64,000 nucleotides of DNA from assembly GCA_030550395.1 (NCBI GenBank), contig JAUQPL010000004.1:42501-106500 (forward strand), in the 5' to 3' direction. The stretch's first letter is position 1. Every line of letters starts with the position of its first letter. Below the pieces are notes generated by a model that worked only from the letters and a program-made list of their open reading frames with translations, had not been told where the DNA came from and did not search any database. The stretch comes from Bacteroidota bacterium (lineage in GTDB: Bacteria; Bacteroidota; Ignavibacteria; Kapaibacteriales; HRBIN21). The position numbers were made by a program, and so were the translations under genes. Shown in pieces: positions 1 to 64,000 of the stretch.

Positions 1-470
1 CGGAAGAGCAACAGTTGTTCCGAATCCTGCTGATGAATCCTTCGTTGTGGTCCGAGATGATCCAGGGGGAAGGGGTAACGCTGGTATCCGAACAAGCCCA
101 GCGGTTATGGGATGTGCTTTGCCAGTTAAGGGAACGCCATCCCGAGCCGCTTGCTGCCCTGGTATCGGATATGGAACTCCAGCAGAGTGAGGTAGGGCAA
201 TGCCTAATGGAGCTTGTTTTCGTTGCTGAGGCTCCGAGTTCCCGCTGGAGCGAGCTCCTTTTAGAAACCCCCGAACCAGATGCGCGGCAGATATTGCAGG
301 AGAGCCTATTGCGGTTACGGCTCCGTCGGGTGGAGGAGCAGCTCCATCAATTGCGGCAGCAGTATGGACAGCTTCACTCCTGGGAGGAGCAGCGCCAGTT
401 GCTGCAACAGATCCAGCAATTGGCTCTTCAGCGGCAGCATCTGTTGAATCAGCTCTCCGGGGGTAGCTGA
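1..470 (+). CDS. dnaG: DNA primase DnaG, C-terminal part only (5' end lies outside the window)
   Basis: Open frame continues to the window edge (EEQQLFRILLMNPSLW...); C-terminal helicase-binding-domain-like helical, Gln-rich tail. Confidence 0.6.
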   Translation, partial: EEQQLFRILLMNPSLWSEMIQGEGVTLVSEQAQRLWDVLCQLRERHPEPLAALVSDMELQQSEVGQCLMELVFVAEAPSSRWSELLLETPEPDARQILQESLLRLRLRRVEEQLHQLRQQYGQLHSWEEQRQLLQQIQQLALQRQHLLNQLSGGS

Positions 471-1402
471 TGGAGCGCCGGCGTACGCTGCTGCAGGGAC
501 TCCCGCTTGCTTTTCTCGCCGCTTTCGCCCTGTGGCTCTATGTCCGACTTGAGCGGACCTACGTCATTACCCTTCAGATCCCCTTGCAGATTGAGTTGCC
601 TTCGGGGCTAGCATTGGCGGCAACAGTTCCATCCACAGTGGTAGCCTATGTCCAGGGGAGTGGATGGCAGATGTTAGGCTTGCAGTTATGGGAGCGTCCC
701 ACGTGGGTTACACTTGCCGTACCAGAGGTGGTGCCTCCGGCGGTTGTTGGGGTAGGGCGTCAGCAACTTCTGCGCTCTCTGTCTTTGCCCGGTTCGGTCA
801 CACTGCTCCACCTTGTACCTGATACACTCACGCTCCGCATAGACAGGGCGCAGGTGCGCACGTTCCTCGTTGCTTCCGCAGTGCGTTTTGAGGTCCCCAA
901 AGGTTTCGTGGTTGCCCAGCTTCAGATGGATCCGGAGCGGGTTGCTATCCGCGGGGCGCTATCTCTGCTGGATTCTATCACGGCGGTTTCTACGGCGGAA
1001 ACTCTTCTGGTTCTTCGCCGATTGGATACCGAAGTGGAGCTGCCGGTGGTGGTCAAACCCGCTTTCCCGCTCCAGGTACGTCCCGGGCGCGTGCGTCTTC
1101 GGGTAAATATCCAACCGGAGGCGGAGGTTGTAATAGAGGACGTTCCCGTGGAAGTTGTGCCTGCCGTTGGTATTGGGGAGCACCAAATTACTCCACGTCG
1201 GGTGCGGGTGTGGTTGCGTGGTCCGCTCGCAGAGGTGGCGAAGGTATCCGTGCAGAACGTACAAGCAGTTGTTCCCTACGAAGAGCTCCTGCGCGATAGC
1301 ACGGGTGTGGTATCGCCTCGGATTCTGGTTCCTCCCAGAATGGAGGTTTTCCGAGTAGAACCGCCCCAGCTCTTCCATTGGCGACGCCGGGAAGGCTTTT
1401 AG
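470..1402 (+). CDS. YbbR-like domain protein (CdaR-type), one N-terminal TM helix
   Basis: 310 aa; N-terminal TM followed by repeated YbbR-like beta modules; ATG overlaps the upstream stop (TGATGG). Confidence 0.7.
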   Translation: MERRRTLLQGLPLAFLAAFALWLYVRLERTYVITLQIPLQIELPSGLALAATVPSTVVAYVQGSGWQMLGLQLWERPTWVTLAVPEVVPPAVVGVGRQQLLRSLSLPGSVTLLHLVPDTLTLRIDRAQVRTFLVASAVRFEVPKGFVVAQLQMDPERVAIRGALSLLDSITAVSTAETLLVLRRLDTEVELPVVVKPAFPLQVRPGRVRLRVNIQPEAEVVIEDVPVEVVPAVGIGEHQITPRRVRVWLRGPLAEVAKVSVQNVQAVVPYEELLRDSTGVVSPRILVPPRMEVFRVEPPQLFHWRRREGF

Positions 1403-1416
1403 GCGAGGTGCTTTTT

Positions 1417-1424
1417 TATTTTTG
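1417..1424 (+). promoter_or_regulatory. TAnnTTTG (-7 type) promoter motif, TATTTTTG
   Basis: Exact match to the Bacteroidota-type -7 element, 35 nt before the ATG at 1460. Confidence 0.5.
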
Positions 1425-1459
1425 TCCCCAGCTCGTAGGACCTGTAGTGGCAGGGGACT

Positions 1460-3139
1460 ATGGAGCTTGAGCGCTGGGTGCAGCAAGCACAGACGGCATA
1501 TGGGGTCTCGCCGCAGCAACTTCAGTTCCCCTTCCCTTCGCTGGGAGCGGTGCTGCGTGAGCATCTCCGCCGTCGTCCGGACAAGCCGTTCCTGATTTCG
1601 TACACCGAGGACGGGGAACGCCACCAGTTTACCTATGCCGAGTTTGCTGAGCGTGTGCTCCGCACCGTTGCTCTCTTGCAGCAGAGGGGAATTCGCCCTG
1701 GGGAACGGGTTGCAACGGCGGCGCACAACCACCATGATACAATCGTGCAGTACTTTGCCGCATGGGTCCTGGGAGCCTGTGTTGTACCGCTGAACATGAC
1801 GGAAGAGGATTCGCGTCTGCGCTACGTCCTGGAGAATTCGCAGGCGCGGTTCCTCTTCTGCCGTGAGGATTATATGCACCGCCTTCCCCACTTCTGTCCG
1901 GATGGTGTTGAAGTTGTGCCGGTATACAACGACGAGACTTGTCCGGATGGCTTCCACAGCCTCATCCGACGCTATGAGCCAGCGGCGATCCCGGAGGAGA
2001 ACTTCTGGGATCAGGAGGCTCTCATTGTTTACACCAGCGGCACGACGGGCTTGCCGAAGGGGGTGGTCTTGGTCCAGCGGAATCTTTTTGCCGATGGCTA
2101 TGAAATTGCCCGTTGGCATGGGGTGGGAGAAAACACCCGCATGATGTGTGTACTTCCCGTCCACCATGTTAATGGAATCGTGGTCACGCATGTGACCCCT
2201 TTCCTGGTAGGCGCTTCTGTGGTGCTGAATCGGAAGTTTCAGACAGACTCCTTCTTCCCGCGTATTGTTGCCGAAGGGGTTCACATTGTCTCCGTTGTTC
2301 CAACATTGCTGGCATTTCTTCTGGAAGCAGATGCAGACCCTCTGGATGCCTCACGGCGGGGTTTCCGGCACCTCATCTGCGGCGCCGGACCGTTGACATG
2401 CGAATTAGCACAGCGCTTTGAAGAGCGATACCGTATCCCGATTATCCACGGCTATGGGCTTTCGGAGACCACGTGCTATTCGTGTTTCCTGCCCGTTGAG
2501 CAGAGTTGGGAGGAGCATCAAAGGTGGATGCAGGACTACGGTTTCCCCAGCATTGGGATTGCTATCCCGTGCAATGAGATGGCGATTCAGGATGCCTTGG
2601 GGAATGAACTTCCTGAGGGCGAGCGGGGCGAGATTGTGATCCGGGGTTGGAATGTGATGAAGGGCTACTTTGCCAATCCCAAAGCCAATCAGGAAGCCTT
2701 CGCTCATGGATGGTTCCACAGTGGGGACGAAGGATTCTACCGAACGGATGCTCAGGGACGGCGTTACTTCTTCATCACAGGGCGCATAAAGGAGCTGATT
2801 ATCCGCGGTGGCGTCAACATTGCGCCGCTGGAAATTGATGAAGTCCTGGCGCGGGCTCCCGGAGTGCGTGCCGGGATTGCCGTGGGATTTGAGCATGAGT
2901 TGTACGGGGAAGAGGTTGGCGCACTGGTGATTCCGCAAGAAGGGGCATCGCCGGAGGAAATTCTTCGCTTCTGCGCCCGCCATCTGCCCTTTCACAAAAC
3001 ACCGAAGGTAGTGTTGTTTACCGATTCATTGCCGGTGACCACAACGGGCAAGTACCAGCGTGGTCGAGTCAAGCACTTGTTTGAGCCATGGCGGCGGGTG
3101 CAATTCCGTCCGGAGGATTTTCAGGGAAAGGCTCCATAA
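1460..3139 (+). CDS. AMP-binding acyl-CoA ligase/synthetase
   Basis: 559 aa; YTSGTTGLPKGV, GYGLSETT, ADP-forming C-terminal TGRIKELIIRGG and TTTGKYQRG motifs. Confidence 0.9.
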   Translation: MELERWVQQAQTAYGVSPQQLQFPFPSLGAVLREHLRRRPDKPFLISYTEDGERHQFTYAEFAERVLRTVALLQQRGIRPGERVATAAHNHHDTIVQYFAAWVLGACVVPLNMTEEDSRLRYVLENSQARFLFCREDYMHRLPHFCPDGVEVVPVYNDETCPDGFHSLIRRYEPAAIPEENFWDQEALIVYTSGTTGLPKGVVLVQRNLFADGYEIARWHGVGENTRMMCVLPVHHVNGIVVTHVTPFLVGASVVLNRKFQTDSFFPRIVAEGVHIVSVVPTLLAFLLEADADPLDASRRGFRHLICGAGPLTCELAQRFEERYRIPIIHGYGLSETTCYSCFLPVEQSWEEHQRWMQDYGFPSIGIAIPCNEMAIQDALGNELPEGERGEIVIRGWNVMKGYFANPKANQEAFAHGWFHSGDEGFYRTDAQGRRYFFITGRIKELIIRGGVNIAPLEIDEVLARAPGVRAGIAVGFEHELYGEEVGALVIPQEGASPEEILRFCARHLPFHKTPKVVLFTDSLPVTTTGKYQRGRVKHLFEPWRRVQFRPEDFQGKAP

Positions 3140-3391
3140 GGGGACTTCTGGGTGCGCCGTGGTACTATGGGGGCTCAGATAGGGTTTTCGGCCGATGAGC
3201 CTGCCTTCGGAGCAAGGAGCGGCTTTTACCTAACCGGAGGGGCAGGAGGACAATCGGGAGGGAGCGGGGGCTTCTAAAGAGGGCATATGCGATAGGGGCA
3301 AGTGGTGGAGACGGGGGAATGTATCGGGTGAACGGTGGGCGTCAGTGGGCAGGTTGCAGTGGTTGCAAGGACTGTGGCAGTCATGCAATAG

Positions 3392-4111
3392 TCACTGCCG
3401 GGGGAGAGCAATTGCCGGCATCCGGGAGCGAACCCATTCACTGCGGCGCTGGATGTAGCGGGTCGGGGCTGCCGGTGACCAAAGGCGGGGATTGGGGAGT
3501 ACGGCGGCCAGGAGGGAGGCTTCCCGAGCGCTAAGAGCCCGAGCAGGTTTGCCAAAGTAGTGCTGGGAAGCTGCCTCCACGCCATAAATCCCTTCGCCCC
3601 ATTCCACGATGTTGGTGTATACTTCCAGGATGCGCTGCTTTCCCCAAAAGGTCTCAATCAGCACGGTGAAGTACGCCTCTACGGCTTTGCGCACATAGGT
3701 GCGCATGGGGAGGAGGAAAGCATTCTTTGCCGTTTGCATGGAGATAGTGCTAGCACCGTAGAGACGGCGACCACGTAGACGTTCATTGCGACGGCGAGCT
3801 TGCTCAATGGCATGCCAGTCAAAGCCGTAGTGCTGGATGAACCGAGCGTCCTCAGCGGCAATGAGGGCGCGCAGGAGCGGTGGAGCAACTTCCGACACCG
3901 GTTCCCAACGGTAATGGATGCCAATCCATTTTCCCCGGAAGACTCCTTCAAGCAGCCGCTGGAGCATCAGAGGTGTCACCGGCGGAGGAATGACCGCGTA
4001 GAGGAGGACCCATATGATGGAAACGGCGTATGCGAAGAGGCAAGCGTAACCGAGCATAGCTGCAAGATGCCGCAGCCAGTAGACAAGCAGTGCCGAGGAT
4101 ATGCGCAACAT
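3392..4111 (-). CDS. mtgA: Monofunctional biosynthetic peptidoglycan transglycosylase
   Basis: GT51 motifs EDARFIQHYGFDW, STISMQTAKNAFL, KQRILEVYTNIVEWGEGIYGVEAAS. Confidence 0.88.
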   Translation of the reverse strand: MLRISSALLVYWLRHLAAMLGYACLFAYAVSIIWVLLYAVIPPPVTPLMLQRLLEGVFRGKWIGIHYRWEPVSEVAPPLLRALIAAEDARFIQHYGFDWHAIEQARRRNERLRGRRLYGASTISMQTAKNAFLLPMRTYVRKAVEAYFTVLIETFWGKQRILEVYTNIVEWGEGIYGVEAASQHYFGKPARALSAREASLLAAVLPNPRLWSPAAPTRYIQRRSEWVRSRMPAIALPRQ

Positions 4112-4119
4112 CTGGCAGA

Positions 4120-4809
4120 CTAGCTCCGTTGGCGTGCCAATAGATACTCCGCCAGGGCGATGTCTGACGGGTGCGTGATTTTAATGTTTTCCCAGGCGCC
4201 TTCAACGACGGCGACAGGGTGACCGAGAGCTTCTACAAGTGCCGCATCATCGGTGGCGTACCAGCCGCGCTGCATTGCTGCCCGATAGGCTTCCTCTAGC
4301 AACTCACGCCGGAATGCCTGGGGCGTCTGGATGAGGCGGAGGCGTTCGCGGGGGAGGGTCTGGCGCACGGTATTTTCCAGGGTGATCTCCTTGATAGTGT
4401 CGCTCGGAGGGATGCCGGGGATGGCGGCGCCGTAGCGCTGGGCGGCTTGGAGGACCCGTTGGAACAGCTCTGGAGGAGCCAATGGACGGACAGCGTCGTG
4501 GATGATAAGGTACTCCGCCTTGCGAGCTTCTTCCGTTCGCAGAGCATTTGCTACGGAGTCCTGTCGTTCAGCGCCACCGGAGACAATGCGGCAGACCTTG
4601 CAGAGGTTGTAGTCACGGCATAACTGCTGCAAGCGCTCCGTGTACTCGCTCGAAACAGCCACCACGACAGCCCCAATTTCAGGCACCCGCTCCAACAGGC
4701 GAAGGGTGTGGACCACGAGGGGGACGTTGTGTACGGGGAGAAACTGTTTCGGGATAGGGAATTGTAGGCGCTTTCCGTATCCGGCTGCAGGGATGATGGC
4801 AACCACCAT
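4120..4809 (-). CDS. ispD: 2-C-methyl-D-erythritol 4-phosphate cytidylyltransferase
   Basis: AAGYGKRLQFPIPKQFL, SGGAERQDSVANAL, HDAVRPL. Confidence 0.92.
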   Translation of the reverse strand: MVVAIIPAAGYGKRLQFPIPKQFLPVHNVPLVVHTLRLLERVPEIGAVVVAVSSEYTERLQQLCRDYNLCKVCRIVSGGAERQDSVANALRTEEARKAEYLIIHDAVRPLAPPELFQRVLQAAQRYGAAIPGIPPSDTIKEITLENTVRQTLPRERLRLIQTPQAFRRELLEEAYRAAMQRGWYATDDAALVEALGHPVAVVEGAWENIKITHPSDIALAEYLLARQRS

Positions 4810-4810
4810 G

Positions 4811-6052
4811 TTACCGAGTCCGGTAGAGCTGCCGGTATCCGTTCAAAAGAAGTCCGACCATTGCCATGTTGATGGTGAGGGCCGAACCACCGGAGCTGAC
4901 GAAGGGGAGGGGCAATCCAATGACTGGGGCAATTCCTAATGCCATCCCGATGTTGATGGCGGCGTGGAAAAACCATATCCCACCGATACCGCTGATAAGC
5001 AGGCTCCAGAAAGGTTCATCTCGGAGTCGGTGTGCCAACGTAAAGACATGCCAGAGCAATCCGAACAGAACCGCCAAGAGTAAGGTTGCTCCCACAAAGC
5101 CGAACTCTTCGGCAGGGACGCAGAAGATGAAGTCGTTTATCTGTTGCGGGACGAAGCGGAGCTGGGTCTGCGTACCCTGTTGGAATCCCTTTCCAGTCAA
5201 GCCCCCACTCCCGATGGCAAGGATGGATTGGATGACATGGTAGCCAGTGCTCTGAGGATTCTGCTCGGGATTGAGCAAGCTTTGGATGCGGGCTTGTTGG
5301 TGAGGTTTAAGGAAGCGGTAAAGGGACGAAGCTCCCCAGCCGGCAGCAACGATGCCAGCCACACAGAGCAAAGCGGGGAGCAACCGAGGTCGGGTCAAGA
5401 AGATAGCCACAGCTGCTACCAGAATGCCGAGCAGCAGTGCTGTGGTTCCCATCAGCGAAAGGAGTGCCACCGCTGCCACAGCGACGGGCATCAAGACGAC
5501 CAGAGGATGGGCACCACCCCAGAGGAAGACGGTAAGCAGGAGAGCCCCGAAAACCATTGCGGAGCCAGCATCCGGTTGCAGAAGCACCAGGAGCGCAGGG
5601 AAGAGGACAATGGCACCGCCTACCAAAACGGTCCGCAATTGTCGTAGGGATCGATTCTCTGAGCTGAGGAAGTGAGCAAGGAAGAGCAGAGTCGTCAGCT
5701 TGGCAAGTTCTACTGGCTGGAAGGTGGTACCAGCTATGGAGAACCAGCTTTTGGAGCCGTGCACGGCTTGTCCAATCAGAAGAACGAGGGCTAAGAGGAA
5801 GAGTCCGCCGGCGTATGCGAGGAGCACGATACGTTCCAGCCAAGAGTAAGGGGTCCAGGACAGAATCAGGGTTGCAATCAGCCCGAGGGAAGCATGGAGG
5901 AGGTGCTCCATACCGGACTTAGGCGAGACGCTATAAATGGCGATAAACCCGAAGGCAATCAAGAGGGCTACCAGCAGGATGGTGATCCAGTCTATTTGTC
6001 GGAGCCAGCGGTGCCAGCTGGGAAGCGTTGGTTCGGGTTCAGAGAGCACCAT
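4811..6052 (-). CDS. rodA: Rod-shape-determining SEDS protein RodA
   Basis: 413 aa polytopic; LQPDAGSA, EEFGFVGA, LPLPFVSSGGSALT SEDS motifs. Confidence 0.9.
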   Translation of the reverse strand: MVLSEPEPTLPSWHRWLRQIDWITILLVALLIAFGFIAIYSVSPKSGMEHLLHASLGLIATLILSWTPYSWLERIVLLAYAGGLFLLALVLLIGQAVHGSKSWFSIAGTTFQPVELAKLTTLLFLAHFLSSENRSLRQLRTVLVGGAIVLFPALLVLLQPDAGSAMVFGALLLTVFLWGGAHPLVVLMPVAVAAVALLSLMGTTALLLGILVAAVAIFLTRPRLLPALLCVAGIVAAGWGASSLYRFLKPHQQARIQSLLNPEQNPQSTGYHVIQSILAIGSGGLTGKGFQQGTQTQLRFVPQQINDFIFCVPAEEFGFVGATLLLAVLFGLLWHVFTLAHRLRDEPFWSLLISGIGGIWFFHAAINIGMALGIAPVIGLPLPFVSSGGSALTINMAMVGLLLNGYRQLYRTR

Positions 6053-6959
6053 CGCTACAGCACCAAGGCAAAGGCTGGGGAACTAACCGGCGGAAGGCTT
6101 CGCAGTAGCGTTGGCGAGTCTGCTCAACGATTTCCGGCGGAAGTTCTGGTGCTGGGGGACGCTTGTCCCAACCGAGCTGTTCCAAGTAGTCGCGCACAAA
6201 CTGCTTGTCCATGTCCGTGGGCGGAAGGCCAGCTTCGTAGTGTTCCAGTAGCCAAAAGCGCGAGGAGTCCGGCGTCAGGAGTTCGTCGATGAGCAGTAGA
6301 GTTCCATCGGGGGCAATGCCAAACTCCAGCTTAGTATCAGCTAAGATGAGTCCGCGGCGGCCGCAATAGGCAGAAGCCTCAGTGTAGAGGCGGAGGGAGA
6401 GTTCACGCACGCGGTCGGCCAGCTCTTTCCCTACCAATTGTTCCAGCTCCGAAGGGCTGATAGGTTCGTCGTGCCCGCTATGGGCCTTCGTTGTTGGGGT
6501 GAACAGGGGTTCCGGGAGGGGGCTTCCGTAGTGAAGACCTGTGGGGAGGCGAAGGCCAGCGACAGACCGAGTCTGTTGATACTCCTTCCATGCCGAACCT
6601 GCAAGGTAGCCGCGAACGATGCACTCCACCGGCAGCGGGGTTGCCCGCCGAACAATGAGGGCACGTCCGCGAAGGAGAGTGGCGAACAGTTGGAATTCAG
6701 GAAGGCTCTCGGGCTCTGCATGGAGGAGATGGTTAGGCAGCAGCATTTGCGTCCGTTCAAACCAAAAGCGGGAAAGCTGTGTGAGGATGACCCCTTTGCA
6801 TGGGATAGGCTGGGGAAGAACGACGTCGAAAGCCGACAGTCGGTCCGTTGCCACCATGAGGAGGCGCTCTGCATCTAAAGCGTAGAGGTCACGGACCTTC
6901 CCGCGTCGGACCAGCGGAAAGGGAAGTTCTGTCGTCGTGATAGGAGTAGAGGACACCAT
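6039..6959 (-). CDS. purC: Phosphoribosylaminoimidazole-succinocarboxamide synthase
   Basis: MVSSTPITTTELPFPLVRRGKVRDLYAL... with DRLSAFDVVLPQPIPCKG; the ORF track's longer upstream extension is out-of-family and antisense to the ABC gene. Confidence 0.9.
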   Translation of the reverse strand: MVSSTPITTTELPFPLVRRGKVRDLYALDAERLLMVATDRLSAFDVVLPQPIPCKGVILTQLSRFWFERTQMLLPNHLLHAEPESLPEFQLFATLLRGRALIVRRATPLPVECIVRGYLAGSAWKEYQQTRSVAGLRLPTGLHYGSPLPEPLFTPTTKAHSGHDEPISPSELEQLVGKELADRVRELSLRLYTEASAYCGRRGLILADTKLEFGIAPDGTLLLIDELLTPDSSRFWLLEHYEAGLPPTDMDKQFVRDYLEQLGWDKRPPAPELPPEIVEQTRQRYCEAFRRLVPQPLPWCCSDGAL

Positions 6960-6976
6960 TAGAGCGCGTCTATCTG

Positions 6977-6984
6977 CAAAACTA
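6977..6984 (-). promoter_or_regulatory. TAnnTTTG promoter motif, TAGTTTTG
   Basis: 18 nt upstream of the purC ATG on the minus strand. Confidence 0.5.
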
Positions 6985-7068
6985 CGACAGCCGAATCTCT
7001 GATGGTCGCCGTGCAGGGCAAGGGATGCTATTCGTCTTTGGTATGCGTCGTGTTTGCCGGAGACAGGG

Positions 7069-8103
7069 ATGGATGCGATTATCACCGAGGGGCTGACACG
7101 AATTTTCCGCTCACCTATCAAGCCGGAGGGGCTATGGGGAGCAGTGCGTTCATTTTTCCGTCGGCAGTATCGGGAATATGCGGCGGTGCACGGTATTACA
7201 CTGCGGATTGCTGAGGGGGAGCTTGTAGGGCTTTTAGGGGCAAATGGGGCGGGGAAGACAACACTTCTGAAGCTTTTGACCGGGCTTCTGTATCCAACAG
7301 CCGGGAGTGCTCGTGTACTGGGCTTTATCCCGTGGGAGCGCTCGGAAGCATTCCGTCGGCAGATTGCTCTGGTCATGGGGCAGCGGAGCCAATTGTGGTG
7401 GGATTTGCCGGCGGCGGATTCCTTCCTGCTTCACCGGGCGATGTATCGGGTTCCGGAAGCAGAGTTCCGGCGTCGGCGGGATGAGCTAGCAGCCATGCTT
7501 GGGATTGCGGACAAGCTCCATATCCAGGTTCGCCGCCTCTCCCTGGGCGAACGGATGAAATGTGAGATTTTAGCGGCGCTCCTCCATGCCCCGCGAGTGC
7601 TGTTTCTGGATGAACCAACGCTGGGATTGGACGTCGTTGCGCAGCAGGCGGTGCGCAATTTCTTGGCAGAATACAATCGTACAACGGGCACGACAATCGT
7701 GCTCACAAGTCATTACATGGCCGACATTGAGCAGCTCTGCCAACGAGTTATCGTGTTAGACCGTGGACGTGTGCTCTTTGACGGTGCCTTGAGTCAGTTG
7801 GTGCGGCAGTTTGTAGGAGAAAAGATTCTACGGGTGGAGTTCTCGCAACCTGTGGCTGCAGAGGAGCTCCGGGCGTTTGGCGAGCTCCATCGCTGGGATG
7901 GCACGACGGCCGTGCTTAAAGTTCCGCGGCAGCAGGCAGCACAGCGGGCAGCAGCCGTGCTCAATCATTTTCCCATCATTGACGTTGCCGTTGAGGATCT
8001 ACCGGTGGAGGAGGTGATCCGCGCTCTCTTCCGAGCAAGTCAAGCATGGCAGCCGCAGGAATCAGCCTTCCGTACCGATGGGAAAGGGGCTACTTCGGTG
8101 TGA
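7069..8103 (+). CDS. ABC-2 type transporter ATP-binding protein
   Basis: Walker A GANGAGKTT, signature LSLGERMK, Walker B VLFLDEPTLGLD; ATG at 7069 (MDAIITEG) preferred over TTG at 7054. Confidence 0.88.
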   Translation: MDAIITEGLTRIFRSPIKPEGLWGAVRSFFRRQYREYAAVHGITLRIAEGELVGLLGANGAGKTTLLKLLTGLLYPTAGSARVLGFIPWERSEAFRRQIALVMGQRSQLWWDLPAADSFLLHRAMYRVPEAEFRRRRDELAAMLGIADKLHIQVRRLSLGERMKCEILAALLHAPRVLFLDEPTLGLDVVAQQAVRNFLAEYNRTTGTTIVLTSHYMADIEQLCQRVIVLDRGRVLFDGALSQLVRQFVGEKILRVEFSQPVAAEELRAFGELHRWDGTTAVLKVPRQQAAQRAAAVLNHFPIIDVAVEDLPVEEVIRALFRASQAWQPQESAFRTDGKGATSV

Positions 8104-8127
8104 GCGTGTTTTGGGAAGTGTGCTGCG

Positions 8128-8135
8128 TAATTTTG
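8128..8135 (+). promoter_or_regulatory. TAnnTTTG promoter motif, TAATTTTG, upstream of tRNA-Arg
   Basis: Exact motif about 21 nt before the tRNA 5' end; TTTTG at 8109-8113 could be the -33 element. Confidence 0.5.
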
Positions 8136-8156
8136 CAGTGTCACACTTCAGAAAGT

Positions 8157-8230
8157 GGACCCGTAGTTCAGCTGGATAGAACACAGGTTTCCTAAACCTG
8201 GTGTCAGAGGTTCGAGTCCTCTCGGGTCCA
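8157..8230 (+). tRNA. tRNA-Arg(CCT); CCA not encoded
   Basis: Cloverleaf: acceptor GGACCCG/CGGGTCC, D stem GTTC/GAAC, anticodon stem CAGGT-TTCCTAA-ACCTG, T stem AGAGG-TTCGAGT-CCTCT. Confidence 0.93.
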
Positions 8231-9334
8231 CTCGGAGGCTGGCAGCGGCAGACGGAAGAGAACGCGTGTCCCGCCGCCGGGGGCTTGTTCAATGTGGAAG
8301 CTGCCACCGTAGAGTTCCACCAAGCGTTTCGCCAAGGTCAGCCCTAAGCCGATCCCTTGTTGTTCGTACAGGAGCCGTCCAGGTTGGTGGTATGCCCGGA
8401 TTCGGTTGGGGAGATCGGGGGGAATGCCAGGGCCGTGGTCTCGGATTTCCGCCAGGAATTCGTTCTCGGTGGACCAAGTGTGGATGAAGATAGGGGAGCC
8501 AGGGGGAGAGAACTTCAAAGCGTTGTCCAGGAGTTCCTCGGCGATTTTGGCGAAGTGTTCCGTTGGCATTGCCAGGCGAAGGTTCAGTGCCATCAGGGAA
8601 AAGCGGAGGTCGGTTGCTCGTTCATATTCCTCTGCCTTCATGAGGGCGATATCCTGCAGCACGATGGAGGGTTCTTCGACGGTGAACTGACGGAGCTGCT
8701 CCACTAATTCGGGGGCATTGGCTAAAAAGTCCGTTCGGGCGTAAAGAAGGAAATTCTCCGTCAGTCGGAGGAGGCGACGAGCGGAAAGCTGGATATCTTC
8801 ACTCAATTCGCGCAACTCGTCTGCAGTAAGCTTGTCGGCGAAGACTTGGAGGTGGGTGGCGGCCCCTAAAATTCCGTTGAGGGCGGTCCGGAACTCATGG
8901 GGCAGGGCGTAACTGAGGCTTCGTTCCAGTTCGGAGAGGCGTTCCTTGTATTCGGCTTGGAGTAGCGTAGAGCGCTCTAAGTGGCGGTTGATGACCTCCA
9001 GCAGAGCTTGTCCTGTGATAGGCTTCGTTAGGTAATCATCGGCTCCGATTTGAAGTCCGATCCGGGCGTCCATTTGGCTAGCGCGGGCAGTCAGGATGAT
9101 AAACGGGACAGAGCTGAGCTCTTCTGTGTGGCGCACTGCTTGGAGGACTCCGATACCATCTATTTCAGGCAGTGCCAAGTCACAGAGAATAAGGTCTGGT
9201 CTCTCCTGCACGGCCAACTCTATACCCTGACGCCCTGTTGTAGCGACAAGGACGGTGTGCCCCTCTAATTGCAAGATGCGAGCAATGCCGTGGGCAAGGT
9301 ATTCGGCGTCCTCAATGACCAGGATCTTCGCCAT
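8204..9334 (-). CDS. REC-HisKA-HATPase response regulator/histidine kinase
   Basis: MAKILVIEDAE... LILCDLALPEIDG, LTKP; HEFRTALNGILG; N box ELLDNALKFSPPG; DHGPGIP; GLGLTLAKRLVELYGG. Confidence 0.88.
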   Translation of the reverse strand: MAKILVIEDAEYLAHGIARILQLEGHTVLVATTGRQGIELAVQERPDLILCDLALPEIDGIGVLQAVRHTEELSSVPFIILTARASQMDARIGLQIGADDYLTKPITGQALLEVINRHLERSTLLQAEYKERLSELERSLSYALPHEFRTALNGILGAATHLQVFADKLTADELRELSEDIQLSARRLLRLTENFLLYARTDFLANAPELVEQLRQFTVEEPSIVLQDIALMKAEEYERATDLRFSLMALNLRLAMPTEHFAKIAEELLDNALKFSPPGSPIFIHTWSTENEFLAEIRDHGPGIPPDLPNRIRAYHQPGRLLYEQQGIGLGLTLAKRLVELYGGSFHIEQAPGGGTRVLFRLPLPASEWTREDSNL

Positions 9335-12300
9335 AGGGGAGTGGAGCATTGGTTTGACCGTATTCTGCCAGCGGGAAGAGAAGCGTGACAGTGGTTCCGA
9401 CACCAACTTGGCTTCGAAGCTGGACGCTGCCCCGGTGGGCTTCCACGAACTCTTTGACCATTGCCAGCCCCAAACCGACCCCAGGGATGCCTTGAGTGTT
9501 GGAGCCTCGGAAGAAGGGTTGGAAAACGTGGGAGAGGTCTTCTTCTGGAATGCCGATGCCAGAGTCTTCCACCTCTAACACGGCTGTCCCCAACTCTTCC
9601 CGTAACCGCACAGTAATGGACTGGTGTTCTCGGGAGTACTTGGAAGCGTTGGTGAGCACATTGAGCAGGACGAAGCGGAGAACACGGGCATCGCCGTAGA
9701 TGACCACAGGGTTCTGAGGAAGCTCAAGCTGAAGTGCCTGCGATTTGCTCCGAAGCAAAGGCTGAACGCGTTCGGCTGCTTCCTGGCACAGACTTTGCAA
9801 GGAGACAGGGGCAAGCCGTAAGGAGCGACGGAGCCCTTCCAAAGAGCTGTGGGCGAGGAAGTCCGTTACAAGGGTGTTTAGGTCCTGAACACGCGAGGAG
9901 ATGTTTGCCAGTTCTTGAAGGCGCTCGCCTGGAGAAAGCCGGTCGAAGTACTTCTGCAAAAGCTCTACCGAAAGCTGGATGCCGGCCAAGGGGGTTCGGA
10001 ACTCATGGGCAATTGTGCTGAGCATGCGGGAGCGCATGACCGCTAGCTCCTGCTCCCGTTCCAGGGCTTCTTGGAGCTGACGTCGGAGGAAGAGTTGGGT
10101 TGTGATTTCAGGGGCGAAGATCCGGACTCGGTTGTATCCCGGCAGCCAGAAGATGTGTTGTAACCATGCCTGGTCCCCGAGCACAAGTTCTCGAACCTGC
10201 GTCTGGACACCCGATTGGACAAGCTCGGGCAGTATATCCAGCACTGGTGCTACCCATGGGTGATGGGGGGAAAATTCCGCAATAGGCAAGGAGTTGCGCG
10301 CAGCTGGATTGGCATAAGCTAACCGTCCCTCGGCAGTCAGCTCCACAATCGGGATAGGCGAGTGCTCCGGGAATGCCGCCAGGTAGCGAAGTTGCTCTTC
10401 TGCACGTTTGCGCTCTGTAACATCAAGGCCAACTTCAATGACTCGCCATCCGCTCCGTTCTCGGACTTTCGTTGCGTGGAGTTCCAGCCAATAGGGTTGA
10501 CCATCTTTTCGCAGACAGCGGTATTCCAGATGGAGCATTTGCCGCGTGGGGTCTTTTATCCATTCCTGCCAGCGCTGCGTGACCCAGTCCCGGTCTTCCG
10601 GGTGGACTGTATTTGCTCCCGAGATGAGACGCAGGTCTTCGAAGGTGTAGCCCGTAATGGCGGTAAAGGCAGGGTTGACGTAGAGGTCGTGTTGGGATCC
10701 TTGCTCAGTGAACAGGACTTCCAGAATTCCGACGGGGAGGGCATCCAACAGGAGGCGGTATCGTGCCTCGCTTTCGTCAAGCGAGAGTTCCAAGAGTTTC
10801 CGTTGAGAGATATCTACACCAGTGCCCACAACTTCGGTGATCGTACCATCCTCTGTAGGGACGGGCTCTAAGGTATAGAGGAGCCAGCGGTCGCCTTGGG
10901 GGAGTTCATAGCTTACCCGTTCGCCTGCAAAAGCGCGCTCTAACGCATCAGGAGAAATGCGGAGCTCTTCGGGGAGCTCCTCTAGGGGATGGTCGGAGAG
11001 GGCAGAGGTTGTCATCGTACCGGCTAATTTCCCTTCCCGAAGCGCGTACCGAACACGGCCATCGGGGCCGCGTTGGAGGCGGAAGACGATGGCATGGAGA
11101 TTCTGAACCGTGCGTCGGAAATCTTCCTGGAGGGCTTGTCGGAGAGCTTCCTCTGTACGCTTCAATGGAGTGATGTCCACACACACTTGGACGATGCTCT
11201 CTACGCTCCCGTCGGGGTTCCGCTCGGCGTACAGGTACGTATCTAGCCAAACGACCTCACCTTGGCGATTGAAAATGCGGTAGTCTAAGCGCTGGACGCC
11301 GGGAAAGCCGGCAGATTCCCATTGGCGCCAGAAGTGGAAGATAGTTTGGCGGTCTTCAGGGTGGATCATCTCAATGAGTTCGCGATCAGAGAGCGCCTCA
11401 AACTCCTCCAGTGTATAACCGCTTTGGCGTTCAAATTCTCGGTTAGCAAAGAGGTACCGCCGTTCCCGTAGGCTGAAGCGCGTGATGGCGATAGGGGCAT
11501 GCTCGGCAAGCATCCGAAGGCGGTACTCGCTTTCCCGGAGCTTTTCCTGCAGGCGAAGGCGTTCAATAGCAATTCCTAAGGCTGCTCCAAGGGTAGTGAA
11601 GAAATCGCGGTCCTCTTCCCTTAACTCAAGGGGGACGGGGTGGAAAAGCTGGAAAGTACCTAACAGGGTCCCGGATTCGCCGAGGATGGGGTAGCTGACA
11701 AGCGCCCGTATTCCAACTTCTTGCAGGCGTTGTCGGTGGGGCTCGGAGAGGGGATAGAGATCCGCATTAGGGATAAAGAATGGCTCTCGGGTACGGGCAA
11801 CGTGGGCGGCGAGGAACCGCTCGTCTGTGATTGGAACCGGGGGGAACTGCTCGGGTGGGAAAGGACCGGTCAAGGCGACGGGAACTAAAAGTTCACCCTC
11901 CAACAGGCGAACATTTCCGCCAGCGAATCCTAACTCCCGCGCAGCTTGCGTCAGGAAGTATTGGCAAAGCTCCGCGATGGAATGGCTCTGAAGGGATGCC
12001 GTTGCAATAATCTGGAACGCCGCGCGTTCCCGATCCCGTTGGCGCTGTAATCGTTGCTGCTCGGTGATATCAATACCGATAACAAGTACGGCAGGACTTC
12101 CCTCATAAGTTGCCCTCGTTGCCACTACGAGGGACTCCAACCGAGAACCGTCACGGCGCAGCAAAACCGTGTGACGCGGGGGTACGGTAGAGACCTCGCC
12201 GCGGTAGAGGGCAGTGATACGCTCTATTGCACCCGGACGATCTTCTGCAGCGACGAGCTCTAGCGGAGACAGGCCATGGAGCTCTTCAGGGGATTGAGCA

Positions 12301-13691
12301 CCCAGGTACTGAGCAGCGCTCTGGTTAGCATACAGAACACGTCCTTCGCGATGGATAATCACGGGAACCGGTAGCCACTCCAGTAGTTCCCGGTATTGGG
12401 TTTCGGAACGCTGCAGGGATGCCCAGAGTCCGTTATTGAGGAGCCCTAATTGGATGAAGCGAGCAAAGAGGAGTACGGTGTCTGCTTCTTCTTCGGAGAA
12501 TGGAGGCTGCCCGAAACGAGCTATAGCGAGGATCGCTCGTTGTTGTTGGACTGTCATCGGAATCCCAATAAGGTGCTCGGAGGTCGGAGGGATGAAGTCC
12601 TCAGGGTAATACGTGCGGGGGTCTTGATGGGCATTGTTTACAACTTCGGGTTTCCCCTGCTGCAGGATGTGTCCAAGCAGGCTTCTCTGCAGAGGAATGG
12701 CCGAACGGACCAGAGATTCCAGGGAAGGTGTGGAGATGCTATACCATCGGGGTATAAGGTGCTCATTCTCCACTTCATAGAGGCAGGCTAAGTCCAAAGG
12801 GGTAAGCTCGGTGAGAGCATGAACAGCATCAGAGAGAAACTGCTCCGGTGGGCGAAGCTCCAGGAGGGAGTAGAGCAGATGGAGTAAGCGCTGCTGGAGT
12901 TCCAGTGCCCTCTGGTTGCGGCGCTGAAGGCTACGCAACTCCGTAACATCGCGGAAGGCAAGGACGGCTCCGAGGATACGGCCAGACCGGTCTCGGACAG
13001 GGGCTCCGCTGTCGTCAATAGCTATCTCTTCACCATCCCGACGGCGGAGAATCGTGTGGTTTGCCAAGCCTACGACTATGCCTTCCTGGAGGACGCGGCG
13101 AACAGGGTTCTCCGCAGGTTGCCCGGTCTCCTCATTGTAGATGGGGAAGACCTCTTCCAGCGGGCGGTGGAGGGCTTCGCTCAATGTCCAGCCGGTGAGT
13201 TTTTCGGCCATGGGGTTGAGGAACTGGATGTGTCCGGCCGTGTCTGTGACAATGATGGCATCTCCAATACTGGAGAGAATATCCCAGAGCCAATTGGACT
13301 CAGCGGTGGTAGAGGTGTGGAGGCGTTGGGTACGGTGGAAAAGTACAGGCAGCAGCGCGCGGAGCTGCCGAGCAGTAAGCGGTTCCACCAGGATTTCCAA
13401 AGGTGCAAGGCGGGAGAGCTCGTCGGTGTACCGCTCAGCAACCTCTGGGTGGCACAGCAGGATGAGTGCGGAGGTTGGGCAATGGGAGAGTTGTTGGGAG
13501 ATGCTCGGGAAATCTTCTGCTGCCAGACTCACGAGGGCGAGATCGTAGAGGTTTTTAGGGTAGCTAGGCAGCTCTTCCACAGGGATGGGGGTAACATGGG
13601 AAAACCCTGCTCTTTGGCAAAGCCGGCGCAAACGTTGAAGGCGGTCCGGTGATACAGCACTGACTAGGATTCGGATGGATTCGCCTGGCAT
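9312..13691 (-). CDS. Large soluble sensor histidine kinase (pseudo-receiver, multiple PAS, two GAF, HisKA, HATPase)
   Basis: 1459 aa; repeated PAS motifs, HEFRTPLAGIQLSVELL, NVLTNASKYS, DSGIGIPEEDLSHVFQPFFRGSN. Confidence 0.88.
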   Translation of the reverse strand: MPGESIRILVSAVSPDRLQRLRRLCQRAGFSHVTPIPVEELPSYPKNLYDLALVSLAAEDFPSISQQLSHCPTSALILLCHPEVAERYTDELSRLAPLEILVEPLTARQLRALLPVLFHRTQRLHTSTTAESNWLWDILSSIGDAIIVTDTAGHIQFLNPMAEKLTGWTLSEALHRPLEEVFPIYNEETGQPAENPVRRVLQEGIVVGLANHTILRRRDGEEIAIDDSGAPVRDRSGRILGAVLAFRDVTELRSLQRRNQRALELQQRLLHLLYSLLELRPPEQFLSDAVHALTELTPLDLACLYEVENEHLIPRWYSISTPSLESLVRSAIPLQRSLLGHILQQGKPEVVNNAHQDPRTYYPEDFIPPTSEHLIGIPMTVQQQRAILAIARFGQPPFSEEEADTVLLFARFIQLGLLNNGLWASLQRSETQYRELLEWLPVPVIIHREGRVLYANQSAAQYLGAQSPEELHGLSPLELVAAEDRPGAIERITALYRGEVSTVPPRHTVLLRRDGSRLESLVVATRATYEGSPAVLVIGIDITEQQRLQRQRDRERAAFQIIATASLQSHSIAELCQYFLTQAARELGFAGGNVRLLEGELLVPVALTGPFPPEQFPPVPITDERFLAAHVARTREPFFIPNADLYPLSEPHRQRLQEVGIRALVSYPILGESGTLLGTFQLFHPVPLELREEDRDFFTTLGAALGIAIERLRLQEKLRESEYRLRMLAEHAPIAITRFSLRERRYLFANREFERQSGYTLEEFEALSDRELIEMIHPEDRQTIFHFWRQWESAGFPGVQRLDYRIFNRQGEVVWLDTYLYAERNPDGSVESIVQVCVDITPLKRTEEALRQALQEDFRRTVQNLHAIVFRLQRGPDGRVRYALREGKLAGTMTTSALSDHPLEELPEELRISPDALERAFAGERVSYELPQGDRWLLYTLEPVPTEDGTITEVVGTGVDISQRKLLELSLDESEARYRLLLDALPVGILEVLFTEQGSQHDLYVNPAFTAITGYTFEDLRLISGANTVHPEDRDWVTQRWQEWIKDPTRQMLHLEYRCLRKDGQPYWLELHATKVRERSGWRVIEVGLDVTERKRAEEQLRYLAAFPEHSPIPIVELTAEGRLAYANPAARNSLPIAEFSPHHPWVAPVLDILPELVQSGVQTQVRELVLGDQAWLQHIFWLPGYNRVRIFAPEITTQLFLRRQLQEALEREQELAVMRSRMLSTIAHEFRTPLAGIQLSVELLQKYFDRLSPGERLQELANISSRVQDLNTLVTDFLAHSSLEGLRRSLRLAPVSLQSLCQEAAERVQPLLRSKSQALQLELPQNPVVIYGDARVLRFVLLNVLTNASKYSREHQSITVRLREELGTAVLEVEDSGIGIPEEDLSHVFQPFFRGSNTQGIPGVGLGLAMVKEFVEAHRGSVQLRSQVGVGTTVTLLFPLAEYGQTNAPLPYGEDPGH

Positions 13692-13750
13692 CGGACATTA
13701 GATCTTCGGTGCAACGAGTATATCGGCTATATGGAGGGAAGCCTTAGGTA

Positions 13751-14398
13751 TCAAGGTGCCAAGCGTTCTCTGTACCATTGTCCATCCTGGAGACGGTAGC
13801 GGATGCGGTCGTGCAGCCGATGGGGGCGTCCCTGCCAAAATTCGACCATGTGTGGAATCAAACGGTAGCCTCCCCAGAAAGGTGGGCAAGGGATGTCCCC
13901 GTGGGAGTAAAGCTGTGCTATTTCCTGGAAGCGCCTCTCCAGGAATTGGCGATTCGGGATGACGCGACTTTGGGGGGAAATCCAGGCACCAAGCTGTGCT
14001 TGGCGAGGGCGTGTTTGGAAATAAGCGGCAGACTCCTCTGCCGAGAGGCGCTCCACACGCCCCTCAATCCGTACTTGGCGTTCCAATTCAGCCCAGAAGA
14101 AGAGGAGCGCTGCCCGGGGATTTGTGTCTAGCTCGTAAGCTTTACGGCTTTCGTAGTTTGTGAAGAACACCAGAGCTCCATCCTCAATGCCTTTCAGCAG
14201 CATCATGCGGACAGAAGGTATGCCGTCGGTTGTGGCTGTTGCTAACGCCATAGCATTGGGTTCGGGGACCTGAGCAGCGATTGCTTCTTCGAGCCACCGC
14301 TGGAGCTGCTGCAAGGGATCGGGGGGGAGATGGGCCTCTTCCAAAGGCTGGCCGCGGTAGTCACGGCGTAGTTGAGCCAGTTGCTCGCGGAGACTCAT
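13751..14398 (-). CDS. pdxH: Pyridoxamine 5'-phosphate oxidase
   Basis: MALATATTDGIPSVRMMLLKG, FFTNYESRKAYELDTNPRAALLFFW, RIEGRVERL. Confidence 0.93.
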   Translation of the reverse strand: MSLREQLAQLRRDYRGQPLEEAHLPPDPLQQLQRWLEEAIAAQVPEPNAMALATATTDGIPSVRMMLLKGIEDGALVFFTNYESRKAYELDTNPRAALLFFWAELERQVRIEGRVERLSAEESAAYFQTRPRQAQLGAWISPQSRVIPNRQFLERRFQEIAQLYSHGDIPCPPFWGGYRLIPHMVEFWQGRPHRLHDRIRYRLQDGQWYRERLAP

Positions 14399-14961
14399 AT
14401 AACCTTTGGGGCTTGTGCTACAGTATCGGTTCCGAAAACGACGGGATAGGGGGGAACAACTTCTCCCCGTGCAATCCGCTCCAACTTCCGTCGGAGGAAG
14501 AGACGGCGGACAGCAGGGAGACGGTCTACAAAGTAGATGCCCTGTAAGTGGTCTATCTCGTGCTGCAAAACTCGGGCAAGGAGTCCGTCTGCTTCCAGTT
14601 GGCGTTCCCGTCCGCGCAGATCAGTGTAGCGGACCTGCACGGCAGCAGGGCGGACGACCACGTCCCGGAGTTCGGGCAGGCTCAGGCAACCCTCTTCCAT
14701 TTCGGCAGTTTCTTCAGAAACCGCCACGAGAGTGGGGTTCAACAGTATCAGGGGTTGCTTCATCTCTTCTTCTCCGATATCCACGACGATGAGCTGGAGC
14801 GAGACCCCCACCTGATTGGCTGCCAGTCCAATTCCGCGGGCGGCATACATAGTCTCAAGCATGTCGCGTGCCAGCTTCCGCAGCTCGGGCGTAATCTCCG
14901 TGACGGGTTTGGTCTTTTGTCGCAGAACTGGATGGTCATAAAGGTAAATGGGCAAAATCAT
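14395..14961 (-). CDS. def: Peptide deformylase
   Basis: GIGLAANQVG, EEGCLSLPE, QHEIDHLQG motifs. Confidence 0.94.
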   Translation of the reverse strand: MILPIYLYDHPVLRQKTKPVTEITPELRKLARDMLETMYAARGIGLAANQVGVSLQLIVVDIGEEEMKQPLILLNPTLVAVSEETAEMEEGCLSLPELRDVVVRPAAVQVRYTDLRGRERQLEADGLLARVLQHEIDHLQGIYFVDRLPAVRRLFLRRKLERIARGEVVPPYPVVFGTDTVAQAPKVI

Positions 14962-15665
14962 GGACGAGCACTGTTGGGCTGTTGAACAGCGTTGTGCTGT
15001 TGGATGATGTCCAGCAGCTCTTTGATATCGTCTAAGACGTAATCGGCATTGACCTCTTGAGTGCCGAAGGTATCACCGTAGCGGGCGAACGCGGTCAGCA
15101 TACCAACGCTTTTTGCCCCAACGATGTCCCGTTCCACCCAGTCGCCGACCATAATGGTCTCATGGGGATGAACCTGGAGACGCTCCAGCGCCAGCAAGAA
15201 AGGGCGTGGACTGGGTTTTCGTTGGCCGGTGTCGTCATATGTGACGACGACGTCAAAGATGTGGTGATAGCCGATATAGCACAGGCGGAGCCATGCCTCA
15301 CGGGCGGGGGCATCGGAGACAACGCCTAATTTGATGCGCTGCTTGACTAACTCCATCAGGGTTGCGGTCACATGGGGATATGGTTTCAATGCTGCTTCTC
15401 GGGCTCGGCGGTAGGCAATGATACCGGCAGAGAGGATGCGGTAGTCCACATACCCCAGAGTTTCCATGAGGAGCTGGTCGAAGACCTGCTGGTATTCAAT
15501 GCCCATCTCGCGATAGATGCGGTCAATGTGAGCTCGAACGATCTGTGGGCTTAACTGAAGTCCAGCGTCAATCATAGCCGTAACGGCGGCATCAATCGCC
15601 TGCCGTTTCATGGCCATAAAATCCACCAGCGTATTGTCCAAGTCGAAGATCACGGCACGGATCAT
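14958..15665 (-). CDS. HAD-superfamily hydrolase
   Basis: IFDLDNTLVDF, VVSDAP, MVGDWVERDIVGAKSVGM. Confidence 0.85.
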   Translation of the reverse strand: MIRAVIFDLDNTLVDFMAMKRQAIDAAVTAMIDAGLQLSPQIVRAHIDRIYREMGIEYQQVFDQLLMETLGYVDYRILSAGIIAYRRAREAALKPYPHVTATLMELVKQRIKLGVVSDAPAREAWLRLCYIGYHHIFDVVVTYDDTGQRKPSPRPFLLALERLQVHPHETIMVGDWVERDIVGAKSVGMLTAFARYGDTFGTQEVNADYVLDDIKELLDIIQQHNAVQQPNSARP

Positions 15666-17974
15666 GGCATTGTCCGGCGTCGGTGTAACAGTACAAGTGC
15701 AAGCAGTCCACCCAAAGTGCTGAGACTGCTGATCCAGGCTCCGATGCGGAAGGGCTCAGAATCGTAGCGTAATTCTACGATGTGTGTGCCAGCCGGGATT
15801 GCAACAGCGCGAAGGCTGTGGTATGCTCGCAGTATTGGGGTTTCTTTGCCGTCCAGAAACGCTTTCCATGCAGGGTACCAGATCTCGCTCAGGCATAGAA
15901 GTCCTGGTTTTGCGGTCTGGACCTTCCACCGCTGGGAGTTATGCTCGTAAAGCAGGCATTCAACCGAGTGAGGGATCGTATCGGGCACAAGTTGAAGTAA
16001 GGGCTGCGGGGGTGCTTGCTCCAGCAGGGCTTCGATTCGGGGGTTGATTTCTCCACGGCGGAGTACGGCTTCAGTGCTATCACTGGGAACGACACGGGCT
16101 CGGTAGACCATCCAGGCTCGGGGTAGTGCTGTCGGACGTTCTTGGAAGTAGAGACGTCCGCTTGCAGTGTCAAAAGCGATGCGGTAGCGGATGTTGAGGA
16201 TGTCAAAGGTTGCCTCTGCTGTCGGCATAGGAGGATTCCGGCGTTGTAGCCGGAGCTGATTATATCCTTCGTAGAGCATGATGCTGTCCAGCAGTCCTTG
16301 GTTCCGTAGCATTGCCATGCCGAAATCCGCCCGCATAGAGACTCGGAATAACTCCGCAGGGGGATTGGGCTGGAGCATTCGCTTCAAATGTGGGTCTAAG
16401 TTATAGAAGCGCTCAGGAGGCGCCGATGACTGCACGAATGGGGCATGGGTTCGGGTGAGGTCTACAGTGAGGATGACCGTGAGCACTCCGCCGGCCAGGA
16501 GGGGGGAAACCCAGCCCCGCCAGAGGGCGAGGGTGGTGAGAAAAGACAACACGGTGAGCCAGAGAGCAACTGTTCCCTCGCTCTGGAGCTGAGGAAGGAA
16601 TGTCTTCGGAGCCTGGAACGCTGTCGGTAAAATACCCGTGCTGACCAAGAGAGCGATGCCAGCAATGAAAGCGGCAGCCCAGCCAAGGTGGAGTAGGAGT
16701 GGGCGATGACGTGCGGAATGCCAGAGAGCGTCAAATCCCCAGGCAGCAAAGAGGCAGAGGGCGAGAACACTGATGAAGAGGATGCGCGGGGGCACACGGA
16801 ACAGAGAAAATCCCGGGAGCTGGTACAGGAGAGGAAAAAGGAAGCCATACTTTCCAAAGGCGAACAAGAGGGAGAATGCAAGAGCGCCGATCCAGAAAAG
16901 CCCAAGGGGAGTACGCCACCGTTGGAGTATCCCAACGAGGGCAAGCAGCAGAATTGGAATGCCTACGTAGAAGGCGGTTTCCCAATAGTGGTAGTACGCT
17001 ACTCCGGGCAGGTAGAGTGGCACATGGCGCTGTCCAGGGGGTTCGGTGCTCCCGAACAGCTTGGGGGTGATGAGGGTGAGGATTTGCTGGGGTAAAAGGG
17101 AGACCTCCGCCGCCCATTCCAATCCCTGCCCAGCAGAGCGCTCGGAAAGGGAGGCCAGCTCTTGGGTTGGAAGGTACTGTACGGCGACCATCCCTGCTGC
17201 TAACACCAGGGGGAGAGCAAGGCGAGCAATGTCGAGAAGAGGCAACCGCTTGTATTGGAGACCACGGGAACCGACGAGCCAGAGCCCAAAGCTGATAAGC
17301 AGCAAATAAGTATAGAGGATCGTTTGAGGATGTCCAGCATGGAGACTCATCCCCAGTAATAGTCCGGCTCCTACCGCCCGTTGCCAGCGAGCCTCTTCTA
17401 TGGCGCCTTTCAGGAGCCAAAGAATCCATGGCAACCATGCTAAGTGGTAGACAATCATCGGGTGGATGGCGTGGTGTGTCAGAATTCCCGAGAAGCCGTA
17501 CCCAATGCCAACAAGCAGAGACGCCAGCGGGCTGGCACCAAAGGAGCGGCTGAGTTGGTACATGCCCCATTGAGCAAGGATGAAATGAGCAATGACCAAT
17601 GTCTGGACAACCCAGAACGGCACAGTGCCCAGCAGCAAGTAAGTCAGCCCGAGGAGGCTGTGGGGGAGATAGAAGAAGCCTACCTGTGGATCAGCCAGAA
17701 AGGGCATCCCGCAGAAGGTATAGGGATTCCAGAAAGGGAGCGTGCCATGAGCCCAGTGCCGTGCAGCAAAGACTTGGTTGGGATAAAACTGCTCGATGAA
17801 ATCTTCCCAGAAGAAGCGGGAGCCTGTGAGGTTTGCCCAGAAGAAGGCTGCCGTGGTGAGGATAAAGAGAATACCGGGGACCCAGGGAGGCAATATCGGA
17901 GATGGTCTCGGGGAAGTAGAGCGCCCGCGCTGCATGTGAAGGCGGGCAGGAGCATTTCGGTCACGCGTTGCCAT
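15662..17974 (-). CDS. YfhO-family multi-TM membrane protein
   Basis: 770 aa, many TM segments, FWEDFIEQFYPN near the N-terminus, soluble C-terminal domain ending VELRYDSEPFRIGAWIS. Confidence 0.75.
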   Translation of the reverse strand: MATRDRNAPARLHMQRGRSTSPRPSPILPPWVPGILFILTTAAFFWANLTGSRFFWEDFIEQFYPNQVFAARHWAHGTLPFWNPYTFCGMPFLADPQVGFFYLPHSLLGLTYLLLGTVPFWVVQTLVIAHFILAQWGMYQLSRSFGASPLASLLVGIGYGFSGILTHHAIHPMIVYHLAWLPWILWLLKGAIEEARWQRAVGAGLLLGMSLHAGHPQTILYTYLLLISFGLWLVGSRGLQYKRLPLLDIARLALPLVLAAGMVAVQYLPTQELASLSERSAGQGLEWAAEVSLLPQQILTLITPKLFGSTEPPGQRHVPLYLPGVAYYHYWETAFYVGIPILLLALVGILQRWRTPLGLFWIGALAFSLLFAFGKYGFLFPLLYQLPGFSLFRVPPRILFISVLALCLFAAWGFDALWHSARHRPLLLHLGWAAAFIAGIALLVSTGILPTAFQAPKTFLPQLQSEGTVALWLTVLSFLTTLALWRGWVSPLLAGGVLTVILTVDLTRTHAPFVQSSAPPERFYNLDPHLKRMLQPNPPAELFRVSMRADFGMAMLRNQGLLDSIMLYEGYNQLRLQRRNPPMPTAEATFDILNIRYRIAFDTASGRLYFQERPTALPRAWMVYRARVVPSDSTEAVLRRGEINPRIEALLEQAPPQPLLQLVPDTIPHSVECLLYEHNSQRWKVQTAKPGLLCLSEIWYPAWKAFLDGKETPILRAYHSLRAVAIPAGTHIVELRYDSEPFRIGAWISSLSTLGGLLALVLLHRRRTMP

Positions 17975-18037
17975 CTCTTCCAGGGCATTGCTCTACACGA
18001 TAGTTCACCGCCCAAAATACGCAGCTTCCCTGTAGCC

Positions 18038-19030
18038 TTAGGGCAAGGAGGGGCTGCGGCAAAGCTCTTCTTCCGGAGCCAGTTCGAGAAGCCGTTCCAG
18101 CGCTTGACGTGCCTGTGCCGCAAGCTCTTCCGGGATAAGGATTTCCGGTTCGCCCTGGCGGAGGCAGTGGTAGAGTTTGGGAAGAGTGTTGAGAAACATA
18201 TAAGGACAGCGTGTGCAGTGGCATGCTTCCTCTGCCGGCAGAAGCAGAAGTTCAGCTCCATTGGGCAGGCGTGTGCGTAAATGCGGTGCCAATCCGTGGT
18301 CGCTTGCCACGATGAGACGCTGCGGGCGGTATTCCGATACGTACCGGAGGAGTTGATGGCTGGAGCCGACAAAATCAGCATTCTGGCGAATCTCCGGTGG
18401 ACATTGTGGGCTGCTGAGCACGACGGCATCGGGATACATCTGCCGCCAATGGTGGAGGAGGGTGAGAGAGAAGCTGGTATGGACGGAGCAGCGTCCGAAC
18501 CAGCAGATGATGCGGCGTCCAGTGCGTTCCCGGAGGAAGTGCCCCAACTCGTGGTCAGGGGCAAAGAGCAGAGGGGTATCCTTGGGGAGGCGTCGGACAA
18601 TAGACTCAGCTGTCCCTGTGGTGACAACGATATCAGCCAGAGCCTTCACGGGGATGCTGCTTTGGATATGGACGATGGCGAGGGCGTCAGGGTACGCTTC
18701 CCGCAATCGGGCGAAGAGCTCCGGTGGACAACTCTCCGCTAAAGAGCAGCTTGCCAGTGGATCGGGAACGAGCACGCGCCTATCGGGATAGAGAACCTTG
18801 ATGGATTCAGCAATGTGGACTGTGGCAGCGACAACCAGTGTTTGCTGAGGGAGCCGACGGACAGCATGGAGCAAATGAAGGGTATCGCCAACGACATCGG
18901 CGAGCATTTCAATTCCATTGCCCTGGTACCAATGAGCCAGGATGGCAGCATCTTGCTTTTCCTTAAGCTCCTGGAGGGCTGAAGCCCAATCTGTCAGTGT
19001 CCATGCCGGTGTCGGTTCTGGAGACGGCAT
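18038..19030 (-). CDS. Quinolinate synthase NadA-like Fe-S protein with divergent active site
   Basis: AHWYQ...ADVVGDTLHL, VPDPLASCSLAESCP, FAPDHELGHFLRERTG, FGRCSVH, PQCPPEI...ADFVGSS, CPYMFLNTL; start ATG directly after the ATR stop. Confidence 0.75.
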   Translation of the reverse strand: MPSPEPTPAWTLTDWASALQELKEKQDAAILAHWYQGNGIEMLADVVGDTLHLLHAVRRLPQQTLVVAATVHIAESIKVLYPDRRVLVPDPLASCSLAESCPPELFARLREAYPDALAIVHIQSSIPVKALADIVVTTGTAESIVRRLPKDTPLLFAPDHELGHFLRERTGRRIICWFGRCSVHTSFSLTLLHHWRQMYPDAVVLSSPQCPPEIRQNADFVGSSHQLLRYVSEYRPQRLIVASDHGLAPHLRTRLPNGAELLLLPAEEACHCTRCPYMFLNTLPKLYHCLRQGEPEILIPEELAAQARQALERLLELAPEEELCRSPSLP

Positions 19031-19031
19031 T

Positions 19032-19586
19032 TTACGGAGCAGTCCAGGGAATATCTGCAATCCCAGCCCGGTAATTGACCAGACGGGCAGCGACGAAGAG
19101 ATAGTCCGAGAGCCGGTTCAGGAAGGGCAATACAGTGGCGTTGAGTGGTTCAATCTGAGCCACTGTGGCGACAGCCCGTTCGGCGCGCCGGCAGACTGTG
19201 CGGGCAAAGTGCAAATGGGCTGCCGCAGCGTGCCCAGCCGGTAGGATGAAGTGGCGCAGGGGAGGAAGCTCGGATTCGTAGGCGTCAATACGACTCTCCA
19301 GCCAGCGTACATGCTCATCACTGATGGAAGGTATGGTATGGCGGACAGGGGCATCCAGAGGCGTTGCCAAATCTGCCCCCAACACGAAGAGCCATGAGCT
19401 AATGGTCCGGAGGTCTTCCGAGATCTCTGTAGGGAGCAGGTGGCTGAGCACGATGCCAATGACGGCGTTGAGCTCGTCTACCGTGCCATACGCTTCGAGG
19501 CGTGGATGAGATTTCGGAATGCGCTCGCCACCGAAAAGCCCTGTCGTGCCGTCGTCGCCAGTACGGGTGTAAATACGGGAAGCCAT
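19032..19586 (-). CDS. Cob(I)yrinic acid a,c-diamide adenosyltransferase, PduO type
   Basis: RIYTRTGDDGTTGLFGGERIPKSHPRLEAYGTVDELNA, FILPAGHAAAAHLHFARTVCRRAER. Confidence 0.92.
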   Translation of the reverse strand: MASRIYTRTGDDGTTGLFGGERIPKSHPRLEAYGTVDELNAVIGIVLSHLLPTEISEDLRTISSWLFVLGADLATPLDAPVRHTIPSISDEHVRWLESRIDAYESELPPLRHFILPAGHAAAAHLHFARTVCRRAERAVATVAQIEPLNATVLPFLNRLSDYLFVAARLVNYRAGIADIPWTAP

Positions 19587-19589
19587 AGG

Positions 19590-20255
19590 TTATGGCCTGT
19601 ATTCAAAACTTTCCCCTGGTTGGAGGATGACAACCCGTGCGCGGTCGCCGACCAGACGGGCAAACTCCTGCGGGTCCTGTTCAATGGGCGGGAAGGTGCC
19701 ATAGTGCATGGGAATGGCAACCTTCGGACGGAGGAATTCAACAGCCCGGGCAGCGTCGGCAGGATCCATAGTGAAGTATCCTCCGATGTGAAGCAGCGCA
19801 ACATCCAGCGGGAATTTCTCCCCGATAAGACGCATGTCCGAAAACAAACAGGTATCGCCAGCGTGGTAAATATTGACGCCATTCAGGTGAATGACAAAAC
19901 CCACTACGGGCACGGCATGGAAGGCCAGGGTGAAACTCACGCGCACCCCTTCCGTTACTGGAACGGTTCCGCCTACATTCCCTCCAACAACGGAAACGCC
20001 GCGAGCCTGTGCCTTCTGGGCTAAGTCAAAGAAGCTTACGAACAGCGCGCGCGTGCGCCGGCAGATTTCAATAGCATCCTCAAAACCGTGGTCACCATGC
20101 TCATGCGAGACGCAGACCACATCGGCACGCTGGATCTCAGCAGGGCTCCGAAAGGGACTGCGGGGGTTGCCTGTAATGAAGGGATCAATGAGGACCACTT
20201 TGCCCGCCCCTTCTAACTGGAAAGCGGCATGACTGAGCCAAGTAATGCGGACCAT
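19590..20255 (-). CDS. UPF0173-type metal-dependent hydrolase (metallo-beta-lactamase fold)
   Basis: ITWLSHAAFQLEG, SHEHGDHG, YHAGDTCLFSDM, PMHYGTFPPI. Confidence 0.9.
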   Translation of the reverse strand: MVRITWLSHAAFQLEGAGKVVLIDPFITGNPRSPFRSPAEIQRADVVCVSHEHGDHGFEDAIEICRRTRALFVSFFDLAQKAQARGVSVVGGNVGGTVPVTEGVRVSFTLAFHAVPVVGFVIHLNGVNIYHAGDTCLFSDMRLIGEKFPLDVALLHIGGYFTMDPADAARAVEFLRPKVAIPMHYGTFPPIEQDPQEFARLVGDRARVVILQPGESFEYRP

Positions 20256-20295
20256 CGGAAGCTACCGTGGCTGGGAGACAGAACCGGAGACGGCG

Positions 20296-20303
20296 CGAAA
20301 ATA
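20296..20303 (-). promoter_or_regulatory. Promoter-like motif TATTTTCG (TAnnTTCG variant)
   Basis: About 41 nt upstream of the UPF0173 hydrolase start, minus strand. Confidence 0.35.
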
Positions 20304-20343
20304 GAGACTCACGCGAGCTTAGTAAGCAGCTGCCTGACAGGGC

Positions 20344-20976
20344 TTATTCTGACTGGTCCTGGCGGAACAGTTCCCGAATGGGTTGGAGATGGCGGAGGAA
20401 GATGGGGAAGGCGAGGGCTACGATGAAGAGTGTGTGCTGAGTCATCGTAGGGAGCAACAGAGGCGAGAGCAGGCGCACCAACGGTTCGGGAGCAGTGGCG
20501 ATGAGGATGGGAGTCCCAACCGTTGCGGTCATGTTCCCCACGTGGACATTCCGACGGATTGCCATATAGCCCGTGATCCAGAGGAGGCACCACAGCAGGA
20601 GCGGGAGCCAACTAATGGCAAGGAGGGCGCCGGCAGCGGGTGCCAGTCCCCGTCCCCCGGCCCATCGGAGGAAGGCGTTGTAGTTATGCCCGACTACAAC
20701 CATGACGGCAGCAGTTGCCACCGTGTGGAAATCCGCCATCGGTAGCAGTTGGGCACAGTGTACAGCAGCATAGCCCTTGAGCATATCCAGTAGAGCAACG
20801 GCCAGCCCAACCCACAGCTTGCCCGTGACCTCATATGCGTTGGCAGCACCTACGTTCCCCGTTCCGCAGAAGCGAATGTCCTTCCCCGTGGTCCACCGTA
20901 CCAGCCAATAGGCGCTCGGGATACACCCGAAGAGATAGCCCGTTACTGAGGCACCGAGGCTCCCGATGAGTTCCAT
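20344..20976 (-). CDS. plsY: Acyl-phosphate glycerol-3-phosphate acyltransferase
   Basis: YLFGCIPSAYWLVRWTTGKDIR, GNVGAANAYEVTGK, VGHNYNAFLRWAGGRGLA. Confidence 0.9.
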   Translation of the reverse strand: MELIGSLGASVTGYLFGCIPSAYWLVRWTTGKDIRFCGTGNVGAANAYEVTGKLWVGLAVALLDMLKGYAAVHCAQLLPMADFHTVATAAVMVVVGHNYNAFLRWAGGRGLAPAAGALLAISWLPLLLWCLLWITGYMAIRRNVHVGNMTATVGTPILIATAPEPLVRLLSPLLLPTMTQHTLFIVALAFPIFLRHLQPIRELFRQDQSE

Positions 20977-21845
20977 CTCTGGCGGCGCAGAAGGAAAAGC
21001 TGAAACAGAGACAAGGCTCCAACAAGGACGAAAACGACATACGCCAATGCCGCAGCATATCCCATGCGGTCAACGTGCTCAAAGGCATTGACGAAGACCA
21101 AGTAGACCAAGGTCGTTGTGGCTCCCAGTGGTCCGCCGCGGGTCATAATGTAGACTTCCACGAAGACCTGGAGTGCCTTGATGGTATTGAGCACAAGGGC
21201 AAATGTCAGCATTGGGCGCAGCAAGGGGAGGGTGACCCATCGGAGGCGTTGCCAGAAGCTTGCTCCGGCCAGCAGAGCTGCTTCTTCGTATTCCCGTGGG
21301 ATTGCCTGCAGCCCTGCCAGGAGCAGGAGTGCATAGTATCCTACCGATGCCCAGATATCCATGAGCATGACAGCGGGTAATGCTGTGGTCGGTTCCTGCA
21401 GCCATCCTCGCTCGGGATAGGGCAGCCCCAAGGAGGCCAAAATGGCGTTGATATAGCCGTGGCGGGCGTAGAGATTGGTAAAGATCAGCGCTAAGACCAC
21501 AAGCGAGGTCACCGACGGTAGCAGAAGTGTACTCTGCCAAAGTCCCTGCCATCGCACCAGGCGGCTATCTATGAGCATTGCCAATAGCAGCGCAAGGCCG
21601 ATCGTGACCGGCACTGTGCCAAGGGTGAAGAGAACCGTATTGCGGAGGGCCTTCCAGAAGAGGGGATCACTAAGCAGTTCGGCATAGTTGCGCAAGCCAA
21701 CAAATCCTTGAGCACCGAGTAACGTATGGTACTTGGTCAGGCTCATGCTGAAGGCGTAGAGCAGAGGATAGAGCCAGAAGACAGTGAAGGTCATGACCCA
21801 CGGTGCAAGGCAGACCGCAGCGAAGAGGGGCTCACTCCGCTGCAT
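20943..21845 (-). CDS. Sugar-type ABC transporter permease (MalF/UgpA family)
   Basis: EEAALLAGASFWQRLRWVTLPLLRP (EAA motif); N-terminal APWVMTFTVFWLYPLLYAFSMSL. Confidence 0.87.
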   Translation of the reverse strand: MQRSEPLFAAVCLAPWVMTFTVFWLYPLLYAFSMSLTKYHTLLGAQGFVGLRNYAELLSDPLFWKALRNTVLFTLGTVPVTIGLALLLAMLIDSRLVRWQGLWQSTLLLPSVTSLVVLALIFTNLYARHGYINAILASLGLPYPERGWLQEPTTALPAVMLMDIWASVGYYALLLLAGLQAIPREYEEAALLAGASFWQRLRWVTLPLLRPMLTFALVLNTIKALQVFVEVYIMTRGGPLGATTTLVYLVFVNAFEHVDRMGYAAALAYVVFVLVGALSLFQLFLLRRQRWNSSGASVPQ

Positions 21846-22443
21846 GGCAGAAGTGTTGGAGAAGTTGATAGACCAATCCCAGGGGAAGTCCGACAACGTT
21901 GTAGTAACAGCCACGGATGCCTGTGACGAATACAGCTCCGAAGGGGTCTTGGATGCCATAGGCGCCGGCCTTGTCCAGTGGAGAGCCAGTGGCAACATAT
22001 GCAGCGATTTCTTCCGGTGTCAGCGAGCGGAAGGTGACCTCCGTCCGGGCAACTCCGGTGGAGAACTCTAGCTCGGGGGCGCGCACGAGAGCGACACCGG
22101 TGTAGACTTCATGGGTGCGTCCACTCAACTGTTGGAGCATTGCCGCTGCCTCTTCAGGGGTCTGTGGCTTGTTTAAGTACATGCCCTCAAGGACTACGGT
22201 GGTATCGGCTCCGAGGACAAAGCAGGGCTGCTTTAGGCGTTGGGCGACAGCGAGAGCTTTCTCCCGAGCCAGTTGGGCAACGTAATCATGCGGTTGCTGA
22301 TCCGGCTGTCCATCCACTTCGGTAAGTGGCGAAGGGACGATGCGGAAGTGGAAGCCCAACAGGCGTAGCAGTGCAGCTCGCCGTGGCGAACGCGAGGCAA
22401 GGACCAGTGGACGCGGAAGGCGCAAGAGTGCGGCAGGGGTCAT
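21832..22443 (-). CDS. maf: Maf-like nucleotide pyrophosphatase
   Basis: LVLASRSPRRAALLRLLG, VLGADTTV, SGRTHEVYTGVAL, GKAGAYGIQD-like DKAGAYGIQDP. Confidence 0.92.
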   Translation of the reverse strand: MTPAALLRLPRPLVLASRSPRRAALLRLLGFHFRIVPSPLTEVDGQPDQQPHDYVAQLAREKALAVAQRLKQPCFVLGADTTVVLEGMYLNKPQTPEEAAAMLQQLSGRTHEVYTGVALVRAPELEFSTGVARTEVTFRSLTPEEIAAYVATGSPLDKAGAYGIQDPFGAVFVTGIRGCYYNVVGLPLGLVYQLLQHFCHAAE

Positions 22444-23192
22444 CGCAGGTAGTACAGAATGGTCAAAGCTCGTGCCCATGGATGCTCACTCTCCTGTGGA
22501 GGTACGATATCCACTATCTCTGCACAAAGAGCAGCCTGGCGTCCGATGCCGAAGGAGAAAGCCACACTGAGCATTCCCGTACGGCCTTTCCGTTCGGCAT
22601 CGCCCCGGAGGAAATTGTATTCGGCGACGATTCGTCCAAACCGTCCCAGCGTGTGCTCAAAACCGATACCGGCATTGATTCGGCGTGCTCTCGGAGGAGG
22701 CTCCAAAGGGTAGCCAAGCATGCCGTGCCAGGCCAATTCACCAAGCCACCAGCGGTAGCTTTTGCTGGCGGCAAGAAAGATTCCCGCAGCGGGGATGGTG
22801 AATCGGCGGCGCTCCTGCTCATAGCCTCCCCAACCTTGAGTGTGAAGCCCGAGGACTACTGCTGGAATCATCATGCCTTCATCCCGGAGCCGAAAGCGGA
22901 GAGAGACACCCGGCAGAGATTGCCACTCCGGCTCCCCTGTCCCGATGAGGTTCCGCCCGCTGAAGGCGAGCCCGAGGAGCAAGCGTGGTATTGGCGAGGC
23001 GAAGCATTCGGCAGAAAGGGTCCCGGCGGGAAAGAGGCCGACCTGCAGTAAGAGCGAGCCCTGGGGTAGGAGCCCAGCCGTTGGTATCGTGATGACCCGA
23101 AGGGGCTGAACGGAGGAGCCTTCTCCCACAAGCTCGTGAGCCCATCCAGGTAGGGAGAGGAAGAAAGCTAGCCTGCAGAGCCACCGATGCAT
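22440..23192 (-). CDS. Hypothetical exported protein, possibly outer-membrane barrel
   Basis: 250 aa with signal-like N-terminus and alternating hydrophobic/polar strands; no confident family. Confidence 0.55.
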   Translation of the reverse strand: MHRWLCRLAFFLSLPGWAHELVGEGSSVQPLRVITIPTAGLLPQGSLLLQVGLFPAGTLSAECFASPIPRLLLGLAFSGRNLIGTGEPEWQSLPGVSLRFRLRDEGMMIPAVVLGLHTQGWGGYEQERRRFTIPAAGIFLAASKSYRWWLGELAWHGMLGYPLEPPPRARRINAGIGFEHTLGRFGRIVAEYNFLRGDAERKGRTGMLSVAFSFGIGRQAALCAEIVDIVPPQESEHPWARALTILYYLR

Positions 23193-23761
23193 TTTTGCAA
23201 TTCCTGGGTCGGACGTCCAAATGGAAGTACAGCAACAGGAGAGAAGACGTCGTCGGGCGGATCATCACGGGCGATAATTGTGAGTGCGTCTACACAGAAG
23301 CATATGGGCTGCCATTGATGAGAAAGCTCCTGCCGGAGGCGTTCGGCTTCGGCAGTGGGACCGTAGTACTGCCCAATGCTTAAATGAGGCGTAAAGCCCG
23401 TCGGATAGCGTCCTTGTTCGGTACAGTCTGGGAAAATCTCCAGCAGGCGTTGGTAGAGGGTAATGATAGGCTCGGCTGGTTCTGGTGACAGCCAAAGGGT
23501 GTGGGAAGTTGGTCCATGGCGGAAGAGGCGGCATTCTCGCAGACAAAGGACAAAGGGAGAAAGCTGGCTGCATAGGGCGTCGAGGAGAGGTAGTATGTTC
23601 GGGAGCTGCTCCCGGGGACGAAAGGGGTAGAGTAGCGTTACATGGGGCATCCAGCGACGGAACTTGCGGTCGTAGCGGCGGCGGAGCGCTTGAATTGGCT
23701 CCCACAGCGATGGAGGGGGAATAATGACGAGTGCACTCTTGAAGGTTTTCTCTGCCGCCAT
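23168..23761 (-). CDS. 2'-5' RNA ligase-like 2H phosphoesterase
   Basis: Two HxT/S motifs: PHVTLLYPF and PHLSIGQ. Confidence 0.8.
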   Translation of the reverse strand: MAAEKTFKSALVIIPPPSLWEPIQALRRRYDRKFRRWMPHVTLLYPFRPREQLPNILPLLDALCSQLSPFVLCLRECRLFRHGPTSHTLWLSPEPAEPIITLYQRLLEIFPDCTEQGRYPTGFTPHLSIGQYYGPTAEAERLRQELSHQWQPICFCVDALTIIARDDPPDDVFSPVAVLPFGRPTQELQKCIGGSAG

Positions 23762-24339
23762 CAGAGGACTGCTTGCGGCAATATTAACACAGCCCGGATC
23801 GGCTTTGTAAGGTAGTTCCGGTACCGGTGTAGTTGTTCCGCCTGAATGCGGAAGCTTTCCCCGGAGCGGACTAGGAGTTCATCGCCAGGCATCTCCACCA
23901 GGAGGTTTCCCTCTATGGCAATGCCATCGGTGGGAACGGGGAAGCTCCAGTAGCCCTGTGGGGGAAGTTGGGCTCCTGCCTCCAGGCAGAGTTCTAGCCA
24001 TTCAGGGTCCTCCGGTTGATGGACAGGGCGGAGCAATCGGAGTGCAGTGCGTCGTACGGCGCGGGTGGTGACCATAGAGAAGAAGTCAACTCCTTTCCAG
24101 CACTGTCCACCGCGGGCGCTCCGGGGGTCAGGATAAGTAGTGCTGACGAGGGCGGCTATGGAGGTACCGTATAAGGCTGTCAGTGAGCGGAGGACTTCCA
24201 GCGGGAGGCGTCGCTGACCCTGTTCGGCAAGGGCCAGGAGGGCTTTGGAGATACCGACACGTTGAGCGACGTCACTGAGACTCCATTCGTGACATTCCCG
24301 CAGATGGCGTAGGAATTGACCGATCCGCTGCCGCTGCAT
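23761..24339 (-). CDS. XRE-family transcriptional regulator with cupin-like C-terminal half
   Basis: IGQFLRHLRECHEWSLSDVAQRVGISKALLALAEQGQRRLPLEVLRSL HTH; C-terminal LLVEMPGDELLVRSGESFRI. Confidence 0.8.
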   Translation of the reverse strand: MQRQRIGQFLRHLRECHEWSLSDVAQRVGISKALLALAEQGQRRLPLEVLRSLTALYGTSIAALVSTTYPDPRSARGGQCWKGVDFFSMVTTRAVRRTALRLLRPVHQPEDPEWLELCLEAGAQLPPQGYWSFPVPTDGIAIEGNLLVEMPGDELLVRSGESFRIQAEQLHRYRNYLTKPIRAVLILPQAVL

Positions 24340-24411
24340 TGTGCAATGGACCAAAAAGCGTTCGTGCTACGTCCATAGCCATTGCAAATTACAGTGCTCT
24401 TTACAGGGAGG

Positions 24412-25137
24412 ATGGCAGTGCGGTTGCGAGGATGTCTCTGCCTCATTACGGGTGCAAGCTCCGGTATCGGGCGGGCAATGGCACTACGTTTTGCAGAAGA
24501 AGGAGCAGATCTCGTTCTCACGGCGCGTCGGGAAGAGGCTCTCCGAGAGGTTGCCGACGCGGCGCGACAACGGGCGCCGGGGAGCCGTATTTTCGTGCTG
24601 CCGGCAGATCTCCGTCAACCGGAAGCGATCGAGCACTTAGCCTGCTGGGTCCATGAAAGCGCCGGTGCCGTTGATGTCCTAGTTAATAATGCCGGTATCG
24701 GTTACTTTGCTCCGGCGTCCCAGATAGAACTGGAGCGAATTGAGGAGCTGTGGCATGTCAACGTGCGAGCTCCGATACTGTTGACGCGGGCAATCTTGCC
24801 CTCTATGATCCAGCGCCAGAGGGGTACACTGCTCTATGTTGCTTCGCTGGCAGGAAAGTACGGCGTCAAAGGGGGTAGCGTCTACGCGGCGACGAAATTC
24901 GCTCTCCGGGGCTTTGCTGAGTCGCTTTTCCAGGAAGTGCGACAGTACAATATCCGCGTCATCGTACTCTGTCCCGGCTCTACAGCGACGGCTTTCAGTG
25001 GGCCGATGGCATCGGGACCTGGGAGGGAGCGGATCCTCCAAGCGGAAGATGTGGCCGAGGTTGCCGTGCAAGCGGTTCTTCTCCCACCGACGGCGACCGT
25101 CAGCGAAATTGAGCTCCGCCCAACAAATCCACAGTAA
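24412..25137 (+). CDS. Short-chain dehydrogenase/reductase
   Basis: LITGASSGIGRAMA, NNAGIG, YAATKFAL (YxxxK). Confidence 0.92.
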   Translation: MAVRLRGCLCLITGASSGIGRAMALRFAEEGADLVLTARREEALREVADAARQRAPGSRIFVLPADLRQPEAIEHLACWVHESAGAVDVLVNNAGIGYFAPASQIELERIEELWHVNVRAPILLTRAILPSMIQRQRGTLLYVASLAGKYGVKGGSVYAATKFALRGFAESLFQEVRQYNIRVIVLCPGSTATAFSGPMASGPGRERILQAEDVAEVAVQAVLLPPTATVSEIELRPTNPQ

Positions 25138-25152
25138 GTAGGTGGGCAGACG

Positions 25153-25779
25153 ATGGTGGAACAGTGGGTAATGTATCTGCAGCAACTTCCCCCAGAGGGA
25201 GTGCTCTTGGTTGCTTTTGTGGTGACGTTCGTGGAGAATCTTTTCCCTCCTTCACCGAGCGATACGCTCCTTCTCTTCTGCGGCGTGCTGGTTGGTATAG
25301 GGGTAGTGGAATTTGTCCCGTTAGTGCTTTCGGCAACTTTGGGCAGCGTTGCCGGCTTCAGCGCCATGTTTTGGGTGGGGTACGTATTCGGGGTTCGCGT
25401 CATTGATGCTGGACGGCTCCGCTTTCTCCCGCTGGAGGCAGTGCAGAAGGTCGAGCGATGGTTTCAGCGCTATGGCTACTGGGTTATCTTCGTAAACCGT
25501 TTTCTTTCGGGCACGCGGGCAGTTATTTCTTTTGTAGCGGGGATGTCCAAACTGACGTTCCTGTGGACGCTACTGCTCTGCACCATTAGTGCCTTGGTGT
25601 GGAACACACTGCTCATCACTGTTGGGTGGAGCGTGGGGCAGGGGTGGCGGGAGATTGCCCATTGGTTACAGCTCTACGGAACAGCCCTGGCTGTAATTCT
25701 CCTGGGACTGGGTGCTGGATGGTTTGTGTGGTGGATCCTGCGGGCGCAACGCGCAAGGCAGCATACGTCGGAGCCATAG
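25153..25779 (+). CDS. DedA family membrane protein
   Basis: FVENLFPPSPSDTLL, RFLSGTRAVISFVAGMSKL. Confidence 0.88.
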   Translation: MVEQWVMYLQQLPPEGVLLVAFVVTFVENLFPPSPSDTLLLFCGVLVGIGVVEFVPLVLSATLGSVAGFSAMFWVGYVFGVRVIDAGRLRFLPLEAVQKVERWFQRYGYWVIFVNRFLSGTRAVISFVAGMSKLTFLWTLLLCTISALVWNTLLITVGWSVGQGWREIAHWLQLYGTALAVILLGLGAGWFVWWILRAQRARQHTSEP

Positions 25780-25796
25780 CAGTAGCAGGAAAAGCG

Positions 25797-25804
25797 TATT
25801 TTCG
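25797..25804 (+). promoter_or_regulatory. Promoter-like motif TATTTTCG (TAnnTTCG variant)
   Basis: 15 nt upstream of the small ORF ATG at 25820. Confidence 0.3.
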
Positions 25805-25819
25805 GTCTGAGCCAGGGAC

Positions 25820-26029
25820 ATGGGAAAGCGTCTGAGACAGTGGCTTTGGCAGAAAGGGTGCGCTATTACCGTGGCGATGGTGATAGCGATGACGGTCGTG
25901 GAGCGCCGTGCTGTGCTACCGGTTTCCGTCCCACCTATTGTGCTCCGCGTTGACCCCTGGTTGTTCCCGCCCAGGATACAGCGCAGAGCCTCCTTACAGG
26001 GTTTGTTTGGAACTTTCTGGCTCAATTAG
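25820..26029 (+). CDS. Small (69 aa) protein with one N-terminal hydrophobic helix
   Basis: ATG ORF filling the only gap between convergent genes; basic N-terminus then CAITVAMVIAMTVV; promoter-like motif upstream. Confidence 0.35.
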   Translation: MGKRLRQWLWQKGCAITVAMVIAMTVVERRAVLPVSVPPIVLRVDPWLFPPRIQRRASLQGLFGTFWLN

Positions 26030-27065
26030 AGCGGAAGAACAAGCCGGAGCATATGACGCTTCCAGACTGCAGAAGGCGGTAGAGATAAAGACCCCCGGCA
26101 AGGGAGCGGATCGATAGCCACTGGGGGGAATTGCTAGGGACAATGTACTGAAATAAGCGCTGTCCCAGAGGAGTGTAGATTTCTACGGTACTCCCTGCCT
26201 CTGCCCGGATGGGTACGGCTTCTGTGTGGAGGATGAGAGGTAGCAGAGTGCAAGGTGCTGTCATGGGAGCTTCCACACTCGTTAGGGGGGCTAATCTGAT
26301 GCGATACTCGGCCACAGTTTGTAGAGTCGTGGCATCTGTGAATCGTACAATGGCACCGCCACTTGTATTGCCCGAAGTTCGGAGCCAACAGGAGAAGCGG
26401 GGATAGAAGTGGCGTGGCCACAGGGAGAGTGTATCTGGTGCCGTGAGCGTGCCGGCATCGTAGCAGCTATCACCCAGGCAGAAGCGGAGAGCATGGGTAG
26501 GAATTCCAATTGGTTCTACGTGCGTAAGGAGCTGGCGGGTGACACTACTGGCGTTATAGAGAGCGGCGTTGCTGCTGATTTCCCCCTCGGTTGAGGTCGT
26601 CAATCCCGTCTGTGCCCATACAAGAGCGAGCGAGTCCGGGCTGGGTGGGGAAATCTGAACCTGAACGAGATGCTCCAGGAGGGTTGCTCCCGAGAGAGCA
26701 TCGCGGAATCGGAAGAGCAGGGGAGCACTTCCGGAAGAGGTCCCTGCTTCTACGAGCACATACGCTTTGAAACTGTGTTCCTCTGCTCCCGGGGCAATGG
26801 TGACCGTGTCCGGTGAAACCCGTACCCCAGGGGCATAGCAAGAAGGTCCCCAGCAGAAGTACGGATAACTGCCTGCGGGCATCTGGGAGTCGTCCATTTC
26901 CACAATAACCCGGAGGGGTTGTGTCCCATCGTTGACAACGACGGCGGGGGCGGACACGTCCCAGCCAGGAGTGACAAAGACGGCGGTAACTGCATGGTGG
27001 AGTCGGAGAGCTGCAGTTGTGTAAAGACTCGCAAGGAGCGTAATAGCACTTGTAGCACGGAGCAT
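26022..27065 (-). CDS. Secreted protein with two related Cys-containing modules and a T9SS-like C-terminal domain
   Basis: FCWGPSCY / FCLGDSCY repeats; C-terminal VEIYTPLGQRLFQ...LAGGLYLYRLLQSGSVICSGLFFRSN. Confidence 0.6.
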   Translation of the reverse strand: MLRATSAITLLASLYTTAALRLHHAVTAVFVTPGWDVSAPAVVVNDGTQPLRVIVEMDDSQMPAGSYPYFCWGPSCYAPGVRVSPDTVTIAPGAEEHSFKAYVLVEAGTSSGSAPLLFRFRDALSGATLLEHLVQVQISPPSPDSLALVWAQTGLTTSTEGEISSNAALYNASSVTRQLLTHVEPIGIPTHALRFCLGDSCYDAGTLTAPDTLSLWPRHFYPRFSCWLRTSGNTSGGAIVRFTDATTLQTVAEYRIRLAPLTSVEAPMTAPCTLLPLILHTEAVPIRAEAGSTVEIYTPLGQRLFQYIVPSNSPQWLSIRSLAGGLYLYRLLQSGSVICSGLFFRSN

Positions 27066-27127
27066 TTGCTTGTTCCTGGCGTAGATGGAACATGTTCGCA
27101 GGGCACATAGAGTAGGGCTTGAAGGGA

Positions 27128-27751
27128 TCAGGCCCGTTGAAAGGGTTCTTGGGTTCCCTCCATAGGCACCGTCCCAGCATTGATAGTAGACATAGCTTTC
27201 TGGAGGCCATATTGGACAAGGTATTCCAAGGCAGACACTGCACGTCGGACCATAGCGTCCCGTTCGGCTATTTCTTCGGGGGCGAAGGGGGAGAGCACGT
27301 ACTCTGTCATCTGACCCCGGGGGAAGTTACGTCCGATGCCGCACCGGAGCCGTGGGATATCGCCGGTTCCCAAACATTCGATGACCGAGGCCATGCCGTT
27401 GTGACCACCAGCGCTACCGGAGGCTTTCAGGTGAATCCTCCCCAGAGGGAAGTTGAGTTCGTCCAGTACGATGACGATGTGGTCGGTGGGGATAGCTGTT
27501 AACTGTTGAGCACCACGGACGGCTTCCCCGGAGCGGTTCATGTACGTCAGTGGGAGGAGGGTCAGGACGGGGTGTCCAGCGATGGAAAGCAGCGCCTCCA
27601 TCCACGGTCCCTTTCCTCGGTGCCAATGCCCGCCGTAGCGTTCTGCCAGAGCGCAGACGACCCTCCAGCCGATGTTATGCCGTGTTTCGGCGTACTCCGG
27701 TCCGGGATTCCCCAGACCGACGATAAGCCATTCTGCCCTTGGTTTCTCCAT
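27128..27751 (-). CDS. pth: Peptidyl-tRNA hydrolase
   Basis: IVGLGNPGPEYAETRHNIGW, LTYMNRSGEAV, GSAGGHNGMASVIECLGT; internal ATG at 27751 preferred. Confidence 0.92.
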   Translation of the reverse strand: MEKPRAEWLIVGLGNPGPEYAETRHNIGWRVVCALAERYGGHWHRGKGPWMEALLSIAGHPVLTLLPLTYMNRSGEAVRGAQQLTAIPTDHIVIVLDELNFPLGRIHLKASGSAGGHNGMASVIECLGTGDIPRLRCGIGRNFPRGQMTEYVLSPFAPEEIAERDAMVRRAVSALEYLVQYGLQKAMSTINAGTVPMEGTQEPFQRA

Positions 27752-27873
27752 AGGGTACACTTCATTGAGTCGGTGCCAGTAGACGCTCCAGTGTCGAGGA
27801 AGATTGCGCCGGCGACGGGATGGGTGTCCGTAATATTGTGGCACTGTGAGTATCACAGCCGTGAGGTTTTCCG

Positions 27874-28455
27874 ATGTGGCGGTACTGTTGGTGGGGTGTA
27901 GCACTGTATTGCTTGCTTTCTCTTCCCGGGCTGCTTTGGGCGCAACCGAGGCCACTGCCGCCGATATCCCCGACTGTAGAGGCAATGGAGCAGCGGATGG
28001 GGCGTCCGGCAATGGTTATTGACCCACAACTGGAGGAGCGCTTACGCCGGGCACAGGATTTGCTTCCTCTTGAAGGGATTTGGGCGCTGCGGTTGGAAAA
28101 TTTTGATACCACGGGTGGCGATATCCGGATGGTACGAGAGGATTATACCGTCCAGCTCCTCATTGTTCGCCAGGAGGAAGGGGCACCGGAACGGCTGGTT
28201 GCAACGGTCATTCACTCGGAAAGTGAGCGTATCCCCGTTGGGGCAGTTGTGGCTTCTTTCCAGCCCACGGCCGATCCGCAGTTATATCTTGCCGAATGGC
28301 TCTTGCCAGGGAACCCTCCGAGACGGAGCGAGTTGAAGATGGAAAGCAGTGCTGTAGCGGTAGCAGAAATCCGTGATGTTCCGCGATACCCGCTTGTAGC
28401 AACCCTGCGCTTACTCAAGCTTCGTCCCCGCCCCTGGCAGCGGTCTCCTCGGTGA
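27874..28455 (+). CDS. Hypothetical exported protein
   Basis: 193 aa, clear signal peptide MWRYCWWGVALYCLLSLPGLLWAQ; promoter-like TAATATTG upstream. Confidence 0.55.
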   Translation: MWRYCWWGVALYCLLSLPGLLWAQPRPLPPISPTVEAMEQRMGRPAMVIDPQLEERLRRAQDLLPLEGIWALRLENFDTTGGDIRMVREDYTVQLLIVRQEEGAPERLVATVIHSESERIPVGAVVASFQPTADPQLYLAEWLLPGNPPRRSELKMESSAVAVAEIRDVPRYPLVATLRLLKLRPRPWQRSPR

Positions 28456-28519
28456 ATGCAGGGTTTAGCTGTCTTCGTCTTTTAGCAGTGTCTGTTGTAA
28501 TAGCGGGGTACAAGAGCTC

Positions 28520-31096
28520 ATGCAGTGGACCTCCCACCGGGTTCGGCAGTCGTTTTTGGATTTCTTTGCCGAGCGAGGGCATCGGATTGTGCCCAGTGCA
28601 CCTGTGATCCCGCATGGTGATCCGACGCTGCTTTTCACCAATGCGGGCATGAACCAGTTTAAGGATGTCTTCCTTGGCTTCGGAACTCGGGATTACACCC
28701 GGGCTGCCGATACACAGAAGTGCATTCGCGTCAGTGGTAAGCACAATGATTTGGAGGAGGTGGGCTACGATACGTATCACCACACTTTCTTTGAGATGCT
28801 GGGTAACTGGAGTTTCGGCGATTACTACAAAGCCGAAGCGATTGCGTATGCCTGGGAGCTGTTGACAGGTGTTTGGAAACTGCCGGTAGAGCGGCTCCAT
28901 GCAACGGTATTCCGCACGGATGATGAGGCCTACGAGCTATGGCGGCGATACCTGCCTGCTGAGCGAATCCACCGCTTTGATGAGAAGGACAACTTCTGGG
29001 AGATGGGCGATACGGGTCCCTGCGGTCCATGTACGGAAATCCATTATGACCGAACGCCGGACTTTAGCGGTGCTCGGCTTGTCAACGCAGGTACGCCGCA
29101 GGTTATAGAGATCTGGAACCTCGTATTCATCCAGTACAATCGCCGTGCAGATGGCTCACTAGAGGAGCTGCCAGTCAAGCATGTGGACACGGGCATGGGA
29201 TTGGAGCGAATCTGTTCGGTGCTCCAGGGGGTGGACTCTAACTATGATACGGACCTGTTCGTACCGCTGATTCGGCGTGTTGAGGAGCTCAGTGGGCGGC
29301 GGTATCCTCGGGAGGATGTTCGCCACCCCGATGGGATTGCAATGCGGGTTATGGTGGATCACATCCGGGCGCTGGCTTTTGCCATCGCTGACGGGGCACT
29401 GCCGGGCAATACCGGGCGTGGCTATGTTCTGCGGCGTCTGCTGCGCCGTGCGGAACGTTTTGCCCGGATGCTAGGATTCCGTGAGCCCGTACTCTGGCGC
29501 TTGGTGCCGGTGTTGGTCTCTATCATGGGGGATCCCTTCCCAGAGTTGCACCAACATCAGCGCACGATTGAACAGGTCATAGAGGCAGAGGAGGCCCACT
29601 TCCTACGGACGTTGGACCGTGGACTGCAGCTTTTTGAGACCGTGGCGGAAGAGCTCCGGAGACGCCAGCAGTGGGAAATCCCGGGCGAGATTGCTTTCCA
29701 GCTTTACGATACGTATGGATTCCCCTTGGATTTGACGGAGCTCTTAGCCCGTGAGCAGGGCTTCACCGTGGATGTGGAAGGGTTCCAGCGCTTGATGGAA
29801 GAGCAACGCCGCCGTTCCCGACAAGCGCAGAAGACGCAAGCAGTGGAAATCGCCCTCAGTCCCAGACTCCAGCAGTTCCGGAGCGAGTTTACAGGATACG
29901 AAGAACTAGAGACGGAAGCGGAGGTGCTTTATGCAGAGGGCCATCACGTTGTTTTGGAGCGGACACCCTTCTACGTGGAGTCCGGTGGACAGGTCTCGGA
30001 TACGGGGATTCTGCTTCTTGGCGGGGAAGACTATGTGGTGGAAGACGTGCGTCGGGTAGGCGAAGCGATTGTCCACGTGTGCGCTCAGGAAGTAGAGCCC
30101 CTGGTGGGGCAGCGGGCATTGGCACAGGTGGACCGCCGTCGCCGGTGGGCGATCATGCGGAATCACTCCGCAACGCACCTGTTGCACGAAGCTCTGCGCC
30201 GTGTCTTGGGCTCCCATGTCCAGCAGGCGGGTTCGCTGGTTGCCCCTGAGTACCTGCGCTTTGATTTCTCCCACTTTGGCAAGATAGAGCCCGCACAGCT
30301 TCGGGACATTGAAGCGCTGGTCAACGAAAAAATCCGGGAAGCTATCCCGGTCCAGACTCGCATTATGCCGCTGGAGCAGGCGCGGAAGATTCCGAACGTC
30401 AAGATGTTTTTTGCTGACAAGTACGGCGATATCGTGCGAGTAGTCATCATTGATGAGCGCTTCTCGGTGGAGCTGTGTGGGGGCACGCATGTGCACAACA
30501 CCAGCCAAATAGGGCTGTTTGCGCTCACGGGGGAAGAGGCCGTTGCTGCAGGTGTGCGGCGCGTGGAGGCTGTCACTGGTGAAGGAGTAGAGCAATACGT
30601 TGAGCAGCTGCGGCGACGTCTGGAGGAGCAACAACGCCATGCGGATCAGCTTGCCGAGCAGCTGCAACGTCTGCAGCGTGAGGTGGAGCAGTTGCAGGTG
30701 GAGCGGGAGAGTGCTCGTATCCCGGAATTCCTTGCCCGAGCCCGCTCCGTTGATGGGATTCGCATTGTAGCTGAACAGGTGCAGCTGTCCACCATTGACC
30801 AACTCAAGGCATTGGCTGACCGTATTCGGGCAGCGCTTGGACGGCAGGGTATTGGGATTGTATCGGCAGTGGTGGAAGGAAAAGTGCACTTAGTCTGCGT
30901 CGTCACCCCTGACCTGACGGAGCGCTATCCGGCAGGACAGTTGGTTGCTCGGATTTCCCGTGAGTTGGACGGTGGTGGGGGAGGACGTCCCCATTTAGCA
31001 ACAGCGGGGGGACGGCGTCCGGAGAAATTGTCAGAACTTCTAGGGCGGATTCCTGAATTAGTGGCCACCTTCGGCTCCGAGAGTGTGCGGACGTGA
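28520..31096 (+). CDS. alaS: Alanyl-tRNA synthetase
   Basis: 858 aa; [68 protein letters not shown]. Confidence 0.97.
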
Positions 31097-32077
31097 AGAA
31101 TCGCTCATCAGGGCGCATATAGCGGCTACAGAGACGATATCCTGCCACCGGCAACCTCGGGACAAATCACAGTATGGGCGCCGGAGCCCTTGCACTAGGG
31201 GGCCGATCGCCTGTGCCCCAGCCAATCGCTCGGTGAGCTTGTAAGCGATATTGCCTGCGTCTAAATTGGGGAAGATGAGCACGTTGGCTCGTCCTGCAAC
31301 GGGTGAGTGGGGGGCTTTGCGGGCAGCAACTTCCGGCACTAGTGCCGCATCGCCCTGGAGTTCCCCGTCTGCTAGGTATTGGGGATATCGCTGCTGGAAG
31401 ATACGGACTGCATGCTGAACCTTCTCCACCAGGGGATGCTGAGCGCTGCCTTTTGTAGAGAAAGACAGGAAGGCGATCCGAGGCTCTTCTTGGAGTACCC
31501 GTTCAACGTTCTGTGCTGTGCAGTAGGCGATTTCTGCTAGCTCTTCCGGTGTGGGATCAGGCACAACCCCGGCATCGGCGTAGACCAGTACTTGATCGGG
31601 AAAGACCATCAGGAAGTAGCTACTGACAACGCTGATGCCCGGTGCCACCCCTACGCTCCACAGGGCAGCGCGCAACACGTCCGCTGTTGTGGATAGCGAG
31701 CCGGCGACGCATCCATCCACTTCGCCGGCATCCAGAAGAAGACCAGCAAAGAGGAGAGGATGTTGCGAATGTTGGCGAGCTTCCTGGAGACTCATCCCTT
31801 TATGCCGGCGCCGATGCCAGAGCCGTTCGGCGAAGAGTTCCCTCTGCGGTGCATGCTCAGGAGACACGATCGGAATATCGGTCAAGGGGATGTTGTGCTG
31901 TTGTGCCAGGGCAGTAATGCGCTCTTCGTTTCCAACAAGTATGGGCTCTACGATTCCGCGATCGGCCAGTTCCCGAACTGCGCGGAGCGTCCGCTCGTCC
32001 TCGGCATCTGGGAATGCAATTCGGCGGTGGAGAGCGGTGGCACGAGCAAAGAGCCTTTGCATAACCTCCTGGCTCAT
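31058..32077 (-). CDS. pta: Phosphate acetyltransferase
   Basis: [69 protein letters not shown]. Confidence 0.88.
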
Positions 32078-33069
32078 GGTAGCGGCAGCAGTGCTGTCGT
32101 TCCGCTGGGCAGTGATGTGCTCAGTATTGGTTCAGCACGGCTTCCCGCTGCAATGATGAGCTGCTGGGGTGTTCCTGCGGTGAGGAACCAGAATTCACCG
32201 CGGTTTGGGAGGTACCATAAGTTGCGGATATTCCACTGCTGGACAAGGCGGATCGAGCCTTGAGAGCGGAGGTCTACCCGAAAAAGTCCTGCAGAAGTTC
32301 CCACATAGGCGAAGTCATCGGGTGTTGTGACCAGGCCCGTCAGCCGGATGCGAGCGGAATCGGCAGAGGTGGAAAGCGGAATACTCTTCACCAGACGCAG
32401 TGGGCGGAGACGAATCAGACTCAGCCTCGGGGCTCGCAGTGTCGCTGCGCTGTCGTCTCCACTTCCGATACTTGCGACCACTAACTCTTGCGCGCCTTCC
32501 CGCAACGCTATAAAGCGGGGTCTCGGCGGAAGTGGGAGGGAATCCTGCACTTGCCATGTCCGTGTGTCAAAGACGAGCAGGTACGAGCTTTTCTCTTCCG
32601 TGATGTACAACATGGCGTCGGAAGCCGCGACGGCACCGATTTGTCCGCCGATGGAGAAGGTTCGTACATATTCGTCGGTGAGGAGGTCAATTAGGCTCAA
32701 CATCCCGGCGGAGCGATGCCAGATATAGCCGCTAGTTGCGTTGGGGAAGGCGATGCCATCGGGGGAAGCTGGGAGGTGGAGGCGAGCGCGCCGTTTGTAC
32801 GAGTTCGCATCCAGCAGTTCCACAGACTTCGGCAGAAAGAGGAAGAGGGTGTTGCGAAATAGCTCCATGTCCTGGACTGGCGCCGGCAGTGGAGAACCGT
32901 TTGCTTGGGCGTAGAGGTCACTTACCACCACGCTATTGCCGGGTTCGTGGCGAAGCTGCAGTTCCGGTGTATCCGTTGCGAGCAGGAGGTACCAGGAGGG
33001 CGAAGTTAGGTCGTAGAATGGTTCACTGCCGCATCCGATACAGAGGGCGATGAATAAGAGTGGGAGCAT
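32074..33069 (-). CDS. Lipoprotein-like beta-propeller protein
   Basis: [17 protein letters not shown] lipobox-like N-terminus followed by repeated propeller-like strands. Confidence 0.6.
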
Positions 33070-33923
33070 CAGGCTGACTCTTGGGATTGGGATAGCCGTG
33101 CAACGAGGGCTGTGACGAGCTGCGTCATCTTGGGTTCGGCTTGGCGGGCTGCCTGGAGGACTTCCTCCAGCGAAAGCGGCTGTAAGGCGTCGGGGAAGCA
33201 TTCGTCGGTTAGGATGGAGAGTCCGAAGACCTCCATACTCATGTGACGGGCGACGATGACTTCCGGCACAGTGCTCATTCCGACAGCGTCGGCACCGATG
33301 AGGCGAAGGAAGCGATACTCCGCCCGGGTTTCCAGGCTCGGGCCAGGAAGGGCGACGTAGACCCCTTTTTGCAGCTTCAAGCGCAGCTCTAAGGCAATCT
33401 CCTCTGCCAGTTCAATGAGCCGCCGTGAGTATGGTTCGCTCATATCAGGGAAGCGTGGACCGAGGGTGTCATCGTTGGGACCAATCAGGGGATTATCGCC
33501 CATCAGATTGATGTGGTCGATGATGACCATCAAGTCACCGCGCCGGAAAAGTGGGTTGAGGGCTCCTGCGGCGTTGGAGATAATGAGCGTTCGCACACCC
33601 AAGGCGAAAAGAACGCGGACGGGAAAGGTGACCTGCTGGAGGGTGTAGCCTTCGTAGCGGTGGAAGCGTCCTTGGAGTGCCACAACTGGACATCCGGCAA
33701 GGCGTCCGAAGATGAGACGCCCCTTGTGAGATTCAACGGTGGAGACAGGGAAGTGCGGAAGGTTCTCGTATGGAATGGCACATTCTTGTTCAATCTTCTC
33801 CGCCAACTCGCCAAGTCCTGTGCCCAGGATGATGCCAATGGACGGTGTTGACTGAGTCGTCAGGCGGATGACCTCAACGGCTTCTTGCATCTGCTGGCGG
33901 AGCAGAGAAACAGGGGCACTCAT
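33069..33923 (-). CDS. Purine nucleoside phosphorylase
   Basis: IILGTGLGELAEKIE, VVALQGRFHRYEGY, SNAAGALNP, GPSLETRAEYRFLRLIGADAVGMSTVPEVI. Confidence 0.94.
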   Translation of the reverse strand: MSAPVSLLRQQMQEAVEVIRLTTQSTPSIGIILGTGLGELAEKIEQECAIPYENLPHFPVSTVESHKGRLIFGRLAGCPVVALQGRFHRYEGYTLQQVTFPVRVLFALGVRTLIISNAAGALNPLFRRGDLMVIIDHINLMGDNPLIGPNDDTLGPRFPDMSEPYSRRLIELAEEIALELRLKLQKGVYVALPGPSLETRAEYRFLRLIGADAVGMSTVPEVIVARHMSMEVFGLSILTDECFPDALQPLSLEEVLQAARQAEPKMTQLVTALVARLSQSQESA

Positions 33924-34681
33924 GCATCCTGCCCGTGAGCTGAAGGAACATTTTTCGGAAGTTTCGGTGGACGCTCGCCGAAGAGGGCAGTTCCAATACG
34001 CAGGAGGGTTGCTCCCTCTTCAACGGCGATTTCGTAGTCGGCGCTCATACCCATGGACAAATGGGGGAAGTCTTCCGGTGTGGTGCCGTATCGCTGGCGG
34101 AGCTCGTCGCGGAGTTGACGAAGTAGGCGGAATTCCGCTCGGACCCGCTCCGCCGTTGCTGGAGCTGGAATGGTCATAAGCCCGTAGAGCCGGACGAATG
34201 GGAGTCGAAGTACAGTTTCCGCCAGGGAGAAGACCTCTTCTGGAGCACAGCCGTGTTTGCTCTGTTCTCCCGATGTGTTGACCTGAAGGAGGATTGCTAC
34301 GGGCTTCCCTGTCCGCTCTCCCCAACGGTTGAGGGCTTCCGCTGCACGTGCGGAGTCAACCCCATGAATGAGGGTAGCCCGCGGGGCGATGAGATTGACC
34401 TTGTTGGTCTGCACGTGTCCGATAAAGTGCCATTCCACGGTGTAACCCCGCTGTTGCAGGTAGTCTGCCTTCATCCGGAGTTCTTGGGCGTAGTTCTCAC
34501 CGAAGCAGTAAATGCCGGCGTGAACGGCCGATTCGAGCATTTCTGGTGGGTGTCCTTTGGAGACGGCGATGATGCGAATTTCGGCCGCATCCCGTCCTAC
34601 GGCGGTAGCGCGTTCCCGTATATGCTCGAGCAGCTTCTGCCAGCGTTGGGCCAGAAGTTCAGGCTGCAGTAGCGGATGCAT
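33920..34681 (-). CDS. YggS-family PLP homeostasis protein
   Basis: IIAVSKGHPPEMLESAVHAG, FGENYAQEL, WHFIGHVQTNKV, LSMGMSADYEIAVEEG; ATG at 34681. Confidence 0.92.
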   Translation of the reverse strand: MHPLLQPELLAQRWQKLLEHIRERATAVGRDAAEIRIIAVSKGHPPEMLESAVHAGIYCFGENYAQELRMKADYLQQRGYTVEWHFIGHVQTNKVNLIAPRATLIHGVDSARAAEALNRWGERTGKPVAILLQVNTSGEQSKHGCAPEEVFSLAETVLRLPFVRLYGLMTIPAPATAERVRAEFRLLRQLRDELRQRYGTTPEDFPHLSMGMSADYEIAVEEGATLLRIGTALFGERPPKLPKNVPSAHGQDA

Positions 34682-34687
34682 TGCGTA

Positions 34688-34695
34688 CAAAAATA
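34688..34695 (-). promoter_or_regulatory. TAnnTTTG promoter motif, TATTTTTG
   Basis: 6 nt separate the motif from the yggS ATG. Confidence 0.45.
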
Positions 34696-34699
34696 GGAT

Positions 34700-35962
34700 T
34701 CAGCTGGCTTCCTGGCTGGAGTTCTCCCAAGAGTTCACAAGCACACAAGCGACGGCATCACTGGTGACGTTGACCACCGTGCGGCTCATATCCAGCAGAC
34801 GGTCAACACCAAGGATCAGGGCAAGCCCTTCCTGAGGAATCCCGAGGTTTTGCAGAATTACTATCAACATGACTATTCCGGCTCCCGGCACAGGGGCTGC
34901 TCCGATAGAAGCGGCGATAGCCATGGCCATTAATGCTACTAGGGCACCGAAGCTGAGCTCAATACCGTAGAGCTGCGTCAAGAACAAGGTTGCTACGGCT
35001 TGGTAGAGGCTGGTTCCGTCCATGTTTACAGTTGCTCCCAAAGGAAGCACGAAGCCTGCAATTTCTTGGCGTACACCTAAATGGTGGTGACATACGGACA
35101 TGGTGGTCGGCAGTGTGGCTGCACTGGAGCTAGTGGAGAAGGCAACCATCTGTGCCGGTAGCAGAGCGCGATAGAAGGCCAAAACAGGCGTGCGGGTCAA
35201 CAGGCGTAGTATGAGTGGGTAGACGGCGGCAAGCATGAATGCCAGCCCAGCAAGGACGGAGAGGCTGTATAGCCCCAGCGCTGACAGGAGCGACCAGTCA
35301 GCTTGCAGGGCTGCCATAAGGGCAAAGACTCCTATGGGGGCAAAGCGCAGGATCAGCCTTATGGCTGCTAGCAATAGCTCCATGAGAGCTTGTAAAAGGC
35401 CCCGGAGCGGTGAACTCTGCTCCGGCGGTACAGTTAGCAGTGCTGCCCCTAGCAGTAGTGTTGCCAGGATAACTTGAAGCATTCGTTGGTTGTCCTGAGC
35501 CGCTGCCAGGAAGTTATCCGGGAACAATTCTACGAGGATTTGCAATGGACTTTTTCGCTGCAACTCTTCTGCTGTGCTTTGCCGCTCGGCCAAGAACTGT
35601 TCGTATTGCTGTCGGAATGCTACCTGTTGCTCGGCAGAGATGGCTGCTCCAGGGCGCAGGAGCGTAGCCATCCCGATGCCCGTCAGGACAGCAGCAAAGG
35701 TAGAAAGTAGGTAGTACCCCACAGTGCGCATCCCCAGTCGGGAGAGCCGAGAAAGATTGCCTACGGCTGCAATGCCTTGCAGAAGGGATACAACAACGAG
35801 GGGGAGTGCGATGAACTTCAGTAGGGTCAAAAGGAGCTTTCCCAGTGGGGCAACCCAGGCAGCTGTGAAGCCGGATAAATTCAGGGGTTCTTGAAGCAAA
35901 CTCCAGGCCATTCCAGCCACAAAGCCTATCAAGATTTTCCAAGGCGTAGAAAGACGCGGCAT
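34700..35962 (-). CDS. Dicarboxylate/amino acid:cation symporter (GltP/DctA-like)
   Basis: FSTSSSAATLPTTM, PLGATVNMDGTSLYQ, GVDRLLDMSRTVVNVTSDAVACV. Confidence 0.92.
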   Translation of the reverse strand: MPRLSTPWKILIGFVAGMAWSLLQEPLNLSGFTAAWVAPLGKLLLTLLKFIALPLVVVSLLQGIAAVGNLSRLSRLGMRTVGYYLLSTFAAVLTGIGMATLLRPGAAISAEQQVAFRQQYEQFLAERQSTAEELQRKSPLQILVELFPDNFLAAAQDNQRMLQVILATLLLGAALLTVPPEQSSPLRGLLQALMELLLAAIRLILRFAPIGVFALMAALQADWSLLSALGLYSLSVLAGLAFMLAAVYPLILRLLTRTPVLAFYRALLPAQMVAFSTSSSAATLPTTMSVCHHHLGVRQEIAGFVLPLGATVNMDGTSLYQAVATLFLTQLYGIELSFGALVALMAMAIAASIGAAPVPGAGIVMLIVILQNLGIPQEGLALILGVDRLLDMSRTVVNVTSDAVACVLVNSWENSSQEAS

Positions 35963-35965
35963 CTC

Positions 35966-37561
35966 CTAAAGCGTAGCTGTCAGGCTCATGCTCAATCCAT
36001 GGGCTGCAGGCATGTAACGACATACCCCTCCAACGCAGGCAATGCCTGCACGCTGGCGTCCGTAGCCTATGCTGATCTTCCACCGCTGGAAGAGCACCGT
36101 TACAGCAGCTCCGGGATAGTGATGATGGACTCGGTATCCAGGGCGACCGTAATTGTACTCGTCCCATGCTGTTAGAGCCCAGCGAGGAGACAACGTATAC
36201 TCCAGCAACGCAAATGCCCAGTGACCTCGGTCCTGGCGACTCCACAGGTGTTGGAGTTCCAATCGCAACGTCTGACGAGGAGCGAATGTGTAAGCGATAT
36301 CGGCAATCGCAATCCAGGTCCAGACAAGTCCGTAGCCTCGGAGGCCTTCGGAGACGTCACGGTTGTAGACCTGGCGTGTGAGTTGGAGGGTGCCCTTCAG
36401 CACGTGGCTCCAGGAGGCTGAATATTCAGCGGTAAATTCTTCCAAGAAGAGCGTTTTCCCAATGCCGGGGAAGGGGCTCCGATAGCGGAGTTCGCTGGTA
36501 TGGACTGTGTCCAGCCCGTGAATCCGACAATAGTTGAGGTTGAGGGTTCCCCCGTCTGTACCCCCGACGAGTGTTCCTTCGGGGAAGGGGAGGATAGCGT
36601 CTACGCTGAAGCCGATTTCACCCCCGGGCTGTGTAGCATATGCATACAGTGTGGCTAAGCGATAGCTTTGCTGCCGGCTCAGCGGGGGGAGGTAGTTGAG
36701 CACGGCGACCGTTCCTGTCGCTGTTCGGTCGGAGTAGAAGGCCATGTTGTCCACCCGCTTTGCTTGGAGCAGGAAGCTAAGGGAGGCTAGCTCTCCGGAC
36801 AAGCTTCCATAGAGTCCTGTGCCAGGGTTGTAAGAGTAGCCGTTCAGTGCGCAGGGATCGTTGTACTTATATGCCCATTCTGCTGTCAGTTGCCAGCTTT
36901 GCCATTGCCATGCGGTGCGGAGAGCGTATGCCAAGACATTTTCTGGAAGGCGGTATAGAGGGTCTGTATCCGGCTGGTACTTGCTGACGACGGAGGCTCC
37001 GAGGCTCCAATGCAGGGGATGACCGACGCCCCAGGCGGAGGGAGTAAGCTCTATGTCGGCGCCGCGGATGAGCCCATCCCAGTCAAAGAATCGACGTTGT
37101 CGGGCAACGAAGGCGCTCAGATGTATCCCCTGACTACGCCAGCGGAGTCGGACGCCGTCCAGAGCATTGTCAATACCCAGGAGCCGTTCTTCGTACGTGC
37201 GCAGGATCATGCCCGAACCGAACTGCTCGTAGAAGCTCCCGACGGTTAGCTGGAAGTTTGCGTCGTGGTAGTCAATGGAGCGGAATGGGATTCCTGCGCC
37301 GGCATAGCGGGGATCGTATCCTTGGAGGGGCTTTAGGTAAGCCTCGTAGCGTAAACTGAACGTCACTGCCCCAATGCGGTAGCTGAGCGGAAGGTAAGCG
37401 TTGAGAGCAAGGCGTTCCGGCACCTCTGGGGCACCGATGGCACTGTCGGCGTGATAAGAGCGAAACTCTACCTGGAGTCCACCGCTGACAGTGCCGTTGA
37501 GCTGTCCCAGCGTGCTTCCGCAAAGGACGAGGAAAGCAAGGCTCCAGAGGCGACCGTACAT
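35966..37561 (-). CDS. DUF6029-like outer-membrane protein
   Basis: GFDPRYxGxGIP-like YDPRYAGAGIP, VGSFYEQFGSGMILRTYEERLLGIDNALDGVRL; signal peptide and beta-rich. Confidence 0.7.
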   Translation of the reverse strand: MYGRLWSLAFLVLCGSTLGQLNGTVSGGLQVEFRSYHADSAIGAPEVPERLALNAYLPLSYRIGAVTFSLRYEAYLKPLQGYDPRYAGAGIPFRSIDYHDANFQLTVGSFYEQFGSGMILRTYEERLLGIDNALDGVRLRWRSQGIHLSAFVARQRRFFDWDGLIRGADIELTPSAWGVGHPLHWSLGASVVSKYQPDTDPLYRLPENVLAYALRTAWQWQSWQLTAEWAYKYNDPCALNGYSYNPGTGLYGSLSGELASLSFLLQAKRVDNMAFYSDRTATGTVAVLNYLPPLSRQQSYRLATLYAYATQPGGEIGFSVDAILPFPEGTLVGGTDGGTLNLNYCRIHGLDTVHTSELRYRSPFPGIGKTLFLEEFTAEYSASWSHVLKGTLQLTRQVYNRDVSEGLRGYGLVWTWIAIADIAYTFAPRQTLRLELQHLWSRQDRGHWAFALLEYTLSPRWALTAWDEYNYGRPGYRVHHHYPGAAVTVLFQRWKISIGYGRQRAGIACVGGVCRYMPAAHGLSMSLTATL

Positions 37562-38061
37562 CAGGGGGTCCTTTCGGGTGATTTATCGGGCTGCGTCAAG
37601 CGCTTTAGGACGGCATAGAGGCTTTCTTCGTCACCGGGTGTATATGCCTGACGCTGCCAGACGATGCGTCCAGAGCCGTCCAGGAGGAAGGCGTGAGGGA
37701 TATCCGTGACGTTCATTGCCCGCCGGAGCTCGCTGTTGCTGTCTATGTAGACCTCAAAGCGCCACGCCCGAGCGCGTACCAGTGGAGCAACCTTCGCTCG
37801 GGTGCGAGCATCGTCAATGGAGACGGCGATGATTTTGACCCCGGTTTCGGTCTGCCACTGTGGGTAGAGTTGGTGGAGAGTGGAAAGCTCCAACAGGCAA
37901 GGTTTGCACCACGTTGCCCAGAAGTTCAGCAGAATCGGCTTGCCATCATTGTGAAGGGTATCGGCTCGGACAGTGCGTCCGTCAATGCTCGTCAGAAACA
38001 CGGCGGGCAATTGTGCCCAAAGGGAGAGAGCCAGCCCAGCGGAAGCGAGAAGATATTTCAT
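37561..38061 (-). CDS. TlpA-like periplasmic thioredoxin
   Basis: ILLNFWATWCKPCLLELSTL; signal peptide MKYLLASAGLALSLWA. Confidence 0.88.
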   Translation of the reverse strand: MKYLLASAGLALSLWAQLPAVFLTSIDGRTVRADTLHNDGKPILLNFWATWCKPCLLELSTLHQLYPQWQTETGVKIIAVSIDDARTRAKVAPLVRARAWRFEVYIDSNSELRRAMNVTDIPHAFLLDGSGRIVWQRQAYTPGDEESLYAVLKRLTQPDKSPERTP

Positions 38062-38160
38062 GGCGGGGTTCTCCGATTGAACAGATGCAAAATTGCGAAT
38101 CCTTTCCTGATTGCTCGTGAGTATGCGACAGCTATGCACACAGGGATACCCACGGCAGGC

Positions 38161-38168
38161 TAATTTTG
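38161..38168 (+). promoter_or_regulatory. TAnnTTTG promoter motif, TAATTTTG
   Basis: 35 nt upstream of ATG 38204. Confidence 0.5.
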
Positions 38169-38203
38169 CAGGTGTAACCTCCTTCGGTATCTGCGGGGAC
38201 TGC

Positions 38204-38512
38204 ATGACGACATTTCGTCCGCGGGGTAGTCCGACCCTCCGTCGGTGTCCGCGATGCAAGGCCGTCGGACGCATGTACCGCTCCCATAGCCGTAACGCTT
38301 TTGAGCGTTTTATGAAAATCTTCAGCCCTACGCTGCTGCTTTACCGCTGCCACCACTGCAATTGGCGTGGGTATATGTTCCGGCGTTTTCGGTCGCAGAG
38401 CCGCTTTGCCTTCTGGATGACCCTTCTGGGGGTCATCGTCGGAGGAGTTGCGGGTATTGCGGCAGGCTGGTTCATCTTGTTGCGCTTTGTGGAAGTGCTT
38501 TTGGGACGCTGA
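38204..38512 (+). CDS. Small zinc-ribbon membrane protein
   Basis: [44 protein letters not shown] plus C-terminal TM helix; stop overlaps purL start. Confidence 0.6.
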
Positions 38513-40746
38513 TGCAGCCAGTTGTGACAGGGTCTGTGGTTAGTGTAGAGGTGGCGCAGGCTTTGGGATTGACGGCCGAGGAATACGAGCGCATCCTTGA
38601 GCTTCTGGGGCGTCCACCGAACTTCGTTGAGCTGGGGATGTTCGCCGTTATGTGGAGCGAGCATTGTAGCTACAAAAATTCCCTCAAGCTGCTGCGAACG
38701 CTCCCGCGCACGGGTGGACGGGTTCTTTCCGGGAATGAGAATGCAGGGCTTGTGGACATTGGCGGGGGCTATGCCATTGCCTTTAAAATTGAAAGCCACA
38801 ATCACCCTTCGGCCGTTGAACCATATCAGGGTGCCGCGACGGGGGTTGGAGGTATTCTGCGGGATATCTTCACCACGGGAGCGCGGCCTATTGCCGTGTT
38901 AGACTCGCTCCGCTTTGGGGCGCTGGAAGAGCCGCGGACGCGATATCTGATCCGAGGCGTTGTTGGCGGGATCGGCGATTACGGAAATGCCTTCGGAGTC
39001 CCGACCGTCGGTGGCGAGGTGTATTTCCACCCATGCTATACGGATAACCCCCTGGTCAATGCGATGGCGGTGGGGATTGTTCGTTGCGATCGTGTTGTGC
39101 CGGCGGTTGCCCGAGGAGTTGGGAACCCGGTATTCTTGCTGGGGAACAAGACGGGGCGGGATGGTATTCATGGGGCATCGCTTTTGGCATCGCGCACGTT
39201 CAGTGATGGACAGCACGATATGCGTCCATCGGTGCAAGTGGGGGATCCTTTTGCCGAGAAGCTCCTGTTAGAGGCGGTGCTGGAGCTGGTGGAGGCTGGT
39301 ATCGTCGTGGGGATGCAAGACATGGGGGCGGCGGGTATCTGCTGCTCAACCTCAGAGATGAGCGCTCGGGGAGGGGTGGGGATGCGGATTGAATTGGATG
39401 CCGTTCCCTTGCGAGATCCGGACTTAGATGCATACGAAATTCTGCTTTCGGAGTCGCAGGAGCGGATGCTGGTTGTGCTGCAGCGGGGTACGGAGCATAT
39501 CGCCGAGGCAATTTGCCGTAAGTGGGAGATTGGATTCGCTCGGATTGGGGAGGTGACCGACGATGGGATACTGCGCTATTACCATCGGGGGCAGTTGGTT
39601 GCAGAGCTTCCGGCATGGACGTTGGTGGCAGGGGAGGGGGCACCGCAGTATGAGCGTGAGGCTCGGGAGCCTGCGTATCTGCAGCAGGTTCGGTCCATTG
39701 TGCCGGAAGAATTGCCGGAGCCGGTTTCACCACAAGAAGCCTTCTGGCTCCTTTTGCAAAGTCCGAATATCGCCAGCAAACGCTGGGTGTTCGAACAGTA
39801 CGACTACCAAGTGCAGACCAATACTGTCTTAGTCCCTGGAGCCGCAGACGCTGCCGTCCTCCGGTTGCGCGAGTTGCCCGGACGAGGCATTGCATTGAGT
39901 GTGGATGGGAACAGCCGCTATGTTTATCTCAATCCATATCGGGGTGCCGCCATTGCTGTGGCAGAGGCTGCTCGCAATGTTGCCTGCGTTGGTGCAGAAC
40001 CCGTTGCCGTGACGAATTGCCTCAATTTTGGCGACCCCTATGATCCGGAGATCTTCTGGCAGTTTCGGGAGGCAATCCGTGGTATGAGGGATGCTTGCTC
40101 GGTGTTGGGTACGCCGGTGACAGGCGGGAATGTAAGCTTTTACAACGAATCTCCGCGCTACACGGTCTATCCTACCCCGGTCATTGGGATGCTGGGGCTC
40201 ATTGAGGATGTGAGCACCGTTGTGGGAATGGGGTTTCGGGCTGAAGGGGATATCATCCTCCTTGTCGGTCCCCAGCGGGCAGAGTTAGGGGGCTCGGAAT
40301 ACCTTTGGCTCTTCCATGGGTTGGTGGCTGGGGATGCCCCGAGCTTGGACTTGGAGGAAGAGCGGCGTCTGCAGCAGTTTCTCTTGACAGCAATCCGCCG
40401 TGGTTGGGTCCATTCTGCCCATGATTGCGCTGAAGGAGGACTTGCTATTTGCCTGGCCGAGAAAGCAATCGCTTCGGAGGGGGAGCTCGGGGCCGATGTG
40501 GTCTTTCCCTGGGAGCTGAAAGCTGCTCACCTGTTCGGGGAGGCGCAAACGCGCGTGCTTCTTAGCGTTTCCCCGAGACATTACGGCGATGTTCAGCGGT
40601 TGGGCCAGGAGCTGAGTTTGCCGTGTGTGGAGCTGGGGCGAGTTGTCCGTAGCCATTTCTGCATTCAGGGGGTTGTACGGACAACGGTAGCGGAGCTGCG
40701 TCACTGCTACGAGCATGCGCTCCCAGCTGTGGTGGAAGCCCTATGA
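38512..40746 (+). CDS. purL: Phosphoribosylformylglycinamidine synthase subunit PurL
   Basis: [57 protein letters not shown]. Confidence 0.96.
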
Positions 40747-41429
40747 GTGAACCCGTGCTGATCGCTTTGACGGGGCCGCCGGGTAGTGGGAAGTCTACCG
40801 TTGCTCACCTCCTACGCCAGCAAGGCTTTCTTGTGTTAGAGGCCGATGTCGTGGCGCAAGAGCTTATGCAGTCCGATCCCCTACTCCGGCGACATTTGCG
40901 GGAATACTTCGGAGAGGAGCTCTTTGACGCGGAAGGGCGCTTGCGTCCCTCCGTCCTTGCTGAACGGATCTTCGGTCCGACGGCGGAGCACCGGAGGGGG
41001 CGAGAGTTCGTTGAAACATTGGTCCACCCACGGGTACTCAATGTCCTTGCAGAGCAGATTCAAGAGGCTGCGGCAGCGGGGATAAGCCCCATCGTGGTTG
41101 AGACTGCTCTCCTATACGAGACAGGGCTTGAGGAGGCATTTGACTACGTCATCACCATTGATGCTGCTGAAGCGCAACGCCATGACCGGCTTCGTCAGCG
41201 TGGTTGGACGGAGCAACAGATCCGGGAGCGAGAAGCTGCTCAACTTTCTGCTCGTTTTAAGCGACTCCATGCGGATATCGTGCTTAACAATGATGGCACG
41301 ATGGAGGAGCTTCGGGAGAGTGTGACGTTTTTGGCAGAGCTGTTACGCACGCTTCCTCCACGCACCATGCAGGTACCCTTTGCTCCTTTAGGGATGTCTT
41401 CCGGTCCAGCCAGTGGAGATGCGGTCTGA
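40743..41429 (+). CDS. coaE: Dephospho-CoA kinase
   Basis: [41 protein letters not shown]. Confidence 0.9.
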
Positions 41430-41874
41430 GGTTGTCGGTTCGGTGGCAGAGCTTACAGTGCGCGTCACTCCGGAAATGGTGGCGATGTTGGATGGATGGC
41501 TCGTCCATCCGGTCTGTTCCACGTTTTGGTTAGCCTATTATGCGGAGGTAGCTGCGCGGCGGGCTATAGAGCCATTTTTGGAGGATGGGGAAAATGCTGT
41601 CGGGGCAGAACTTTCCTTGCGCCATGAGGGGATGGCGCCGGTGGGTTCCTCGCTCCGAGTACGTGCTGTAGTGACCGAGTCCAAGGGGAACCGCGTGGAG
41701 TGTGCCGTGGAAATCTTTCTGGGGAAGCGGCGCATTGCCGTCGGACGGCAGTTGCAAGTAGCACTGCCCCATGAGGTTATCCGGCGCCGTGTCCGTGATG
41801 CTTACACCGAGCAGGGACTGCCGCCCCCGAGAGAGCATCCGAATGTTCGCATTACTGGCTCTGAACCCCCATGA
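41413..41874 (+). CDS. Thioesterase (FlK-like hotdog fold)
   Basis: STFWLAYYAEVAARRAIEPFLEDGENAVGAELSLRHEGMAPVGSSLRVRAVV. Confidence 0.7.
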   Translation: MEMRSEVVGSVAELTVRVTPEMVAMLDGWLVHPVCSTFWLAYYAEVAARRAIEPFLEDGENAVGAELSLRHEGMAPVGSSLRVRAVVTESKGNRVECAVEIFLGKRRIAVGRQLQVALPHEVIRRRVRDAYTEQGLPPPREHPNVRITGSEPP

Positions 41875-42554
41875 AGGTTGAGCTTCGGGATGTCAGTGTT
41901 TTCTACCCTACCGCCTTCGTCCCCGCACTGTCGCATGTCAGCCTGACTGTTCCCGGGGGTGCTCTCGCTTTGGTAACGGGACCGACCGGTGCGGGGAAGA
42001 CGACACTTCTGCGCTTGATTTACCGAGAAATCCTCCCGCAGTCGGGTACAGTGTGGCTGGATGGTCTCAACCTTGCAGCATTGCCCTTCCGAGAACTCCA
42101 GCGCCTTCGCCGGCAAATGGGGATTGTTTTCCAAGATATCCGCCTGATACCTTGGGAGACTGCCTACGCGAATGTCCTTCTCCCGTTGCTGTGTCGTGGC
42201 GTTCCTTACCGGCAAGCGCGGAATACTGTGTTGGAGCTTTTCGCGGAGCTGGGGATTAGCTATGTACGGCACGCACGTCCGGATTCACTCTCGGGTGGAG
42301 AACAACAATTGGTTGCGCTTGCCCGCGCCTTGGTGTGTGCGTCACGGCTCCTCTTGGCGGATGAGCCGACGGGGAATGTAGAACCTGCCACAACGGAGCT
42401 TGTTGCTCGCCTCTTGCGCCGTGCCCATGCCCGGGGGCTCACTGTCATTGTGGCAACGCATAGCGCCGAGCTCATCGCTCACTTTCCCGATGCCGTCCGC
42501 ATTGAGCTGAGGGATGGGCAACTCTGCACGCCGACCTCGGCTACGGTGGGATAG
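41871..42554 (+). CDS. FtsE-like ABC transporter ATP-binding protein
   Basis: GPTGAGKTTLLRLIYREI, MGIVFQDIRLI, LSGGEQQLVALARAL, LLADEPTGNVEP. Confidence 0.85.
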   Translation: MKVELRDVSVFYPTAFVPALSHVSLTVPGGALALVTGPTGAGKTTLLRLIYREILPQSGTVWLDGLNLAALPFRELQRLRRQMGIVFQDIRLIPWETAYANVLLPLLCRGVPYRQARNTVLELFAELGISYVRHARPDSLSGGEQQLVALARALVCASRLLLADEPTGNVEPATTELVARLLRRAHARGLTVIVATHSAELIAHFPDAVRIELRDGQLCTPTSATVG

Positions 42555-43836
42555 TGGAGCCTTGGCGGAGGAGCACCCTGAGTTCTACACGCCGATTTTG
42601 GCGTCGTGCCTCTGCTGACCGTCCAGCCACGGCGGGTCGCCGACTGCCATAGCCGACAATCTGAAGGGATTCGCCTCGGATTCCCCGCTGCAAGAGCTCG
42701 GTTGCGACTTCTTCAGCACGTTGGCGGGAAAGCCACTCGTTGTATTGCTCAGAACCGATGTCATCGGTGTGTCCTTCAATCACGACGGTACTAATTCGCT
42801 CTGGCGGGAGTTCCTTGAGAAACTCAGCAAGGCGTTGCCGTTCATGGGTGCGAAGCTTCCACTGGTTGAAGGCAAACAGGAGGCGAAGCGTGCGCACGGA
42901 CGAGGCTGCCTCGGTGGTGGGGAATGGACGCAGGGAGTCGGCTAGGCATACGACATAGATTCCTGGTCGGAGGGTCAGGGGATCGGTGGAGACGATGTAG
43001 GCTGTGTCCCCCTGTGGGGTAAGGCTGATGCTGGCTTCATCCCCGGAAGTGTTGATGTCGGCTCCCAAGTTCATGGGCGGGCTCCACCGTTTCCACGTGT
43101 CGTCGAGTCGGCGGCTTACGAACAGGTCCATTCCTCCGAACCCTTTGTGCCCGGTGGAGAAAAAGTACAGCGTCCGTCCATCAGGGGCTAAGAAGGGCGA
43201 GCCTTCCGTGCCGGCAGTGTTGAGAGTGCTGCCCATGTTTTCAGGTTCGGTCCATTGGCCGCTGAGGGAGTCGTGGAACGAGACGTAGAGGTCTAAGGAG
43301 CCATAGGAGTCCAAGCGTTGAAGGCTTAGAATTAGCACTCGGCGGTCCGGAGACCAGGTGGCGTAGTAGTGCTGTGAGAGGTTGTAGAAATTGCGGATGC
43401 GCAAAGGCTCAGGGAAGCTCCAGCTGGAATCAGCCCATCGGGTGATGGAGAACCCTGGCTGCTTGCTTCCATCGGGACGGTAGATGCCAAAGACAAGGGC
43501 TTCCGTGCCGTCGGGACTGAGGGCACAGAGGACGTCGCTTCCTGGGGTGTTCAGAGGAGGCCCCAGGTTCCGCAGTTCTGACCAGCTTCCGTCGGGAAGA
43601 CGTTCAGCGTACCAGATTTCATCAGGGTCTCTTGTTTTGCCAGTGTTGTTGGGGTGGTGCTTTCGGTCTACGTAGAGCCGTTTCCCGTCTGGCGACAGCA
43701 GCGGCAGAATTGTCGGCTGATGCTCGTTGAAGTGTTCTGGTAAACGCACCTTACACTGGATGGAGGGTTGTCCCGCCGTGGGCGGAGGCAGAATCAGTCC
43801 AGTAAGCAGGAGTCCACAGAGAGCGCTATGCCACAT
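42541..43836 (-). CDS. OmpA-family protein with PD40 propeller repeats
   Basis: LSPDGKRLYV / LSPDGTEALV / LAPDGRTLYFFS repeats; C-terminal VIEGHTDDIGSEQYNEWLSRQRAEEV...RRVEL. Confidence 0.9.
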   Translation of the reverse strand: MWHSALCGLLLTGLILPPPTAGQPSIQCKVRLPEHFNEHQPTILPLLSPDGKRLYVDRKHHPNNTGKTRDPDEIWYAERLPDGSWSELRNLGPPLNTPGSDVLCALSPDGTEALVFGIYRPDGSKQPGFSITRWADSSWSFPEPLRIRNFYNLSQHYYATWSPDRRVLILSLQRLDSYGSLDLYVSFHDSLSGQWTEPENMGSTLNTAGTEGSPFLAPDGRTLYFFSTGHKGFGGMDLFVSRRLDDTWKRWSPPMNLGADINTSGDEASISLTPQGDTAYIVSTDPLTLRPGIYVVCLADSLRPFPTTEAASSVRTLRLLFAFNQWKLRTHERQRLAEFLKELPPERISTVVIEGHTDDIGSEQYNEWLSRQRAEEVATELLQRGIRGESLQIVGYGSRRPAVAGRSAEARRQNRRVELRVLLRQGSTIPP

Positions 43837-44473
43837 CGGTGTCTCCTGGTATTTCGGAGAAATATTCCCGGAGCACACGCTGGACGAGCCCGGCGGGGAA
43901 GCCGCAGCGTCCTAAGTATCCGGCTACTGCGCGCCATTGCTGAAATCTGTCCTTGTGCTGGAGCAATCGGAGTTTGCGCTCTGCCGCCCGACGCACCTGC
44001 TCTATGATGGCATCCTCGGGCAGCGCCGCGGCGACGACAGCCTTAGCAGTCTCAGGGGCAACTCCACGGCGACGCAATGCTACCAGTAGCTGTTGCGGTG
44101 ACACCGCTTTCCGCTCAATTTGGTGTCGGACAAACGCCTCCGCATAAGCGTAGTCGTCAATGTATCCCTGTTGTGCGAGCTCCTCCAGGACGGAATCAAT
44201 AAGCTCTGCTTCTGCAGGGAAGCGGTGGAGCAGCTTGCGGCGGAGTTCTTCTTGCGAGTGCATCCGTCGAGCTATCAAGCGCAATGCCGTGTGGCGGATA
44301 CTCCACCGCTGACTCTCCCGCCGGAGGGCAGTTATCGTAGAAGGGGAAAGCTCTTGCCCTTTGCGAAGGCCAAAGTCTGTCAGTACCGACAGAGGACACC
44401 GAAGAGCTGTTCCATCCTCCAACAGCACAGTTGCCCAAAGCTCTCCGTGCTGACGCAGATGGAGGATACGCAT
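43826..44473 (-). CDS. RecX-like regulatory protein
   Basis: HTALRLIARRMHSQEELRRKLLHR, LIDSVLEELAQQGYIDDYAYAEAFVRHQI. Confidence 0.85.
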   Translation of the reverse strand: MRILHLRQHGELWATVLLEDGTALRCPLSVLTDFGLRKGQELSPSTITALRRESQRWSIRHTALRLIARRMHSQEELRRKLLHRFPAEAELIDSVLEELAQQGYIDDYAYAEAFVRHQIERKAVSPQQLLVALRRRGVAPETAKAVVAAALPEDAIIEQVRRAAERKLRLLQHKDRFQQWRAVAGYLGRCGFPAGLVQRVLREYFSEIPGDTDVA

Positions 44474-44554
44474 CGTGTGCCCTTTCGAGGCAGACTCCGT
44501 GCCTATTGACGGCACAGCGTGCCGATACGTGCCTTGTGGGCTGCCCTTGGGGGT

Positions 44555-46801
44555 TTATTTGACGAAGAGCATTTCGCGGTAGCTCGGTAGTGGCCAGAGA
44601 GAGTCGGCAACGAGCTGTTCCAACGTATCAGCCACTGGGCGTAGGGCTTCCAGGCTGGGCAGGACACGGTCGCGAATGTAAGCTGCCCGCTCTGCTGCGC
44701 CATTGCTTGGGATGGCACGCAGTGTTTCCTGCAGTTCCGTCAGGCGGGAGTCCAGCTCATCGCTCCATTGGGCAAGTTCACGAAGGAGCCGCTCAGAACT
44801 CTGACACGGTACGCGGAGGGAACGCATCTGGGAGACGGTTTGCCCGACTTCTCGCAAGTACGTCAGAGTTGCCGGGAAGACCATAGTACGGGCAATCCAC
44901 GCAGCGGTCTCAGCTTCAATCAGGCACGTTTTGCTGTATTGTTCGAAGAGAACCTGCTGGCGTGCTTCCAATTCCCGTGTATTCAGCACCCCGTAGCGTG
45001 TGAAAAGTTCGCGGTTCTTCGGTGCGGTCAGGCGCTCGATGGCATCCACGGCGTTTGTCAAGTTCAGTAATCCACGGAGCTGAGCTTCTTTGAGCCACGC
45101 TGGGGAGTAGTTGTCTCCATTGAAGACGATCCGACGGTGTTGCCGGTAGACACGCTGCAGAACCTGGCGGAGGGCTTCCTCCACCGATGCTCCCCGCTCA
45201 AGCCACTGTTCCAGTTCAGTGACCATCTCGTCAATTGCCCATGCCACAATGGTGTTGAGCACGGTTAAGGGGAAGGCGATATTCTGCGAGGCACCTACAG
45301 CACGGAACTCAAACTTGTTGCCTGTAAATGCGAAGGGAGAAGTGCGGTTGCGGTCGCCACTGTGTCGGGGCAGAGGAGGAAGGACCGGAATCCCTAATCC
45401 CAACAGACCTTCCCATCGCCGTTGGTGCCGGCGGGTGTCTTTCCCCAAGCGCTCAAAAATTTCCGTAAGCTGCTCGCCTAAGAAAACAGAGATAACGGCA
45501 GGCGGAGCCTCATGCCCACCGAGTCGGTAATCGTTTCCTGCTGAGGCAACACTGATGCGGAGCAAATCCTGGTGCTCGTCCACCGCTTTCAGGACAGCAG
45601 CGCAGAAGAACAGAAAGAGCATGTTTTCGTGCGGCGTCTCGCCAGGGTCTAGGAGGTTCATGCCGGTGTCTGTGGCTAATGACCAATTTGTGTGTTTCCC
45701 ACTCCCGTTGAGTCCGGCGAAGGGCTTTTCGTGGAGCAGGCAGACCATTCCGTATTTGCGGGCAGTATTGCGCAGGACCTGCATGATGAGCTGCTGATGG
45801 TCTGCCGAAATGTTACAGTGCTCGTAGAGTGGGGCAATCTCGTATTGCCCTGGGGCAACCTCGTTGTGGCGGGTCTTGACCGGCACACCGATTTTGTAAA
45901 GCTGGTAGTCCACATCGCTCATGAAGCTGAGCACGCGCTCGGGGATGGAGCCGAAGTAGTGGTCTTGCAACTCTTGCCCTCTTGGCGGACGTGCTCCGAA
46001 GAGGGTGCGTCCACAGAGGAAGAGGTCAGGACGTCGGAAGAAGAACTCCTCGTCGATGAGGAAGTACTCTTGCTCAGCGCCGGCGGTGGCGTAGACTTTC
46101 GTTATTCGGGTATCGCCGAAGAGGCGGAGCACACGGAGTGCTTGCCGATTAAGGGCTTCTACGGAACGGAGGAGCGGGATTTTGTAATCCAGAGCGTCAC
46201 CCGTCCATGAAGCAAAGACGCTGGGAATGCAAAGTGTAGCTCCATTGGGATGCTCCATGATGAAGGCCGGCGAGGTCGGATCCCACGCCGTATATCCCCG
46301 GGCTTCAAAAGTCTCCCGCAATCCACCGCTGGGGAAGGAGGAAGCATCGGGCTCGCCTTGGATGAGATCCTTGCCGGAAAATTCGGCGATAGCGCCACCC
46401 CCAGCATTCGGGATAATGAAACTTTCGTGCTTCTCGGCAGTGCTGCCTGTCAACGGCTGGAACCAGTGAGCATAGTGTGTTGCCCCCCGTTCCAGTGCCC
46501 ACTCCTTCATTGCCAATGCGACGGTATCGGCAATGGAGGGGTCTAAGGGACGCCCTTCGTGAATCGTCGCCAGGAGGGAACGGAAAACAGGTTTGGAGAG
46601 GCGCTGTTGCATCAGCTCAATTGTGAAGACATTCTGGGCGAAGATCTCCTCTACAGGGACGGCAGGCTGCGTCGGCGCTCCCACAGGGACGCTAGGCTGT
46701 CTTGGCGTTCCATTGAGACGCCAGTTCTTTGCTGCTGCGATGACATCGTAGTCATGAGTCGGAGTTGCCATGGCAGAGACCGATGGTTGTGAGACATCCA
46801 C
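44555..46801 (-). CDS. glnN: Glutamine synthetase type III
   Basis: 748 aa; THYAHWFQPLTGSTAEKHESFI, NGSGKHTNWSLAT, RNRTSPFAFTGNKFEFRAVGASQNIAFP. Confidence 0.95.
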   Translation of the reverse strand: MDVSQPSVSAMATPTHDYDVIAAAKNWRLNGTPRQPSVPVGAPTQPAVPVEEIFAQNVFTIELMQQRLSKPVFRSLLATIHEGRPLDPSIADTVALAMKEWALERGATHYAHWFQPLTGSTAEKHESFIIPNAGGGAIAEFSGKDLIQGEPDASSFPSGGLRETFEARGYTAWDPTSPAFIMEHPNGATLCIPSVFASWTGDALDYKIPLLRSVEALNRQALRVLRLFGDTRITKVYATAGAEQEYFLIDEEFFFRRPDLFLCGRTLFGARPPRGQELQDHYFGSIPERVLSFMSDVDYQLYKIGVPVKTRHNEVAPGQYEIAPLYEHCNISADHQQLIMQVLRNTARKYGMVCLLHEKPFAGLNGSGKHTNWSLATDTGMNLLDPGETPHENMLFLFFCAAVLKAVDEHQDLLRISVASAGNDYRLGGHEAPPAVISVFLGEQLTEIFERLGKDTRRHQRRWEGLLGLGIPVLPPLPRHSGDRNRTSPFAFTGNKFEFRAVGASQNIAFPLTVLNTIVAWAIDEMVTELEQWLERGASVEEALRQVLQRVYRQHRRIVFNGDNYSPAWLKEAQLRGLLNLTNAVDAIERLTAPKNRELFTRYGVLNTRELEARQQVLFEQYSKTCLIEAETAAWIARTMVFPATLTYLREVGQTVSQMRSLRVPCQSSERLLRELAQWSDELDSRLTELQETLRAIPSNGAAERAAYIRDRVLPSLEALRPVADTLEQLVADSLWPLPSYREMLFVK
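46653..46712 (-). repeat. 30-bp imperfect tandem duplication inside the GSIII N-terminus
   Basis: acagggacggcaggctgcgtcggcgctccc followed by acagggacgctaggctgtcttggcgttcca (23/30 identical); encodes GTPRQPSVPV-GAPTQPAVPV. Confidence 0.8.
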
Positions 46802-47265
46802 TAGCGAATTGGGAAGGCAAAGCTTTCCACATGCGTAGACAGCACCAGGCTAGTCAGCGTACGACGTACACCGGGCCAGCGTTGGATTTCCGCAAGGAGC
46901 TGTTCCAGAGAGGCGGTGTCGTAAGTGCGCACTTTGAGCAAGTGCGAGGCTTCACCTGTGATGGCGTGACACTCTAGGATTTCGGGACGCCGCTTACAGC
47001 GAGCCAGAAATTCGGCGTAGTGGACGCTGGATTCTACGAACACGAAGACGAAAGCTGCAATATCGTAGCCAAAGGCTTTGGGATTGAGCTTCGTGAAGTA
47101 GCCTTGAATAACCCCTTCTGCCTCCAACCGCCGAATGTGTTCCCGAACGGCAGGGACGGAAAGCCCAACTTGCCTAGCAATTTCCCGTAGGGGAAGTCGG
47201 GCGTCCCGTTGGAGCAATGCGCAAATGCGGCGGTCTACTTCCTTTACTTCCGGCAACTTTTTCAC
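46801..47265 (-). CDS. Lrp/AsnC-family transcriptional regulator
   Basis: DRRICALLQRDARLPLREIARQVGLSVPAVREHIRRLEAEGVIQGY; GTG start. Confidence 0.93.
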   Translation of the reverse strand: MKKLPEVKEVDRRICALLQRDARLPLREIARQVGLSVPAVREHIRRLEAEGVIQGYFTKLNPKAFGYDIAAFVFVFVESSVHYAEFLARCKRRPEILECHAITGEASHLLKVRTYDTASLEQLLAEIQRWPGVRRTLTSLVLSTHVESFAFPIR

Positions 47266-47299
47266 GACGAAATCTTACAAAAAGCAAACAAACTGGCTG

Positions 47300-47307
47300 C
47301 AAACTTA
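47300..47307 (-). promoter_or_regulatory. TAnnTTTG promoter motif, TAAGTTTG
   Basis: 35 nt upstream of the lrp start, minus strand. Confidence 0.45.
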
Positions 47308-47866
47308 CGACATTTTGAGAACTAGGCGCTCTTGTGTTCGCTTTGATAAGCGCACTAAAGCTACTTGATCCTACTGGAAAGTTGCGGTCGCAGTGCAGCG
47401 GTAAAAGCATGCATCGGTGCCCGTGTGGAAGCCGTGGCGGCGCCGGTTTCGGTAGGAGAGCCGGGAAAAGAGAGTGTTTATGGGTCTCACAAAGCCGGTA
47501 AGGTGCACAATTGCGTGTGCCTGTGGATGTTTATGGGCATAGTTGCCACGATATTTGCAGCGCTGGTGTAGGGCTCCCCACCGAGCGTGGCGAGGATTTG
47601 TCAAGCAAAGGCATTCGGTGGGCTCATTGCATGTGTGACAGAAAGAAGTTCTGCGTTTTATTGGGCGGAGCAGCAGATCCGGGGGTGCTGACTGCATGTA
47701 GTAGGCAGCATGAAGAGCGAAGCTCCTCTTGTCAGATTGCCCACCGTTTGGGACAGCGTCGTGTGTCCGTTTGCGATATCACCTCCAGGCAGGTTCAGCA
47801 GTTATGCTTGCGGCTTTGCGGGCATGGGGTGGTTCTGAGGAGATCCCCAGCGTGTGGGTCTATAGA

Positions 47867-47894
47867 AGTTGGCGCCCCTTTCGGGACGCCAACT
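47867..47894. other. Strong inverted repeat (12-bp stem, one mismatch)
   Basis: AGTTGGCGCCCC-TTTC-GGGACGCCAACT in the polA-lrp gap. Confidence 0.75.
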
Positions 47895-48113
47895 CGTGAG
47901 GGTGGGGAAAGGTGGGGGAGCTGGTGCTCGGGAGTACCCCGTTGGATACGGGACGTACCAACATCCCAGAGCAAAATTGCAGAGAAGTCCCAGCGCACTT
48001 CAAGAGAGCATTTTACGAAACGCCTCCTGCAGCAATCAGCGGTAGCTTTAGACAAATGAGCGGGATGGACGAGCCCCGAGAGAGATTCTGACTGAAGGAA
48101 GGGGGAGCAGTCT

Positions 48114-50870
48114 TCACCCGTGGGCTTCGTCCCAGTGACGTCCCACGCCGATATCAACAACGACTGGAACATCGCCCAAGGGGAGGGCAGATTGCATTTC
48201 CGTGCGCACCAATTCTTGCAGGGTGGGAATCTCTGATTCTGGAGCTTCAAAGAGGAGCTCGTCGTGGACTTGGAGGATCATCATGGACCGGAGCCCTTCG
48301 GTGCGCAAGCGCCGGTGAATGGCAATCATGGCTCGTTTCATCATATCAGCCGCTGAGCCTTGGATGGGGGCATTGATTGCTGCACGTTCGGCAGCGGCGC
48401 GGACAGTGGCGTTCTTGCTTGTGATGGTGGGGAAGTAGCGACGACGTCCGCAGAGGGTTTCTACGTACCCGTGACGGCGGGCATACTCGACGGTTTCTTC
48501 CATGTAGCGACGGATTCCTGGATAGCGGGCGAAGTATTGTTCAATGATGCGATGTGCCTCCGTTTTGGAAATCCCCAAACGCTGAGCCAAACCGAAAGGT
48601 TGCAATCCGTACATGATGCCGAAGTTCACTACCTTTGCGGCGCGGCGCATTTCTGGGGTAACTTGGTTAATAGAAACACCAAAGAGAGCAGCGGCGGTAG
48701 CGGCGTGGATGTCGTGTCCCGCTTTGAAGGCAGCGATAAGTCCTTCGTCTCCGCTGATATAGGCCATAATGCGGAGCTCTATTTGGGAGTAGTCTGCCGA
48801 AAGCAGGAGGTGTTTCACTTTCTGGGCAACGAAGGCTTTGCGGATTTCCCGTCCGCGTTCGCCGCGGACGGGAATGTTCTGGAGATTGGGATTGCTGGAG
48901 GAGAGACGTCCAGTGCTGGTTGCCGTCTGATTGTAGGTGGTGTGAATGCGTCCAGTACGGGGATGGATAAGCGTTGGCAGGGTTTCAATATAGGTGGACA
49001 GCAGTTTGCTCAGTTGCCGGTATTCCAGAATAAGAGCAGCGATGGGATAGCAGACGGCTAACTCGGAGAGCACAGACACGTCGGTGCTGTAGCCAGTTTT
49101 CGTCTTCTTGAGTCGTGGAAGATGGAGACGCTCAAAGAGGACTTCGGCAAGCTGTTTGGGGGAATCAACGTTGAATTCTACACCTGCTTCGGCGTAGATG
49201 CGTTGGCGTAACTGTTCCTGTTCCCGACGGTATTCCTCCCCGAGCTCGCGGAGGATTTTAGGGTCAATGGCGACACCATTCCACTCCATCTGGGCGAGAA
49301 CCTCGATCAGCGGGAATTCTATTTCCTCAGCGAGGCGGAGCATGGTGTGGTGGCGGAGTTCGTCACGGAGGCGTTTGCATAGTTGGAGGATAATCGGGGC
49401 GTTTGCTCCTACGGTGACGGCAGAGGGAGGGATGGACTCTGTTTGGGGTTCGGAAAGCTGGGGCAAGGAGATTTGGGGGAGCCATTTCCGGCGGAGGGCG
49501 TCCAGCGTGTGCTGATCGTCGGGGTTTAGTACGTAACTGGCTATCATGGTATCAGAGCCGACGGGTGGAGGGTCTATACCGTAGCGCTGAAGGGCAAGGA
49601 AGAGGCGTTTGAGGTTGTGTCCGCAGAGGTATGGAGGGGGAGTGCGAAAGAGGGCAATCAGTGCTTCTAATATCTGCCGTACGGAGAGGCTTGTGGAGGA
49701 GGTTGGAGCTGTTTCCTCAAAGAGGCTGGGTTGGGGCTCAGGGGAGATATCCTGAGGAGAGAGCGGCAGGTAGTAAAGCAGATCCGTCCGGGGGCAGAGG
49801 AAGAGTGCTCTAGGCTCTGCTTCGATGTGGGAACTAGCGAAGTCCCCTTCCACACTGACCCATTGGGCGCGGCGAAGTTCCTGCAGCATTTGTTTGAAGG
49901 CAGTAGGACTGGTAACAGGGACGAGCCGGGGTGAGATGGGGACTTCTGTCGGTACCGAGGGGGATGTAGACTGGGGTTCTGCAGAGAGTTCAGGGAAGAG
50001 TTGTCGGAGGCGTTCCCGCAGTGTGCGCATGGCCAGGCGGTCCAGGAGGGCGGAGAGTTCAGGTACGTTCGGTGGACGTCGGCGGCAGAGTTCGGGAGAA
50101 AAGGAAATTGGGGCATCGGTATGAAGACGGACTAACTGGCGGGAGAGGATGGCATTGTGGTAATCCTCACCCAGGTACTTGCGCAGGGAGGGTTTGTCTA
50201 CCTCGTCCAGTCGTTCGTAGAGGCGGTCTAACGAGCCGAAGCGGTGGAGAAGTTGGAGTGCGGTTTTTTCTCCAACGTTGCGGACACCTGGAATATTGTC
50301 CACAGGATCGCCGACCAAGGCGAGGAAGTCTATCACTTGGTCGGGGGACAGACCCCATTCCTGGTGCAAGCGTTGGACGTCCCAGCGTTCATAGTCTGTG
50401 CCTTCACGGGTAGTAGGGCGCAGAACGATGATGCGATCGGAGAGCAGTTGGAAAAAGTCCTTGTCGGAGGTGACGCAGGCAACTGTATAGCCAGCTTCGG
50501 CAGCTTGGCGGGCAAGGGTTGCGATGAGGTCGTCAGCTTCATACCCAGGCAGTTCAAGGCGGGGGATTCCAAGGGCATCCAAGAGTTGTTTGACGTGCTG
50601 AATTTGTATTGCTAAGTCTTCCGGTGGGGCTTGGCGGGTGGCTTTGTAGGCGGTGTATTGCTCATGGCGGAATGTTGGGGCTGCCGTGTCAAAGACAACA
50701 GCTAGAAGTTCCGGTTGCTCCTCCCGCAGGAGAGCCAACAGCATATTGGCAAATCCAAAGGTGGCAAAAGTTGGCTCTCCCGAAGGGGCATGGAGCCCAG
50801 TGCGCATTAGGGCATGATAAGCGCGGAAGAGCAGGGACATGCCATCAACGAGGAAGAGGCGAGGCTCCAT
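48114..50870 (-). CDS. polA: DNA polymerase I
   Basis: 918 aa; 5' nuclease GYEADDLIATLA, polymerase DYSQIELRIMAYISGD, RRAAKVVNFGIMYG, QVHDELLFE. Confidence 0.97.
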   Translation of the reverse strand: MEPRLFLVDGMSLLFRAYHALMRTGLHAPSGEPTFATFGFANMLLALLREEQPELLAVVFDTAAPTFRHEQYTAYKATRQAPPEDLAIQIQHVKQLLDALGIPRLELPGYEADDLIATLARQAAEAGYTVACVTSDKDFFQLLSDRIIVLRPTTREGTDYERWDVQRLHQEWGLSPDQVIDFLALVGDPVDNIPGVRNVGEKTALQLLHRFGSLDRLYERLDEVDKPSLRKYLGEDYHNAILSRQLVRLHTDAPISFSPELCRRRPPNVPELSALLDRLAMRTLRERLRQLFPELSAEPQSTSPSVPTEVPISPRLVPVTSPTAFKQMLQELRRAQWVSVEGDFASSHIEAEPRALFLCPRTDLLYYLPLSPQDISPEPQPSLFEETAPTSSTSLSVRQILEALIALFRTPPPYLCGHNLKRLFLALQRYGIDPPPVGSDTMIASYVLNPDDQHTLDALRRKWLPQISLPQLSEPQTESIPPSAVTVGANAPIILQLCKRLRDELRHHTMLRLAEEIEFPLIEVLAQMEWNGVAIDPKILRELGEEYRREQEQLRQRIYAEAGVEFNVDSPKQLAEVLFERLHLPRLKKTKTGYSTDVSVLSELAVCYPIAALILEYRQLSKLLSTYIETLPTLIHPRTGRIHTTYNQTATSTGRLSSSNPNLQNIPVRGERGREIRKAFVAQKVKHLLLSADYSQIELRIMAYISGDEGLIAAFKAGHDIHAATAAALFGVSINQVTPEMRRAAKVVNFGIMYGLQPFGLAQRLGISKTEAHRIIEQYFARYPGIRRYMEETVEYARRHGYVETLCGRRRYFPTITSKNATVRAAAERAAINAPIQGSAADMMKRAMIAIHRRLRTEGLRSMMILQVHDELLFEAPESEIPTLQELVRTEMQSALPLGDVPVVVDIGVGRHWDEAHG

Positions 50871-50895
50871 GGCTGGCGTAGGGAGGCATGGCTAC

Positions 50896-51816
50896 CTATA
50901 GCAGGTTGCGGAGGCGGCGGATTAGGAGATAGGTAGAAAGCCACGTCTTGAAGACGATCCAGACTTTATGTGGGAAGGACACCCGGTAGCGATGGCGGAA
51001 GACGTTGAAGTCGCCCAGCTCTATCTTTTCCAGCAGCCGGTAGTAGATGAGGTCCATTGCTTCGGCGGGAAAGAGGGTGGCGCGGTCATCGGGATGGAGG
51101 TACATCCGTGCGCGGTGGTAGAAACTGCGAGCACGCTGGGCTTCACAGCGCATCAGCTCAATGAAGCGCTCGTCGTAGCACTCAGCCATCAAGTCGGCTT
51201 CGGAGTACCCGAAGCGCTCCATGTCCTCTAGGGGTAGGTAGATGTACCCGCGGTCCTTATCCGGCTTGATGTCGCGTAGGATGTTTGTCAGCTGGAGGGC
51301 ATAGCCCAGGTAGATGGCGTACTGGCGAGCCTGGGGATGTTTGTAGCCGAAGATTTCAATGCAAATCAGTCCGATGCTGCTAGCAACGCAGTAGCAGTAG
51401 TCCTTCAGCTCTTCAAAAGTTCGGTAGCGGCGCTGTATTAGGTCGCGTTCGCAGCCATCGATGAGCAGAAGGAAGTATTGTTTCGGCAATTGGAAGCGCT
51501 CCACAACGTGTGCCAGTGGGAGTAGGGTGGGATGGAAGGAAGTGCCAGCGTAGATGGCTTCAATCTGTTGGCGCCACCATGCTAACCATTGGCGTTTCGC
51601 CAGTAGGTCATCGGCTGTATCGCGCCCTGGGGTGTCTACCAGGGTGTCAACGGCGCTGGCAAAGTGATAGACAGCTTGGATAGCGGCGCGTTGAGTCTGA
51701 GGGAGGAGCAGCAAGGGATAGTAGAAGCTGCTCTGCTGGAAAGAGCTTGGTGAAAGGCCCGGTGGAAGCTCATGGGTACTGAAGGCTGTAGTATTGCTGA
51801 AGAAGGGCAATCGCAT
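50896..51816 (-). CDS. Squalene/phytoene synthase family (HpnD-like)
   Basis: FASAVDTLVDTPGRDTADD, IGLICIEIFGY, LTNILRDIKPDKDRGYIYLPLEDM. Confidence 0.8.
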   Translation of the reverse strand: MRLPFFSNTTAFSTHELPPGLSPSSFQQSSFYYPLLLLPQTQRAAIQAVYHFASAVDTLVDTPGRDTADDLLAKRQWLAWWRQQIEAIYAGTSFHPTLLPLAHVVERFQLPKQYFLLLIDGCERDLIQRRYRTFEELKDYCYCVASSIGLICIEIFGYKHPQARQYAIYLGYALQLTNILRDIKPDKDRGYIYLPLEDMERFGYSEADLMAECYDERFIELMRCEAQRARSFYHRARMYLHPDDRATLFPAEAMDLIYYRLLEKIELGDFNVFRHRYRVSFPHKVWIVFKTWLSTYLLIRRLRNLL

Positions 51817-52714
51817 CACGGACACCGAGCTGCGGACGTTGGAAGAGAACAGTTGTTCCAAGCTGACGGAGCCGTTCCAGAAGTCGGAAGGCGGCAGCAA
51901 GGGTTACTCTCGCCTGCCAACGCAATCGGGGATGTACGATAGCGGGGAGTCCTTGTGCCGCGCGGGAGAGCCATCGGATGATGACATCAGCAACGTCGTT
52001 CAAACACCGGTGCAATTTACTAGAATTTTGCCACAGCTCCTCAGGCTCTACAATTCCATAGCGGCGGAGGACCTCCCAGGGTAGGTAGAGACGTCCTTGG
52101 GGTAGGTCCAGAGAAAGATCCTGCCAGAAGTTGAGGAGCTGCAGGGCTATGCAGAGGGCATTGGAGGCACAGAGCGCCGTAGGAGTACAGCTCTGGTGTA
52201 GGAAGAGTAGAGCTTCGCCGATAGGTGTAGCGGAGTGGTGGCAGTACCATTCTACCTCACTCCAGCTGGAGAAGGGGCGAAAATCGGCATCGTAGCGGAA
52301 GGCTGTCAAGAGGCGCTGTACAAGGAGGATAGGCAGACCTGTATCCCGCAGTGTGGCACTAAAGGCGATGAGCACGGGATTTCCTGCCTGTGGAGCTGTG
52401 TGTACGGCATGGAGGAGATGGTCTTCTAGCGCCTTGAGCAGCTCCAACTTTTCCGAGGGGGGGGCGTTCGGTGCGTCGGCGATGTCATCGGCTAAGCGAG
52501 CGAAGGCATAGAGATGAGCTACGTGAGGGCGCAGGTGGGCCGGTAAGAGGAGCGAGGCGACGGGGAAATTCTCATAATGTCTCCGTGCCCAGCGTCGGCA
52601 AAAGCGTGAGGCTTCGTATAGGTTCCGAATCCGGAAGCGTCCCCCTTCGGGGGAGCAGAGGCTGCGGAGATCGTCCCACGTCAATCGGTGTGACACAAGG
52701 TCAGCCCTTACCAC
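51770..52714 (-). CDS. Squalene/phytoene synthase family (HpnC-like)
   Basis: [64 protein letters not shown]. Confidence 0.85.
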
Positions 52715-53016
52715 CGCATGAGGTTGACTTCGTCCACGTAGACTGTCTGCTGGTTCCGGAAGAGCGCAATGACAATTGCCAGACCGACAGCAGCTTCTGC
52801 CGCTGCCACAGCCATGACAAAGAAGACCAACAATTGACCCTCCGCATCGCCCAAGTATGCGGAGAAGGCAACCAGTGAAAGGTTGACGGCATTGAGCATA
52901 ATTTCGATAGACATCAGGATAAGCAAGGCGTTGCGTCGGGTAAGTACCCCGACGACTCCAACAGTGAACAGAGTTGCCGACAGCAGTACATAGGCTTCCA
53001 GCGGGAGTTGCTGCAT
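52708..53016 (-). CDS. nuoK: NADH-quinone oxidoreductase subunit K
   Basis: [40 protein letters not shown]. Confidence 0.95.
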
Positions 53017-53019
53017 GGC

Positions 53020-53532
53020 TTAGGGCTCCAGTTTCCGTTTTGCTAAGATGACAGCGCCGACGATTGCTGCCAACAACAGTAGCGAGACTGCTTCAAAGGG
53101 GAAGAGGTAGTCCGTGAAGAGAAGCTTCCCAAGGCTTTCCGGAGCTCCAATCTCCGCCGCTTGGGGAGAGGGAGATTTGTAGCCCGTAGGGCGGCTAAGG
53201 AAGAGAACCAGGAGTTGGAGGATGAGGAGGGCTCCAAAGGCGCTTGCGGCACCAACTTGTGGATTGAAGCGTTCGCGTAATTGCTCAGGGTTCCCCAAGT
53301 TGAGGAGCATGATGACAAAGACAACCAACACCATCACGGCGCCGGCATAGATGAGAACCTGCATCGCCGCTACCAGTGGTGCCCGAAGTGTGAGGTAAAG
53401 CCCCGCCAGAGTCAGGAAGTAGCCGATCATCCATAGGGCGGATGCGACGGGGTTGCGGCGAGTGATGACGGCCAGAGCCGACCCCACAGCAGCTGCGCCA
53501 AAGATGAAGAAGAAAAAAACGTCCAGCGACAC
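53020..53532 (-). CDS. nuoJ: NADH-quinone oxidoreductase subunit J
   Basis: NPVASALWMIGYFLTLAGLYLTLRAPLVAAMQVLIYAGAVMVLVVFVIMLLNLG. Confidence 0.95.
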   Translation of the reverse strand: MSLDVFFFFIFGAAAVGSALAVITRRNPVASALWMIGYFLTLAGLYLTLRAPLVAAMQVLIYAGAVMVLVVFVIMLLNLGNPEQLRERFNPQVGAASAFGALLILQLLVLFLSRPTGYKSPSPQAAEIGAPESLGKLLFTDYLFPFEAVSLLLLAAIVGAVILAKRKLEP

Positions 53533-53573
53533 GACTTACCCTCTCGGAAGCGGAGTGGACATGCTGTCAAGCG

Positions 53574-53581
53574 CAAAATTA
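53574..53581 (-). promoter_or_regulatory. TAnnTTTG promoter motif, TAATTTTG
   Basis: 42 nt upstream of nuoJ, minus strand. Confidence 0.5.
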
Positions 53582-53593
53582 CAGCCTTGTAGC

Positions 53594-55726
53594 TTAGACT
53601 TCCTCGGCAGCGTGTGCACGGTGTTCCTCAACGAGCTTCTGCTGGATATGGGGAGGTACAGGAACGTACTCGGCGAAGCGTTGGGTATAAGTGGCGCGTC
53701 CCTGGGTCAGGGATCGGAGGGCAGCGGCATAACGGTCCAACTCCGCCAGAGGCATATGGGCACGGATGCGCTGATAGTGCCCATCGCTTTCAATACCCAG
53801 GATGGTTGCTCGCCGGGACGGGAGATCGCTCATGACTGCACCTACAAACTCTTCCGGGACGGTGATGATGACTTCGTAGATAGGTTCCAGCACGCGGGGC
53901 TCTGCCTCCAGGAAGGCGTTCTTGAAGGCCATCATTCCAGCGATTTTGAAGGCCGCTTCGTTGGAATCGACCGGGTGCATTTTGCCATCAAAGACGCTCA
54001 CGCGGATATCGCGCACGTACGAGCCCGTGAGCGGACCATCCTGCATCTTTTCCATGATGCCCTTCAGAATAGCGGGCATAAAGCGGGCGTCAATGACGCC
54101 GCCAACGATGCAGTTGAGAAAAACAAGTTTGCCACCCCAGGGCAAATCGTATTCTTCCCGACTACGGACGGTTAATCCAGCGGGGTCAGGCATGCCATCG
54201 GTGTAGGGTTCAATCAGGAGGTGCACTTCAGCGTATTGTCCGGCGCCACCGGTCTGCTTCTTGTGCTTGTAGTAGCCCTTAGCGGGTTTCTGGATAGTTT
54301 CCCGGTAAGGAATACGGGGTTCCACAAACTCAGCTTCCACACGGAAGCGGCGTTGGAGGAGCCAGCGGGCGACCGCTAAGTGTAGCTCTCCTTGACCGTG
54401 GAGGATGATCTGGCGCAGTTCCTGTGCATGCTCCACCCGATAGCTGGGGTCTTCTTCTTGGAGCTGATGCAGAGCCGTTCCCACTTTTTCCTCATCCCCT
54501 TTTTTGACAGGGACAACAGCCACGCGAACTCGGGGTGGAGGGAACTCTATAGGAGGCAAGGTGACGGTCATACCCTTGTCATGGAGCGTGTTGTTGGTGT
54601 GCGTATTCCGGAGCTTGACTGTTGCGGCAAGGTCGCCCGCTACGATTGGGCTTACTTCCGTTCGCTTTTTGCCTAAGACGGTGAAAAGCTGAGGGATCCG
54701 TTCAACGGAACCCGTTTGGGCGTTGACCAACTCCGTACCTGTGCGGAGGGTTCCCGAGTATATTCGCAGGAAGCTCATATCTCCAAGGCTGGGCTCAGAG
54801 AGCGTGCGGTAGACGAAAGCAACGACGGGGCCGGCTGGATCGCAGGCGATGGAAACGCCCTCGACGGAACGAACGGGTGGGAGCTCTGTCGGGGGCGGCA
54901 CAAGGGTGGTCAAGAGCTGGAGCAGACGGGTCAGTCCAACGTTAGATTGGGAACTTGTGCAGAGAACCGGGAAAATGGCGCGCTGGAGGAGGGCTTGACG
55001 TAGACCCCGTTCAAGCTCTTCTTGGGTCAGTTCCCCATTAGCAAAGTAGGACTCCATAAGAGCCTCGTCCGTGGCGGCAACAGCTTCCATGAGCTGCTCG
55101 CGGAAAAGGCGTAAGCGTTCCTGTTCGCCTTCCGGGAGAGAGCCCGGCTGAGGAGGATTCCCAGGGGTCTCAGCACCGTAGAAGCACTGCGCAAGCACGT
55201 CAGCGATGCCACGGAATTGCCCACCTTCGCCGACAGGATACTGCAAAGCAACGGCAGAGGGGCTGAGCCGTTGGCGGATATGTTCCACAGTACGCTCAAA
55301 ATTGGCTTGTTCGCTATCGGGCTTACTCAGCACCAGAGCAATGGGAAGCCCCTGCCGTTCAGCGTATTTCCAGAGGAGTTCGGTGCCGACCTCTACGCCA
55401 CTTTGTAGGCTTACAAGGAGGAGCCCTATATCGGAGACGCGCATTGCGGGCAGGACTTGCCCGATGAAGTCATCGTAGCCAGGAGTATCCAGCAAGTTCA
55501 GCTTGTAGCCGTTCCATTCAAAGGTCAGCAGACTGGTGAAGACCGATGTTCCCCGCTCGTGCTCCAGGTCGTGGTAGTCTGAAACGGTGTTGCGCTCGGC
55601 AACACTTCCCTTGCGTGTCGTTATGCCAGCAGTGTAGAGTATTGCTTCCGCAAGGCTTGTTTTTCCGCAACCAGCGTGACCCAGCAGGACAGCCGTACGG
55701 ACATGTTGTGCGTCGTAAACCCTCAT
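53594..55726 (-). CDS. Elongation factor G-like GTPase (EF-G-2 type)
   Basis: MRVYDAQHVRTAVLLGHAGCGKTSLAEAILY, LLDTPGYDDFIGQV, GQGELHLAVARWLL, domain IV/V conserved. Confidence 0.88.
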   Translation of the reverse strand: MRVYDAQHVRTAVLLGHAGCGKTSLAEAILYTAGITTRKGSVAERNTVSDYHDLEHERGTSVFTSLLTFEWNGYKLNLLDTPGYDDFIGQVLPAMRVSDIGLLLVSLQSGVEVGTELLWKYAERQGLPIALVLSKPDSEQANFERTVEHIRQRLSPSAVALQYPVGEGGQFRGIADVLAQCFYGAETPGNPPQPGSLPEGEQERLRLFREQLMEAVAATDEALMESYFANGELTQEELERGLRQALLQRAIFPVLCTSSQSNVGLTRLLQLLTTLVPPPTELPPVRSVEGVSIACDPAGPVVAFVYRTLSEPSLGDMSFLRIYSGTLRTGTELVNAQTGSVERIPQLFTVLGKKRTEVSPIVAGDLAATVKLRNTHTNNTLHDKGMTVTLPPIEFPPPRVRVAVVPVKKGDEEKVGTALHQLQEEDPSYRVEHAQELRQIILHGQGELHLAVARWLLQRRFRVEAEFVEPRIPYRETIQKPAKGYYKHKKQTGGAGQYAEVHLLIEPYTDGMPDPAGLTVRSREEYDLPWGGKLVFLNCIVGGVIDARFMPAILKGIMEKMQDGPLTGSYVRDIRVSVFDGKMHPVDSNEAAFKIAGMMAFKNAFLEAEPRVLEPIYEVIITVPEEFVGAVMSDLPSRRATILGIESDGHYQRIRAHMPLAELDRYAAALRSLTQGRATYTQRFAEYVPVPPHIQQKLVEEHRAHAAEEV

Positions 55727-55828
55727 AGCGAAGGCTGCCTTCAATGGTACATGCTAACAGCAGGAGCCGTAAAAATACCAACTTCCGTGCAAAGGTGCAG
55801 AGAGGCGGGGGCAAAAGCTGGGCAAAGC

Positions 55829-56452
55829 TTAGCAATGGCGTAGTATGCGAGCTTGCTGGTTGAGCACTCGGGGGTATAGTTCGTGCTCGTATGGCAAAAG
55901 GCGCTGGGCAAGGCTTTCAGGAGTATCGTCAGGGGCGACGGGGATGCGGATTTGAGCTAAGACCGGACCAGTGTCGTACTCTTCCTCCACGATATGCACG
56001 CTAGCCCCTGTGTACGGCTCTCCAGCACGTAGGACAGCCTGGTGAACATGGAGCCCGTACATTCCGGGTCCGCCAAATTGTGGAAGCAGTGCGGGGTGGA
56101 TGTTGAGGATGCGTCCCTGGTAGGCGCGGACAACCGCTGCGGGGACTTTCTTTAGGTAGCCTGCCAATGCAATGAGCTCAACAGCATAAGTGTTCAGTGT
56201 GTGCAGGAGTGCAGCGGCATAGTCCTCCGGATCTGGGTGGGTTACACTGCTCAGGTGGACAAATGGAATGCCGTAGCGCTGGGCGACCTCCCGGACTCCG
56301 GCAGTGGAATTGTTACTGAGGATCAGCACAATGCGGTAGAGGGTATCGGGGCGAAAGGAAAATCGGATGAGGGCTTCAGCGTTTGTTCCGCGACCGGAAG
56401 CCAAGATTGCTACGCGGACAGCATCTGGCTTAACGCTTGCCACGGAATCCAT
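55829..56452 (-). CDS. purN: Phosphoribosylglycinamide formyltransferase
   Basis: ILASGRGTNAEAL, LAGYLKKVP, ILNIHPALLPQFGGPGMYG, GASVHIVEEEYDTGPV. Confidence 0.93.
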   Translation of the reverse strand: MDSVASVKPDAVRVAILASGRGTNAEALIRFSFRPDTLYRIVLILSNNSTAGVREVAQRYGIPFVHLSSVTHPDPEDYAAALLHTLNTYAVELIALAGYLKKVPAAVVRAYQGRILNIHPALLPQFGGPGMYGLHVHQAVLRAGEPYTGASVHIVEEEYDTGPVLAQIRIPVAPDDTPESLAQRLLPYEHELYPRVLNQQARILRHC

Positions 56453-58103
56453 GGTCTTCGTAAGTCAGGATCCATGTGGCAACACTGCTTTCGTCAATGT
56501 TGGGGAGCCGGCTCCAGTGGAGGCGCCATTCACCGCTGGCGGAGCTGGTATCAGCGTCATTAGTGTGAACGTGTGCGATCATCTTCCGGAAGCGCTCCTG
56601 CCAACGTGCCATGTTGGCAGGGCGGAGGTCTATCCATCCAGCTTCGCACCACCGCTCAATTGTTTCAGGAGTGCATCGGTGGTCCTCGGTGGAGGTAGGG
56701 ATTTTGAGCTCAGCCCCGCGCAGATAGCGACGTCCATCGGGCAGGAGGATAGCCAGGCCGATGGTGAGGATTTGCGAGCGGAGGGAGCTATCACGGCACA
56801 GTATGTCCCATAGCTTTTCGGAGATGTCCTCTGGTGTGTGTTCCAGCACGGTTGGGATAGAGCCGAAGGCACGCTTGAGCAGGTGAGCCTCATAGAGCAG
56901 TTTAGTCAACCGTGGGGGTCCGAGCATCTCAAAGGCAATGCCTTCCGTGTGATGTTCGTACTCCAGCTGGCGGAGTAGTTCCACGGCAACATGACGGAGG
57001 GCCCCGCCGCGGTATGTGGGTCCCAGGACTGAGGCGTCGAAGGCCGCAACGATATCATACCCGGTGTTGCCACCGCGCAACTCTTGGACGACGACTTCGG
57101 CAATTTCTTCCGGGGTGATCAGCTCCATTTGCCCAAGGGCGGTAACAGTTTCAAACTCTGCTCGGGCAAAGACACCGTTTTCCCCTGTGTCAATGAAGAC
57201 GGAGCGTAGGGGCTCGTTGGAGCGCCGCAGTGTGTCCGGTGGCTGGAGCGGGAGCCTATCCCCAAGCTCTGGTGCTTCCTCAGGGGGCAAATCCACACGT
57301 AGGAGAGGACGTCCGCGGAAGAGGACGGTGTCGTAAGCAATACGCTTCCACCCGATAATAGCGGCAGGCTTGATCTCCTTGATGATAGGCGCTCCCGGAG
57401 TGCGTCCCATGAGGAAGAGAAGGAGGGAGTGGGCTCCGGCAACGGCGGATTTTGCTAGCAGAACACGCGATGGGCGCTCCTCGCTATGGGTATAGGGGAT
57501 ATTCAGCCCCATGCCACCGGTACCCGTCGTCCCGACCTTTAAGTACACTTGGGTTCCAGCCTCCAGGAGGCTGTGGTACAGAATCTGTACGTGCCGGATG
57601 AGCTGTGGGATGTAGAGGCTACATAGAAGGTGTTCGACCGTTTCGCTGGACTCAGCTCCCTGCCGTAGGGTCTTCCAAACGGCGGAGGCAGTGGTGTAGA
57701 TGTCCTGGTAGGCAATTGCTGTGGCAGTGTTGATGCAATCGACAACAATGTCGGGGCGAACGTCGGTCAAAAGCTCGTAGAGGGCGGATTGGCGAAGGCG
57801 GTGTTCGTCTAATTCAGCTAGGAGGTCCTCAATGAGGGCAGCGCGGGTTGCCGGATCGCGCAACAGCTCCGATCGGGAATGTTCTTTCCAAGCGCTGCGG
57901 AGGAAGATATCCCCCCAGCGAGCTTCAATGGTAGCGGAAGGAAAACGGCGCCGCAGTTCAACAACGGCTTCTTCGGCTTCGGAGCGACGGAGGGAAGTCA
58001 GGACCAAACGTTTGGGCTGTTCAGAAAGTAGACGATGGCAGACGGCGGACCCAACTAATCCCCATCCGCCAAGAACCAGCACGGTACGGTCACGGAGTTC
58101 CAT
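56430..58103 (-). CDS. Uncharacterised large Rossmann-fold (extended-SDR-like) protein
   Basis: MELRDRTVLVLGGWGLVGSAVCHRLL nucleotide-binding start; VGTTGTGGMGLNIPYTHSEERPSRVLLAKSAVAGAH; no family I can name. Confidence 0.65.
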   Translation of the reverse strand: MELRDRTVLVLGGWGLVGSAVCHRLLSEQPKRLVLTSLRRSEAEEAVVELRRRFPSATIEARWGDIFLRSAWKEHSRSELLRDPATRAALIEDLLAELDEHRLRQSALYELLTDVRPDIVVDCINTATAIAYQDIYTTASAVWKTLRQGAESSETVEHLLCSLYIPQLIRHVQILYHSLLEAGTQVYLKVGTTGTGGMGLNIPYTHSEERPSRVLLAKSAVAGAHSLLLFLMGRTPGAPIIKEIKPAAIIGWKRIAYDTVLFRGRPLLRVDLPPEEAPELGDRLPLQPPDTLRRSNEPLRSVFIDTGENGVFARAEFETVTALGQMELITPEEIAEVVVQELRGGNTGYDIVAAFDASVLGPTYRGGALRHVAVELLRQLEYEHHTEGIAFEMLGPPRLTKLLYEAHLLKRAFGSIPTVLEHTPEDISEKLWDILCRDSSLRSQILTIGLAILLPDGRRYLRGAELKIPTSTEDHRCTPETIERWCEAGWIDLRPANMARWQERFRKMIAHVHTNDADTSSASGEWRLHWSRLPNIDESSVATWILTYEDHGFRGKR

Positions 58104-60387
58104 TGTCTTGCTCTTTCCCCATAGCACGGATGAGTTGTTGCCGTATGCGTTGAGCAGCGGTAACCATATTGTGGAGGGCGGGAATGAGCTCTTCCCAACG
58201 CCGTGTCTTCAGACCGCAGTCCGGATTAACCCAGACCGATTCTGCTGGAAGGAGATGGAGCACCCGTCGGAGGATGGCTTCGATGTCGTCTACGGAAGGA
58301 GTCTCGGGGGAATGTACGTCGTAGACCCCAACGCCGACGCGGATGCTCCCGGCGGGTAATGCCGCAAAGCTGTCCACAATTTCCCCTTTGCTGCGAGAGC
58401 CTTCAATGGAGAGCACATCAAAGTCCAGTTCGGCGATGAAGGAGATAATGTCGTTGAATTCGGAGTAACACATGTGGGTGTGGATCTGTGTTTCGGGGCG
58501 AGCATGAGCATGGCACAGGCGGAACGCTCGTGTTGCCCAGCGGAAATAGTGGCCCCAGTCGCGGCGCTTCAGGGGGGCACCCTCTCGGAAGGCAGGTTCA
58601 TCGATTTGAATGATGGCGATACCGGCGGCTTCCAGATCGCGAACCTCATCAGCGATGGCTAATGCCAGTTCGTAGGCGAGTTCCTCGACGGGGATATCTT
58701 GCCGCCAATAACTCCATACGAGCATGGTTACTGGACCGGTGAGCATGCCTTTGACAGGCTTGTTCGTAAGGGATTGGGCGTAGGTGATTTCCCGGACGGT
58801 CATGGGGTGAGGGCGCCAGACATCGCCGTAGATAATCGGGGGTCTGTAAACGCGAGAGCCGTACGAGAGGATCCAGCCATGCTCGGTGGTGGCAATACCT
58901 TCCAATTGCTCGGCGAAGTACTCCACCATGTCGCTCCGCTCAAACTCACCGTGGACGAGTACGTCTAATCCCAGTTCTTCCTGGATGGCGATAACATGGC
59001 GGATGCGGTCTCGGATTGTGGCATCGTAGTCTTCACAGGAGAGTTCCCCACGACGGTATTGACTCCGCAGACGGCGGATGTCAGCCGTCTGGGGGAAGGA
59101 GCCGATGGTCGTCGTAGGCAGGAGGGGAAGTTGGAGGCGGAGCGCCTGGAGGCGATATCGTTCCGGTGCCGGCGGCTGGCGTTGGAAGTCCGTCTCTGTC
59201 AAGGCTGCAACCCGCCGGCGGACTTGTTCGTTGCGGCCAAAGGGAAGACGCAGAAGCTGAGAAGTGGCTTCCACCTGTTGGATAGCCCCTTGATCGCCTT
59301 CCCATGCTGCTTTCAGAAGGCGCAGCTCTGCAAGGCGTTCTCGGGCGAAGGCTAAGCGCTCGGCAAGGCCCGGTGGAAGCCTGTTTTCAACTGCCACGGT
59401 GATGGGCAAGTGGAACAGAGGACAAGAGGGGGCGATGACAACATCAGAGCTGAAGCTATGGAGAGCTTCAATCAGACGCAAGCATTCCCGAAGGTCTGAG
59501 CGCCATACTTGGCGTCCGTGGACAATTCCGGCAATGAGTGTCTTACCTGTCGGAAAGCCGGCAGAGTGCAGAGAGCGCCAGTTCTCGGTATTGGAGACAA
59601 AATCCAGTCCTAACCCAGCAACAGGGAGGTCAGCATAGCGTTGGAAATCAGCGACACTGTCGTAGTAGCACAGAAGCCAAATGGCCGGCCCTTGATGGCT
59701 CAGCTCTGCATACCACGTTCGCGCAAGGTACCAGTGCTCCTCCGGGACGTCCAATGCTAGCGCTGGTTCGTGGAGGAGAGCAAGGCTTACCCCATCTGCA
59801 GCGAGGGAGCGGAGGAGTTCAGCATAGACCGGTATGACCGCGGTACCGAACTCAGCGAACTCATCTGCGGTCAGTGGAGCGATAGAGGCAAGAGAGCCAT
59901 TATGGTAGCGCGCTCTCTTGGAGAGGCGCAGGAACGTGTAAGGACCGATGATGCTTGGGACTGTTTCGGCACCAAGCTGGCGGTAGAAACGAACATCTTC
60001 CAGCGGGAAGTTCTGCACAAGGCGAAAAACCGGTTCCTCCAGCTCAGGTACGAGGTAGTGGTAATTCGTGTTGAACCACTTCGTAAGCTCCAGGGCATAT
60101 TTGCTGCGGGCCAAGGCGAAGTATGTCTGCAATCCCGTGTAGGCCCCGAAGCGGCGGGGAATGGCGCCGAGCATGACCGCCGTGTCCAGCATTGGGTCGT
60201 AGAGCGAGAGCTCATTGCACGGAATGAGGTCTATCCCTTGGTACTCTTGCAGTCGCTCCCGCTTCAGTTCTGCGATGCCGTGGAGGAAGTCTTCCTCGGA
60301 GATGTGTCCTGCCCAAAAGGTTTCTAGGAGCCGTTTATATTGGCGCTGTTCCCCCAGTCGGGGGAAGCCAAAAGCAAGCGTGCGCAT
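58090..60387 (-). CDS. metE: Cobalamin-independent methionine synthase
   Basis: 765 aa; LPTTTIGSFPQT, HGEFERSDMVEYFAEQL, QIDEPAFREGAPLK, HTHMCYSEFNDI, WVNPDCGLKTR. Confidence 0.95.
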   Translation of the reverse strand: MRTLAFGFPRLGEQRQYKRLLETFWAGHISEEDFLHGIAELKRERLQEYQGIDLIPCNELSLYDPMLDTAVMLGAIPRRFGAYTGLQTYFALARSKYALELTKWFNTNYHYLVPELEEPVFRLVQNFPLEDVRFYRQLGAETVPSIIGPYTFLRLSKRARYHNGSLASIAPLTADEFAEFGTAVIPVYAELLRSLAADGVSLALLHEPALALDVPEEHWYLARTWYAELSHQGPAIWLLCYYDSVADFQRYADLPVAGLGLDFVSNTENWRSLHSAGFPTGKTLIAGIVHGRQVWRSDLRECLRLIEALHSFSSDVVIAPSCPLFHLPITVAVENRLPPGLAERLAFARERLAELRLLKAAWEGDQGAIQQVEATSQLLRLPFGRNEQVRRRVAALTETDFQRQPPAPERYRLQALRLQLPLLPTTTIGSFPQTADIRRLRSQYRRGELSCEDYDATIRDRIRHVIAIQEELGLDVLVHGEFERSDMVEYFAEQLEGIATTEHGWILSYGSRVYRPPIIYGDVWRPHPMTVREITYAQSLTNKPVKGMLTGPVTMLVWSYWRQDIPVEELAYELALAIADEVRDLEAAGIAIIQIDEPAFREGAPLKRRDWGHYFRWATRAFRLCHAHARPETQIHTHMCYSEFNDIISFIAELDFDVLSIEGSRSKGEIVDSFAALPAGSIRVGVGVYDVHSPETPSVDDIEAILRRVLHLLPAESVWVNPDCGLKTRRWEELIPALHNMVTAAQRIRQQLIRAMGKEQDNGTP

Positions 60388-60418
60388 TGCCTTCCTCGTG
60401 TGACACAGGATGGGAGTA

Positions 60419-60426
60419 CGAATTTA
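60419..60426 (-). promoter_or_regulatory. Promoter-like motif TAAATTCG (TAnnTTCG variant)
   Basis: 32 nt upstream of the metE ATG, minus strand, overlapping the prmC stop. Confidence 0.3.
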
Positions 60427-61371
60427 GTGAACGCTGGGGGGGTATGTAGTGGGACTGTGGGCGAGGATTCCTACGAGCACGCGTTCTGTGCCGGTGTAGT
60501 CTTTTTGCAAGTACAGCATAGAGGCCAGGGGGCGGAAAAGGGTTGTAATGGCGGAGGCCGATTCTGGTCTGATTTCCAGCACGAAGGCGCCACCAGGTAC
60601 GAGGATGGTGGGGAAAAGGTCGGCAAAGCGCCGGTAAAAGCTCAGTCCGTCAGCTCCGTCGGTGAGGGCTTCGTGGGGTTCATAGAGGGTGATTTCGGGC
60701 TGCAGCTGGGGAAGTGCGGAAGCGGGGATGTAGGGTGGATTGGAGACCACCAGATGGAAGGGATATGCCGGAGGCAGCTGGCGGAGGATGTCCACGTGGG
60801 AAAAGGAAACGTTTCTCAGCCCTAAGCGGCGGGCATTCTCGCGGGCAAGTCGGAGAGCAGCCACAGAGATGTCAATGCCGACAACATGAGCTTCCGGCAG
60901 GCTGGAGGCAAGTGCTAAGGCAATACAGCCGGAACCAGTCCCAATATCCAGGATGCGCAGTGGGAGTGGAAATGGCACTGTGCGGAGGAGGCTGAGTGCT
61001 TCCTCGACGACAAGCTCCGTTTCCGGGCGTGGAATGAAGACGCCGCGCCGGATGTGGAGGCGGAGGGTGTAGAAGTCTGTCTGTCGGACAAGGTATTGGA
61101 GTGGTTCCCGCTGGAGTCGGCGCTGGAGAAGACGATGGAGTCGGCGGCGTGCCGCTACGGCGATGGGCTGATTGCCGTTCAGGAGCAGGGAAAGTCGGTC
61201 ACAGCCCAATGCGTGGCAGAGGAGAACATCGGCTGTGTACTCGGGGCTTTCCAGCCCTGCCGCTTTGAGCAGCTGCGAGGCGGCAATCCGAGCTTCTCGG
61301 ATTGTGGAGCAGCCAGCAATGGGGTTACTCGGCGTAGTATTCCTGGAGCGGTTTGACCTGAAGTTCGGCAT
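60424..61371 (-). CDS. prmC: Peptide chain release factor N5-glutamine methyltransferase
   Basis: [40 protein letters not shown]; exact start uncertain because the frame runs into carB. Confidence 0.88.
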
Positions 61372-64000
61372 GGCGGAGTTCGGCAAGCCCGCGTAAGGAG
61401 GCAGCTGCTGCTGCAAGGGTTGTGAAGAAGGGGATGCGATAGCGCATCGCTGTGCGCCCCATGATGTGTTCGTCATAGCGGGCATTCTCACCCAAGGGTG
61501 TGTTGATGAGGATATCCACTTTGCCGTCGGCGATGTAGTCAATGATACTGGGGCGCCCTTCGTAGTGCTTCCGCACAGGGGTGACGGGGAGTCCATGGCG
61601 CTGGAGAAATGCGGCGGTTCCCCGTGTTGCCCAGAGCTCAAAGCCCAGCTCTAAGTACCCACGGGCAATTTCCACTGCTTGGGGGGTCTTGTCATTGTCA
61701 GCCAGGGAAACGAAGACTCGTCCTTTGCCCTGTGGGATGCGGGTCCCGGCAGCGAGGTGGGCTTTGATGAGAGCCCGCCCAAACGAAGTGTCAATTCCCA
61801 TGACTTCTCCGGTTGAGCGCATCTCTGGTCCGGGAAAGACATGCACTTGGGGGAACTTGGTGAAGGGAAAGACAGACTCTTTGACGGCGATGCGTCCGAG
61901 GTTTGGACGGAATTCTGGTGCAGAAATGTTGCGGAGCTTCTCCCCCAACATAGCCCGGAGAGCCAGTTCAATGATCGGGATCCCGGTTGCTTTTGCCACG
62001 AAAGGCATTGTGCGGGAGGCCCGTGGATTGGCTTCCAGCACATAGATGGTGCCGTGCTGGATGGCGTATTGGACATTCAGGAGTCCGACAACCTCCAACG
62101 CGCGAGCAATGCGGCGGGTGTAATCGCAGAGGAGCTCCAGTTGTCCGAGGGTGATGTTGAATGGCGGTAGGACACAGGTGGAATCCCCGGAGTGAATACC
62201 GGCTTCCTCAATATGTTGGAGGACACCGGCGATGATAACGGTTTCGCCATCACTGACAGCGTCTACGTCAAATTCGTCGGCATGTTCCAGGAAGCGATCG
62301 ATCAGCACGGGGCGTTCGGGGAACACGGAGAAGGCCTCCCGTACATAGCGGCGCAGCGTTTCTTCCCGGTAGCAGATTTGCATTGCCCGTCCTCCGAGAA
62401 CATAGGAAGGGCGAACCAGAACGGGATAGCCGATCGCACGGGCGATGGAGATGGCTTCCTCCTCAGAGCGAGCGGCACCCCACGGGGGACAAGGGATATG
62501 GAGTTCTTGCAGGAGCTGGGCAAAACGTTCCCGATCTTCGGCAAGATCGATGCCTTCAGGCGAAGTGCCCAATAGGCGGAATCCAGCAGCTTGAATCCTA
62601 TGGGCTAAACGGAGCGGGGTTTGTCCACCGAGGCTGACCACGACCCCTTCGGGGCGCTCATGTTCCAGGACATTGAGAACGTCTTCGGCTGTAAGGGGTT
62701 CAAAGTAGAGTTTGTCCACAGTGTCGTAGTCGGTGGAGACCGTCTCCGGATTGCAGTTGATCATAATCGCCTCATAGCCCAAGCGACGCAAAGCAAAAAC
62801 GCCTTGCACGCAGCAGTAGTCAAACTCTATCCCCTGTCCGATGCGGTTGGGCCCACTTCCGAGGATGACAACTTTCCGGCGGCCAGATACGAGGGATTCG
62901 TTTTCTCCGGGCGCATATGTGGAGTAGTGGTAGGGTGTTTCGGACTCAAACTCGGCTGCACAGGTATCCACGGTTTTGTAGACAGGACGGAGCAAGTGTT
63001 GGTGCCGAAAGTGAGCAACCTCTGTTTCCGAACAGCCTGTAAGGACAGCAAGCTGGACATCGGAGAAACCCATGGCTTTCAACTGTTGGAGGCGTTCTAC
63101 GCCCAGGCGCTCCAGAAGAGCAATTCCTGAGCTGCCAGTCCTCTGCCGGAGGTGGAGGACCTCCTGGGCTGCCAGAACGATTTCGCGGCATTGCTCAATA
63201 AACCACGGGTCGTAGCTGGTCAGGGCATGGATTTCCTCTGTGCTCATACCGAGGCGCAGGGCGTCGCAGAGATCAAACAGCGAGCGCGAGTGGCGGCGGC
63301 GCAGCCGCGCCCGGATCGGCTCAAGGTCTTCTTCACTGAGCGGCTTCAGGTACTCAGGGCGATCAAAGCCGAAACCGAAGCGCTCCTGCTCTAAGCTACG
63401 GATGGCTTTCTGCAGGGCCTCCTTAAAGGTGCGCCCAAATGCCATAGCTTCGCCGACGGATTTCATCTGCGTGCCCAGTTCGTCGGGCACTTCTGGGAAT
63501 TTCTCAAAGTCCCAGCGAGGGATTTTGACCACCACGTAGTCAATAGCCGGCTCAAAACAAGCGGGTGTCTTCCCCGTGATCTCGTTGAGGATTTCGTCCA
63601 GTGTGTACCCGATAGCGAGTCTGGCGGCGATTTTCGCAATAGGAAATCCCGTGGCTTTAGAGGCCAGCGCAGAGCTGCGGGAGACGCGAGGGTTCATCTC
63701 GATGACCACCATCCGACCCGTTTTGGGGTCCACAGCAAACTGGATATTGGAGCCCCCCGTCTCCACACCGATTTCCCGCATGATGCGGATGGCCGCATCG
63801 CGCATCTGCTGGTATTCAACATCGGTCAGTGTCTGTGCTGGGGCGACGGTAATGGAATCCCCGGTGTGAACGCCCATGGAATCAAAGTTCTCAATGGAGC
63901 AGACGATGACAACGTTATCCTTGCGGTCACGCATGACTTCCAGTTCGTATTCTTTCCACCCCAGCACAGACTCCTCCACCAGGACGCGCTGGATTGGGCT
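61325..64000 (-). CDS. carB: Carbamoyl-phosphate synthase large subunit, 5' end outside the window
   Basis: [72 protein letters not shown]. Confidence 0.96.

Follow-up and report, generated by a model that had tools for sequence, protein, structure and literature searches.

The gene at 18038-19030 on the reverse strand of the window, the whole 64,000-nucleotide stretch of DNA that was analysed, encodes a protein with the predicted fold of quinolinate synthase (NadA) in which the cluster cysteines are retained and much of the substrate pocket is replaced, and it is probably a [4Fe-4S] paralogue of NadA that has neofunctionalised to act on another substrate. The original prediction had left a choice between a paralogue retooled for another substrate and a fast-evolving NadA; the former is favoured because the same genome holds a canonical NadA and the motifs of the paralogue are not shifted. 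As for the retooling itself, we infer cluster binding, enzymatic activity and a changed substrate.

18038-19030, reverse strand: NadA-like paralogue, quinolinate-synthase fold with a substituted substrate pocket, 330 aa.

The open reading frame runs intact from 19030 to 18038 over 330 codons, with an ATG start and a TAA stop. The Pfam NadA profile PF02445 matches its product with 264.2 bits (E 1.7e-78) over profile positions 3-295 of 295. When an AlphaFold2 model (34-sequence alignment, pLDDT 94.6) was searched with Foldseek, the 19 best matches were all quinolinate synthases, the top match being the quinolinate-bound NadA structure 6F4L (TM 0.94, rmsd 1.7). The landmarks of the quinolinate synthase fold that had been recognised from the sequence are borne out by these matches, and the fold is confidently predicted to be that of NadA. 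The cut-offs of the two nearest NCBIfam nadA equivalog models are narrowly missed, with 283.3 against 294 for NF006878 and 258.1 against 262.9 for TIGR00550, where the canonical NadA of the genome scores 410 and 332. Scores only slightly below the NadA equivalog cut-offs count against our reading, and they speak for an alternative that we regard as quite unlikely, in which compensating substitutions have rewired a working quinolinate synthase, making it a redundant second NadA in the genus and the sole one in genus member G004.

The residues retained by the paralogue were identified in an alignment of the six orthologues with 59 other NadAs, Thermotoga maritima NadA among the 59.

18746-18748, reverse strand: codon of Cys95, cluster ligand equivalent to T. 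maritima Cys81 (alignment).
18488-18490, reverse strand: codon of Cys181, cluster ligand equivalent to T. maritima Cys168 (alignment).
18206-18223, reverse strand: CHCTRC (Cys270-x-Cys272-x-x-Cys275), of which Cys275 is the cluster ligand equivalent to T. maritima Cys254 (alignment).
18926-18934, reverse strand: His33-Trp-Tyr35, retained domain-1 pair equivalent to T. maritima His19/Tyr21 (alignment).

The [4Fe-4S] cluster of NadA has three cysteine ligands, which leave one iron open. Ligation of this cluster by three cysteines is also stated in the literature (PMC9981529). Cys95, Cys181 and Cys275 are invariant in all six orthologues and in 59 of 59 other NadAs, and their alignment with T. 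maritima Cys81, Cys168 and Cys254 agrees with the earlier proposal that the three cluster cysteines (in LASC, FGRC and CPYM) survive. The AHxYQ His/Tyr and CxVH His, also expected to remain, are found as His33 and Tyr35 of AHWYQ and as His184 of CSVH, the latter equivalent to T. maritima His171. Besides the cysteines, the orthologues retain His19, Tyr21, His171, Asp31, Asp35, Lys115 and others (T. maritima numbering). The cluster is most likely still bound through the three cysteines, with one iron open as a Lewis acid.

In addition to these retained residues, the alignment reveals a set of replacements concentrated in the pocket motifs.

18662-18670, reverse strand: HIQ (residues 121-123) replacing Y-[VI]-N (T. 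maritima Tyr107/Asn109); all six orthologues have this His and Gln (alignment).
18611-18622, reverse strand: TTGT (137-140) replacing TS[AS]N (T. maritima Ser124/Asn126) (alignment).
18401-18412, reverse strand: SPQC (207-210) replacing HPEC (T. maritima His193/Glu195); all six orthologues have this Ser and Gln (alignment).
18359-18367, reverse strand: GSS (222-224) replacing GST (T. maritima Ser209/Thr210) (alignment).
18296-18301, reverse strand: Asp244-His245 replacing an invariant Glu (T. maritima Glu230) and the residue next to it; the new pair is fixed in the paralogue (alignment).

Of the 34 positions that are invariant in the 59 other NadAs, 19 are unchanged in the orthologues and six are variable among them; the remaining nine, each changed in all six orthologues, are V56T, M59 to I, V or L, Y107H, N109Q, S124T, H193S, E195Q, T210 to S or A, and E230D. 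N126T is likewise changed in every orthologue, Asn126 being 97% conserved among the 59. One identical new residue is shared by all six orthologues at seven of the nine changed positions, compared with 39% of all columns (binomial estimate of our own, about 0.02), so that fixed replacements at invariant positions are more frequent than expected by chance. Most of the changed positions fall in the YxN, CTSxN and HPEC/GST motifs, which we take to be substrate contacts. For Tyr107, Asn109, Ser124, His193, Glu195 and Thr210, pocket residues that are invariant in the 59 NadAs and replaced in all six orthologues, the individual roles are taken from the structural literature on NadA; the replaced residues presumably bind the carboxylates of iminoaspartate and quinolinate in NadA, and the glutamate of HPEC presumably acts at the open iron. 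Crystallographers have altered some of the same places, as read from PDB chain titles and sequences, which include S124A, a Y107F sequence and the HPEC E to Q change in 6ORA.

All of the motif changes first listed for the window protein (GDT, HIQ, VTTGT, SPQC, GSS and CPYMFLNTL) are real, and three of them do not extend across the genus. GDT is not diagnostic, as three of the six orthologues keep GDS; the Phe of CPYMFLNTL occurs in the window protein alone, with Arg or Ala at this place in the orthologues and Arg also in some of the canonical NadAs of Kapabacteria; and GSS is GAA in the most divergent orthologue. E230D and V56T had been missing from that list, yet are changed in all orthologues. 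The possibility that catalytic residues are conserved at shifted positions is refuted by an alignment that is ungapped across the motifs and by a predicted fold that superposes on NadA.

The retention of His19, Tyr21 and His171 together with replacement of the putative carboxylate-binding residues and the glutamate makes a NadA-type Lewis-acid reaction on another small molecule the likeliest function. Part of the catalytic machinery would thus be kept, and the protein may catalyse a NadA-like reaction (lyase, dehydration or condensation) with a different small molecule as substrate. The rewired quinolinate synthase introduced above would accord with the chemically mild nature of several of the swaps (N to Q, S to T, E to D, T to S), but the replaced residues are kept by 59 of 59 other NadAs, from class-wide Bacteroidota to Thermotoga, and the E to Q swap at HPEC is one that also turns up as a substitution in a solved P. 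horikoshii structure (chain 6ORA). Loss of Glu195 and His193, invariant in the 59 other NadAs, from a protein that keeps the cluster ligands and the predicted fold could also point to a non-catalytic Fe-S protein derived from NadA, for example a sensor of redox state or iron, or a partner that regulates either the canonical NadA or the adenosyltransferase encoded alongside. We consider this unlikely, since His19, Tyr21, His171 and other pocket residues are invariant and the new ones are fixed, which suggests that a ligand is still bound and handled.

The position of the gene, one base from an adenosyltransferase gene that it adjoins in all six genomes, is the other observation in favour of such a non-catalytic protein.

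19032-19586, reverse strand: PduO-type cob(I)alamin adenosyltransferase, one base upstream of the paralogue (family searches).
19590-20255, reverse strand: PRK00685-type metal-dependent (beta-lactamase fold) hydrolase, conserved upstream neighbour (family search).
15662-17974, reverse strand: YfhO-like membrane protein, conserved downstream neighbour (family search).

The single base between the adenosyltransferase stop and the paralogue start is as originally described (..CCGTAA-A-ATG..), and in three other genomes the paralogue starts directly after the adenosyltransferase stop. The gene order common to the genus is plsY, hydrolase, adenosyltransferase, NadA-like, YfhO-like, HAD, def and pdxH, of which the core from hydrolase to def is kept even in the most distant genus member; in G005 the contig ends inside the paralogue gene. 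No obvious pathway that would include the paralogue was found among its neighbours (adenosyltransferase, hydrolase, YfhO-like, HAD, def and pdxH), which are mixed housekeeping genes, and the adenosyltransferase could be either a partner in function or just a neighbour in the operon. Elsewhere in the window, 9312-13691 on the reverse strand encodes a very long protein of 1459 aa that resembles histidine kinases and has apparent PAS/GAF repeats.

The host belongs to a genus of uncultured, mainly hot-spring Kapabacteria (Candidatus Kapabacteria), and its genus mates in public data include Bacterium HR21 and several Kapabacteria/Bacteroidota MAGs. The paralogue is present at a syntenic locus in all six genus genomes, and its orthologues form one clade (support 100/100), so that a tree does give the separate clade with the same neighbours that had been proposed as a check. 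No orthologue was found outside the genus among 391 class and 395 phylum genomes, where the next best match scores 348 bits against at least 562 within the clade, and a scan of public genome contigs matched only genus members and two flavobacterial NadAs. Among the five closer genomes, the paralogue has 66-86% amino-acid identity while 53-78% of fourfold sites are different. It is under purifying selection that is weaker than that on the canonical NadA; between G000 and G003, identity is 70.7% for the paralogue and 84.9% for the canonical NadA. This faster evolution and the loss of many family residues are what would be seen in a decaying, non-functional former nadA, an explanation that we find very improbable. 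The reading frame is open in all six genomes (cut by the contig end in G005), and protein identity across the genus is still 50-86% despite heavily diverged synonymous sites; a decaying gene would be unlikely to keep every cysteine and at the same time fix new residues at other positions.

A comparison with a true relic is available within the genus, and it comes from the NAD genes. The host genome (1.94 Mb, 99% complete) contains a canonical NadA at G000:C2:5116-6027 (L001:1462-2421; 394 bits) with every canonical motif, so the paralogue is not the only NadA of its genome, as it might have been were it simply a fast-evolving NadA. Of the five other genomes of the genus, four likewise have a canonical nadA with every motif. 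The host also carries nadX, nadC, pncA and pncB, with nadX (aspartate dehydrogenase) in place of nadB. The absence of nadB and nadC from the window, remarked on at the outset, is correct for the window and weighs little, as nadC, nadX and the canonical nadA sit elsewhere in the genome, and with these three genes de novo NAD synthesis has no obvious need for the paralogue. The single 375-bit nadB match in the genus is a succinate dehydrogenase flavoprotein (G000:C15:82271-83899, L035), which a naive search would call nadB; the genus appears to be without nadB. The genes for nicotinamidase, nicotinate phosphoribosyltransferase and aspartate dehydrogenase are clustered at G000:C10:4500-11500 (L112), joining NAD salvage and de novo genes.

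In G004, the canonical nadA is reduced to a relic, frameshifted and with a large deletion inside it (G004:C5 about 57133-57540, L058:7134-7540), with DNA similarity to G005 still recognisable and its usual place kept, between a glycosyltransferase and the same neighbouring gene. Decay in this genus therefore looks different from what is seen in the paralogue. The nadX gene of G004 is otherwise conserved and has a single in-frame TGA (L109:1399-1401), which could be a nonsense mutation or an assembly error. The paralogue, pncB and nadC are all intact there, and nadC shows no acceleration. That the paralogue is intact in G004, although the genes for both steps leading to quinolinate are damaged there, argues for another function. 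The normal nadC beside a lost canonical nadA favours the rewired synthase, as it could mean that the paralogue feeds it quinolinate, but nadX, the only candidate source of iminoaspartate that was found, has the stop, and pncB salvage is intact; taken together, G004 leans against quinolinate synthesis by the paralogue, a lean rather than a proof. At the window locus, G004 and G005 look like near-sister genomes, with 86-95% protein identity, but nadC and nadX are only 77% identical between them (L049, L050, L065, L067, L105, L109), hinting at recombination or transfer between genus members.

The paralogue clade branches among NadAs from other families of Kapabacteria and from the class, with a stem of 2.06 changes per column in an unrooted tree that has long branches. 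The canonical nadA of the genus is of a different type, with its own long stem and an insert after HPEC (HPECGCMSxxLYxC), and the paralogue shares about 35% identity with the canonical NadA of its genome (32-35% to this NadA or T. maritima NadA). That the paralogue arose by recent duplication of the canonical nadA of the genus is made less likely by this identity, by the different parts of the tree in which the two lie and by a constraint placing them together, which is rejected only moderately (p-AU 0.038). The insert, and a grouping apart from most Kapabacterial NadAs, suggest that the canonical nadA may have been horizontally acquired. The paralogue would then descend from a Bacteroidota/Kapabacteria-type quinolinate synthase, with quinolinate synthesis in the genus now performed by the second, different-type nadA. 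The simplest story, inferred from this unrooted, long-branched tree, would be that the native NadA was freed once another nadA had been acquired and then took on another role.

We give an even chance to the stronger statement that the NadA fold here supports a new enzymatic activity, with a [4Fe-4S] cluster as Lewis acid and a pocket fixed unlike that of every other NadA examined, and that this enzyme is confined to one Kapabacteria genus. To our knowledge, no NadA paralogue has been characterised as having another reaction, and the open-access literature searched yielded nothing relevant on paralogues of NadA or on a link between NadA and cobalamin adenosyltransferase. The NadA family is regarded as having a single function and is annotated automatically, and a paralogue such as this would easily be labelled quinolinate synthase even though residues thought to define the reaction have been lost. 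An activity of its own would mean that the unusual three-domain Fe-S scaffold of NadA is open to retooling, and the fixed differences would provide a short list of positions that may set specificity. The genus is in this respect a natural experiment, with one member (G004) having lost the canonical nadA.

Compared with quinolinate synthase NadA (PF02445; TIGR00550; 4P3X, 5F35, 6F4L, 4ZK6, 6ORA), the paralogue shares the predicted three-domain fold (TM 0.93-0.94), the three cluster cysteines, the AHxYQ His/Tyr, the CxVH His and the C-terminal CxxM, and differs in all orthologues by Y107H, N109Q, S124T, N126T, H193S, E195Q, T210S/A and E230D. Its closest relatives outside the genus, canonical NadAs from the class and from other families of Kapabacteria (e.g. 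G008, G147), have about 40-45% identity and share CxCxxCPYM, but they keep every invariant NadA residue, are usually the sole NadA of their genome and have no adenosyltransferase neighbour in the flanks examined. The P. horikoshii chain 6ORA (HPEC to HPQC) has the same glutamate change as the paralogue; there it is the one difference from the other P. horikoshii chains, in a protein that is canonical in all else, whereas in the paralogue it is natural and stands amid a wholesale change of the pocket.
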